A stretch of 36,916 nucleotides of DNA. It comes from a virus. The notes under the pieces were generated by a model. It did not search any database. It had not been told where the DNA came from and saw nothing but the letters and a program-made list of their open reading frames with translations. The stretch spans positions 1 through 36,916 of the IMG/VR virus record IMGVR_UViG_3300023174_000372. One strand, given 5' to 3'. Shown here in pieces: positions 1 to 36,916 of this stretch. Position 1 is the first letter of the stretch. Every line of letters starts with the position of its first letter. A program made the translations under genes and the position numbers.

Positions 1-2
1 GA

Positions 3-710
3 CTGATGAATGAAGATCCTGTTTTGAAAAGATTAAAAGGAATGAGTAGACTCTCTGCTCAAAAACTAAAAGTATCTGATATAGCTCAAGGTGAAAAAAA
101 TCCTGTAATGATGAATTTGTTAGATGAAGTAAACGAGGGTGTTCCTGATGATGAAAAAATATCTATGGAAGATTTACAAAAAAGATTGTTTGATACATCC
201 AAAGAGGGTATTTTTACAGGATTTAAATCTGGTCAAGAGGTTTTAAAACTATTAAACGAAGCAAAAAAAGAAAAAGATCCTACAAAAAAAAGAAAAATTC
301 TGAACAAGGCTGCGAGTACTGCCTATGCCATGGATTTTGGGAGTTCTGGAGAAGAATCTGGAAGAATGATAGAACAAATGGGGACAGAACTTAAAAGCAC
401 GGTTACAGAGGCGGATACCAAAGGAGTAAGATCTAAACTGGAGGCTTCGCCTAAAGAAGGATTGGAAATAATTGGAAAAGCCGAGGCAGAAGCTCAGTTT
501 GTTGCGTTTACTGAAAATATTCAAAAAAATTATCAAAAAATTTTTGATACGGCCCTACAAAATGTGGAAACAAATTTAGCAAATCAAATTAAGACAAGCG
601 AATTTGTAACTGCGCTTGAGAAAGGAGGGGAAAAACTTGATGCATTTGTAAAATCAGTACAACAAGTAGGAGCTATAAAGGCAAATCAAACCAAGTCTAA
701 ACCCAAATAA
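3..710 (+). CDS. C-terminal part of a helical tail protein, possibly the tape measure protein
   Basis: The reading frame is open to the left edge of the window, so the true start may lie outside. The first ATG is at 6, with too little upstream sequence to judge a ribosome site. The 234 visible residues are rich in Lys, Glu and Ala and look almost wholly alpha-helical, with no membrane segment and no enzymatic motif. The gene sits 14 bp before the baseplate hub gene. In myoviruses the position just upstream of hub and spike is usually held by the tail tape measure protein, whose C-terminus is helical. That role is inferred from position and composition only; a tape-measure chaperone or a small separate virion protein is also possible. 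Confidence 0.5.
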   Translation: MMNEDPVLKRLKGMSRLSAQKLKVSDIAQGEKNPVMMNLLDEVNEGVPDDEKISMEDLQKRLFDTSKEGIFTGFKSGQEVLKLLNEAKKEKDPTKKRKILNKAASTAYAMDFGSSGEESGRMIEQMGTELKSTVTEADTKGVRSKLEASPKEGLEIIGKAEAEAQFVAFTENIQKNYQKIFDTALQNVETNLANQIKTSEFVTALEKGGEKLDAFVKSVQQVGAIKANQTKSKPK

Positions 711-724
711 AAGCTTAAAAAAAT

Positions 725-2515
725 ATGGATAAAGCATTTACAAAATATATATCAAATAATTCTATTGATTCTCATCAGTCAAGCCCACACTGGGTCATAA
801 CTTTTGTTAGATTTAATACAAGAGATACCAAAAATTATGGCACATTAGGACCTGCTAAATCAGAGCCGATGAGAAATGTTTTAGTTGTTGAGAATGATTG
901 TATAACAGTTTCTGTTTCTACATCTAAAACAAACTACACGCCTTCTGCTAGTGCCACCTTTACTTCTGGTGATATAAACTATTCTACAGCTGTAAATCCT
1001 GGTGATTTTATGTTTGTCAATATAGTAAACTCTAGTGAAAAAGCTAGGGAAATAGTTTCAAGAGCTAAACAAAACAAACCTATTAACACTGTAGGGGATG
1101 GATTTAAGGGTTTTTTTAGAGTAAACAATGTTGGTAAAATTATAAACACAGACCCTGGCTCCGGACAAAAAAGTGTACGATATCAAATAACTGGCTATGG
1201 TTTTTTAGAATTTCAAAACAATATTTACTACAACCCATCAATTGGCACTGCCGACACAAATATAGCGTATGGATTAAGCCCTTCTTTGATAGAGGTTATA
1301 GGACAGCAAAATAATATTCAATCAGTCATAGAGTTAATGATTACTATGATACTGGGTAAGGGAACTGGAAATGCAGCGGTTAAAGTTTTTGCCACAGAAA
1401 GCAGGGCGTATGAGATTCCATCCGAAATATTCTCATTGATGGGGATAAAAAAAGGTCTATATGCGGTAGATGTTTATAGAATAATGCTAGGAATATGGTC
1501 ATCTTTTGGAAAGGGAAGTTTGCAAAAAGGTTTAAATCCTAAATATAGCGTGGCTGATGGTAAAAAAAGTTTTCAAATAATGGAAAATATGCTATCAGGA
1601 TATATAACGCCACAAACTTCTGCTTTAGTAAATGTTTCCGTGATTGATTTGGTGAAAAGATTTTCAAATGATTTACTAAATGAAACCTATGTTTGTTTTA
1701 GAGTTGATAAGGATTCAAATGCAGTTTTACCTAAATTAATTGTGAGACAGAAACCTTTTAATACTGAGCATTTTAAAGCAGTTGATAATCAAAAAATTAC
1801 TAGATTTATGTCGCTACCAAGATGGAAAATATCTTCTGATTTAATTTATAGTTTAAATGTTTCAAAAACAGATTCTTTAAGATTTAATTTTGTACATATT
1901 ATTACACAACCAGCAACACTCGGTGATGGGAAATCTATTCAAGCAGAGGCTAATTCTAGTTTTCCTCAATCTGATATTAGAGATATAAAAAGAAATGGTT
2001 TAAGACCTTATACAAGGTATAACAATTTTGATTGGGTCACACAAAAAAGTGTTTCAAATGCAAAATATTGGAACGAGCTATGTTTTGATTGGGTATATGG
2101 TGGTCATTTAAAAACAAACGGAACTTTGGCTTGTGTTGGAATAGAGGAAGAAATATGCATAGGAGATAATCTAGAATTAGAAGATACGGTTTATCATATT
2201 GAAGCCATAGAGCACACCGCTTCCATAAGCTCAGACGGATACAAGGTATTTAGAACAAATATAACACTAACAAATGGTGTAGACAAAAGAACCAGCTCAA
2301 AAGGCCCGGTATATCCTGAAATGGATTTTTCAAATACCTATGACGACAGGGTTCATAATTATAAAGAAAAATACGGAATATTGCCCGGATATTCAGACAG
2401 TCAGGATGTTGGAGATAATAAGAATGGAGAAAAAACAAATCAATCTAAATCTGTAACATTTACAAAAAATGGATTAAAAAATAAAACAGTCAAATCAGAT
2501 AAAGATAATAATTAA
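725..2515 (+). CDS. Baseplate hub protein (gp27/gpD-like)
   Basis: This 596-aa protein probably forms the trimeric hub at the tail tip that joins the tail tube to the central spike. The N-terminal third carries the style of beta-barrel sequence found in phage hub proteins: a VENDCITVSVSTSK stretch near residues 55-68, then GDINYSTAVNPGDFMFVNIV near 83-102. This is typical of hubs of large myoviruses, where a tube-like barrel is followed by a mixed alpha/beta region. The C-terminus is polar and low in complexity. The gene lies between the helical upstream gene and the gp5-like spike gene, the usual hub-spike order, and its stop is 8 bp from the spike start. Family recognition rests on sequence style and gene order. 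Confidence 0.72.
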   Translation: MDKAFTKYISNNSIDSHQSSPHWVITFVRFNTRDTKNYGTLGPAKSEPMRNVLVVENDCITVSVSTSKTNYTPSASATFTSGDINYSTAVNPGDFMFVNIVNSSEKAREIVSRAKQNKPINTVGDGFKGFFRVNNVGKIINTDPGSGQKSVRYQITGYGFLEFQNNIYYNPSIGTADTNIAYGLSPSLIEVIGQQNNIQSVIELMITMILGKGTGNAAVKVFATESRAYEIPSEIFSLMGIKKGLYAVDVYRIMLGIWSSFGKGSLQKGLNPKYSVADGKKSFQIMENMLSGYITPQTSALVNVSVIDLVKRFSNDLLNETYVCFRVDKDSNAVLPKLIVRQKPFNTEHFKAVDNQKITRFMSLPRWKISSDLIYSLNVSKTDSLRFNFVHIITQPATLGDGKSIQAEANSSFPQSDIRDIKRNGLRPYTRYNNFDWVTQKSVSNAKYWNELCFDWVYGGHLKTNGTLACVGIEEEICIGDNLELEDTVYHIEAIEHTASISSDGYKVFRTNITLTNGVDKRTSSKGPVYPEMDFSNTYDDRVHNYKEKYGILPGYSDSQDVGDNKNGEKTNQSKSVTFTKNGLKNKTVKSDKDNN

Positions 2516-2523
2516 GAGGCTTT

Positions 2524-3588
2524 ATGAGTATTTTTGAATTTTATGATGATAATGAGGATATAACAAATTCCAGTTTGTACGAAAAAATTGATTCAAAAAA
2601 ATATTTTGAAAATATTTATCAAAATACTACGCTAAAATTGGGAATAGTTACAAAGGTATATGAAATAGATAGCAAGGAAAATATAAATAAAAAATTTCCT
2701 GAGTATGATGTCACGACCTTGGAACAAAACGGAACATCAAATGTAGGCATTACTCAGTATAATAAGTGTATTTGCATAGATGGTTTTGGTGGTCTTGCTG
2801 ATTTTTTTGAATATAAACTAAGACCAAAATCCAAAGTTATTGAACCTTCTAAAGAATCTAAGGCACAGTTCTCTACTAATTTTGGGAATCAAACCGGTAA
2901 CATGGTATTGTTATTGTGTTTAGACGGATCTGTAGACAAAGCTGTAATTATCAAAGCATTACCCCACTTCGGCAGAAAAACCAATCTTACCAAAGAAAAT
3001 GGTGTCCATATGGAGGGGGAGTACAATGGAATTAACTGGAAAATAAATAAAGATGGAGAATTTATTCTTACCTTTAAATCCGCAACCAGCGATGATGGTA
3101 AAATTGTTGATAAAAAATATAGCGGAACTTTTGCTAAAATTGATAAAACAGGTTCTTTTGAAGTAAAAGATCAGCACAATCATATTAGAATGGATAACGA
3201 CAAAGGCGGAGTAAATATAACAACCGATGCCACACAAAAAACAAGTGCCGACAAAAATATTGAATTAAATGCAAAAGTAGACTTTTTGGTTAAATCAGAA
3301 AAATGGGGAACTGAAATAACAGGAACTGCCACAAACAAAGCCTCTAGCTGGAGTTTGGAAACTTCTGGAGAGGTATCGGTCAAGGCAGGAGGTGCTTTAA
3401 AAATTGAATCAAGTACTGCTGAAATTAAAACCAAGTCATTGAATATACAGTCAAACATGATAAATCTAGGAGTCGGAGGAACACCGGCACTTTTGTTTGC
3501 AACAAAGTTTTTTGGGGTGGGTCCTTTTGGTATTCCTGTAATCTCATCTCCGATAGGTCCGTTTTCTGCTACCGTGTTTATTAAATAA
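2524..3588 (+). CDS. Baseplate central spike protein (gp5/gpV-like, OB fold plus beta-helix)
   Basis: This 354-aa protein would sit on the hub and pierce the outer layers of the host cell. Residues of about 35-150 resemble the OB-fold domain of gp5/gpV spikes, ending in a strand with the pattern GNMVLLLCLDGSVDKAVIIK. Residues 150-315 are short alternating polar and hydrophobic strands rich in Lys, Thr, Ser and Gly, as in a triple-stranded beta-helix. The last 35 residues are Gly/Pro/Phe-rich and could form the tip. No lysozyme domain like that of T4 gp5 is visible, so this is a spike of the simpler P2 or phi92 kind. A Shine-Dalgarno GAGG lies 4-7 nt before the ATG. Confidence 0.8.
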   Translation: MSIFEFYDDNEDITNSSLYEKIDSKKYFENIYQNTTLKLGIVTKVYEIDSKENINKKFPEYDVTTLEQNGTSNVGITQYNKCICIDGFGGLADFFEYKLRPKSKVIEPSKESKAQFSTNFGNQTGNMVLLLCLDGSVDKAVIIKALPHFGRKTNLTKENGVHMEGEYNGINWKINKDGEFILTFKSATSDDGKIVDKKYSGTFAKIDKTGSFEVKDQHNHIRMDNDKGGVNITTDATQKTSADKNIELNAKVDFLVKSEKWGTEITGTATNKASSWSLETSGEVSVKAGGALKIESSTAEIKTKSLNIQSNMINLGVGGTPALLFATKFFGVGPFGIPVISSPIGPFSATVFIK

Positions 3589-3597
3589 ATTTTTATA

Positions 3598-3603
3598 GAG
3601 GTG
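3598..3603 (+). promoter_or_regulatory. Ribosome binding site that sets the start of the next gene
   Basis: GAGGTG lies 6 nt before the ATG at 3610. An in-frame GTG at 3601 falls inside this site, so it is unlikely to be the start. Confidence 0.6.
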
Positions 3604-3609
3604 TTTAAA

Positions 3610-3864
3610 ATGTCTAATAATCTTTTATTTGCTATAAAATGTAAATTGTGTCATAATGAGTTCGTGTATTGTATTCATGCAGGAAATGATTTTAGATGTT
3701 ATGATTGCAAAAAGAAAAAATATACAACCGTGGAAGACATTGAAAAAGAATTGAGAGATATGCCCAAAGAAGAGTTTGACTCTTTTATGCAAGATATAAA
3801 AGAATATGAAGAAGAATACGGAAAGATAAATTATGACGAAGACGAAGATGAGGACAGTTTATAA
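3610..3864 (+). CDS. Small zinc-ribbon protein with acidic tail
   Basis: This 84-aa protein has two CxxC pairs, Cys11/Cys14 and Cys30/Cys33, spaced as in a zinc ribbon. A helical region follows, then a very acidic C-terminus (a run of Asp and Glu over the last ten residues). Such small zinc ribbons in phages often act as adaptors or regulators, but no specific family is recognised. The ATG at 3610 is chosen over the in-frame GTG at 3601 because a GAGGTG ribosome site fits only the ATG. The gene follows the spike gene by 21 bp and may be co-transcribed with it. A second protein of similar build (zinc ribbon plus acidic tail) is encoded at 5114-5578. Confidence 0.68.
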   Translation: MSNNLLFAIKCKLCHNEFVYCIHAGNDFRCYDCKKKKYTTVEDIEKELRDMPKEEFDSFMQDIKEYEEEYGKINYDEDEDEDSL

Positions 3865-3870
3865 CGGTAT

Positions 3871-3878
3871 GATACTAT
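3871..3878 (+). promoter_or_regulatory. Weak candidate promoter element GATACTAT
   Basis: GATACTAT lies 16 nt before the start of the membrane coiled-coil gene and resembles the GATAWTAT box of the three stronger sites in this window. A partial match to the upstream AATCTTTA box (ACAGTTTA, 5 of 8) occurs 9 nt upstream instead of 8. The upstream gene ends at 3864, so this could start a separate transcript for the accessory genes. Confidence 0.3.
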
Positions 3879-3894
3879 AGAATATAGGACAATT

Positions 3895-4179
3895 ATGTAC
3901 GACAGATTATTAAAATTAAAAGAAGACAAAAAATGGCTTTATTATTTACTATTGTTGCCAATTTTTGTGTTGACAATATTAGAAATATATAATAAATACT
4001 TAGTAAACAGTGGTAAAAATATTATAAAAGATGCTGAAAAGGACGATAAAAAATTGGAAAAAAAACAAAACAAAGCAGAACAAGCTGCTGAATTTCATGA
4101 AGAAAAAGCAAATAAAATAAAAAAAGAATTAAAAAATATTGAAAAGAAAATTGATAAAAATTGGCACTTAAATGAATGA
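3895..4179 (+). CDS. Membrane-anchored coiled-coil protein
   Basis: This 94-aa protein has a short basic N-terminus, one transmembrane segment at about residues 15-33 (WLYYLLLLPIFVLTILEIY), and a long, strongly charged Lys/Glu heptad-like helix to the end. This is the general plan of an inner-membrane spanin, or of a membrane-tethered scaffold or holin accessory protein; the sequence alone does not decide between them. A TAGGA ribosome site at 3885-3889 precedes the ATG. The 3' end overlaps the start of the next gene, a CPBP-like membrane protein, by 8 nt (ATGAATGA), so the two are probably translated together. No endolysin gene is visible nearby, which weakens a lysis role. Confidence 0.65.
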   Translation: MYDRLLKLKEDKKWLYYLLLLPIFVLTILEIYNKYLVNSGKNIIKDAEKDDKKLEKKQNKAEQAAEFHEEKANKIKKELKNIEKKIDKNWHLNE

Positions 4180-4717
4180 AGTTATTGAAAAATTTTTTAA
4201 TATTGTAGATATAATAAACTACGCCTATCCTATACTTTCCCCGGTTATTTTTGTATTAGTATTATTATTTGACAGAGAAAAACTGTCCGTAAAGCTGGAT
4301 GGTGTTGCAAAATTTTTGGCTCTACTCACCATAGCTGGTGCGGTTAAAATATGTCTATGGAACGGACAAATGGTAGTATCCAATCCGCACAATATATCAC
4401 TGAGTAACTTTTTGCTTGTATTTCTTGAAGATGCTTTTTATGTGATGGTGCCTTTTTATATCACCAACAGAATGAGTAACCCAAAACATAAGTTTTTTGT
4501 CTGGCTTTTCTTTACTGTAATATTTGGAGTTGCTCATAGATACCAAGGAATTTGGGCTATTTTTGTAACAGCAACATATCCATATTTTATATCTAACAAT
4601 TTTGCAAGAAAAACTTCTTTTGGTACAGTAATGGCTTGTCATTTTTTGTATGATTGTTTTGTAACTTTTCTGCCAAAGCTTAATAACTTGTTTGTTTTAA
4701 TAGATAAGATTAAATAA
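4172..4717 (+). CDS. CPBP (CAAX-protease-like) intramembrane metalloprotease homologue
   Basis: This 181-aa protein has about five or six hydrophobic segments. Three polar motifs sit in the order known for the CPBP/Abi family (CAAX prenyl protease 2 type): Glu86-Asp87 in place of the EExxxR pair, FxxxH at Phe118-His122, and HxxxD at His157-Asp161. The family uses these Glu and His residues at an intramembrane active site. The Arg of motif 1 is missing and the second Glu is Asp, so activity is uncertain. The gene is translationally coupled by an 8-nt overlap to the membrane coiled-coil gene, a candidate partner or substrate. CPBP proteins in bacteria include bacteriocin self-immunity and abortive-infection factors. 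A role in superinfection exclusion or membrane-protein processing here is speculation. Confidence 0.6.
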   Translation: MNEVIEKFFNIVDIINYAYPILSPVIFVLVLLFDREKLSVKLDGVAKFLALLTIAGAVKICLWNGQMVVSNPHNISLSNFLLVFLEDAFYVMVPFYITNRMSNPKHKFFVWLFFTVIFGVAHRYQGIWAIFVTATYPYFISNNFARKTSFGTVMACHFLYDCFVTFLPKLNNLFVLIDKIK

Positions 4718-4724
4718 GGGAAAA

Positions 4725-4961
4725 ATGGAAACACCTGAACAAAGATGGTTTAGATGGAATAAAATGATTATTGATAAAAAGTATATAGAGGTAGTTAAAG
4801 AATTTGATCATATTTTTTATCATAAAAAAGAATCCCTTACAATAGGCGATATTGTAATAAGGGACCAAGCACTTGGATTTATCGGGGTTGTATCTTTAAT
4901 AGAAGAAAAAACAAAAAAGGGAATTAAAACAAAGCATGAATTTAGAAGAAGAAAACACTAA
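4725..4961 (+). CDS. Hypothetical small basic protein
   Basis: This 78-aa protein is not recognised. It starts with an aromatic and basic stretch (EQRWFRWNKMI) and ends in a strongly basic tail (EFRRRKH). The middle, GDIVIRDQALGFIGVVSLIEE, looks like a small beta-strand unit. An AAGGGA ribosome site lies just upstream of the ATG. It follows the CPBP-like gene by 7 bp and overlaps the following 55-aa gene by 26 bp, so it belongs to the same forward accessory operon. Confidence 0.55.
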   Translation: METPEQRWFRWNKMIIDKKYIEVVKEFDHIFYHKKESLTIGDIVIRDQALGFIGVVSLIEEKTKKGIKTKHEFRRRKH

Positions 4962-5103
4962 ATTAAAACTAGAAATTGTAACCCTTATTATGGGATATGA
5001 AAACGAATTGATAAAATTTAACAGAGAAGAAGTGTCTGATTTTTCAAAAAGTTGTATAGAAAGATATTTTGATTTAATCAAAGAAATGAAGGGCGAAAGA
5101 TAA
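4936..5103 (+). CDS. Hypothetical small helical protein (55 aa)
   Basis: A 55-codon frame begins with an ATG inside the end of the preceding gene (26-bp overlap) and stops 10 bp before the next gene. The product is charged and probably all helical (MNLEEENTKLKLEIV at the start, FDLIKEMKGER at the end), with a leucine-zipper look in the first 20 residues. It fills a gap that would otherwise be unusually long for this tightly packed operon. The ribosome site is weak (AAGGGA about 13 nt upstream), so translation may depend on coupling to the upstream gene. No function is recognised. Confidence 0.5.
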   Translation: MNLEEENTKLKLEIVTLIMGYENELIKFNREEVSDFSKSCIERYFDLIKEMKGER

Positions 5104-5113
5104 CAGAGGGAAT

Positions 5114-5578
5114 ATGGCTTCCAAGTTTAAAATTGGCGATAAAGTCATGGTTAATTTTCATAAAGGAAAAATTGTTAATATTAGACATTATTCTTTGCCT
5201 ATAAAATATACTGTAAAATTTGATGACCCTAATTTAATTCCTTCTGAAATGGATTTTGAAGAGTCTAATATATCGTTCAATCAAACCGATTCTGTTTGTC
5301 CTATATGTAAAACAAAATGGAAGATTGTAAAATTTAATATGAAAACATGGAAGGATTGCGCCAAGTGTAACAAGACTTCAGAAGCTATAATCGAAGAAAT
5401 TGAAACTAAAAAAAACTTTCCTCCTCCCATTCCCGACGAAGCCAGGACCAGAGATCAGCTGGTTAAAGAATTTGAGCTTATGATCGACGGTCTAGATACT
5501 GATTTTGATCTGGACGATATCGGCAATTGGCCAGGAGATTACAACTTTGGATACGATGACGACGAGGATGTATTTTAG
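5114..5578 (+). CDS. Zinc-ribbon protein with SH3-like N-terminus and acidic tail
   Basis: This 154-aa protein starts with KFKIGDKVMVNFHKGKIVNI, a pattern of small SH3/KOW-like barrels. A zinc ribbon follows with Cys62/Cys65 and Cys82/Cys85. The C-terminal 60 residues are very acidic (ending YDDDEDVF). The order of nucleic-acid-type barrel, zinc ribbon and acidic tail suggests a protein that touches nucleic acid or transcription machinery, but this is inference and no named family is recognised. A strong GAGGGA ribosome site lies just upstream of the ATG. It resembles, in general build, the 84-aa zinc-ribbon protein encoded at 3610-3864. Confidence 0.65.
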   Translation: MASKFKIGDKVMVNFHKGKIVNIRHYSLPIKYTVKFDDPNLIPSEMDFEESNISFNQTDSVCPICKTKWKIVKFNMKTWKDCAKCNKTSEAIIEEIETKKNFPPPIPDEARTRDQLVKEFELMIDGLDTDFDLDDIGNWPGDYNFGYDDDEDVF

Positions 5579-5664
5579 GTATAATGTGGATAAAATGATT
5601 CTTTTTGAAACATATATAAAAGATATGAATTTAACCAAAGGCTGCTCGGTTTGGAGAATATAAA

Positions 5665-6345
5665 ATGAAAATGGTTATCGGATTAGTTGGCGTTAAAACA
5701 TCGGGAAAATCTACTGTTGCTACTATTATTAAAAATATTCTTAAGCATGAACAAGTGACAGAAGCAGCATTGGCTGATAAGTTAAAAAATGTATGCTCTA
5801 TTGTTTTTAATATCCCTAGAAATTACTTTGATGATCAAAAATTAAAAGAAGTTAGTTTAGGGAAACCTATATTGTTAACCATATCCGACATAAACAAAGT
5901 CATGGAGCTTTACAATATTTTTGACAATACAACTCCAGCAAATATAAAAAAAATACAAGGAAGTGCCGGATTTTTATTAGAAACTCCTAGACAAATTGCT
6001 CAAATTATAGGAACTGAAATACTCAGGGGTGTAGGAGATGAGGATATTCATTGTAAAAATGTTAAATTAAGTGAAAAAATAACAATAATATCCGATATAA
6101 GATTCCCAAATGAATTCGATTATTTTAATAAATTAGACAATACCTCCTTTCTCCCGCTTTATATTCAAAGAGATGAGGCAGAAAAACATGTGACAGAAAA
6201 ATCTCATTCTTCTGAAACTTCTGTGTTTAAATTTTCACACAAATGCGTAAAGATAAATAATAATAAAGACTTACAAAACCTGGAAAGTGAAATTAGAACA
6301 AATCTCCGTATTCGAGGATTTACATTAAAAGAGTATAATCTTTAA
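5665..6345 (+). CDS. Deoxynucleoside monophosphate kinase (T4 gp1-like)
   Basis: This 226-aa protein would phosphorylate dNMPs to dNDPs in the cytoplasm and so feed phage DNA synthesis. A P-loop is visible near residues 6-17 (GLVGVKTSGKST), followed by a helix. The segment TIISDIRFPNEFD near residue 145 is the typical SDxRFxNE element of phage dNMP kinases and related adenylate-kinase-like folds. Length fits the family (T4 gp1 is 241 aa). A GGAG ribosome site ends 8 nt before the ATG; a second in-frame ATG two codons later is less well placed. It is odd to find this nucleotide-metabolism gene inside the tail gene cluster and not in the replication block at the right end. Confidence 0.75.
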   Translation: MKMVIGLVGVKTSGKSTVATIIKNILKHEQVTEAALADKLKNVCSIVFNIPRNYFDDQKLKEVSLGKPILLTISDINKVMELYNIFDNTTPANIKKIQGSAGFLLETPRQIAQIIGTEILRGVGDEDIHCKNVKLSEKITIISDIRFPNEFDYFNKLDNTSFLPLYIQRDEAEKHVTEKSHSSETSVFKFSHKCVKINNNKDLQNLESEIRTNLRIRGFTLKEYNL

Positions 6346-6359
6346 ATAAAGGTAAAAAA

Positions 6360-7760
6360 ATGTCTTTAAGCAAACAAGATAGAATTGAGCTTTCTTTAAA
6401 ACTTTCAGGAGCAAAAGAAGATATTGCTAACATGGATAAGTTAGCAGAAGTCTTTGAACAAGCCAAGGTTAAGGCTCAACAAAAAGATTCTCCCAATAAA
6501 AAACTTTTAGATGAAAGAACTGCTCTTGTAAATGCTTATCAAAATGAACTGGTTTTTTTAGATGGAATAGTTAGAACACAATTAGTAGAATATATGATCG
6601 TGGACTCGGCCAAAAGGGTCGCCGGAAATCATTTTTTCCCTAACCAGAACAATGTTTCGCTGCCGTCCGTTCCGACAGGGATATGGACAGGTTTTTCGCC
6701 TTTATCAAGAAACTATGCCATAGGTAAAACTCACCTTGAGACATATACCTCTACCGGAAACAGAACAGAACAAAACATTATAGCTGATATAAATGCTAAA
6801 ATAACTTTAATAGAAAGCAAAATAATTGCCTCAAGAGCAACCGGTAAAAAAGGACAAACTACAGGAACTTGTAGTGGGGAAACTCCCGCAGGGTCTGGTA
6901 CTACACAAATTCTGTGTACTACAAAAGGAGGAACCTGGACCCCAGGACCTGATATATTTGTAAATGATACAGATACCCAACAATTGTTAACGGACCTTAA
7001 AACACTAGTTCAAGAATGGGAAAATATATTAAATAGTCAAAAAAGTATTCTGATTTCCATTTCTGACTTAAACAGTTCTAGAAAAACACAGAACTTGAAT
7101 GCCACTACCAATATTGACGACTCCATATCTGTAATAAATAACTGGCAATCTATACAGGATTATGACACGACAACACCTCTTCCTTCAACAATAGCTGCCT
7201 TTAATGCTTTGCTTGAAAGTTATTTTCAACAAACAAAAATGCAACCAACTACCTTGCAACTATTAAAAGATAGACTAACACAAAGACTAGTTTTTGCAAA
7301 TGCAAGAAAAGATCAGTTAACCACGACTTACCTTGGTTCTATAACACAAGATATGAGCGAAGGAGAAATATACTCAACAACTGGTCTTTATGGAGAAAGA
7401 ATGCTTTTTTTGGACATGAGAATAAATGCTTCCGGTGGAACTTTAACGGAAGTAGTTAGTTTTTCTAATTCCAAAGGTGCCCAGGAAAAAACTAAAAAGT
7501 CCATTAATATTGCAACTCAAGGAGCGGGATTGGTTATGAAAGCAACCAAAGCTTCTGCTCCAGGAATTGACACATTTTATATGAATTTTGAAGATCTTTC
7601 AGGATTTGCTGTTGGAGATAGCGTTTATTTAGTGGCAGATGACCAAGAAGAGCTTTTAGGTAAAATTCAAGAAATAATTGGGAATAGAGCAAAACTTTCT
7701 TTTTCAGTTCCTAAGAAATATACTACCATAAACAATACCAGGATCTACAAGATTTTATAA
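6360..7760 (+). CDS. Putative virion structural protein with disulfide-type loop
   Basis: This 466-aa protein is not assigned to a named family. The first 85 residues are helical and probably coiled coil. Residues 85-130 are Gly/Pro/aromatic. Another helical region follows, interrupted by a Gly/Thr-rich loop at 160-200 holding the only two cysteines (Cys171, Cys186) in a C-x14-C then GGTWTPG pattern. The C-terminal 60 residues (VGDSVYLVADDQEELLGKIQ and onward) form a strand-rich module. Its place between the spike region and the gp25 fusion suggests a baseplate or tail component. An AAAGG ribosome site precedes the ATG by 7 nt. Its stop codon abuts the stop of the reverse gene 7755-8318 (TTATAA). 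Confidence 0.6.
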   Translation: MSLSKQDRIELSLKLSGAKEDIANMDKLAEVFEQAKVKAQQKDSPNKKLLDERTALVNAYQNELVFLDGIVRTQLVEYMIVDSAKRVAGNHFFPNQNNVSLPSVPTGIWTGFSPLSRNYAIGKTHLETYTSTGNRTEQNIIADINAKITLIESKIIASRATGKKGQTTGTCSGETPAGSGTTQILCTTKGGTWTPGPDIFVNDTDTQQLLTDLKTLVQEWENILNSQKSILISISDLNSSRKTQNLNATTNIDDSISVINNWQSIQDYDTTTPLPSTIAAFNALLESYFQQTKMQPTTLQLLKDRLTQRLVFANARKDQLTTTYLGSITQDMSEGEIYSTTGLYGERMLFLDMRINASGGTLTEVVSFSNSKGAQEKTKKSINIATQGAGLVMKATKASAPGIDTFYMNFEDLSGFAVGDSVYLVADDQEELLGKIQEIIGNRAKLSFSVPKKYTTINNTRIYKIL

Positions 7761-8318
7761 AGAGTTATCTTTGTAATCCATCATTTCTTCAATGTATTTA
7801 TTGTAATGATTATAATGACACCAATCCCCTACGTCATTTGGATGCATTATACTACTCGGACACCCGTCTGAAAAGTAGTCTTTCTTGGGTATTATTCCTA
7901 ACCACCTTATAAGGTAGTCTATGTAGGCATTTACACTGTTTGACTCAGACATATCATGCGTGTGAGATCTGTTTCTGATACAATGCTCTAATTCATGATA
8001 AATTAAAAACTTTTTAGATAAAAATCCTGATCTATCCCAGTATTTTTTATCAACCTCAATTTCAAGCTCGCCATTTAAAAGCCAGTAACATCTGCCTATC
8101 GTAGCAGCCTCTAGGTCGGTAAAATTTATTGATAAATTTTTAATTCTTTTACCGTATATATTCTTATAAGATTTATTTTTAAAATTTATAATGTTGTAAT
8201 ACTCTTTAATGTAGGGACTAAAAGCTGGATCTATCCCTCTATTTTTTGGGAAAACCCTAATGGGTTCGCTTGAGCAAGAGGAGGTAAAAATTAAAAATAA
8301 TATTATTAGTTTATTCAT
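7755..8318 (-). CDS. Predicted lipoprotein with zinc-metalloprotease signature
   Basis: This 187-aa protein starts with a short signal peptide (MNKLIILFLIFTSSC) whose Cys15 is a plausible lipidation site, although Thr at -3 is not the best lipobox residue. The mature part has HELEH at residues 108-112, matching the zinc-protease motif HExxH, with His119 or His121 as a possible third ligand. An SSIMHP stretch at 155-160 resembles a metzincin-type Met-turn. It would act outside the inner membrane, anchored by lipid. An alternative start at 8339 adds seven residues; 8318 is preferred because it gives an 8-nt start/stop overlap (ATGAATAA) with the upstream membrane-protein gene, as elsewhere in this genome. 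It is reverse-oriented among forward tail genes. Possible roles are lysis, envelope remodelling or host-surface modification. Confidence 0.65.
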   Translation of the reverse strand: MNKLIILFLIFTSSCSSEPIRVFPKNRGIDPAFSPYIKEYYNIINFKNKSYKNIYGKRIKNLSINFTDLEAATIGRCYWLLNGELEIEVDKKYWDRSGFLSKKFLIYHELEHCIRNRSHTHDMSESNSVNAYIDYLIRWLGIIPKKDYFSDGCPSSIMHPNDVGDWCHYNHYNKYIEEMMDYKDNSL

Positions 8319-8463
8319 CTTTGATAATTTTAAACTCATTTCTTCTTTTACGGTAAATACTTGCTCTGTTTTCTTTTTTAATCTTTATAAAAAACACAAC
8401 ATAACAAGATATTATTATACTAAAATGTAAAAAAAATATACTAAAAAACAATATGTTATTCAT
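8311..8463 (-). CDS. Small membrane protein (50 aa)
   Basis: A 50-codon frame fits exactly between its two neighbours, overlapping the upstream basic-protein gene and the downstream lipoprotein gene by 8 nt each (both ATGAATAA). The product has one hydrophobic segment at about residues 3-27 (NILFFSIFFLHFSIIISCYV) followed by a basic tail (IKIKKENRASIYRKRRNEFK). That charge distribution suggests a cytoplasmic C-terminus. A TM protein gene that overlaps a lipoprotein gene recalls the spanin pair layout, but here the tail is short and basic, not a long periplasmic helix. No function is assigned. The symmetric overlaps are the main support that this short frame is real. Confidence 0.55.
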   Translation of the reverse strand: MNNILFFSIFFLHFSIIISCYVVFFIKIKKENRASIYRKRRNEFKIIKDE

Positions 8464-8620
8464 TTATTAACTGTTTTGCAGCCTTTTTATTATTTTTTCT
8501 GTCATAATCCATTTTTGACTTCATTGCATATCCAGGAGGAGCTACAGGAATGCGGGGTTTTATTTTTTGCTTAAGCTTTTTTCTACGTAACCTATTGATT
8601 TTCCGTTTAGCCTTTCCCAT
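8456..8620 (-). CDS. Small, highly basic protein (54 aa)
   Basis: This 54-aa protein begins MGKAKRKINRLRRKKLKQ and is about one third Lys plus Arg, with a central PRIPVAPPGYAMK stretch. It could bind nucleic acid or acidic membrane lipids, but no family is recognised. The ATG at 8620 is chosen over upstream in-frame ATGs because an AAGAG ribosome site lies just before it and a GATATTAT box lies about 18 nt upstream on the same strand. It is the first gene of a three-gene reverse cassette and is coupled to the next gene by an 8-nt overlap. It diverges from the gp25-fusion gene at 8697. Confidence 0.6.
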   Translation of the reverse strand: MGKAKRKINRLRRKKLKQKIKPRIPVAPPGYAMKSKMDYDRKNNKKAAKQLINE

Positions 8621-8637
8621 AATACAACTCTTTTTAT

Positions 8638-8645
8638 ATAATATC
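8638..8645 (-). promoter_or_regulatory. Candidate -10-like box for the reverse cassette
   Basis: Reading on the reverse strand, GATATTAT followed by ATAA lies 17 nt before the ATG of the basic-protein gene. It matches the second box of the forward motif, but no AATCTTTA box lies at the usual distance, so this may be a different promoter class. It is 9 bp from the forward motif at 8655-8678, so the 76-bp region holds two divergent signals. Confidence 0.35.
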
Positions 8646-8654
8646 ATACAATTC

Positions 8655-8678
8655 AATCTTTATTATATACGATATTAT
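8655..8678 (+). promoter_or_regulatory. Candidate phage promoter, bipartite AATCTTTA-N8-GATATTAT
   Basis: AATCTTTA at 8655-8662 and GATATTAT at 8671-8678 are separated by exactly 8 nt. The same pair with the same spacing occurs at 11393-11416 and 20616-20639, each time in the short region before a large structural gene. Here it precedes the LysM-gp25 fusion gene by 18 nt. Confidence 0.55.
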
Positions 8679-8683
8679 ATAAT

Positions 8684-8687
8684 GAGG
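8684..8687 (+). promoter_or_regulatory. Ribosome binding site that sets the start of the gp25 fusion
   Basis: GAGG ends 9 nt before the ATG at 8697. It overlaps an in-frame ATG at 8682, and the longest frame would begin at 8550 inside the reverse gene and upstream of the promoter motif; both are therefore unlikely starts. Confidence 0.55.
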
Positions 8688-8696
8688 CAATTAAAA

Positions 8697-11339
8697 ATGT
8701 GGAATAAAATAACCAAGACGATAGCCGACAATCGGGAAGGGATTATAGAAGGTGTTACAGGTAAAAAAACCCCTGTTGTAGCAAAGTCAGAAAATGCCAG
8801 CAAAGTACCTCTTCCTTGGAAAGATAACAAAGATATTTTTTTCCCACCAATAGAAATTTTCCCTGGTAGGGCTAATTATTTATTCCCGTATAGATTAATT
8901 GTGGTAGAAATCGAGACTGATAATACCGCAGATGGTGGAGTTAAGTACAAACCCGTAAAAGGAAATACCGGCCAGGTTGAGAGAATTTTTGATGAATCCA
9001 ACACCGGGGGGGTTCAGTACAGAATTAGCAAACCGGAAGGATGGGTTTTCACTCTTCCAATTACCCCTCAACAATTATCTATAACTGATCAATTTGCAAT
9101 CAATACAACCGCTACCATGAGAGGTGTTGTTGAAGAGCATAATGGTGTAAAATTCAAAATGATATCAGCTTCAGGAACCACGGGAATATGGCCGACTCGA
9201 CCAGGTGGTGACGATAATAATACCCCAGGTCTGTCATTATTTGGAGGATCTTTTTCTGCCTTTGAGGGAGCGAAAAATGCATGGAAAAATATTTTAGATA
9301 AAAAAACTTTAAGTCGAACAAATCCTTTAAATTTAACGGATAATGGGACTCTTTCCAATAGTGCATCACAAACCGGATATTACCAAGCTTTAGTGTTGCA
9401 GCAATTTCTTGAACAGTATGCAATAGCTAAAAAAAATCCTGAAAATAAAAATTGGAGGCTTGTTTTTGATTGTCCTAAAACAAACGAGTCTTTTGTTGTT
9501 ACACCCGTACAGTATAATGTCACAAGAAGCCAAAGAAGTCCCGGTGAGTTTTTATATAACATGCAATTTAAGGCATGGAAAAGAATTGATTTAAAAAGTA
9601 CTTCAAAAAGTGTAACCAAACCACCACAAAAAATTACTCCAAACTTTTTTCAAAAAGCTGTTTCTGCACTAGACAATGCCAGAAGCTTTATGAGCGCATC
9701 TTTAAACGTGGTCAAAGCCGTAAGAGCTGATTTTAGACAGATTTTTGATCAAGTAAGGAAGGTTACACTTCTTTATAAGGATTTGGGAGGATTGGCATTT
9801 GCTGTTTCGGATTTGCCCAATCAAATCGGTAAAGACTTAAAATCATCAGTTAAAGCCATGTCTGGTGATCTTGCTCAAGGAAGTGCTTCTTTTGATGCAG
9901 CGTTTAAAAAACTACCTAGTGCTTCAAAATCTGCTGCAAATAAAACAAAAAATATTGTAAAATCTATAAAACAAAACAAAGAAGTAAACGAAGGCGTTTC
10001 CGATGAGCAAGTTTCGGCAGGATTGCTTGGGAAAGGAGCAAAAGACGCAAACGATGCTTCTAGTTTAAATAATGTTTTTGATGAGCCTGAAGCATCTTTT
10101 GATTTCTTCAATGCTATTTCTTTGGATACTCTTACCTTAACTCCGCAACAATCTATTGCAATTCAAGAAGAAATTGAAAAAAATTCTTTAATATCAATCG
10201 AAGAAATAAAAGAAGTATCTAAGAACTTACAATCTCTGGCACTAGATATAAGCAACAATTTTGGAGCAGGAGATGAAAATTTTTCAAAAATATTTAACAG
10301 ACCAGCCCCAAAGGAAAGAGCTGTTCCTATGACTCTGGAGGAGTTTGAATTAATTTTAGCATTAGAAAATGCTATTCTTGAATTAAATCTATCAACCGCT
10401 ACAAGAGAATTAGATGATTCTAGACGACAAAATCCTCTAGAGTATGTGGGCGGATTAGCTGATGATTCGGGTATTCCTTTTAATTCTGAATCAACCGCTA
10501 AATTTTTGGCCCCGGTTCCTTTTGGTTTAACCATTGAACAAATTTCTGCCAGATATTTGGGAGATCCTGATAGATATAATGAAATCATAACTTTAAATGG
10601 ATTGAGATCACCTTATATCGATGAGAATGGTTTTTCTTATCAATTTTTGTCAAATGGAGATGGTAGACAATTTAATATTTCTTCAAAAGAAAATTTGTTT
10701 ATAGGTCAAAAAGTACAGCTATCTAGTAACGAAGTCCCAATGTTCACAAGAAAAATTACAGGAATTGAAAAAATATCTGATACCAACTATTTAATAACTG
10801 TTGATGGAATAGATGATTTACATTTGCTAAAAACAGTAGACGCAGCAAAAGTTAAAGCATTTTTGCCCGGAACTATAAATAGCCAGAATCAAATTTATAT
10901 TCCTTCGGATCAATCAGTCACAGAAGAAGCACGTACCTATGATATTCCTTTTTTAAAAGAAGACACATTAACAGGTTTTTCTAAGGTGGACTGGTTGATG
11001 GACGAAAACGGAGATCTTGTGATAAATTCCTTTGGGGAGATGGCGCTTGCCAATGGCACGACAAATCTTGTACAGGCACTAAAAATGAAAATAATGACAC
11101 AGAAAGGAACGCTTCTTTCTAACCCTAATTTTGGATTAGGACTTGCTCCTGGCTTAAGCGTGTCAGAAGTAGACATAGAAAATGTCTTAACAGATTTAAG
11201 AGACATGGTATTGCAAGATCCTAGATTTTCTGGTATTGAAAATATAGAATTAAATATTTTACCGCCCACCGTATCTATAAGTATAAACGCTGTTTTAGCG
11301 AACGGGAAAGGTATATTCCCTATTAATTTTTCTTTGTAA
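8697..11339 (+). CDS. Baseplate protein: tail N-terminal domain, LysM-like domain and gp25-like domain in one chain
   Basis: This 880-aa protein combines parts that are usually separate. Residues of about 60-320 resemble phage tail/baseplate proteins with a FTLPITPQQLSITD strand pattern and a VVTPVQYNVTRSQRSPGEFL stretch. Residues 320-600 are helical and Ala/Ser/Lys-rich, a likely spacer. Residues 607-641 (LTIEQISARYLGDPDRYNEI, then NGLRSP) match a LysM-type fold. The C-terminal 120 residues, from DWLMDENGDLVIN through ALKMKIMTQKGTLLSNPNFG, match the gp25/GpW baseplate family, which bridges sheath and wedge. The gene has its own candidate promoter and ribosome site. It is followed by baseplate J, the usual partner of gp25. 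The start at 8697 is supported by GAGG; a longer frame from 8550 runs through the reverse cassette. Confidence 0.78.
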   Translation: MWNKITKTIADNREGIIEGVTGKKTPVVAKSENASKVPLPWKDNKDIFFPPIEIFPGRANYLFPYRLIVVEIETDNTADGGVKYKPVKGNTGQVERIFDESNTGGVQYRISKPEGWVFTLPITPQQLSITDQFAINTTATMRGVVEEHNGVKFKMISASGTTGIWPTRPGGDDNNTPGLSLFGGSFSAFEGAKNAWKNILDKKTLSRTNPLNLTDNGTLSNSASQTGYYQALVLQQFLEQYAIAKKNPENKNWRLVFDCPKTNESFVVTPVQYNVTRSQRSPGEFLYNMQFKAWKRIDLKSTSKSVTKPPQKITPNFFQKAVSALDNARSFMSASLNVVKAVRADFRQIFDQVRKVTLLYKDLGGLAFAVSDLPNQIGKDLKSSVKAMSGDLAQGSASFDAAFKKLPSASKSAANKTKNIVKSIKQNKEVNEGVSDEQVSAGLLGKGAKDANDASSLNNVFDEPEASFDFFNAISLDTLTLTPQQSIAIQEEIEKNSLISIEEIKEVSKNLQSLALDISNNFGAGDENFSKIFNRPAPKERAVPMTLEEFELILALENAILELNLSTATRELDDSRRQNPLEYVGGLADDSGIPFNSESTAKFLAPVPFGLTIEQISARYLGDPDRYNEIITLNGLRSPYIDENGFSYQFLSNGDGRQFNISSKENLFIGQKVQLSSNEVPMFTRKITGIEKISDTNYLITVDGIDDLHLLKTVDAAKVKAFLPGTINSQNQIYIPSDQSVTEEARTYDIPFLKEDTLTGFSKVDWLMDENGDLVINSFGEMALANGTTNLVQALKMKIMTQKGTLLSNPNFGLGLAPGLSVSEVDIENVLTDLRDMVLQDPRFSGIENIELNILPPTVSISINAVLANGKGIFPINFSL

Positions 11340-11392
11340 TTTTAATAACTTATAAAAATTATTTAATTAAAATATTTTTTATATCCACACTG

Positions 11393-11416
11393 AATCTTTA
11401 ATATGTGTGATAATAT
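11393..11416 (+). promoter_or_regulatory. Candidate phage promoter, bipartite AATCTTTA-N8-GATAATAT
   Basis: AATCTTTA at 11393-11400, 8 nt, then GATAATAT at 11409-11416, followed by the AGAGG ribosome site of the baseplate J gene. The 95-bp gap between the gp25-fusion stop and the next start is AT-rich and otherwise shows nothing. Confidence 0.55.
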
Positions 11417-11434
11417 ATAGTTAAAGAGGATGCA

Positions 11435-14400
11435 ATGGCTGAAGGTTTACCTACCCCAAAATCTAGAGAGCAGATATTATCGGAAATGCTAACCGAATAT
11501 ACTGGACTCACAGGTGTTAACGATCTTAATACAGGATCTGTTTTGACTCAATTTTTTGATGTAGTTGCAAGATCTGTGGCTCGTACTTCTGGTGATATAT
11601 TTCAAGTACTTAGAGATAATTCTGTTGACAGAGCTACTGGAGAAGCATTGAACAGAATCGGTGAAGAAGAAAGAGTTCCAAGAAAGGCATCAAGAACTGC
11701 CAATGGTATCGTTAAGGTTACGGATTCTTCTTTTAAAAAAATATCTACAAAGATTTATGCGGGACTTTCAGCTCCTAATGCAGGATCAACCACAATCAAG
11801 GTATCCGATGCTTCTGAATTTCCTTCATCCGGAACCATATATATAGGTAGAGGAACCCCAAATATAGAAGGTCCTTTAAGTTACTCCTTAGTTACTCAGC
11901 TGGGTTCTTATTGGGAGATTACACTAACTTCACCTACAACAAAATTTCATAATATATCTGAAACAGTTATTTTAGGCCAAGGAGGAACACGTAATATTCC
12001 AACAGGAACGACGGTCATATCTCCAGGATCTGGAGCTGTTGCGAATATTAGTTACACTGTTTCTTCTTCAGCTATATTGCTTGATGGGGAAAATGTAAAC
12101 CCTTTTGTTCAAGTCGTTGCTCAAGAACCTGGATCTGCATCAAACGCTCCTGCCGGAGCCATAAGAGAGTTTGGTTCTCCACCGTTTACAGGAGCAGAAG
12201 TTGTAAATGAACGCCCTTTTACTACAGGAGCTGATACAGAAACGGATGATGATTACAGAGATAGGATTAAAAAAACTAGATTATCGAAAGGGCTAGGAAC
12301 TTCTTTAGCTGTTAAGAACGCTGTTCTTGGCGCTCAAGCATCTGATGAAAATGCTATAGTAACTTCTAACGAAATCGATACAACAAATGCAGAAGAAACA
12401 ATTCTATATATAGATAATGGCCAGGGATATGAGGAAAAAACTCAGGGAATTGGAATTGAATTTATAGTTGATTCAGCAATCGGTGGAGAAAGAAGTTTTC
12501 AACTTTCTACAGGCGGAAGACAGACTTCTGTTGCAAAAGCGTTTATACTTTCTTCTGAAATTGCGCCTTATAATATCAAACCGCTAGACAGGTTAGCAAT
12601 TCTTGTTGGTGGATTAATATCAGAACATATTTTTCAAGAGGGCGATTTTAAATCTCCAGGATCTGCCACTGCATATGAAATAGTTGCCAGTATTAACAAT
12701 AACACTAATTTAAAATTTGAAGCCACCACAGCGGAGGGTGGTTCAAAAGTTTTAATAAGAGCAAAAACAGAAGTCGATGAATTTTTACAATTATCATCAC
12801 CATCTCAGGGAAATAATGCAGGGATTGTATTAGGTTTTCCAGAAAACGAGATAAGAACGGTATTACTTTATAAAAATAGAGAATTATTAAATAAAAATGG
12901 CAAGGTTGCTTTTGTAATATCTAAAAATAGATCTGATTGGAGTAACTCTATAACCAATAACGATACTCTTATTATTTCAGTGGATGGTACAAATTTTATA
13001 ACATATACATTTACAAATGAAGATTTTATAGCAGAAGGGCAACACTCTATTGTTAGTTATCAAAATACTTTATCGTCATGGGTAAATGTTATAAATAAAA
13101 AAATCACAGGCATAACAGCTGATATAAACGGAGAACAATTAAAGCTAATAAGTAACCTTGGCTCGGATTCTAGAGCATCTATATCGATAGATCCTAACTC
13201 ATTGCTTGTGGCAAGGGGTATGTTTTCGCAAAGTCTTGGACTTTTTTCTCAAGGAAATAAGGCTGATTTTGAAATATCAAGAAACACAGCTCAAATAAAA
13301 CTAAACACACCTTTAGAAAAAGGTGATTCACTTACCTTAGGTTCACAATTAACCAAGGCAGAAATAAGAAGTCAAAAGATTCTTGGAGGAAATGTAACCA
13401 TTTCTAGCCCAGCATACATGTGGCTTTTGATTGATGATGTAAAAGCCGAACCAATCTCAGTCGGAGTAACCTCGGATACATTTTTAACAGTATCAAAAAA
13501 TGCCGGGGATATAATAAGATATACAAGTAATTCAGTAAACGCTTTTGGAAATGTGAATGTTGGAGACTATGTAATCATATGGTCAAACGAGCTATCTCTG
13601 ACTAATAGATTAGAAGCTCGTGTTAATGCTATAACAGCTACAACGCTTGATATTAAAGTTACCGCAGCAGAATACGCTGCGGCTGTAGCAGAAGGTCCTG
13701 TAAATTTTAGTGAAGGGTTTACTGTTGTTAGATGTTCAAAAACACCTCAAAAAATAAAAATATTGTCCGGAATTAGTAAAAAAATAAGCGATATTGCAAT
13801 CGAATTAAATAATCAGCTAACTAATTCTGTGGTAACAATTGATAATGATGAAGTTTTTATTATTAGAACAAATACAGAAGGGTTAAGTGGTGGTGTGTTT
13901 TTAATTGATTTTAATAACCCAGCAAAATCTCTTAATTTTGTAAAAAATTCTATCTCTCAAAGCATAGCCTCTCAGTTTGCATTTTATGAGTCAAACAACC
14001 AAGATAATCAATTTCCTGCATTTATTCACAGTAAAATAACAACAGATGTTTATGCAGATCCTTCGGATACTTTTATTTCAAGTATAACCTCCAACGATAA
14101 CATAGAGGCATTGGGGGTAGATCCCTCAGGTTTTTTATGTTTTTCACAGCCTTATAATTCTGTTTCAGATATTGTTTCTAATGAATGTGTAGAAATAGAA
14201 AATATTACAGGAACCACGGTTAATTTAGAAAATAGCCCTTTTTATAGAAGAAGCAGAGCAAACGATAGGTATCATTTATTAAATGGGTATGACTTTGGGC
14301 ATGATGACTCGGTCGTCGCTATATTGGATGGCGATCCTGATCAAAAAGCATTCGATATGCCTTTGTATAGGACGGCTGTTACAAATACTTCTCTTCCTGT

Positions 14401-17400
14401 AAATCCGAATGAGTTTAGAGGTACTGATCTTGAAGGAGGAGGGTTAGAATTCTCGCAACTATTCGGCTCAAATTTTTCTTTTAATAATTATAAATGTTTA
14501 ATGCAAGCAAAAAGAATAATAGACCCTAGCAATCCGTTGGGTATATATCCGCCGCCTATTAGTACGGTAAGCGAAGATGCAATTCTTTACAGAGCTGTAG
14601 AATGGGGAAAATCTGGGGAAAAGATAGGAATAGGATATTTTTATCCAGCTTCTGCTGTTGTCGTCCCTGCTCAACCTGCTGTTTCTCATACTATTGAAAT
14701 TGATACACAGATTAATATAAAAATATTTTTAAAATCAGGTGCATCTAGATCGACCTCTATTACCAGTTCCACCGAATGGAATGTGATAATTAGTCCAGGA
14801 ATTGTTTTTGATTTAGTAACCTATCAGTATTCCGGAGTAGGTGATGCTCCTGTTCTAACTTCGGTAGTTCCTGGGGATTATGTTTACATTTCTGATACTG
14901 GAGAATTTAACAGCCAAAATATAGGGTCTTTTAAAATATACTCTTCAACTGCTACTAGTTTTACTATTAAAAGAGCCGCAGGAGTTGCTGTTATTCAAAC
15001 AAATGCAGCAACTCTACAGAACAATACAATTTCTTTCTTTGAATCTTCTGCGACAACTGCAAGTGATATTGTGGACTATGTAAGTAATAATTTACAACAA
15101 TTTATTACAGCATCATTAATTAACGATAACGGGACTAGCGGCGCTGGGGTTATTAGCGATTCTACAGAAGAAAATTTAAACTATACAGATACTTTCATAA
15201 GATTAGTGGATGGTAAAAATTATATTTTAAACACAATTTTATCAGCAACAATTGGAAATCCTCAATTTATATTTAAAAAACCTCTATCTTTGTCTTCTTT
15301 TTCCACAAAAACTTCAAATGCATATTTGTTTAATAGTGGAGAAAAAATAAAACTTATTCCAATTACAGCAAATCATGTTTCTGATTTTTTAAACACACTA
15401 GCGGTTACAGGATTTACGACTCTTGGAGAAATTAAAACTGTTAACAGAAATTCTAAATTACAACTATCTACTGATATTATTGGGGAAGAAGGTTCGGTTC
15501 AAGTTGTAGGAGGTTTTGGAGTTTCTGCTTTTGCTAACATGGAAGGAAGCACAATAGCAATTGGAAACCAGTCAGACAGAAGTTGTATTTTTTCAATTAA
15601 TGCTGCTACGGCATTGGGATTTCATTCTGACCAATGGGTTAGGGTTGCTGCATTAAATAAGCAGAAAAAGTTAACATTAATTAATGGTTTTAATTCTATT
15701 AAAATAACATCTTCTACGCCGGTTGCTGGTAGTTCTAAAATAGAAATATTTGACAGAAGTATAGAACAAAAACTATTTGGAAGAAATAGATACTATACAA
15801 GAACAAATGGAAGATCTTTTAAAGTAGAAAAACAAGGTCAATTTGCTTGTATTTCATGGAATGAAATTGGTACTCAACCATTTTTTTCGTCAAATATAAA
15901 ACTTAACAACTCAACACCTGGAACATTAACTATATTCAAAAATGCCAATTCTAGTTCGGTAGACATTACAGTAGATACCGGAAGTATGAGATTTGACGAG
16001 GCTGCAATTGGAGATTTGTTAACAATTTCTAACAGAACAAATTCTGGAAATAACGGACAATTCTTAATAACAGGAATATCCACTGATTACAAAACTATAA
16101 GAATTATAAATGAAAATGCTGTAAACGAATTAGTATCAGGATTCTTTACTATAATTAATAACACGAATATAATAGGTGCGTCTTTTACCGTCGGAACCAC
16201 AACCTTGGTGGAGGGCGTTGACTGGATAGCAGGTGTTGATGTAGTAGAAACTGCTAAAAATATTTCAGCAGCTATTTCTGCAATATCTAATATAACATCA
16301 TTTCCAATTGGTTCTATTGTATATGCTGTGAGCGATATTCCAAATGTAACCTTAGCGCTGGGGTATACAGGAACTGCAGGAGCAGCACTGGTTAGCGGAG
16401 CATTTATGGTTGCTCCTACATATTATACAGCAGATGTTACAATTCAATCAGAAGTTCAAGAAGGAGACTCTGTTAATATATTAAGTGATTTTAATGTATT
16501 GAATCAGGGTGTTTACCGTGTAATTAGAAGATTTAAAAACTCTATTTATATAGATAATCCAAACGCCGTTGAGGAGGAAGTAACATTAACCGACAAAATT
16601 ATTACAACAGACGCTGACAGCTTAACTAATTATAATATAACAAAACTAGATGGTGTTAACAGACTATCATGGGCAGGAAACGGAGCCGAGCCTTTGCTTG
16701 AAAAAATGCGTCCTGGGGATATTGTTACATTAGGAACAGATTTTAATGTTGCAAACAGAGGATCTTTCCATGTTGTCGATTCTGGTGAAAAATTACAAGA
16801 AATTACAAAAATTATTATGCCAAGCGGTTCTGTTATAACATCCGGGCAATATGCTTTAATTAATAGCGCAAACAATGTTGACCAGTATTATTTATGGTAT
16901 GATGTAAATAGTGTTGGTGGAGATCCTATGCCAGTGGGTAAGACTCCTATTCAAGTTTCAATATTGAGTATTGACACAGCCGCTCAAGTAGCTACAAAAA
17001 CAGCTAATAAATTAAATGCAAGTTTTGGATCAAAGTTTACAGCAGTAGCAAATCAAAATATTGTAACCGTAACCACCGTAGGGTTTGGTCCAACTACTGA
17101 CGCTTCTAATGTAAATATTGCTGGTGACTTTGAAATGCAAATTATTCAGCAAGGAAGAAGAAATTTTGTGGACTACATTAACGTGTACGGTGTAACACAG
17201 TCTGGAGTAGTTGTTTCAAATATTCTTAAGTTTCACAGAGAGGCGCTAAAATTTAAAGAATACGAAGGAGCAATTCCGGGAGATACTTTTGTAATCACGG
17301 ACAACTTCTTAGGGTCTTCAAACAGAAAAAGTTTTGTAATTTCTGATATTTTAAGCGAAAACGAAATAATTGTAACTGGAGTATCAACCACTACTGAAAA

Positions 17401-18046
17401 AATATTGTTGAGTTCTAATTTTGACAAAATTTATTTAGAAGAAGCAAAGCCGTATGTTGGATATAAGAAAATATCTTTTGTCTCTACAGATCCTGATAAT
17501 TTGAATAATAAAAATATAATTTTTGATTCAGCAAATCAGTTTGAAAAAATAGGAGAAGTTGGAGATGTTTATTTAGAAGCAATGTCTAAACTTAATTTCC
17601 CTTCCGCAATAACTAAGGGATTAGATGCCTATAAATACAATACGGGACTAATTGCCGAAGCCAATAGAATTGTATACGGAGATCCTAGAGATAACACCAC
17701 CTACCCAGGAGTGGCTGCAGCTGGTGCGGAAATTTTTATTAAACCTCCTCTTGTTAAGAGAATTGAGGTATCTATTAGTGTTAGAATTAAAACAGGAATT
17801 CCTTTTGTTACTATTGCCGAAGAGGTTAGAAATTCTGTGGCAGCATTGATTAATGCTAACCCGGTCGGTCAATCTATACCTATTTCTAATATTATCAGTG
17901 CAGCAGGAGGTATTGCAGGAATTCAAGCAGTAGCTATCAGCTCACCACAATACGATGTTCAAAATGATATAATTAGAATAAATGCCGGAGAAAAGTCTTT
18001 TATATTAGATATTATATCCGATATTACTGTTGCAAAGATTGAATAA
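11435..18046 (+). CDS. Giant baseplate wedge protein (baseplate J/gp6-like)
   Basis: At 2203 aa this is several times longer than P2 gpJ (about 300 aa) or T4 gp6 (660 aa). The N-terminus (residues 1-110) and the segment at 225-310, with RPFTTGADTETDDDYRDRI, are typical of the baseplate J family. The C-terminal 100 residues from IEVSISVRIKTGIPFVTI also match the family's end domain. Between them lie about 1800 residues of beta-rich insertions. At least six share a GD-hydrophobic strand followed by NxGxF or a variant, near residues 708, 1145, 1523, 1675, 1759 and 1947. Wedges of this type form the ring round the hub and hold the fibres. The AGAGG ribosome site and the candidate promoter are well placed. 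The gene ends 2 bp before the next wedge gene. Confidence 0.85.
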   Translation: MAEGLPTPKSREQILSEMLTEYTGLTGVNDLNTGSVLTQFFDVVARSVARTSGDIFQVLRDNSVDRATGEALNRIGEEERVPRKASRTANGIVKVTDSSFKKISTKIYAGLSAPNAGSTTIKVSDASEFPSSGTIYIGRGTPNIEGPLSYSLVTQLGSYWEITLTSPTTKFHNISETVILGQGGTRNIPTGTTVISPGSGAVANISYTVSSSAILLDGENVNPFVQVVAQEPGSASNAPAGAIREFGSPPFTGAEVVNERPFTTGADTETDDDYRDRIKKTRLSKGLGTSLAVKNAVLGAQASDENAIVTSNEIDTTNAEETILYIDNGQGYEEKTQGIGIEFIVDSAIGGERSFQLSTGGRQTSVAKAFILSSEIAPYNIKPLDRLAILVGGLISEHIFQEGDFKSPGSATAYEIVASINNNTNLKFEATTAEGGSKVLIRAKTEVDEFLQLSSPSQGNNAGIVLGFPENEIRTVLLYKNRELLNKNGKVAFVISKNRSDWSNSITNNDTLIISVDGTNFITYTFTNEDFIAEGQHSIVSYQNTLSSWVNVINKKITGITADINGEQLKLISNLGSDSRASISIDPNSLLVARGMFSQSLGLFSQGNKADFEISRNTAQIKLNTPLEKGDSLTLGSQLTKAEIRSQKILGGNVTISSPAYMWLLIDDVKAEPISVGVTSDTFLTVSKNAGDIIRYTSNSVNAFGNVNVGDYVIIWSNELSLTNRLEARVNAITATTLDIKVTAAEYAAAVAEGPVNFSEGFTVVRCSKTPQKIKILSGISKKISDIAIELNNQLTNSVVTIDNDEVFIIRTNTEGLSGGVFLIDFNNPAKSLNFVKNSISQSIASQFAFYESNNQDNQFPAFIHSKITTDVYADPSDTFISSITSNDNIEALGVDPSGFLCFSQPYNSVSDIVSNECVEIENITGTTVNLENSPFYRRSRANDRYHLLNGYDFGHDDSVVAILDGDPDQKAFDMPLYRTAVTNTSLPVNPNEFRGTDLEGGGLEFSQLFGSNFSFNNYKCLMQAKRIIDPSNPLGIYPPPISTVSEDAILYRAVEWGKSGEKIGIGYFYPASAVVVPAQPAVSHTIEIDTQINIKIFLKSGASRSTSITSSTEWNVIISPGIVFDLVTYQYSGVGDAPVLTSVVPGDYVYISDTGEFNSQNIGSFKIYSSTATSFTIKRAAGVAVIQTNAATLQNNTISFFESSATTASDIVDYVSNNLQQFITASLINDNGTSGAGVISDSTEENLNYTDTFIRLVDGKNYILNTILSATIGNPQFIFKKPLSLSSFSTKTSNAYLFNSGEKIKLIPITANHVSDFLNTLAVTGFTTLGEIKTVNRNSKLQLSTDIIGEEGSVQVVGGFGVSAFANMEGSTIAIGNQSDRSCIFSINAATALGFHSDQWVRVAALNKQKKLTLINGFNSIKITSSTPVAGSSKIEIFDRSIEQKLFGRNRYYTRTNGRSFKVEKQGQFACISWNEIGTQPFFSSNIKLNNSTPGTLTIFKNANSSSVDITVDTGSMRFDEAAIGDLLTISNRTNSGNNGQFLITGISTDYKTIRIINENAVNELVSGFFTIINNTNIIGASFTVGTTTLVEGVDWIAGVDVVETAKNISAAISAISNITSFPIGSIVYAVSDIPNVTLALGYTGTAGAALVSGAFMVAPTYYTADVTIQSEVQEGDSVNILSDFNVLNQGVYRVIRRFKNSIYIDNPNAVEEEVTLTDKIITTDADSLTNYNITKLDGVNRLSWAGNGAEPLLEKMRPGDIVTLGTDFNVANRGSFHVVDSGEKLQEITKIIMPSGSVITSGQYALINSANNVDQYYLWYDVNSVGGDPMPVGKTPIQVSILSIDTAAQVATKTANKLNASFGSKFTAVANQNIVTVTTVGFGPTTDASNVNIAGDFEMQIIQQGRRNFVDYINVYGVTQSGVVVSNILKFHREALKFKEYEGAIPGDTFVITDNFLGSSNRKSFVISDILSENEIIVTGVSTTTEKILLSSNFDKIYLEEAKPYVGYKKISFVSTDPDNLNNKNIIFDSANQFEKIGEVGDVYLEAMSKLNFPSAITKGLDAYKYNTGLIAEANRIVYGDPRDNTTYPGVAAAGAEIFIKPPLVKRIEVSISVRIKTGIPFVTIAEEVRNSVAALINANPVGQSIPISNIISAAGGIAGIQAVAISSPQYDVQNDIIRINAGEKSFILDIISDITVAKIE

Positions 18047-18048
18047 AT

Positions 18049-19668
18049 ATGGCAAACAAACAAAACGAATATAAAAAACTTAGATCATATTTAAATAAAT
18101 CGATTAGAGGTAAAAATACTGACGCAATTTTAAAATCTATTGCCACAGGACCAGTGCATTTAATTAATAATATTGAAGCTGTAAATGATTCTCTTTATGT
18201 AGTATCTGCAAAAGAAAAATTTCTTGACCAAAAATTGGGCGATAAGGGTGTAGTACGACCTGGCGAAGTTGGCTTATCTGATGAAGTATTTCGTGAAATT
18301 GGTATAGAAATTACAAATAGAAAGCAAGTCAGAGATTTGATTCAGCAGCTTTTAAGAATTTTTTATGGAGAAACTTTTACAAGAGCAACATCTCCTTCTT
18401 TTGGTCCTCAACCGTATAACTTAGAGGATGGAGATAATTTAATTATATCTTTTGATGATTCTGAACCAGTTCAGGTTGTTTTTAGTTCTAGCCAATTTCA
18501 AAATATAAACGCAGCCACGGCACAAGAGGTGGCTGATGCTATTACTAAATCAATAAGAAAATCTGGGAAAACAGGTTCAGCCTTTTCAAGAGAAGAAAAC
18601 AATACCGAAAAAGTCATTCTAATATCCTCTACTGATGGGCCAGCTTCTGGTATAAAAGTTTTGGGAGGAAAAGCTCAGAATGTATTAAAATTTGAAGAAC
18701 TAAGACTTACTTCTGCCAACGCCACCACACAGTGGACTTTTTCTTTACAAACTGGTGGAAAAGTTAGATTAATATGGACGGGAGGTCCAGATCCTTCTTT
18801 GGGTAGAGTAAAAATTAATGACTATGTTAATATATACGGATCAGCATTTTCATCTTTGAATAGAGGCACATTTAATATAACAGCAGTTCAAGGAGGAAGT
18901 TTAGGAAATGCTTACATAGAATTTGAAAACCCAGTCGGAGTAAATCAAACCACTCTTCAAGGGACTAGTGATGCTATTTTGTTTTTTTATCCTAAAAAGA
19001 GAATCCTTACTACAAATAAAAATTATGCCGCTTTGTTTCAAACCTCGCCAAGAACTATTGAACTTTTTATGCCAGCAACAACAAGAGTTGTTAGACGAAG
19101 CAGAAAAGGCGCTGCACATATTTACGGGGATAACTCCCTTTCTTTGCCCGATCAAAACGGTCCCTATATTTATGATGAAACAATAAGCTATACAATAGAT
19201 AATAGATCTACTTTTACAACCGAATCATTGAATATAAACAGTGATTCAATATTATTTGTAAACGATTCTTCTGAGTTTCCAGATGAACCCGGTCATGTGA
19301 TGCTAGATTTTGGAACATCTCGTCAAGAAGGTCCTGTGCCATATATTTCTAGACCTTCCTCTAGTACTATAAGAATAAATCCTTCTTATAAATTTAAAAA
19401 AAACCATCCCTTAAATTGTGATGTTGCATTAATTTCCAAACTAGCTCCTCCTGTGCTAGAAAAAGATGCCTCAGATTTACAGTTTTTTTTAACAGATTCG
19501 GTAGTTGGTAGAATATATGCCGAAAAACTTATTAGAGAGATTAAAGCAACTGGAATCAATATAGTGGTTTATATTTTGTATCCGGATGATATAGGATTGG
19601 GTAACTATTACAAAGATTCCAGTCTGTCCGAAAAGTACTATATTTGGGGAACAGAAAAGGATTTATAA
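18049..19668 (+). CDS. Baseplate wedge or tail-fibre-attachment protein
   Basis: This 539-aa protein follows baseplate J, the place held by gpI/gp7-type wedge proteins in many myoviruses. The first 120 residues are helical and polar. The middle is beta-rich and includes a module at about residues 253-300 (NDYVNIYGSAFSSLNRGTFN) of the same type as those repeated in the giant J protein. The C-terminal segment, ATGINIVVYILYPDDIGLGN, looks like a compact alpha/beta end domain. No named family is certain. The stop overlaps the next start by one base (TAATG), so the genes are co-translated. The shared module suggests that the two wedge proteins contact each other or have exchanged sequence. Confidence 0.62.
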   Translation: MANKQNEYKKLRSYLNKSIRGKNTDAILKSIATGPVHLINNIEAVNDSLYVVSAKEKFLDQKLGDKGVVRPGEVGLSDEVFREIGIEITNRKQVRDLIQQLLRIFYGETFTRATSPSFGPQPYNLEDGDNLIISFDDSEPVQVVFSSSQFQNINAATAQEVADAITKSIRKSGKTGSAFSREENNTEKVILISSTDGPASGIKVLGGKAQNVLKFEELRLTSANATTQWTFSLQTGGKVRLIWTGGPDPSLGRVKINDYVNIYGSAFSSLNRGTFNITAVQGGSLGNAYIEFENPVGVNQTTLQGTSDAILFFYPKKRILTTNKNYAALFQTSPRTIELFMPATTRVVRRSRKGAAHIYGDNSLSLPDQNGPYIYDETISYTIDNRSTFTTESLNINSDSILFVNDSSEFPDEPGHVMLDFGTSRQEGPVPYISRPSSSTIRINPSYKFKKNHPLNCDVALISKLAPPVLEKDASDLQFFLTDSVVGRIYAEKLIREIKATGINIVVYILYPDDIGLGNYYKDSSLSEKYYIWGTEKDL

Positions 19669-20093
19669 TGGCTACTCAAAGAGTTATATCAGGCGCACAT
19701 ATAAATTTGCATATAAACGGAAAAATGTACAATGAAGTACAACAATTAAGTTATACCATAGATTACGGGGAGGAGCCTATTTATGGTATAGACTCTGTGT
19801 TTCCGCAAGAAATAAAAATCACAAGAGTATCAATCCAAGGAAGTGTCTCAGGTGTACGAATAGCTAATTCAAATGGTTTACAAGGACAAAGTATTAGACC
19901 TAAAATAACAAACTCTCAGTTTGCTCCATATGTTTCTATTAGAATTTCTGACAGAAGAACAGGAGAGCAAATAATGTGGATTCCTAATGCTCAAATAACA
20001 AACGAAAAAGTAGATGTTTCCGCCAAAGGTAACATGACTTTGAGTTTTAGTTTTTTAGGATTACAAGGCCAGCAACCGCTGGACAGAGCCTAA
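19668..20093 (+). CDS. Tail-tube-like beta-barrel virion protein
   Basis: This 141-aa protein is nearly all beta strand: HINLHINGKMYNEVQQLSYT near the N-terminus, then ITRVSIQGSVSGVRI, YVSIRISDRRTGEQIMWIPN, and a closing strand MTLSFSFLGLQG. This arrangement resembles tail tube and tube-initiator barrels of contractile tails, which stack as hexamer rings. Position after the wedge genes suggests a baseplate-proximal tube or adaptor protein, not the main tube protein. The start at 19668 (TAATG overlap with the upstream stop) with AAAGG upstream is chosen over an in-frame start at 19644 inside the previous gene. The stop interlocks with that of the reverse gene 20090-20305 (CTAA). Confidence 0.6.
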   Translation: MATQRVISGAHINLHINGKMYNEVQQLSYTIDYGEEPIYGIDSVFPQEIKITRVSIQGSVSGVRIANSNGLQGQSIRPKITNSQFAPYVSIRISDRRTGEQIMWIPNAQITNEKVDVSAKGNMTLSFSFLGLQGQQPLDRA

Positions 20094-20305
20094 AGTACAA
20101 TACTTTTTTTCGCACCATTAGTTTCTTCACAAGGTCTTGTAGCAATTTTAAAATCTTTAACCATTTGCACTGAAGGAAAAGGATTTCTAAGATTAGATCC
20201 CCAACAATTATTGTCATTATCATCTTCGTCAAAAAAAGTTTCAATATATATCTCGGCATCATCGGGACAATTTTCTAAAATTTCAAATAATTCTTTTTTA
20301 GTCAT
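20090..20305 (-). CDS. Hypothetical small acidic protein
   Basis: This 71-aa protein starts MTKKELFEILENCPDDAEIY, a pattern seen in many small phage and bacterial proteins in which a helix is followed by a strand with PDDAEIxI. The middle is very acidic (DEDDNDNN). No function is recognised. It overlaps the upstream zinc-protein gene by 8 nt (ATGACTAA), so the two are probably translated together, and its stop TAG is interlocked with the stop of the forward tube-like gene. It is the second gene of a small reverse cassette set among forward tail genes. Confidence 0.6.
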   Translation of the reverse strand: MTKKELFEILENCPDDAEIYIETFFDEDDNDNNCWGSNLRNPFPSVQMVKDFKIATRPCEETNGAKKSIVL

Positions 20306-20549
20306 TCACATCTCCTAGATCAGCTCCGCAATTTTTACATGACCAAAACAGCATCTTCCCTATACCGTTTTTATACTTATTTGGATTTGAGCAACAATAT
20401 TTTTTTTCTTTATTAAATGCTGCAATTAATAAATCGCTTAAGCTGGCCATATCGTTTACTTTGATACTGGCTAAATCACTGTAACTATTTGAAATATGAG
20501 GACTTGTTCTTCTTTTTTTGATTTCGTCAGCCAATCTTTGTTTGTTCAT
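20298..20549 (-). CDS. Small zinc-binding protein
   Basis: This 83-aa protein has a helical N-terminus (MNKQRLADEIKKRRTSP) and a C-terminal zinc-ribbon-like part with Cys52/Cys53 and a CKNC pair at Cys71/Cys74. It could be a DNA- or protein-binding regulator, but no family is recognised. A strong TTAGGAGA ribosome site lies 7 nt before the ATG, and a GATAATAT box lies 19 nt before it. It is the first gene of a two-gene reverse cassette and diverges from the giant fibre gene at 20687 across a 137-bp region. Confidence 0.62.
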   Translation of the reverse strand: MNKQRLADEIKKRRTSPHISNSYSDLASIKVNDMASLSDLLIAAFNKEKKYCCSNPNKYKNGIGKMLFWSCKNCGADLGDVND

Positions 20550-20567
20550 AGATATTCTCCTAAGTTC

Positions 20568-20575
20568 ATATTATC
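20568..20575 (-). promoter_or_regulatory. Candidate -10-like box for the second reverse cassette
   Basis: On the reverse strand GATAATAT lies 19 nt before the ATG of the zinc-binding protein and just ahead of a strong ribosome site. There is no AATCTTTA box at the usual distance. It matches the arrangement before the first reverse cassette (8638-8645). Confidence 0.3.
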
Positions 20576-20615
20576 ATTTATTTTTTAATAAATCAAGAAA
20601 AAAACAATCAAACTA

Positions 20616-20639
20616 AATCTTTATAATATATGATATTAT
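20616..20639 (+). promoter_or_regulatory. Candidate phage promoter, bipartite AATCTTTA-N8-GATATTAT
   Basis: AATCTTTA at 20616-20623, 8 nt, then GATATTAT at 20632-20639, 47 nt before the giant fibre gene. The leader that follows contains a second short AT-rich element (GATATAAC) and an AGGA ribosome site near 20672. Confidence 0.55.
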
Positions 20640-20686
20640 TATGTGTGATATAACATATAAAAATCCAATAAGTTACAGGATACCTA

Positions 20687-23600
20687 ATGAGCGTAAGAAG
20701 ACGACAAAACTGGCTTGGACAACAAAGAGTTGATGCTCCACATCTTAAATCTATAGAATCTGCTGTTTCTAATGATTTCGATGAGTTAATTAAAGGTCTG
20801 GTTATTGGCGAAAACAAAAGCTATGTAGTCAGAGGTTTTGAGATAAGTATGCCTGGGGCGATATTATCGTCAGCAACAGGTCTTCAATTGTTGGTAGAAA
20901 ATTCTGCAATTCTTCACGGAGCTTCTGACGAGTCTGGGACTTTTTACACCATTCCAACAGGCACCGATCCTGAACTGCTAAACCCTACCGTCAATCCTAG
21001 AGTGCAGGGGTCTTTTACTCCAAGCGCAGACAACTTTATCGGTATAGAGTTTTTAAGAAACATAAATGACAGCACAACTGATCAGGTTAATTTTTGGAAT
21101 CCCACTTCTAACATAGAGTTTACAAAAACAGTCCCTCTTGCAATTACTTTAGATTATAAAATAGTAATCAATACAACACTAACCTCAAATGTGTTACCAA
21201 TTGCTGTTGTTAAAACTAATTCATCAAACAATGTAGATTCTATCACAGATCGTCGTCCTATGTTATACAGACTGGGCACGGCAGGGTTTTCAAATCCAAA
21301 TCCTTTCCATTTATACGACTGGTCAGAAGGTCGTACTGAAAATTTTTATACCTCTTTTTCTTCTACATCAAATCCTTTTGCTGGAGGTGATAAACAAATC
21401 GCCACAATGAAAGATTTTTTTGATGCCATAATGACCGAGTTTAAGCTTTTAAAAGGAACGCCATTTTGGTATTCAGAAAGTGCTGGCTCTATATCTAGAT
21501 TGCGTCAAGATATTGCAAACATGGCTTTTACAGGAAAAGGGAATGTAATTCACGGTGCGTTTGACTTCCAAGGTATACAGACTGGGATGACCACAAGTGT
21601 TATTATTAAAACTATTGACACTAGTGTTTCGGGTCCTATTACGCTGACTGCAAATGGTGTTGATACTATTAACACAATTATTTCCAATCATAATCTTGCA
21701 AATCCAACTAATCAGGTTTATCTATATAGCGGGAATGGTTTACAAGTTCCTTCCGCAAATATTACATTAGAATCTAAAGCAGGTCAACTTAACTGGACGG
21801 ACGATTTATTTTTAAACTTTATTGGCGGAAGATTAAGATATCGTATTTTAAAAAATGAAGCTAGTAATCATATAACTTTGTCTAATAATCAAGTTGCTTA
21901 TGTAAAACTTGTTCGTGGAGTGAATATTGTTCCAAATATTGAATTCAGTCAAACATCCAATATTGTTAAATCAGTAGGGGGAGTTATATGGACCACTGAT
22001 TTACAACCCGGTGACTTTATAAAAGATGCCTCTAAAGGGGACGAGTTTTATTATCAAATCGCTTCTGTAGATGTTGGTGGATCTCAGGTTACTTTAACAC
22101 AACCCTATCAAGAAACTAGTACAGGTTTACCTGGTATTAATGCGCAGTATGCTTTTGGTGTTTATGAAACAAATTCTGCCCCATCTTCTGACAGGCATAT
22201 TAAAATATTAGACAGAGGAAGTGTTCCGTTTGGGGAGGACTACTTTTGGCTATATTATAGACAAGATGAATTATTGGGATCTATTGCCAAAATTTATGCA
22301 AGGATTCTGGGCGGCCAAGAATTACAACAAGGTGAATGGCAACAAGTCTCAGACAATACAAGCGAATCAGTACTTCAATATATTGGATCGCCTAGCGAAA
22401 GTGACATCGATCCAAATTATGCTGTGCTGGCCGATAATGCTAAATCTGGCACCACAAATTACAACACATCAAACGGAGAAAATCTTACCGCAAGAATCTC
22501 TAAGATAACATCAATGGTAGCCGATAAGGCTCAAGATAAAACAATTAAACTTGTTTCTGATCATACGTACGCTTATAACTCAACAAATGGTGCTTTACAA
22601 GAAGTTTCTTTTAGTGGAGGTTCTGGCACTGCTACTGTAGTCATGCCTAGCTCCGCCGATAATGGGTCTATTGTTCTATCTGGCAATTTTTCTTTGGGTG
22701 TTAATCAAGTTGCTTATTTTAATGTAACAAGAAACGGTGGTTTTGTTTATGCAGGTCTATCGACTTTAATTATTTCTAACATCTCCTCAGTTCCTTTAGA
22801 TGAGAACGTATTTATTTTTGCATACAGACTTAATGATACAAATGTTCATTTATGGAATAATCAGGTTCTTTTAGAGGGTTCTTCAATTGCACCATCTGTT
22901 TTAAGAAACCAGGTTCAGCAGAATAAAACGATAAAATTAGTTAAAGGCGGAACATGGTCATGGGATCTTGTAAGTAATAAACTTACAAATAGTTCTTCTG
23001 CATACATACAAGTTGCCGGTCTTTCCGAAAATGTAAACCAAATTAACGCACAGTCAATAACACTTTCCGCTGATGGGGAATGTGCATATATTGCACTAAA
23101 AAGAACATCTGGCAGTTCTATTTTAACAGTTAGTACAGCAAACATTTCATCCGTTCCTCAAAATGACGATATATTTATTATAGCCAGAAGAGTTGGCGAC
23201 GATGTGATTGTCGGAACAAATTCTTTTGCTTTAAAAGATGGGGAATTTTTAGAATTAGATGGCGCTCTTGCTGAAATAAACAGACATCATGATCAGTTGG
23301 CAATATTACCAACTTCTCCAATTGGCACTAGAGTTAAAATACTAGGGTCTGATATTTTAAAATTAAGTGGATCAAAAATTAGTTTAGAACAAAAAAAATT
23401 ATTACTATCTTTTGAAGGGGTAGAAATTGATTTTGGAACTGGCTATATATATGAGCTTGATGGTGTAACTCCGTTTTTAAGCGGTGCAAATAATTTTACA
23501 CCTTTTTCTTTTCCAACAAATTCTACCGATTATTTTTATTATTCTATTTCATTATTACCAAATACTGTACAGCCCGACAATACTATCTCTGGTCAAATAT

Positions 23601-26152
23601 TAGTAATTCCTTCAACTAGTTCTGATGCTATTTTAGAAAATGCTCCCAAAGCACCTTTCCCTAGTTCAGGAATTAAGTTAGGGAATGTTTATGTACAAGG
23701 AGATAGTTTTGAATTTTTTAATGTGGGAGGATCAGGCTTTGATTCAGGCGTAAATGTAATAATCGAACAATCTGACGGCAAAGTAATTGTTGGGGGTAGT
23801 TTTTCTGATTATAATGGAGTTACAATCCCTAAAATTCAGGATTATATTTTAATAAGATTGAATACCGATGGCAGCCCCGACCTTGGTTTTAGCACAGGTA
23901 GTGGGGCTGAAGGTAGAATATATTCAATAATTCAACAAACTGACGGCAAGTTAATTGTTGGCGGATCTTTTATTACTTATAACGGTATTACCGTTAATCG
24001 TATTGTGCGGTTAAATTCTGACGGCAGTATTGATTCCAGTTTTAATACTGGAACAGGTTTTAATTCTTCGGTAAGATCTATTGTACTACAATCCGATGGT
24101 AAACTAGTTATTGTAGGTGGTTTTGCTACTTATAACGGTATTACCGTTAATCGTATTGTGCGGTTAAATTCTGACGGCAGTATTGATTCCAGTTTTAATA
24201 CTGGAACAGGATTTAATAATATTGCAACCTATATTATTCAACAATCCAACGGCCAGTTTGTTGTTGGTGGTGGTTTTTCTACCTATAATGGTGTTACTAC
24301 CAACGGAATTGTAAGGCTGTATGCTAACGGATCTAAGGATATTACGTTTAATACAGGAACAGGACCTAATGGTGTTGTAAATTCAATTGTTGAACAGTCT
24401 GATGGCAAGATAGTTGTTGGAGGAGTTTTTGGCACTTACAACGGTACAATTGTTAATCGTGTTGTAAGACTAAACCCTAACGGTAGTATTGATTCTAGTT
24501 TTAATACTGGAACAGGGCCTGGATTAGGTTTTAGCTCTGTTGTACAATCTATTGTTTCACAACCTTACGATAAAATAATTGTTGGTGGTAGTTTTTCTAC
24601 CTATAATGGTGTTACTGTTAATTATATTGTGCGGTTAAATTCTGACGGTAGTATTGATTCTAGCTTTAACACTGGCACAGGATTTGATAATACTGTATAT
24701 TCTATTGCCAAACAATTAGATGGCCGAGTAGTTGTTGGTGGTGATTTTTTAAACTACAACGGAACTCCTACCGGTTGTATAATAAAATTACAAACCACAA
24801 ACATTTCCAGTATTGATTATGAAAATATTATTCAATTAGGTGTTGGAGGATCTGGCTCTGGCGGTATAGGAGATGCTAATAGTTTTACTGAAAATCTTAA
24901 ACATAGACTTATAAGTTCTTATTATGAATATGTAACACCTGTTGTTTTTGAAATAGATGAAGAAAATTTAACAGAATCTGCTACTGCTAGTTACAGCATT
25001 GTAGACGGTACTTATAAGTTCTCTTTATCAGGTCAAAATTTTATATCAAAAAATATGTTTGATACAGAATTTTTACAAAATGATCACGATAGTCGCAGAG
25101 TAGAGTTACACGCAGAATGGCTTGATAGTTCAGCAATAGATGAAAACGCTTCTTATGAAGTGTCATTAAATGGAATAGCCTACCAACCGATATCTATGAC
25201 CCGTCAAGGTCTTTCTCAAAAATTTACTGGTGATATTTTATTAAATGTACCTGTTTCAACCAGTGGCTATGTGCTGTCGTCTATGTCTGGAAATATTGGT
25301 ACAACAGAAAAAACAGAAAGTTTTTCTATAACAAATAAAATAGCGGTTAATAAAATATCTTTAAACATTGTCAAAACTGGGAATCCTCTGGGATCTTACA
25401 CAATAAGCATAGTAGAAGATAATCTAGGAACTCCTACAGGAAATGTTGTTTACAGTAAAATAGCTTTATGTTCTAGTTTAAGTACAGGCAATAATTCAAT
25501 AATACTTTCTAATTTTAGAAATATATTAATAAGCGATAAGATTTATTGGGTAGTTATAAAAGGTGATGCTGCTTATAATTCTTCTTATAATTCTTCTACT
25601 ACAAAAATTGCCATAAGCGGAAGTGTGTTTTTAGAAGGACATGTTTACGACTTAAGGGTTAAAATTATTTCATCGGCAGCGAATAAAAAGTTAAAAGCAT
25701 TTGGTATATTTTATGACGAGCATGTAGGAGATGTTGTAACAGGAATACAAGCTCTGCAAAAATTTGTATTCAGTGGAGATTTAAACACAACATCGTTCAC
25801 ACTTACAAGATTTTTACCAGATCCTGATAACATGAAAGTTTATGATATTAAAACAGGACAGGTTTACAGATATCCTGCATTTTCAATAAGTGGACACACG
25901 GTAATATTTCCTGCGGGAACTTTTTTAGCGCCGGGCGAAACGGTTGAATTAATTTTTGATCAATCTCAAGGAAGTGGTTTTGATCACTCCGATCAAAACG
26001 GGAATCTACTAGCCGCCAATCACTTGGGTTCAACCGACCCTACGATCGACAAGAGTTCGCCTGGGCGTGGAATTTTCTTAAAGAAACCCAATGGTGAATT
26101 AGTAGAGGTTTGTGTGGATGATGCTAATAATATAGTGATATACTCAGTTTAG
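20687..26152 (+). CDS. Giant tail fibre/adhesin with a delta-60 (DUF5122) propeller
   Basis: This 1821-aa protein probably attaches to the baseplate by its N-terminal 270 residues and reaches outward to the host. It begins MSVRRRQNWLGQQRVDAPHL, in the style of fibre/baseplate adaptor proteins of large phages. Two copies of a domain starting TIKLV lie at about residues 619-730 and 748-846. Residues 1022-1370 hold seven repeats of about 51 aa with QSDGKxxVGGxF and RLNxDGSIDSSFNTGTG, the delta-60/DUF5122 repeat, enough for a seven-bladed beta-propeller. A long beta-rich region follows, and the end carries GRGIFLKKPNGELVEVCVDD. The propeller could bind a receptor or glycan. It has its own candidate promoter. 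Two repeats are identical at DNA level over 83 bp. Confidence 0.75.
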   Translation: MSVRRRQNWLGQQRVDAPHLKSIESAVSNDFDELIKGLVIGENKSYVVRGFEISMPGAILSSATGLQLLVENSAILHGASDESGTFYTIPTGTDPELLNPTVNPRVQGSFTPSADNFIGIEFLRNINDSTTDQVNFWNPTSNIEFTKTVPLAITLDYKIVINTTLTSNVLPIAVVKTNSSNNVDSITDRRPMLYRLGTAGFSNPNPFHLYDWSEGRTENFYTSFSSTSNPFAGGDKQIATMKDFFDAIMTEFKLLKGTPFWYSESAGSISRLRQDIANMAFTGKGNVIHGAFDFQGIQTGMTTSVIIKTIDTSVSGPITLTANGVDTINTIISNHNLANPTNQVYLYSGNGLQVPSANITLESKAGQLNWTDDLFLNFIGGRLRYRILKNEASNHITLSNNQVAYVKLVRGVNIVPNIEFSQTSNIVKSVGGVIWTTDLQPGDFIKDASKGDEFYYQIASVDVGGSQVTLTQPYQETSTGLPGINAQYAFGVYETNSAPSSDRHIKILDRGSVPFGEDYFWLYYRQDELLGSIAKIYARILGGQELQQGEWQQVSDNTSESVLQYIGSPSESDIDPNYAVLADNAKSGTTNYNTSNGENLTARISKITSMVADKAQDKTIKLVSDHTYAYNSTNGALQEVSFSGGSGTATVVMPSSADNGSIVLSGNFSLGVNQVAYFNVTRNGGFVYAGLSTLIISNISSVPLDENVFIFAYRLNDTNVHLWNNQVLLEGSSIAPSVLRNQVQQNKTIKLVKGGTWSWDLVSNKLTNSSSAYIQVAGLSENVNQINAQSITLSADGECAYIALKRTSGSSILTVSTANISSVPQNDDIFIIARRVGDDVIVGTNSFALKDGEFLELDGALAEINRHHDQLAILPTSPIGTRVKILGSDILKLSGSKISLEQKKLLLSFEGVEIDFGTGYIYELDGVTPFLSGANNFTPFSFPTNSTDYFYYSISLLPNTVQPDNTISGQILVIPSTSSDAILENAPKAPFPSSGIKLGNVYVQGDSFEFFNVGGSGFDSGVNVIIEQSDGKVIVGGSFSDYNGVTIPKIQDYILIRLNTDGSPDLGFSTGSGAEGRIYSIIQQTDGKLIVGGSFITYNGITVNRIVRLNSDGSIDSSFNTGTGFNSSVRSIVLQSDGKLVIVGGFATYNGITVNRIVRLNSDGSIDSSFNTGTGFNNIATYIIQQSNGQFVVGGGFSTYNGVTTNGIVRLYANGSKDITFNTGTGPNGVVNSIVEQSDGKIVVGGVFGTYNGTIVNRVVRLNPNGSIDSSFNTGTGPGLGFSSVVQSIVSQPYDKIIVGGSFSTYNGVTVNYIVRLNSDGSIDSSFNTGTGFDNTVYSIAKQLDGRVVVGGDFLNYNGTPTGCIIKLQTTNISSIDYENIIQLGVGGSGSGGIGDANSFTENLKHRLISSYYEYVTPVVFEIDEENLTESATASYSIVDGTYKFSLSGQNFISKNMFDTEFLQNDHDSRRVELHAEWLDSSAIDENASYEVSLNGIAYQPISMTRQGLSQKFTGDILLNVPVSTSGYVLSSMSGNIGTTEKTESFSITNKIAVNKISLNIVKTGNPLGSYTISIVEDNLGTPTGNVVYSKIALCSSLSTGNNSIILSNFRNILISDKIYWVVIKGDAAYNSSYNSSTTKIAISGSVFLEGHVYDLRVKIISSAANKKLKAFGIFYDEHVGDVVTGIQALQKFVFSGDLNTTSFTLTRFLPDPDNMKVYDIKTGQVYRYPAFSISGHTVIFPAGTFLAPGETVELIFDQSQGSGFDHSDQNGNLLAANHLGSTDPTIDKSSPGRGIFLKKPNGELVEVCVDDANNIVIYSV
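22544..23225 (+). repeat. Tandem duplicated fibre domain
   Basis: Two protein domains start KTIKLV at 22544 and 22931 and share strand patterns: NQVAYFNVTR or ECAYIALKR, then NISSVPxxxxxFIxAxR. The similarity is clear at protein level but low at DNA level, so the duplication is old. A shorter related stretch (ITLSNNQVAYVKLVRG) occurs near 21865. Confidence 0.5.
23975..24057 (+). repeat. Perfect 83-bp direct repeat, copy 1
   Basis: This stretch is identical to 24128-24210, one repeat period (153 bp) downstream. Identity including silent positions points to a recent duplication or gene conversion inside the propeller. Confidence 0.85.
24128..24210 (+). repeat. Perfect 83-bp direct repeat, copy 2
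   Basis: Second copy of the repeat at 23975-24057. The two sit in frame, so recombination between them would remove or add exactly one 51-aa propeller unit. Confidence 0.85.
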
Positions 26153-26161
26153 GAATAATAT

Positions 26162-26911
26162 ATGGCAAGAGTGTTAATTAGTAAAACATCAATAACGGGA
26201 GAAGTAAAAGCATTTGCTGGGTCAGCAGCGCCAGAGGGGTATTTGTTTTGTAACGGTCAACCCATTAGTAGAACTGTTTATGAAGAGCTATGGAATGTTT
26301 TAGGAACATCTCACGGTCAGGGTGATGGAAGTACAACTTTTAATTTGCCAGATTATCGTGGAACTTTCTTAAGAGGAAAAGTTGATATAACAACAGTTAC
26401 TGGCAGCGGAGCTGTTTCTTCTAACAATGTCACATTTACTAATCACGGAATTAATAGGACAGGATTTAAAGTCAGGCTACAATCAGCAGGAGGTTTAACC
26501 GGATTAGCTCTTTCTACTGATTATTATGCTATTGTAATAGATAATAATACATTAGCATTTGCAACAACACTGACTAATGCTATTGCAGGAACAAAAATAA
26601 GTATTTCTGGAGCCGGTCCTTTAACTATTGTAATAACTCAATATGAAGATCCTGACGCTTCTTCAAGAACAGCATCAACTGTTGGTGGAAATAGTGGGAA
26701 TAGTATGGGAGCTAGACAGGGTGATGCCATTGGTCCTCACGTACATCCTATGAGATCTATATCTAGCGCTAACTATAGTGGTGGTGGATCTAGTAATACC
26801 CCAAGAGCAAATTCTACAACGGATAATAACTGGGATACTTACAACAACGTAGGCGCAGGTAACGAAAATCGTCCACAAAATTCATTAATTAATTATATTA
26901 TTAAATACTAG
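26162..26911 (+). CDS. Tail collar domain fibre protein with inserted domain
   Basis: This 249-aa protein carries the phage tail collar fold: GEVKAFAGSAAPEGYLFCNG (residues 13-32), then STTFNLPDYRGTFLRG (57-72). It ends with a His193-x-His195 pair, of the kind that binds metal in T4-type fibre needles, and ENRPQN-YIIK. Compared with its two paralogues at 27133 and 28968, it has about 88 extra residues (74-162) between FLRG and DPDASSRT, a beta-rich unit with STDYYAIVIDNNTLAFA, a module known from other phage fibres. The protein is likely a fibre tip or short fibre that contacts the host. An AGGA ribosome site lies in the same GGAATAATATATGG leader that precedes the gene at 30500. Confidence 0.75.
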   Translation: MARVLISKTSITGEVKAFAGSAAPEGYLFCNGQPISRTVYEELWNVLGTSHGQGDGSTTFNLPDYRGTFLRGKVDITTVTGSGAVSSNNVTFTNHGINRTGFKVRLQSAGGLTGLALSTDYYAIVIDNNTLAFATTLTNAIAGTKISISGAGPLTIVITQYEDPDASSRTASTVGGNSGNSMGARQGDAIGPHVHPMRSISSANYSGGGSSNTPRANSTTDNNWDTYNNVGAGNENRPQNSLINYIIKY

Positions 26912-26918
26912 GAGATAT

Positions 26919-27131
26919 ATGCTATTCCATAAATTTGATGCAGAAACTAAAATTTTTATAGAAAGTATAGAGTCTGAAGAACAACCTGAAAACTCTATAC
27001 CAGGGTCTTTACCCGACATAACAGAACACTACACGGTGGCTTTTATTGGTGACGAATGGGTGTCTGTGTTAAAGCCCGAGTATGAAATTTTAGATAATAA
27101 AATAGAATTAAAACAACAACAAGAGCAGTAA
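26919..27131 (+). CDS. Small protein, possibly fibre assembly-related
   Basis: This 70-aa protein begins LFHKFDAETKIFIESIE and contains NSIPGSLPDITEHY and GDEWVSVLKPEY. That order (FDxET, then a proline-containing NsiPGxLP-T, then a single W) resembles the N-terminal part of small tail fibre assembly proteins, which help fibres fold but are not in the virion. It lies between two collar-domain genes with gaps of 7 bp and 1 bp, consistent with such a role. The match is by pattern only. The C-terminus is Gln-rich. A GGAG ribosome site precedes the ATG. Confidence 0.45.
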   Translation: MLFHKFDAETKIFIESIESEEQPENSIPGSLPDITEHYTVAFIGDEWVSVLKPEYEILDNKIELKQQQEQ

Positions 27132-27132
27132 C

Positions 27133-27693
27133 ATGGCAGATAGACGACGAAATTTAGGCATACCTTCTGGAGTAGTTTTTCCGTTTGCGGGTACTTCAGC
27201 TCCTTACGGATATTTAATATGCGACGGAAGACCTGTTTTACAATCGGAATACCCTAATTTATTTTTAAGTATTGGATTTTCTCACGGCGATGGATCTCAA
27301 AATTCGAACGGCACGGCTTCCGGTTTTACTTCTGCAACTCATTTCAATCTTCCAGATTACCGGGGAAGGTTTTTGAGAGGTGTAGACGGACTTGCTGGAG
27401 TTGATCCTGATAAAGCTTCAAGAACAGCTCCTAGAGCTGGCGGTAATACTGGCAACACCGTAGGATCAGTACAAGCAGATAGTAACAAACTACACGGGCA
27501 TTCTGCAAGATATTCAGCAGATACTGATGGTGATAATAACGGTGGTTTGGTTATAGGTAATCAGATAACAGTAGGAAATGAACCGGCTTATACGGGAACT
27601 CCAGGAAATACCCGGGGTCAGCAAATAGGCGGAGATGGTGGTAACGAATCTCGTCCTAAAAATGTAAACGTAAATTATATTATAAAAATATAA
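27133..27693 (+). CDS. Tail collar domain fibre protein
   Basis: This 186-aa paralogue of the proteins at 26162 and 28968 has VVFPFAGTSAPYGYLICDGR near the N-terminus, HFNLPDYRGRFLRGVDG in the middle, DPDKASRT, a His-x-His pair (GHSA preceded by LHGH), and the closing ESRPKNVNVNYIIKI. It lacks the inserted domain of the first copy. The collar fold forms small trimeric tips on fibres of many phages. Between the conserved segments, the Gly/Asn/Asp-rich stretch at about 130-165 differs between paralogues and is the likely surface-exposed variable part. It starts 1 bp after the preceding gene. Confidence 0.75.
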   Translation: MADRRRNLGIPSGVVFPFAGTSAPYGYLICDGRPVLQSEYPNLFLSIGFSHGDGSQNSNGTASGFTSATHFNLPDYRGRFLRGVDGLAGVDPDKASRTAPRAGGNTGNTVGSVQADSNKLHGHSARYSADTDGDNNGGLVIGNQITVGNEPAYTGTPGNTRGQQIGGDGGNESRPKNVNVNYIIKI

Positions 27694-27701
27694 GGTAAAA
27701 T

Positions 27702-28955
27702 ATGAGTTCAATCGCAAAAGCAAATATTTCTCTTAGCAAAAAAGATCTTATAAAGTCTAGGATTCCTCCTGTTGCTTCCAGAAATGTTATATTCTATCAC
27801 AAAGCAACTCTGGGTGATTTGTCTATTAATTTATTGGCATTATCTATGCCTTCTGCTGAAATGCCGACAGCAACCCAGGCAACAAACTCAGAGATTTCTG
27901 GCGCTCAGTTAATTATTAATAAAAAAAATCTTGACCTTACTTCTTCTTCTAAGGGAAAGCTGATTCAAGATCTTGATTATATTATAATAGATTCTTACAC
28001 AATTTCTCTTACAGGTCCTTATATTGGTATCGGGGCAGAGGTTGATGAAATTTTTGTTGGAACAATTAATTCAGCTCCTGTTTCTGATCTTGTTGTGGCA
28101 TCGGCTAAAAGCGTGGATAAAACGTATGAATTGGCGATAGGAAGTACAATTCTAAATCTAGGAAGAGAGTACAAGGTTGGAGAAAATCCTTCCGAAGACG
28201 TTGGTAGTATTAAAGTATTTGTTAACGGCATATTAGCATTAAGAGGAATTGATTATAATGAAGTAGATAGCGGGAATGGATATGGGACAACTATTCAATT
28301 TGCCGTTGCTCCTGTAGGAACTTCTCATCAAGTGGTCGTAGATTTTGGCGTGATGAGTATCACAGATAATAATGCAATTGGGGCTATTGAGAATTTAGCC
28401 GGAAGTATTAAAAAAATAGCTGATGACTTAGCTGTTGTGGCTGGGACTGCAGCAAATGATTATTACAGCGCATCTCCTAGTGAAGTTGAGAGAAGAACAT
28501 TTGGAGACATGGTTTTAAATTTAGATTATAAATATGACACAAGTTTAAAACTAAGCGAATATATAAAAACAAAATATCAAGAAAAAATATTGTCATCCAA
28601 CACCAATTCAAATGGAGCTGTTTTAAGTGATCTAACTTTTAACAATCTTGTTATAGGCAAAAGATATAAATTAACCACTAAATGGGTAGCTAAAACCGGA
28701 GATGCCACTGAATATAACCTTATTATTAATAATGGCCCAACTACAATAGACACAGTTAAATGCAGAGGCGAAACTGGTTCAGCAGGTTCTGGAGGTGCTT
28801 TTATGAGTATTATTTATTTTATAGCCGGTAGTACTACTTTAACCTTTACTCCGTCTGGAATAGCCGCCGGACGCTTGGGTTATGGTGGTGCCGGACAAAC
28901 TAAAGCTATTCTTGAAGAGGCTACTAATCATGAAGAAACTACACAATGGACATAA
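27702..28955 (+). CDS. Tail fibre protein
   Basis: This 417-aa protein is beta-rich, with a short helical part near residues 230-250 (ENLAGSIKKIADDLAVVAGT) that could be a trimer coiled coil. The segment SPSEVERRTFGDMVLNLDYK follows, and a C-terminal domain (about 305-400) begins NGAVLSDLTFNNLVIGKRYKL, in the style of jelly-roll tips on phage fibres. The N-terminal half has strands such as IKVFVNGILALRGIDYNEVD, seen in phage fibre shafts. It is likely a receptor-binding or shaft protein in the fibre gene cluster. An AAGG ribosome site lies 7 nt before the ATG. The exact family is not recognised. Confidence 0.62.
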   Translation: MSSIAKANISLSKKDLIKSRIPPVASRNVIFYHKATLGDLSINLLALSMPSAEMPTATQATNSEISGAQLIINKKNLDLTSSSKGKLIQDLDYIIIDSYTISLTGPYIGIGAEVDEIFVGTINSAPVSDLVVASAKSVDKTYELAIGSTILNLGREYKVGENPSEDVGSIKVFVNGILALRGIDYNEVDSGNGYGTTIQFAVAPVGTSHQVVVDFGVMSITDNNAIGAIENLAGSIKKIADDLAVVAGTAANDYYSASPSEVERRTFGDMVLNLDYKYDTSLKLSEYIKTKYQEKILSSNTNSNGAVLSDLTFNNLVIGKRYKLTTKWVAKTGDATEYNLIINNGPTTIDTVKCRGETGSAGSGGAFMSIIYFIAGSTTLTFTPSGIAAGRLGYGGAGQTKAILEEATNHEETTQWT

Positions 28956-28967
28956 TAAGGTAAATAT

Positions 28968-29537
28968 ATGGCACAAACAGCATTAAGACGAGGAACCCAG
29001 GAAGACGGAAATACGGAATATTTTACCGGATGTCCTATTGGCGGAGGATTTATTTGGTATGGACTTCCTGATAAAATTCCTTCTAATTGCAGAATATGCG
29101 ATAATTCAACATTAGCTATTTCTAGTTTTGCAAAGCTATATGAAAATTTAGATGGTGCATGGGGAGAATCTGGTACAAATATGAATCTCCCAGATTTAAG
29201 AGGAAGATTTCCTCGGGGAGTGGATGGAGATGCTTCTCGTGACCCAGATAAAGCCTCAAGGTCGGTTGCGAATACTGGAGGTAACTCTGGGAATGCGGTA
29301 GGGTCTGTTCAGACAGATGCCGTACAGGGTCATGAACATATTATCTCTGGTCAGAACATTATTGGTACTGGTGGTGGCAGCTTTGGACCTACTGGTAATA
29401 ACGTCGATGGGACAACTCAAAACATGACTAGAAGAGCTACATCTTTACAAAGCAACGGGACCCAAGGAACTCCTAGAACCTCTTCTGAAACTCGTCCTGC
29501 CAACGCAAACGTATATTTCGTAATAAGGGTAGAATAA
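28968..29537 (+). CDS. Tail collar domain fibre protein
   Basis: This 189-aa protein is the third collar paralogue: MNLPDLRGRFPRGVDGD, DPDKASRS, GHEH as the His-x-His site, and the closing ETRPANANVYFVIRV. Its N-terminus (ALRRGTQEDGNTEYFTGCPI) differs from the other two, so it may attach to a different fibre. The variable Gly/Thr-rich part lies between GHEH and ETRP. It is part of the same forward operon, with an AAGG ribosome site, and ends 1 bp before the next gene. Confidence 0.75.
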   Translation: MAQTALRRGTQEDGNTEYFTGCPIGGGFIWYGLPDKIPSNCRICDNSTLAISSFAKLYENLDGAWGESGTNMNLPDLRGRFPRGVDGDASRDPDKASRSVANTGGNSGNAVGSVQTDAVQGHEHIISGQNIIGTGGGSFGPTGNNVDGTTQNMTRRATSLQSNGTQGTPRTSSETRPANANVYFVIRVE

Positions 29538-29538
29538 T

Positions 29539-30483
29539 ATGGCTGTTAAATTAGATTTAAAAAATAAAATTATAAATGGGAGCTTAGATTATTGGCAAAG
29601 AAATACCACCTTTACCTCTATAGTAAACGATCAATATTTTGCTGACAGATTTCATTATATAAAATCTGGAACTATGGTCCATAATATTTCAAGATCTACC
29701 GATGTTCCCTCAAATGCATTTGGTATTTACTCTATGTTGGTTGATTGTACAACAGCCCAAGCGTCTATTCTTGCAGGAAGCTATGCAGGAGTTCTTCAGC
29801 ACATTGAAGGAAATATGCTAAGAAGTTTTAAAGGCAAAAAAATGGTCCTCAACTTTTGGGTTAAGGCTACACAAACAGGTACGTATTGTGTTGCTTTAAG
29901 AAACGGAACTTCAACCAAAGCCTACGTTATGGAGTATACTATAAATACAACAAATACATGGGAAAAGAAAACTTTAAGATTTACTCATGATACTTCCGGT
30001 ACTTGGTCTTATGATAATGAAAAAGGGTTAACCGTTGTATGGACTATTGCATGTGGTTCTACTTTTCAAACAACAGCAAATACTTGGGTGAATGGTGATT
30101 TTTTAGCAACAAATAATCAAGTTAATGGTGTTTCTAGTACTGCTAATAATTTTCAGTTGTCAGATATTTGTTTAGTAGAAGATAATGAAGGGCAGACAAG
30201 AAATCCTGAATTTACACTAGCCGGAAGAGATATTTTTGAAGAATTACAGTTGTGTCAGAGATATTTTGAGAAAATTACAGCAACAATGACCTTAGATAAT
30301 TCGGCATCATCCCCCCAAGGCTCTTGGCAATTTAAAGTTACGAAAAGAGATACTCCTGTTGTAGCAAATGTAGGGGGTGTTGGTACTGTAGTAATTAGCA
30401 ATATAAACCACGCTTGTTTAGGTGGGGTATCCAATACCACCAGTCAATTTGGAAATGGTTCAACAGCAGATGCAGAACTTTAA
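29539..30483 (+). CDS. Tail fibre protein with carbohydrate-binding-like domain
   Basis: This 314-aa protein starts with NKIINGSLDYWQRNTTFTSI, then YFADRFHY, a pattern common at the start of beta-sandwich domains in phage fibre proteins that resemble carbohydrate-binding modules. The middle has KMVLNFWVKATQTGTYCVAL and TWEKKTLRF strands of the same fold. A helix with IFEELQLCQRYFEK at about residue 235 precedes a smaller C-terminal beta domain. It probably binds a surface glycan or forms part of a fibre shaft. It follows the third collar gene by 1 bp and uses the same GAATAATATGG leader as its neighbours. Confidence 0.68.
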   Translation: MAVKLDLKNKIINGSLDYWQRNTTFTSIVNDQYFADRFHYIKSGTMVHNISRSTDVPSNAFGIYSMLVDCTTAQASILAGSYAGVLQHIEGNMLRSFKGKKMVLNFWVKATQTGTYCVALRNGTSTKAYVMEYTINTTNTWEKKTLRFTHDTSGTWSYDNEKGLTVVWTIACGSTFQTTANTWVNGDFLATNNQVNGVSSTANNFQLSDICLVEDNEGQTRNPEFTLAGRDIFEELQLCQRYFEKITATMTLDNSASSPQGSWQFKVTKRDTPVVANVGGVGTVVISNINHACLGGVSNTTSQFGNGSTADAEL

Positions 30484-30499
30484 TTATAAGGAATAATAT

Positions 30500-31132
30500 A
30501 TGGCATTTTCTAGAATATTACAAGATTTATTAGAACAAGATAAGTTTGCAAAATTTACTAAAACAAGCGATACAACGGCTACGTTAGGATCTTTAACTTT
30601 AAATACTGCTATTTTAGGAGCAGGCGGGCTTGATACAGGTTCTATTGCAGCCTCAACTCTTTATTATGTTTATACAATAGTAGATAGTAATAGTATAAAA
30701 CTAATAGCATCTATTTCTTCAACATCTCCGACAGGATTTACTCAGTACAAAAAAGTAGGAGCTTTTTATACAGATACAAGTTCAAATATTTTTAAAGCAT
30801 ATTTTTATGGCGAAATCAATCAAACAGTTTTTAGTGCATATTTTCAATCAAACGGAACAGCTGTAGGGCAGACTCCTATTAACTGGGTTTCTAGTTCTTC
30901 TAATTCTTCAGGCTCTCTTAATATAAATTTATTACCGGGTATATTTTCAGTAGAACCTAGATTATTAGGTAATAGAGCTGGTTCTGGCGGAGGTACAGTA
31001 GCTACGGTCGCAACAGGAGGCAACGCTTTTTCTATTTTATTAAGTCAAGGTAACACACAACTAAATCCTCATCAAGCTTTAATTCAAAAAGCAGGTATCG
31101 ACGCTGCTCAACCAGATTGGTCAAGGATTTAA
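30500..31132 (+). CDS. Tail fibre protein (last gene of the forward structural block)
   Basis: This 210-aa protein has LDTGSIAASTLYYVYTIVDS followed by SIKLIASISSTSPTGFTQYK and KKVGAFYTDTSSNIFKAYFY, a well-known strand pattern of phage tail fibre domains. The C-terminal 50 residues are Gly/Ser-rich and end HQALIQKAGIDAAQPDWSRI. The N-terminal 20 residues (FSRILQDLLEQDKFAKF) form a short helix. It is preceded by the same GGAATAATATATGG leader as the first collar gene. Its stop codon shares bases with the stop of the reverse gene 31129-31386 (TTAA), so there is no space for an intergenic terminator. Confidence 0.65.
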   Translation: MAFSRILQDLLEQDKFAKFTKTSDTTATLGSLTLNTAILGAGGLDTGSIAASTLYYVYTIVDSNSIKLIASISSTSPTGFTQYKKVGAFYTDTSSNIFKAYFYGEINQTVFSAYFQSNGTAVGQTPINWVSSSSNSSGSLNINLLPGIFSVEPRLLGNRAGSGGGTVATVATGGNAFSILLSQGNTQLNPHQALIQKAGIDAAQPDWSRI

Positions 31133-31386
31133 TATTTTATAATTAACTCCATGCCATTTTTTCCATCAGAGAGTGTATTGGCTTGTTGTTTAATTTTTTC
31201 CTTGACATATTCCCAATTAAGCTCTCCCAATGCACTTTTAAACCACCCGGGAATATCTATCGAAATAACTTCTGCATCTGTTTTACCATAAAAGAAATTA
31301 ATTTTTTCTTTTAAAAAGACTTCTGCTTCACAAACAACGCTGTATTTTCCATTAAAAGCTTTTAACGTAATTTTTCTTATAATCAT
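31129..31386 (-). CDS. Hypothetical protein (85 aa)
   Basis: This 85-aa protein is not recognised. The first half looks like beta strands (IIRKITLKAFNGKYSVVCEA) and the second half helical (EYVKEKIKQQANTL). It is the last gene of the reverse operon, 2 bp after the preceding 97-aa gene, and its stop interlocks with that of the forward fibre gene. Small proteins at the end of replication operons in large phages are mostly of unknown function. Confidence 0.55.
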   Translation of the reverse strand: MIIRKITLKAFNGKYSVVCEAEVFLKEKINFFYGKTDAEVISIDIPGWFKSALGELNWEYVKEKIKQQANTLSDGKNGMELIIKY

Positions 31387-31388
31387 TT

Positions 31389-31682
31389 CTATTCTAGATC
31401 TTCCAGTCTAACGTCTGAGTTTTCTAGTATTTCATGATATTCTCCAGCAATCTGTTCTATGATTGCTGACAAAATTTCTGATTCTTTTTCGCTTAAAATA
31501 TGATAACCTTCCGGAAGAGCCACTTTTGTACCAGGACTGATATTGGTATTGTATTTTACATACTGTCTAAGAAGATTGCTGAAGTCGTGCATTGCAATGT
31601 ATGCATTGGTTGCGTTAACGCTTCTTTTATGAGCAAGTCTGTCCGAATGTTCTTCTAAATCAAATTCAAGTATTGCTTTCAT
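31389..31682 (-). CDS. Conserved phage hypothetical protein (97 aa)
   Basis: This 97-aa protein begins MKAILEFDLEEHSDRLAHKR. A start of the type MKAxLEFDLxE followed by a helix with an LRxxxKY element (here LLRQYVKY) is common in a small, widespread phage protein family without known function. The C-terminal half is helical and acidic. It sits 2 bp upstream of the 85-aa gene and 21 bp downstream of the 72-aa gene. An AAGAGA ribosome site precedes the ATG. Confidence 0.6.
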   Translation of the reverse strand: MKAILEFDLEEHSDRLAHKRSVNATNAYIAMHDFSNLLRQYVKYNTNISPGTKVALPEGYHILSEKESEILSAIIEQIAGEYHEILENSDVRLEDLE

Positions 31683-31703
31683 TATTGTCTCTTATATTAT
31701 TAA

Positions 31704-31922
31704 TTAAGTTTGTTTCCAGTACTGGAAGTCCTTTGTCTTTATTTCTATATTATCAGTTCCGTCATATCTTTTGCCTGGGATAACTACAACATTTCTTGTG
31801 TGTTTATTGATCCATTTAATAAGTAATTTTGATCTTTTATGATCAGAAAATCTAACCTTAATTACAAGAATATCAAGATCTTTTGATGTAAGGTGTCTAT
31901 AAACATGTCCTGATTTAAACAT
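31704..31922 (-). CDS. Hypothetical basic protein (72 aa)
   Basis: This 72-aa protein starts MFKSGHVYRHLTSKDLDILV and has a small, all-beta look (HVYRHL, ILVIKVRF, LLIKWIN, VVVIPG) with high Lys and Arg content. No function is recognised. An upstream in-frame ATG at 31934 would overlap the aminotransferase gene by 11 bp; the ATG at 31922, just after that stop, with GGGA 6 nt before it, is preferred. Confidence 0.55.
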   Translation of the reverse strand: MFKSGHVYRHLTSKDLDILVIKVRFSDHKRSKLLIKWINKHTRNVVVIPGKRYDGTDNIEIKTKDFQYWKQT

Positions 31923-31923
31923 A

Positions 31924-32907
31924 TTATTTCCCATCCTCTTTGATTATATACCTGATCGCTTTTTTTGTCAAGTCATTAGTTTGAGCTAAATTGAATCGTA
32001 AAAATTTATCATTACCCATACTGTCCATTTCTACGGTTTTAATATTTAATTTATCCAATAACCTAGAAGTGTAGGGAGATGCCCATACTGCGTAAAACAT
32101 GCCGTTTTCTGGTACGGATTGACCATCAAACAAATAGCATATTCGGTCAAACATTTCCCTGTTGTTATTTACACGGTAGCGTGATGCTCTCATAAAAGAT
32201 ACAATATCAGTATTTTTTATTAAATCTAGAACAAAGCTTTGAGAAAAATATGAAACAGAGCATGTGTCGTACATATTTTCTTCTTTAAATAAGGAATAAT
32301 CCTCGTCATTGTTTGTGGCTATCCATCCAATTCTTGCGCCTGTTATTCCGAAGCATTTACTAAAAGATCCACAATTAACCCGATGGTCCGGTTTTACAGG
32401 AATGGTGTTTATAAAAACCGAGTTATGGTAAACACTATCCCATATGATATTATTGTGATTATCTGTGTATAACAATAGATCACCCAAAGGGTTTGACGGA
32501 CTATCTACTATTGCTAAGGATTTTTTTTCACCAAGCTGTATTTCGTGATCTCTGTATAAACCCATCTTTTGCTGATAATTATTTTTTTTAATAATACTGG
32601 GGTAAAATGGAAAGTAATACTTGTGAGTGTAGCATATACTATAACCGTGCCTGCGCTGTAACGATCTTAGCACAATATTAACAGCACTGGTTGTGCCGTT
32701 GGTTATTATTAAGTGCTTGTAATCTATGCCTGTTTCTTCTTTCAAAAATTGCTTGGTAAATTTAACCAAGTCCGGATCTCCCTCGTAGGACTGATACCTT
32801 ACAGCATCAATGTCTACAAAAGAATAATGCTTTTTTTTATAATAGTGTTTAAGAGCCTCTCTTACGCAGTAAGGCTCCCCCCAACAAAATTTAAACTCTT
32901 CTGTCAC
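31924..32907 (-). CDS. PLP-dependent aminotransferase, class I/II (fold type I)
   Basis: This 327-aa enzyme shows the full set of class I/II aminotransferase marks in order: TNGTTSAVNIVL at 69-80 (cofactor phosphate region), SNPLG at 138-142, the Asp157-x-x-Tyr160 pair in WDSVYHN, the cofactor Lys184 in SFSKCFGITGARIGW, and Arg304 in FLRFNL for substrate carboxylate binding. It should transfer amino groups between an amino acid and a 2-oxo acid; the substrate cannot be told from sequence. Length is slightly below the usual 350-400. The start is GTG, overlapping the upstream stop as GTGA, with GGAG upstream. It sits in the replication operon, where a role in base modification or metabolic reprogramming is conceivable but not shown. 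Confidence 0.85.
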   Translation of the reverse strand: MTEEFKFCWGEPYCVREALKHYYKKKHYSFVDIDAVRYQSYEGDPDLVKFTKQFLKEETGIDYKHLIITNGTTSAVNIVLRSLQRRHGYSICYTHKYYFPFYPSIIKKNNYQQKMGLYRDHEIQLGEKKSLAIVDSPSNPLGDLLLYTDNHNNIIWDSVYHNSVFINTIPVKPDHRVNCGSFSKCFGITGARIGWIATNNDEDYSLFKEENMYDTCSVSYFSQSFVLDLIKNTDIVSFMRASRYRVNNNREMFDRICYLFDGQSVPENGMFYAVWASPYTSRLLDKLNIKTVEMDSMGNDKFLRFNLAQTNDLTKKAIRYIIKEDGK

Positions 32908-33365
32908 TGTTTTTTCTCCAAACTTTTGTCTAAATCTTGAATCATTTTTTTTAAATATTCTAAAGAAAAGTCTTGTTTAATTTTATTAACTTTTTCATTA
33001 ATTTGTGTAATTTCTTCTACAGAAATATTGTAACTATTTGAAATTTCTTGTACTTTTTCATCAAAATACTTTTTGTAATCTTTCTCAAATTGCTCCGCAT
33101 GCACGGCCTCTTTTACAAAAAAATCTTTAACAAAGGTGTCATGCTTTGGGCTAAAATAGCACGTACGACAAACGTGTGTTTTACTGCCAGGTTCTATACT
33201 CATGTTTATCCAGGCGTGAGGTCCTTTGCATTTGTTTTTTTCTAAGTCTTTAATTTTTGTATTTATTTGTATTCTTGATTTAATGTTTATATAAAGAACC
33301 TTAGCAAAATATACAAATAAAATTAAATTTATTAAAATTATAATGACCAGAATAGTTTCAGCCAT
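32904..33365 (-). CDS. Membrane-anchored zinc-binding protein
   Basis: This 153-aa protein has one N-terminal transmembrane segment (residues 3-25, ETILVIIILINLILFVYFAK). A putative zinc site follows, made by Cys46 and His50 (CKGPHAW) with His64, Cys66 and Cys69 (HVCRTC). The C-terminal 75 residues form a long, charged helix likely to be coiled coil. The start at 33365 is preferred over 33386 because it has GAGGA 5 nt upstream and gives an 8-nt overlap (ATGGCTGA) with the upstream ClpP-like gene. It also overlaps the aminotransferase gene by 4 nt. Function is unknown; coupling to both neighbours suggests linked expression. Confidence 0.62.
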   Translation of the reverse strand: MAETILVIIILINLILFVYFAKVLYINIKSRIQINTKIKDLEKNKCKGPHAWINMSIEPGSKTHVCRTCYFSPKHDTFVKDFFVKEAVHAEQFEKDYKKYFDEKVQEISNSYNISVEEITQINEKVNKIKQDFSLEYLKKMIQDLDKSLEKKQ

Positions 33366-34074
33366 TTTTATCCTCAATCTTGTCAATTAAATTAAGTTCT
33401 AAAGCAGTCTCCGCATCTATTATAGTATCAAAATTTAACATCTCTTGAAGTTCTTTTCTTCCGATTAGAATTTTTTTATGCTTGGCATTGCCCGAAGGAA
33501 TCTCTGACTGTTTTCCTATTAGTATTAAATATTTTTCTAGCGTTATTTTTTTATCGTTCATTTTGTCAAGATATATGTCTTCCATTATGTTATCAAATTT
33601 CTTGGTTTCACTGGCCCATTTGTACATTGTTTTGGTATGATCATGTATACCAAAACTCCCGTAATGTATCATAATTCTTGAATGTTTTGTCATAATTCTT
33701 TGATCAGCCGATTGCAAAATTATTGACCCCATGCTCATAGCATGTCCGTAAACCCTTACAGTTACATGGTTTTTACAATTAGCAATTGCATCATAAATAG
33801 ACATCCCGTGGTAGATCTCTCCTCCGATATTGTTCATGATAATATTAATTGGCTTATCACCTTTAATAGAAGTAGCGTCTTGATTGTCCAAAATATGCAG
33901 AGCCTTGACCACTGTTTCGGCCATGCGAAAATCTGTGCCGCTTTCTCCTTCTTCGTCAGAACTACTCATACTTCCCATATATATAGTTCGGGTAGGAAGA
34001 TAGATGTGGTTGTCCATAAACTGATCAACATCATCTTTTTTAAACTTGTGATAAACATCTAAATCATCACTCAT
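33358..34074 (-). CDS. ClpP-like serine protease (peptidase S14)
   Basis: This 238-aa protein aligns by eye with ClpP. TRTIYMGS at 28-35 corresponds to the ClpP N-terminal strand and NNIGGEIYHGMSIYDAI at 81-97 to the SPGG region. The catalytic Ser is Ser114 in GHAMSMGS, the His is His137 in SRIMIH, and Asp216 in DTIIDAETALELNLID sits where ClpP has its catalytic Asp, so the triad looks complete. In phages this fold serves as head maturation protease or as a regulatory protease. Here it lies in the replication block, away from any visible head gene, so a prohead role is less evident. It follows the primase gene by 2 bp and overlaps the next gene by 8 nt. Confidence 0.8.
   Translation of the reverse strand: MSDDLDVYHKFKKDDVDQFMDNHIYLPTRTIYMGSMSSSDEEGESGTDFRMAETVVKALHILDNQDATSIKGDKPINIIMNNIGGEIYHGMSIYDAIANCKNHVTVRVYGHAMSMGSIILQSADQRIMTKHSRIMIHYGSFGIHDHTKTMYKWASETKKFDNIMEDIYLDKMNDKKITLEKYLILIGKQSEIPSGNAKHKKILIGRKELQEMLNFDTIIDAETALELNLIDKIEDKNG
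33371..33375 (-). promoter_or_regulatory. Ribosome binding site that sets the start of the membrane zinc protein
   Basis: GAGGA on the reverse strand ends 5 nt before the ATG at 33365, inside the end of the ClpP-like gene. Confidence 0.5.
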
Positions 34075-34076
34075 AA

Positions 34077-34895
34077 TTATCTCGTTATTTTATCAGCATA
34101 ATTCCAGCCTGATTTAATGGCGGTCAACCATTCTCTTTCTTTAAAGTCAGACTGTTCTTGAAAAAACTTCTCTAAGTATAATATCGTAGAATCCAGATCA
34201 TATCCGTTCAAAGCAAATTCACACCCGATAGACATCCATCTTTGGTTTCTAGATCCTTCCATATTATGAACACCGTCAAACAAAGCCTTAAGAACCCATG
34301 GCTTTATTCCTTCAAAATTAGGTACTTGGCTTCTTCCTTGGTTTCTTATGATGGGTTTGGGTTGTTTGTCTATATGTTTGTTTAGCCATTCTGCCAATTT
34401 TTCAAATTTAACTCTTTCACCCATATGTACAAGTCTTTGTTCTTTTCCAGTATCTGATCTTACAACACCAGGAAAACGAATTGACCGGCTAGGGTTTTTT
34501 GTTAATTGATCGGCTTTTGTTAAAATATTCAAAATCCACTGGTAAGTGTGTCTATAAATGTGGGAACTGGGAATGTCGCAGTCAAGTACGAGAGCAAAAT
34601 GTAGAGATTTATTGCCTGAAAAGCAACAATAAGAATAAGGGAAACCGCTGTCTTTAATATATTTCCATTGATTTTCAAGGGCTTCATCATCACACTCCAC
34701 CATAAATGTTCTATAGGCTGTTACGTTTTCGTCATTTCTTTGACCCTTAATGGGATTTATTGCCACAAGAATTGTTTTTTCTTCGTCAAAATTTTCTTGA
34801 GAATTACTTGGATAAGCATATTTATTGGGAGAAAAACATATCTCCTCTTCCGGATTAAAAAACAAATTTAAAAAATTTTTAGTTGTTTGTTTCAT
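34077..34895 (-). CDS. AEP-family DNA primase (PriS/PrimPol-like)
   Basis: This 272-aa protein would make primers for phage DNA replication. It has the archaeo-eukaryotic primase marks: an acidic motif in FMVECDD (67-70), the SGNKSLHF motif at 93-100, and SIRFPG at 138-143 followed by a KEQRLVHMG strand. The C-terminal part (about 190-272) is helical, with RNQRWMSIGCEFALNGYD, like the PriCT/D5-type tails of such primases. It overlaps the upstream helicase gene by 17 bp. The start is uncertain: ATG at 34895 lacks a close ribosome site, while an in-frame TTG at 34907 lies just after AGGA. Helicase and primase as neighbouring genes fit a shared primosome role. Confidence 0.75.
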   Translation of the reverse strand: MKQTTKNFLNLFFNPEEEICFSPNKYAYPSNSQENFDEEKTILVAINPIKGQRNDENVTAYRTFMVECDDEALENQWKYIKDSGFPYSYCCFSGNKSLHFALVLDCDIPSSHIYRHTYQWILNILTKADQLTKNPSRSIRFPGVVRSDTGKEQRLVHMGERVKFEKLAEWLNKHIDKQPKPIIRNQGRSQVPNFEGIKPWVLKALFDGVHNMEGSRNQRWMSIGCEFALNGYDLDSTILYLEKFFQEQSDFKEREWLTAIKSGWNYADKITR

Positions 34896-36054
34896 TTTTA
34901 TTATCAAATATCCTAGACAAATTCATTTCGGCGCTTTGTTCTTTTGTTTGTCTTATTACTTTTGATGCCGTAACCTGAGCATCGATTTGAGGTGTCCACT
35001 CCGAAAATCTTTGCATTTTTTTATCAAAGTACAGCACATGTCCTCGTAATAGATCTCCATGTCCAAATCTCACCTTATGGGCATACAGATATGACCGGCT
35101 GTTTTCAAAATCTTTTTTAAGTTCAATAATATCTGTAGCATAAATAATAATTGACTTACCACCCTTCCATCGATACATAGGGTGTTGAGATTCAAAATCT
35201 GCATCGTCCAGTTCTTGTTTATTTTTTTCGTTTCTCAAGCTGTCACACTGAGCCATTAGGATAATAGGGAAAGGTGCTGAATCTTTAAATACGTTAAGCT
35301 CACCTGCAAGAGCGTTGTTAACAAACCATGGATCTTGCGCCCCTATTTCGCTCACATTGACGTTGGTATAGTAATCAATAATTACAGCATCAAAGCTCCC
35401 CTTAGCCTTTTCTAGGGTTGCCATTACACCTTTTACCGTTGTTACTTTATAAGCATCTGATTCATTCTTAGGAGATATTACAACAAGCTTTGCGTCTTGA
35501 GACAAAAACTCTGCATCATTTAACACCTTTTCAATTTCTTCCCCAGAGCATCTATTAGTTTTGTAATCACCAAAAGATACTTTTGTTCTTAAACAGCTAA
35601 TCCTAGCCCTGACATCCTCTTCTTTTTCTTCGTTTGAAAGTATCAGTACTTTTTTGTTTTTGTTAACCATTGCCTCGGCTATATGTGCAGTGAGTGTAGA
35701 TTTACCATTGTTTGTCATTGAGGGAATGACTATCAAACTTCCTGGGGCGGCGATGAAATGTTTTGATATTCTTTCGTTCAAAAAAATGATGGCATTTTTT
35801 CTATCCTCAATGTCTTTTAACATTTTTTGTTTATCAAAACCTCTGGCTGTTAAATCTTCTTGTTGCAAATTGTTGTGAATTTTAGAAATTTTATCAATTT
35901 CACTTTTTTGCATCTTAAGTTTAATATTGTGAATATGAGCCTGAATCTCTTTGTTTTCTTCAACTAAGAGTTGAGTTTTAACATTTTTATTATACGACTC
36001 TTGAGCCGTTTTATAAAATTCTTCAGGTGTTTTTTTATCCGCATTATCAGCCAT
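34879..36054 (-). CDS. DnaB-like replicative helicase (RecA-type ATPase)
   Basis: This 391-aa ATPase probably unwinds DNA at the phage fork. The N-terminal 95 residues are helical and charged and do not look like a full DnaB N-terminal domain. The ATPase core has the Walker A variant PSMTNNGKST at 111-120 (Lys118), then VLILSNEEKEEDV (H1a-like, catalytic Glu), Walker B FDAVIIDYY at 221-229 (Asp227), and PIILMAQCDS at 263-272 as the H3-like sensor. An Arg-rich tail element is not obvious. The first Gly of the P-loop is replaced by other residues, as in some DnaB/UvsX relatives. It lies directly upstream of the primase gene. A RecA/RadA-like recombinase is the main alternative. Confidence 0.75.
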   Translation of the reverse strand: MADNADKKTPEEFYKTAQESYNKNVKTQLLVEENKEIQAHIHNIKLKMQKSEIDKISKIHNNLQQEDLTARGFDKQKMLKDIEDRKNAIIFLNERISKHFIAAPGSLIVIPSMTNNGKSTLTAHIAEAMVNKNKKVLILSNEEKEEDVRARISCLRTKVSFGDYKTNRCSGEEIEKVLNDAEFLSQDAKLVVISPKNESDAYKVTTVKGVMATLEKAKGSFDAVIIDYYTNVNVSEIGAQDPWFVNNALAGELNVFKDSAPFPIILMAQCDSLRNEKNKQELDDADFESQHPMYRWKGGKSIIIYATDIIELKKDFENSRSYLYAHKVRFGHGDLLRGHVLYFDKKMQRFSEWTPQIDAQVTASKVIRQTKEQSAEMNLSRIFDNKNETNN

Positions 36055-36068
36055 AATTGCCTATTTAA

Positions 36069-36869
36069 TTATCTTTTTTTCTTTGATAAAGATTTTTGAT
36101 GTAAAATTAAACTTTCTTTTTGAATCATTAAATCTTCTGGGTTTAAATTTGATTCGTTTATATTTTCTCTGTAAAAATCCTCAATAGCAAAGTAATTAGG
36201 TTTTTTATAGACCACCCTAACTACTTTATTATCCGGTGTTAAAAAAGATGTTTTATTTAAAGGTTTTAAATCTTTAAACATTTTTTTAAACTGTACTGCT
36301 TTTATCTTTTTGTAATCAACAGATTCGGGAGAAGTTAACAGACTATCGTCATCAGGGGTTTTACTAGAACTTCCAATAAAATACATCTTTTTTGCTTTGT
36401 CTCCGATTATGTTTGAACTTTTGACTTCACAAAATTTTGCAATTTCTTGTAATCTTTGATTTAAATATTTAGAAAGATTATAGCGTTCTCTTAAAAATAT
36501 ATCACGATCCGTAGGTTCGCTGTGGAATCCGTATTTGTTTTTATGATCAATTATAAATTTTTCCATCAAGTTCGGATTTTCTTTTAGTCCACCCATAGAA
36601 ATAAAGGATATGGTATTAATCCTTCCTATATTTTTAAGATCATCACTCTCAAATCCTACCAGCTTAAAGATTCTGATGTTTCTGTAATAAATTTTTTCTG
36701 AAATATTACAAATCATCTCCTCAAATTCTTTAAGCCTTTCTGGAGCAGGGTTTTTAGATTTTCTAAAATACCTATGCCTAAGATAAACAAGCTCAAAATA
36801 ATCGCTTGAGTTTATTTTCTTTTTGCTATTCAATTCCGGGTTGTCTAATTTTCTTAAAAAGTCAGTCAT
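36069..36869 (-). CDS. Putative phage sigma-like factor
   Basis: This 266-aa protein contains a segment resembling sigma-70 region 2: FELVYLRHRYFRK at about 25-37, a helix with two aromatic residues (KIYYRNIRIFKLVGFESDDL) and NIGRINTISFISMGGL, where the DDLKNIGRI element recalls the sigma EDLxQxGxIGL signature. Downstream are charged helices. The C-terminal 80 residues (PLNKTSFLTPDNKVVRVVYK and onward) are of unknown fold, and no clear region 4 helix-turn-helix is seen. If real, it could direct RNA polymerase to phage promoters such as the bipartite motif in this window. An AGGA ribosome site precedes the ATG by about 6 nt. The assignment is tentative. Confidence 0.4.
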   Translation of the reverse strand: MTDFLRKLDNPELNSKKKINSSDYFELVYLRHRYFRKSKNPAPERLKEFEEMICNISEKIYYRNIRIFKLVGFESDDLKNIGRINTISFISMGGLKENPNLMEKFIIDHKNKYGFHSEPTDRDIFLRERYNLSKYLNQRLQEIAKFCEVKSSNIIGDKAKKMYFIGSSSKTPDDDSLLTSPESVDYKKIKAVQFKKMFKDLKPLNKTSFLTPDNKVVRVVYKKPNYFAIEDFYRENINESNLNPEDLMIQKESLILHQKSLSKKKR

Positions 36870-36880
36870 TGTAATTCCTT

Positions 36881-36916
36881 TTACGAATCTAACATTTTTA
36901 CATGATCTAAAATAGC
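36881..36916 (-). CDS. C-terminal end of a gene running in from the right edge
   Basis: The last 36 bases, read in reverse, encode 11 residues (AILDHVKMLDS) and a TAA stop 11 bp before the sigma-like gene. The spacing matches that between other genes of this operon, so this is probably the end of the next upstream reverse gene. Too little is visible for any function. Confidence 0.35.
   Translation of the reverse strand, partial: AILDHVKMLDS

Follow-up and report, generated by a model that had tools for sequence, protein, structure and literature searches.

The window analysed in this study, a 36,916-nt IMG/VR virus record (IMGVR_UViG_3300023174_000372; GC content about 0.34), carries a reverse-strand gene whose product is predicted to be an exported lipoprotein zinc protease of the Pfam family PF18894. 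This protease is a conserved gene across a large phage clade and no curiosity of one window, and the three-gene cassette in which it lies is, as such, a local variant. The envelope-modifying or exclusion class appears to be the best functional class for the protease, and superinfection exclusion is, by analogy with known phage lipoproteins, the leading candidate for its role. We tentatively propose, with confidence somewhat short of even, that an exported, acylated PF18894 zinc endopeptidase made from a non-late promoter would cleave host-envelope proteins in mid-infection, with exclusion or remodelling as the likeliest benefit.

Layout of the reverse unit and its variable operon

The first-pass annotation had described a reverse three-gene cassette encoding a basic 54-aa protein, a 50-aa membrane protein and a lipoprotein with HELEH and SSIMHP stretches, joined by identical 8-nt overlaps. 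All of these elements are present in the sequence (Table 1); both internal junctions read ATGAATAA, and the two stretches of the lipoprotein contain H108, E109 and H112, and M158, respectively. The cassette is real and is not an artefact, and its lipoprotein gene is conserved. Moreover, its elements go beyond what sequence chance would be expected to yield, since the basic gene is under purifying selection when compared with four relatives (pN 0.07-0.17, pS 0.31-0.61), the TM gene has a pN of 0.28 versus a pS of 0.43-0.47, and the lipoprotein has conserved homologues. An upstream ATG at 8339 would give an alternative lipoprotein of 194 aa. The stops of the lipoprotein gene and of the convergent forward gene at 6360-7760 overlap by 6 nt, so that the unit fills the gap between the latter and the divergent baseplate gene (8550-11339), which shows 30% identity over 84% to Myxococcus phage Mx1. 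No Rfam family and no tRNA was found in the window.

Table 1. Features of the reverse unit and its flanks, in window positions
Feature	Position	Strand	Basis
Basic protein, 54 aa, first gene of the unit (MGKAKRKINR...LINE)	8456..8620	-	ORF; homologues; pN much lower than pS
TM-A, 50 aa, single TM, predicted C-in	8311..8463	-	One hydrophobic stretch; homologues
Lipoprotein metallopeptidase gene, PF18894 PhageMetallopep, 187 aa	7755..8318	-	Pfam; conserved homologues; AlphaFold
8-nt overlap ATGAATAA, basic / TM-A	8456..8463	-	Sequence
8-nt overlap ATGAATAA, TM-A / lipoprotein	8311..8318	-	Sequence
Signal peptide MNKLIILFLIFTSSCSSE, lipobox-like SSC, Cys15 the predicted acylation site	8262..8318	-	Sequence; Cys kept in homologues
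Putative zinc-binding HELEHCIRNRSH, HExxHx6H (H108, E109, H112, H119)	7962..7997	-	Four residues invariant in alignment A1
Met158-His159 of CPSSIMHP, Met-turn-like	7842..7847	-	Met nearly invariant in A1, invariant in A2 (Met114)
Promoter-like element GATATTATATAA, inside ATGATATTATATAA, 5' of the unit	8634..8645	-	Sequence
Late-promoter-like motif CAATCTTTA, directed towards the divergent baseplate gene	8654..8662	+	Motif analysis in relatives

When the three-gene set was sought in relatives, the small genes were recovered only in part of the family, most relatives having the lipoprotein without the small genes or a TM partner. The basic protein is 68-85% identical in L002-L007 and L009 and also occurs, by appearance, in L050, L053, L056, L059 and L083. 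Homologues of the membrane protein, TM-A, were found in L003 and L009 (48% identity) and at further loci, a set similar to that of the basic protein, and they end in a conserved stretch such as RKKFKLVKGDK. TM-A and the lipoprotein are separated by one or more other genes in L041-L043 and L050. The protein encoded between them in L041 and L042 is another small TM protein, which has a zinc-ribbon-like CxxC, and in L050 a PIN-PhoH gene (E 8e-49) lies between them inside the operon; PIN-PhoH look-alikes, by sequence, occur in L052 and L059. Because other genes intervene in L041, L042 and L050, the direct TM-lipoprotein overlap of the window is lineage-specific and one state of a variable operon, and it probably arose by loss of an intervening gene. 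The basic and TM proteins are probably lineage-specific operon mates on the cytoplasmic side. Furthermore, ATGAATAA recurs in L042 at the basic/TM and small-protein/lipoprotein junctions, which marks the identical overlaps as an ordinary way of coupling small phage genes; junctions of 8 nt and similar sequence also occur in L041 and L050.

The lipoprotein and its relatives

The window lipoprotein matches PF18894, "Putative phage metallopeptidase", with an E value of 3.3e-6 (27.6 bits against a cut-off of 23.7). The match spans positions 63-130 of the 134 in the profile, or about half of its length. Single-sequence searches with the lipoprotein found no relative in viral contigs, GenBank phages (tblastn) or NCBIfam, and relatives were therefore sought via the neighbouring baseplate gene. 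The resulting homologues share 24-61% identity, and PF18894 was matched at E <= 0.1 by all 21 members of alignment A1 and all 19 of alignment A2, which are mutually homologous (E 7e-39). W94, H108, E109, H112, H119, D151, C153, C167 and Y175 are invariant in the 21 sequences of A1, and C113 and M158 are nearly so. HExxH is intact in 48 of 48 distinct baseplate-linked copies, and in 43 of the 44 copies scored the third histidine falls at position 12, L047 being a one-residue variant. The HExxH core is common to the window protein and the family, whereas the window subfamily is set apart by a signal peptide, in most cases a lipobox, and by conserved cysteines and CPxSIM. Together with the confident models described below, the family match and the intact HExxH support the earlier reading of the lipoprotein as a zinc protease. 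The module had also been called possibly undescribed, which holds in part: the protease family is already in Pfam, and PF18894 is a named family without a described or tested function. A literature search found no paper on this lipoprotein subfamily. Matches to 7tm_1, MAG1140 and tRNA-endonuclease were set aside as composition noise.

The protease gene lies directly upstream of the baseplate gene and inverted to it at 26 of 38 related loci, several of the others ending too near to judge. The profile search for the HExxH domain, made with A1, recovered conserved PF18894 relatives encoded in 140 viral stretches; among the 80 listed of these 140, a divergent baseplate gene adjoins the protease in 53, and it does so in 3 of 3 loci from bacterial genome contigs. 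Mx1 gave no PF18894 match. That dozens of divergent phage genomes keep the protease gene at the same position indicates that it is under strong selection. Additional copies were also seen. A tandem PF18894 lipoprotein at L106:6488-7036, in which HQLGH replaces HELGH, is likely an inactive paralogue beside an active copy; L103 has two PF18894 copies in a row; and the phage of L028 encodes, at L073 on the same contig, a second PF18894 lipoprotein that is shorter and lies at a distance from the baseplate gene.

The AlphaFold models of the window lipoprotein (pLDDT 88.8, pTM 0.81) and of a compact 150-aa phage relative (pLDDT 89.7, pTM 0.83) are confident, with metalloprotease domains as the nearest structures. 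In VIA-align, MMP-11 ranked first for both models (Z 9.3 and 9.4), followed by other matrix metalloproteases and snapalysin, and the top rows had an rmsd of about 3 A over 112-116 residues. Foldseek returned weak zincin matches of mixed type (selecase, DPC-repair protease, snapalysin and BlaR1), at E 0.006 or worse. A zincin fold is well supported by these models, and the compact fold is predicted to be closest to matrix metalloproteases and snapalysin. Metzincins such as these rank first for the predicted fold, and they and the phage lipoprotein both have a conserved methionine after the zinc motif. However, metzincins have HExxHxxGxxH, whereas the window lipoprotein and 43 of 44 scored copies have HExxHx6H, which is one residue longer and in which the glycine is not conserved. 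Metzincin kinship is thus likely on the strength of the models but not proved, because six residues instead of five separate the second and third histidines, the glycine is absent, and solved structures in the PDB gave no sequence match to the lipoprotein (phmmer included).

The window lipoprotein has the signal sequence LIILFLIFTSSC, which ends in a lipobox-like TSSC. A cysteine stands at the signal end in about 41 of 48 distinct baseplate-linked copies, and in seven copies (L079, L082, L085, L090, L097, L102 and L108) the signal or anchor has no such cysteine; these exceptions were judged by eye, as a lipobox regular expression had undercounted. Since about 7 of 48 copies lack the lipobox cysteine, lipidation is not essential to the family. 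Export appears to be general, and lipidation seems common yet not universal.

The profile also matched 68 of the 290 genomes sampled from a Bdellovibrionales MAG's phylum, 12 of 58 genomes from the phylum group of a Deltaproteobacteria MAG and 4 of 148 from that of a Saprospiraceae MAG. The lipoproteins encoded at the inspected chromosomal loci contain HELGHCxLxRxHD and S-M motifs, and their genes mostly have ordinary chromosomal neighbours. A tree of 81 sequences shows strong clustering by label (8 changes, against 32.6 after shuffling), with weak deep branches, and most chromosomal copies are apart from the baseplate-linked copies. These chromosomal homologues suggest that the hosts of the phages may lie among Bdellovibrionota and allies, and the window's own virus may have such a host.

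Promoter motifs of the protease and baseplate genes

In the relative G001, TGATATTA is enriched 5' of genes (9 versus 0.5 expected). CAATCTTW lies upstream of 12 of 52 structural versus 0 of 56 replication/metabolism genes in six genomes (p 7e-5, with related copies taken as independent), the gene classes being assigned by blastp to annotated Mx1 proteins. Between the two divergent genes, this motif occurs on the protease side in 1 of 48 cases and towards the baseplate gene in 28 of 48 (p 5e-10, again counting related copies as independent). It was seen upstream of structural genes in G001, G002, G003, G005 and G007, and it is seemingly specific to structural genes in the Mx1-like clade. A scan for the late motif and an ATG at fixed spacing gave almost nothing because the spacing varies, and TATAAATA, of the T4 late type, was uninformative. 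TGATAT precedes 23 of 48 protease genes, in most cases at 14-17 nt from the ATG, where shuffling expects 5%. TGATAT does not separate gene classes (12 of 56 replication/metabolism versus 11 of 52 structural genes), and the term "non-late" therefore refers to the absence of the late motif and to the PhoH neighbour. The safe conclusion from these motifs is that the protease and baseplate genes use different promoters, the protease gene being without the structural-gene motif. Early or middle expression of the protease is favoured, since that motif is absent and a PhoH gene is a neighbour.

Candidate functions of the protease

In the mechanism proposed here, the phage would direct synthesis of the protease from a non-late promoter, and the enzyme, exported by Sec and lipidated, would come to lie on the periplasmic side of one of the envelope membranes. 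The lipoprotein would then cut one or more host-envelope proteins while infection proceeds, and the benefit would be exclusion of competing phages or envelope remodelling through proteolysis of receptors or tethers, rather than a terminal lysis event. The promoter contrast and the PhoH neighbour are the reasons for preferring exclusion or remodelling to lysis. A broader form of the proposal is doubtful but worth stating, namely that in a large clade of Mx1-like tailed phages, many of whose members would likely infect Bdellovibrionota and their relatives, a fixed locus provides a lipidated HExxHx6H zincin that is made before the structural genes and remodels the host surface. Llp of phage T5 is a superinfection-exclusion lipoprotein. 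Ltp of phage TP-J34 is another (PMC3952083). The window protein is likewise a phage-encoded lipoprotein predicted to act on the host envelope, whereas the superinfection-exclusion lipoproteins described so far are not known as proteases. If this broader proposal is true, exclusion or takeover of the envelope would work through a protease, a form that has not been described for phages, and this protease would have kin in a family of chromosomal lipoproteins of the hosts. A lipid-anchored phage protease at work in the envelope would provide a functional clue to its chromosomal relatives in Bdellovibrionota, and it would be an accessible enzyme with which to study how large phages deal with the surface of their hosts.

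The protease might instead be a lysis accessory that severs tethers in the periplasm or outer membrane as infection ends, replacing or helping spanins. It is a phage-encoded lipoprotein, and in unrelated contexts it has neighbours such as an SLT transglycosylase (L098) and an M15 peptidase (L113); however, 47 of 48 protease genes are without the late motif that is frequent on the baseplate side, a PhoH gene is an operon mate, and the gene is fixed in the baseplate block and not in a lysis cassette. The Mx1 endolysin had no blastp match in six relatives, and lysis genes were not identified in this phage group. In Listeria, the pair Mtz/Tim, a phage-derived metzincin and a lipoprotein, enhances phage lysis (PMC8235301). 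This system likewise involves a phage-derived, lipoprotein-linked metzincin acting on the cell envelope, but its host is Gram-positive, its protease is secreted and has a separate TIMP-like lipoprotein partner, and the related phage genes sit after holin and lysin. Since Mtz/Tim illustrates that a phage-derived metzincin can help lysis, a lysis role is kept as an unlikely explanation of some weight. The layout had also invited comparison with two-component spanins, in which a small TM gene likewise overlaps a lipoprotein gene (PMC6139136); TM-A would then be the i-spanin and the lipoprotein an o-spanin with an added protease domain, and one A1 member has a marginal match (E 0.007) to a PHROG named Rz-like spanin. 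Rz and other i-spanins are N-in/C-out with a periplasmic domain (PMC6139136), whereas the TM-A tail, which has 24 residues and a net charge of +6 in the window (21-34 residues and +5 to +12 in ten homologues), is predicted by the charge rule only to be cytoplasmic (C-in) because of its positive net charge. In addition, the lipoprotein is a predicted folded enzyme, most relatives are without a TM partner, and where TM-A is present other genes usually intervene. The spanin analogy therefore fails on the predicted topology and on a pairing that is not conserved, and a spanin pair is highly improbable.

A protease carried by the virion or tail, opening the envelope at entry, would account for the fixed place between two tail-region genes, but the signal peptide and lipobox direct the protein out of the cytoplasm, the site of tail assembly, and the gene lies on the opposite strand with a different promoter class, which makes this role improbable. 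Other kinds of envelope proteolysis are unlikely, although they merit attention: the enzyme might disable a periplasmic host defence, a stress sensor or a predation-related protein, or might be a host-like house-keeping protease shared with Bdellovibrionota. The homologous chromosomal lipoproteins in the phylum of the Bdellovibrionales MAG agree with this explanation, as do further envelope-directed proteases encoded by relatives (a subtilase lipoprotein beside DnaE and exported ClpP-like proteins). Against it, no substrate or defence link was seen, and the tree, despite weak deep branches, parts most chromosomal from baseplate-linked copies. Exclusion or remodelling of the envelope during infection accordingly stays the preferred, tentative reading of the protease.

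Several other genes were observed in the relatives and in the window. The subtilase-domain lipoprotein (PF00082, E 6e-16) is encoded directly after the DNA polymerase gene in the relative G002 (L128:6444-7250, forward), and the ClpP-like proteins with signal peptides are encoded at L137:6714-7706 (reverse) and L127:8040-9011 (forward), each preceded by a TGATAT element. In the window, a 181-aa multi-TM protein (4172-4717, forward) matches Rce1-like/CPBP marginally (E 2.4e-4; 21.8 bits, with the cut-off at 22.4) and is possibly a second membrane protease among the tail genes. The window also contains a ClpP-like gene (33358-34074, reverse), a class I/II aminotransferase gene (31924-32907, reverse; PF00155, E 1.4e-14) and a gene for an 1821-aa fibre-like protein with seven DUF5122 beta-propeller repeats (20687-26152, forward), which is followed by a collar-domain protein and similar genes.

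Follow-up and report, generated by a model that had tools for sequence, protein, structure and literature searches.

Discussion of auxiliary metabolism in phages has centred mainly on photosynthesis, carbon and nucleotides. The described enzymes that come closest to the gene reported here are class I aminotransferases of the AspAT type, from Thermus (1gck/5bj4) and Thermotoga (1o4s), and the plant L-tryptophan aminotransferase TAA1, which is close to alliinase (PF04864). In phages, a PLP enzyme belongs to the M6-like DNA hypermodification pathway, together with a pyrimidine hydroxymethylase, a kinase, aGPT-Pplases and a radical SAM enzyme (PMC9476957). Phage ClpP-like proteins include those of the head maturation protease PHROGs and the jumbo-phage ClpP, and host proteins have been proposed as targets of phage ClpP (PMC7824862). 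In the papers searched we found no description of a phage aminotransferase beside ClpP.

Such an arrangement occurs in the window analysed here, which is an entire 36.9-kb virus record (36,916 nucleotides) whose source is a virus of bacteria. On the minus strand, positions 31924-32907 form an open frame with 0 internal stops, and the same coordinates read on the plus strand are full of stops. The encoded protein matches Pfam PF00155 (Aminotran_1_2; E = 1.4e-14, 54.5 bits against a cut-off of 19.7), as do the proteins of all 10 records that carry the gene. It lies in a block of genes that run in the same direction, given here in the order of reading:

36069..36869, minus strand, 266-aa protein preceding the helicase, conserved in relatives, with no significant family match
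34879..36054, minus strand, DnaB-like replicative helicase (DnaB_C, 1.7e-11)
34077..34895, minus strand, DNA primase-like protein, 272 aa from the ATG at 34895 (phrog_2597, 7.7e-19)
33358..34074, minus strand, ClpP-like serine peptidase, 238 aa (CLP_protease, 2.2e-23)
32904..33365, minus strand, putative membrane-anchored zinc-ribbon-like protein, 153 aa (hydrophobic N-terminus and motif, the anchor being read from the sequence only)
31924..32907, minus strand, class I/II PLP-dependent aminotransferase, 327 aa, GTG start (open frame, Pfam, alignment, selection and model)
31704..31922, minus strand, small ORF starting 1 base past the aminotransferase stop, with no family match above cut-off
31389..31682, minus strand, 97-aa ORF, conserved downstream of the aminotransferase in contigs L001, L004, L007 and L011

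The original prediction, which placed the aminotransferase in an operon downstream of helicase and primase, agrees with this layout. It had also described the gene as co-translated with a membrane zinc protein and a ClpP-like protease. The end of the ClpP gene and the start of the zinc ORF (best placed at the ATG at 33365, which corrects an earlier reading) share 8 nt, the zinc ORF stop overlaps the aminotransferase GTG by 4 nt (GTGA), and the ATG at 31922 begins one base after the aminotransferase stop. The adjacency is thus confirmed and refined by the overlaps, which make coupled translation of the three genes likely. The ClpP-like peptidase scores 83.5 bits (cut-off 20.2), and its triad S114, H137 and D216 is invariant in 8 relatives. 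It thus has the fold family and triad of known phage ClpP-like proteins; unlike head maturation proteases, it is flanked by the primase and zinc-protein genes, outside the capsid/portal block, both in the window and in its relatives. In the zinc-ribbon-like protein, C46, H50, W52, C66 and C69 are invariant in 6 relatives, forming a C-x3-H...C-x2-C motif.

Several other features of the window were recorded. A T4-gp1-like deoxynucleoside monophosphate (dNMP) kinase precedes the baseplate genes (5665-6345, plus strand; phrog_139 6.8e-32, DNMK 1.7e-9) and is also found in G004. Several tail-collar-domain paralogues stand in a row (26162-29537, plus strand), and after them comes a protein whose second domain is Mtd (30500-31132); this region may be a receptor-binding cassette, possibly a variable one. 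A putative phage metallopeptidase (PF18894; 7755-8339) is encoded on the minus strand, opposite to the virion genes around it, and a membrane protein (4172-4717, plus strand) has a weak Rce1/CAAX-protease-like match below cut-off.

The aminotransferase carries the residues required for catalysis. The key residues originally listed for class I/II enzymes, namely S-N-P-L-G (138-142), D157, Y160, K184 and R304, are all present at those positions. In an alignment of ten sequences reaching down to about 30% identity, G10, Y38, N139, D157, Y160, S181, K184, R192 and R304 are invariant. These include the Schiff-base lysine (K184), the PLP-binding Asn, Asp, Tyr, Ser and Arg (N139, D157, Y160, S181 and R192), and the arginine for the substrate alpha-carboxylate (R304), which aligns with that of 1o4s. 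Around N139, P140 and G142 are invariant, S138 is nearly so, and L141 varies. Invariant positions specific to the family are I155-W156, P173, H175, W195-I-A, V265-P266, G269-M-F, N306 and Q309 in the same ten sequences; in L101, which is outside that alignment, the W156 position is occupied by L.

A ColabFold model built from the ten family sequences reached a pLDDT of 90.3 and a pTM of 0.89, replacing an earlier model from eight close sequences with a pLDDT of 49. Foldseek searches with the model retrieved aspartate and tryptophan aminotransferases (E about 1e-17 to 1e-16), and the model also resembles prephenate and kynurenine aminotransferases. VIA-align superposed it on Thermus AspAT with Z = 30.0 at 2.9 A over 310 residues, and the likeness to the Thermus and Thermotoga enzymes extends over the whole fold (Z about 29-30, ~310 residues) with the same PLP and substrate-carboxylate residues. 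The aminotransferase fold expected from the original prediction was thereby recovered in the model. Since the structural neighbours lie within 1-2 Z units of one another, the substrate is not assignable from the fold. Unlike the AspAT-type enzymes, to which it is only 15-19% identical, the phage protein is shorter (327 versus about 380 aa), carries the motifs IWDSVYH, GWIAT, VPxNGMFY and RFNLAQ, and was found here in phage contigs only. PHROG 5879, a 403-position phage family profile whose function is not annotated, gave a partial match covering residues 177-321 (4.9e-10). The protein is therefore a fold-type I (class I/II) aminotransferase, a well-known kind of enzyme, of a phage-specific family, and we infer transaminase chemistry and dimerisation.

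Relatives were identified in viral contigs at 81, 80, 64, 62, 47, 38, 35, 32 and 30% identity, and a further one (L101, 33%) was reached from the ClpP side, so that the family is present in about ten uncultured phage lineages. Motif matches in L051-L054 were judged by profile to be due to chance. Such enzymes had been described as uncommon in phages, and for this family a tblastn search of 50,697 phage records bore this out, returning no member and only generic matches of 20-27% identity to unannotated fragments; those in Listeria and Enterococcus phage records were left unused. No relative was found in 84,980 prokaryote genomes by two scans seeded with short conserved peptides, which a divergent cellular relative could escape. 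It therefore appears that only uncultured phages carry the family.

The gene is under strong constraint. The comparison of L001 with L002 gives a dN/dS of 0.051, and constraint on the aminotransferase is about equal to that on helicase, primase and ClpP, with the zinc protein evolving fast. The window and L001 share 81% protein identity with synonymous sites saturated. Synonymous differences above 0.75 in the aminotransferase were judged to be no signal but an artefact of how two-fold codons are counted when a gene is AT-rich. The reading frame is whole in every complete relative. Invariant catalytic residues, strongly purifying selection and a confident full predicted fold together support the original view that the enzyme is probably active. 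Decay of a gene transferred from a host, named at the outset as the outcome that would speak against this view, is contradicted by the purifying selection, the intact frames and the lack of a close cellular relative in the genomes scanned.

The neighbouring ClpP-like gene, mentioned only in passing in the original prediction, is the most informative clue. All aminotransferase contigs that cover the region have this gene upstream, in the same orientation as the aminotransferase. The two genes abut or have one small gene between them in the window, L001, L004, L010-L012, L032 and L057. The order ClpP, zinc protein, aminotransferase is shared by the window, L001, L004 and L010-L012; in L057 ClpP is followed by an overlapping aminotransferase, and in L032 a 101-aa ORF separates the two. 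Two genes intervene in L056 (ClpP with an intein, 108-aa ORF, zinc protein, aminotransferase). The distance is larger in L058 and L101, where several ORFs and an AAA ATPase follow ClpP and the aminotransferase is located about 2.6 kb and 4.1 kb downstream, respectively. It is largest in L047, with AAA ATPase, ClpP, zinc protein, peptide deformylase, and the aminotransferase 5.7 kb downstream of ClpP. By ORF counts, the chance that a random gene lies no more than two genes downstream of a ClpP is roughly 3-4% per genome, a figure from which we claim no combined probability, as the lineages are not fully independent.

These contigs showed further features around ClpP. Most of them have a second ClpP elsewhere, and one such paralogue has a signal-peptide-like start and occurs in a DnaE-type and a PolA-type phage (L065:17675-18652 and L088:7570-8331). 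A ClpX-like AAA ATPase is found in four contigs, and ClpX-like or other AAA+ ATPases in several of those with the aminotransferase; the ClpX-like proteins at L011:14049-15020 and L066:5354-6298 start at the AAA module, without the N-terminal zinc domain. The ClpP-like gene of L056 (7652-9151) contains an intein of ~267 aa (Intein_splicing 1.7e-10) immediately ahead of the CGG in its Gly-Gly motif. A phage chaperonin in G002 (C1:94491-97232, equal to L066:14491-17232; Cpn60_TCP1 9.7e-29) is split by a LAGLIDADG homing-endonuclease domain, probably also an intein. The deformylase of L047 (10619-11083) is a clear match (Pep_deformylase 3e-37), and in the matching stretch of its relative L060 an ORF that appears TnpB/OrfB-like by eye is inserted (6543-7739). 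A protein with a TEFETKYR-type N-terminal motif is common to L058 (7491-8255), L101 (9313-10092) and G002 (C1:13116-13766), near ClpP in two phages; the L058 copy has no Pfam match.

Because the operon also encodes a ClpP-like peptidase, the simplest role for the enzyme would be to recycle or rebalance amino acids released by proteolysis. The gene product would be a functional fold-type I PLP aminotransferase that forms homodimers and belongs to a phage-specific family. It would be produced from the helicase-primase operon along with the ClpP-like peptidase and, in most lineages, the zinc-ribbon protein. During infection it would carry out transamination between free amino acids and 2-oxo acids, so that amino acids freed by phage-directed proteolysis could be used or rebalanced. 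Of the options raised originally, amino-acid supply is now favoured. We hold the reading as a whole, in which the phage enzyme interconverts amino acids and 2-oxo acids as an auxiliary step coupled to phage proteolysis, tentatively and at somewhat less than an even chance, and we infer both the functional link with ClpP and the physiological role.

The enzyme might instead merely travel in the replication operon as an auxiliary gene, its position next to ClpP reflecting shared descent or phage gene exchange and not function. The helicase-primase-ClpP order is itself conserved in many of these phages, and synteny among the DnaE-type phages is partly due to shared descent of the operon; in both the window group and L058/L101, the ClpP and aminotransferase trees are concordant. 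ClpP of the same clade is also often found without the aminotransferase, which was present at 4 of about 18 best ClpP loci by profile, with flanks of at most 8 kb. ClpP therefore does not need the aminotransferase, which looks like an optional partner. Against mere co-travel, the pair is retained across a switch of replication module: as read from the sequences, the polymerase is PolA-like in the L032 phage, which also has T7-like virion genes, and DnaE-like in the window group. In addition, L056 combines a ClpP of the L058/L101 subtype with a zinc protein and aminotransferase like those of the window, weakly supported in the tree on the aminotransferase side; this mosaic hints at reshuffling. 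For these reasons we consider co-travel without function rather unlikely, and continue to prefer a role coupled to proteolysis.

A different chemistry was also considered, in which a fold-type I PLP enzyme acting as a C-S or beta-lyase, gamma-cyclase or decarboxylase would produce a small metabolite, a signal or a precursor. Among PDB sequences the family profile matches TAA1 best (3bwn, 5.1e-18), with AspATs next, and TAA1 and alliinase have the motif S-K-x-x-G-x-x-G-x-R-x-G-W in common with the phage protein. The alliinase model (PF04864, Alliinase_C) scores 35.6 bits on the window protein and 52.6 bits on that of L047, above its cut-off of 22, and the best NCBIfam match is a guanitoxin cyclodehydratase, which reaches only 50 of the 415 bits required. 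Identity to TAA1 and alliinase is 15-16%, the PF04864 match is limited to the core (residues 61-232), Aminotran_1_2 scores higher on the window protein, and nothing points to tryptophan or alliin as the substrate. Against another chemistry, every canonical aminotransferase residue is kept, including the carboxylate arginine, aminotransferases are the top structural matches, and no partner biosynthetic gene was recognised nearby. Another chemistry thus appears unlikely, and transamination remains our preferred activity.

The constant company of a peptidase, often with the membrane zinc protein too, would also suit a factor in counter-defence or regulation. Working with ClpP, such a factor might act on host proteins, which have been proposed as targets of phage ClpP (PMC7824862), instead of on free amino acids. 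Neither the aminotransferase nor ClpP matched a defence model, and a scaffold role would not need a full catalytic site, which makes such a function very doubtful. We give even less credence to a protease-coupled transaminase, formed with phage ClpP and perhaps the membrane zinc protein, that acts on a peptide or protein end or on a specific proteolysis product and has no known counterpart.

An amino-acid-derived moiety for hypermodified DNA bases was among the roles first suggested for the enzyme. The location in a replication operon, the PLP enzymes known in such pathways (PMC9476957) and the dNMP kinase in the window speak for it. The PLP enzyme of Pseudomonas phage M6 (gp052) is, however, of the PALP family and fold-type II, and apart from being a phage-encoded PLP enzyme it has no profile similarity to the present family (hhalign probability 0.2%). 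Searches for ADDT (amino acid:DNA transferase), HMUDK_hel (hmdU-DNA kinase) and thymidylate-synthase-like families found none in 11 contigs of up to 170 kb, which are possibly fragments, while M6, used as a positive control, was matched by all three. Radical SAM genes were absent from nine contigs, a weaker negative in that the M6 radical SAM enzyme itself falls below the Pfam cut-off. ThyX in L001 and the dNMP kinase of the window belong to ordinary nucleotide metabolism. Base modification is accordingly highly improbable for this enzyme, and a phage PLP gene of this kind need no longer be read by default as one for DNA hypermodification.

Our preferred reading, transamination of amino acids coupled to phage proteolysis, treats ClpP and the aminotransferase as a testable pair. 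If the link between them is true, this group of uncultured phages carries a protein-turnover and amino-acid-handling set within its replication operon.
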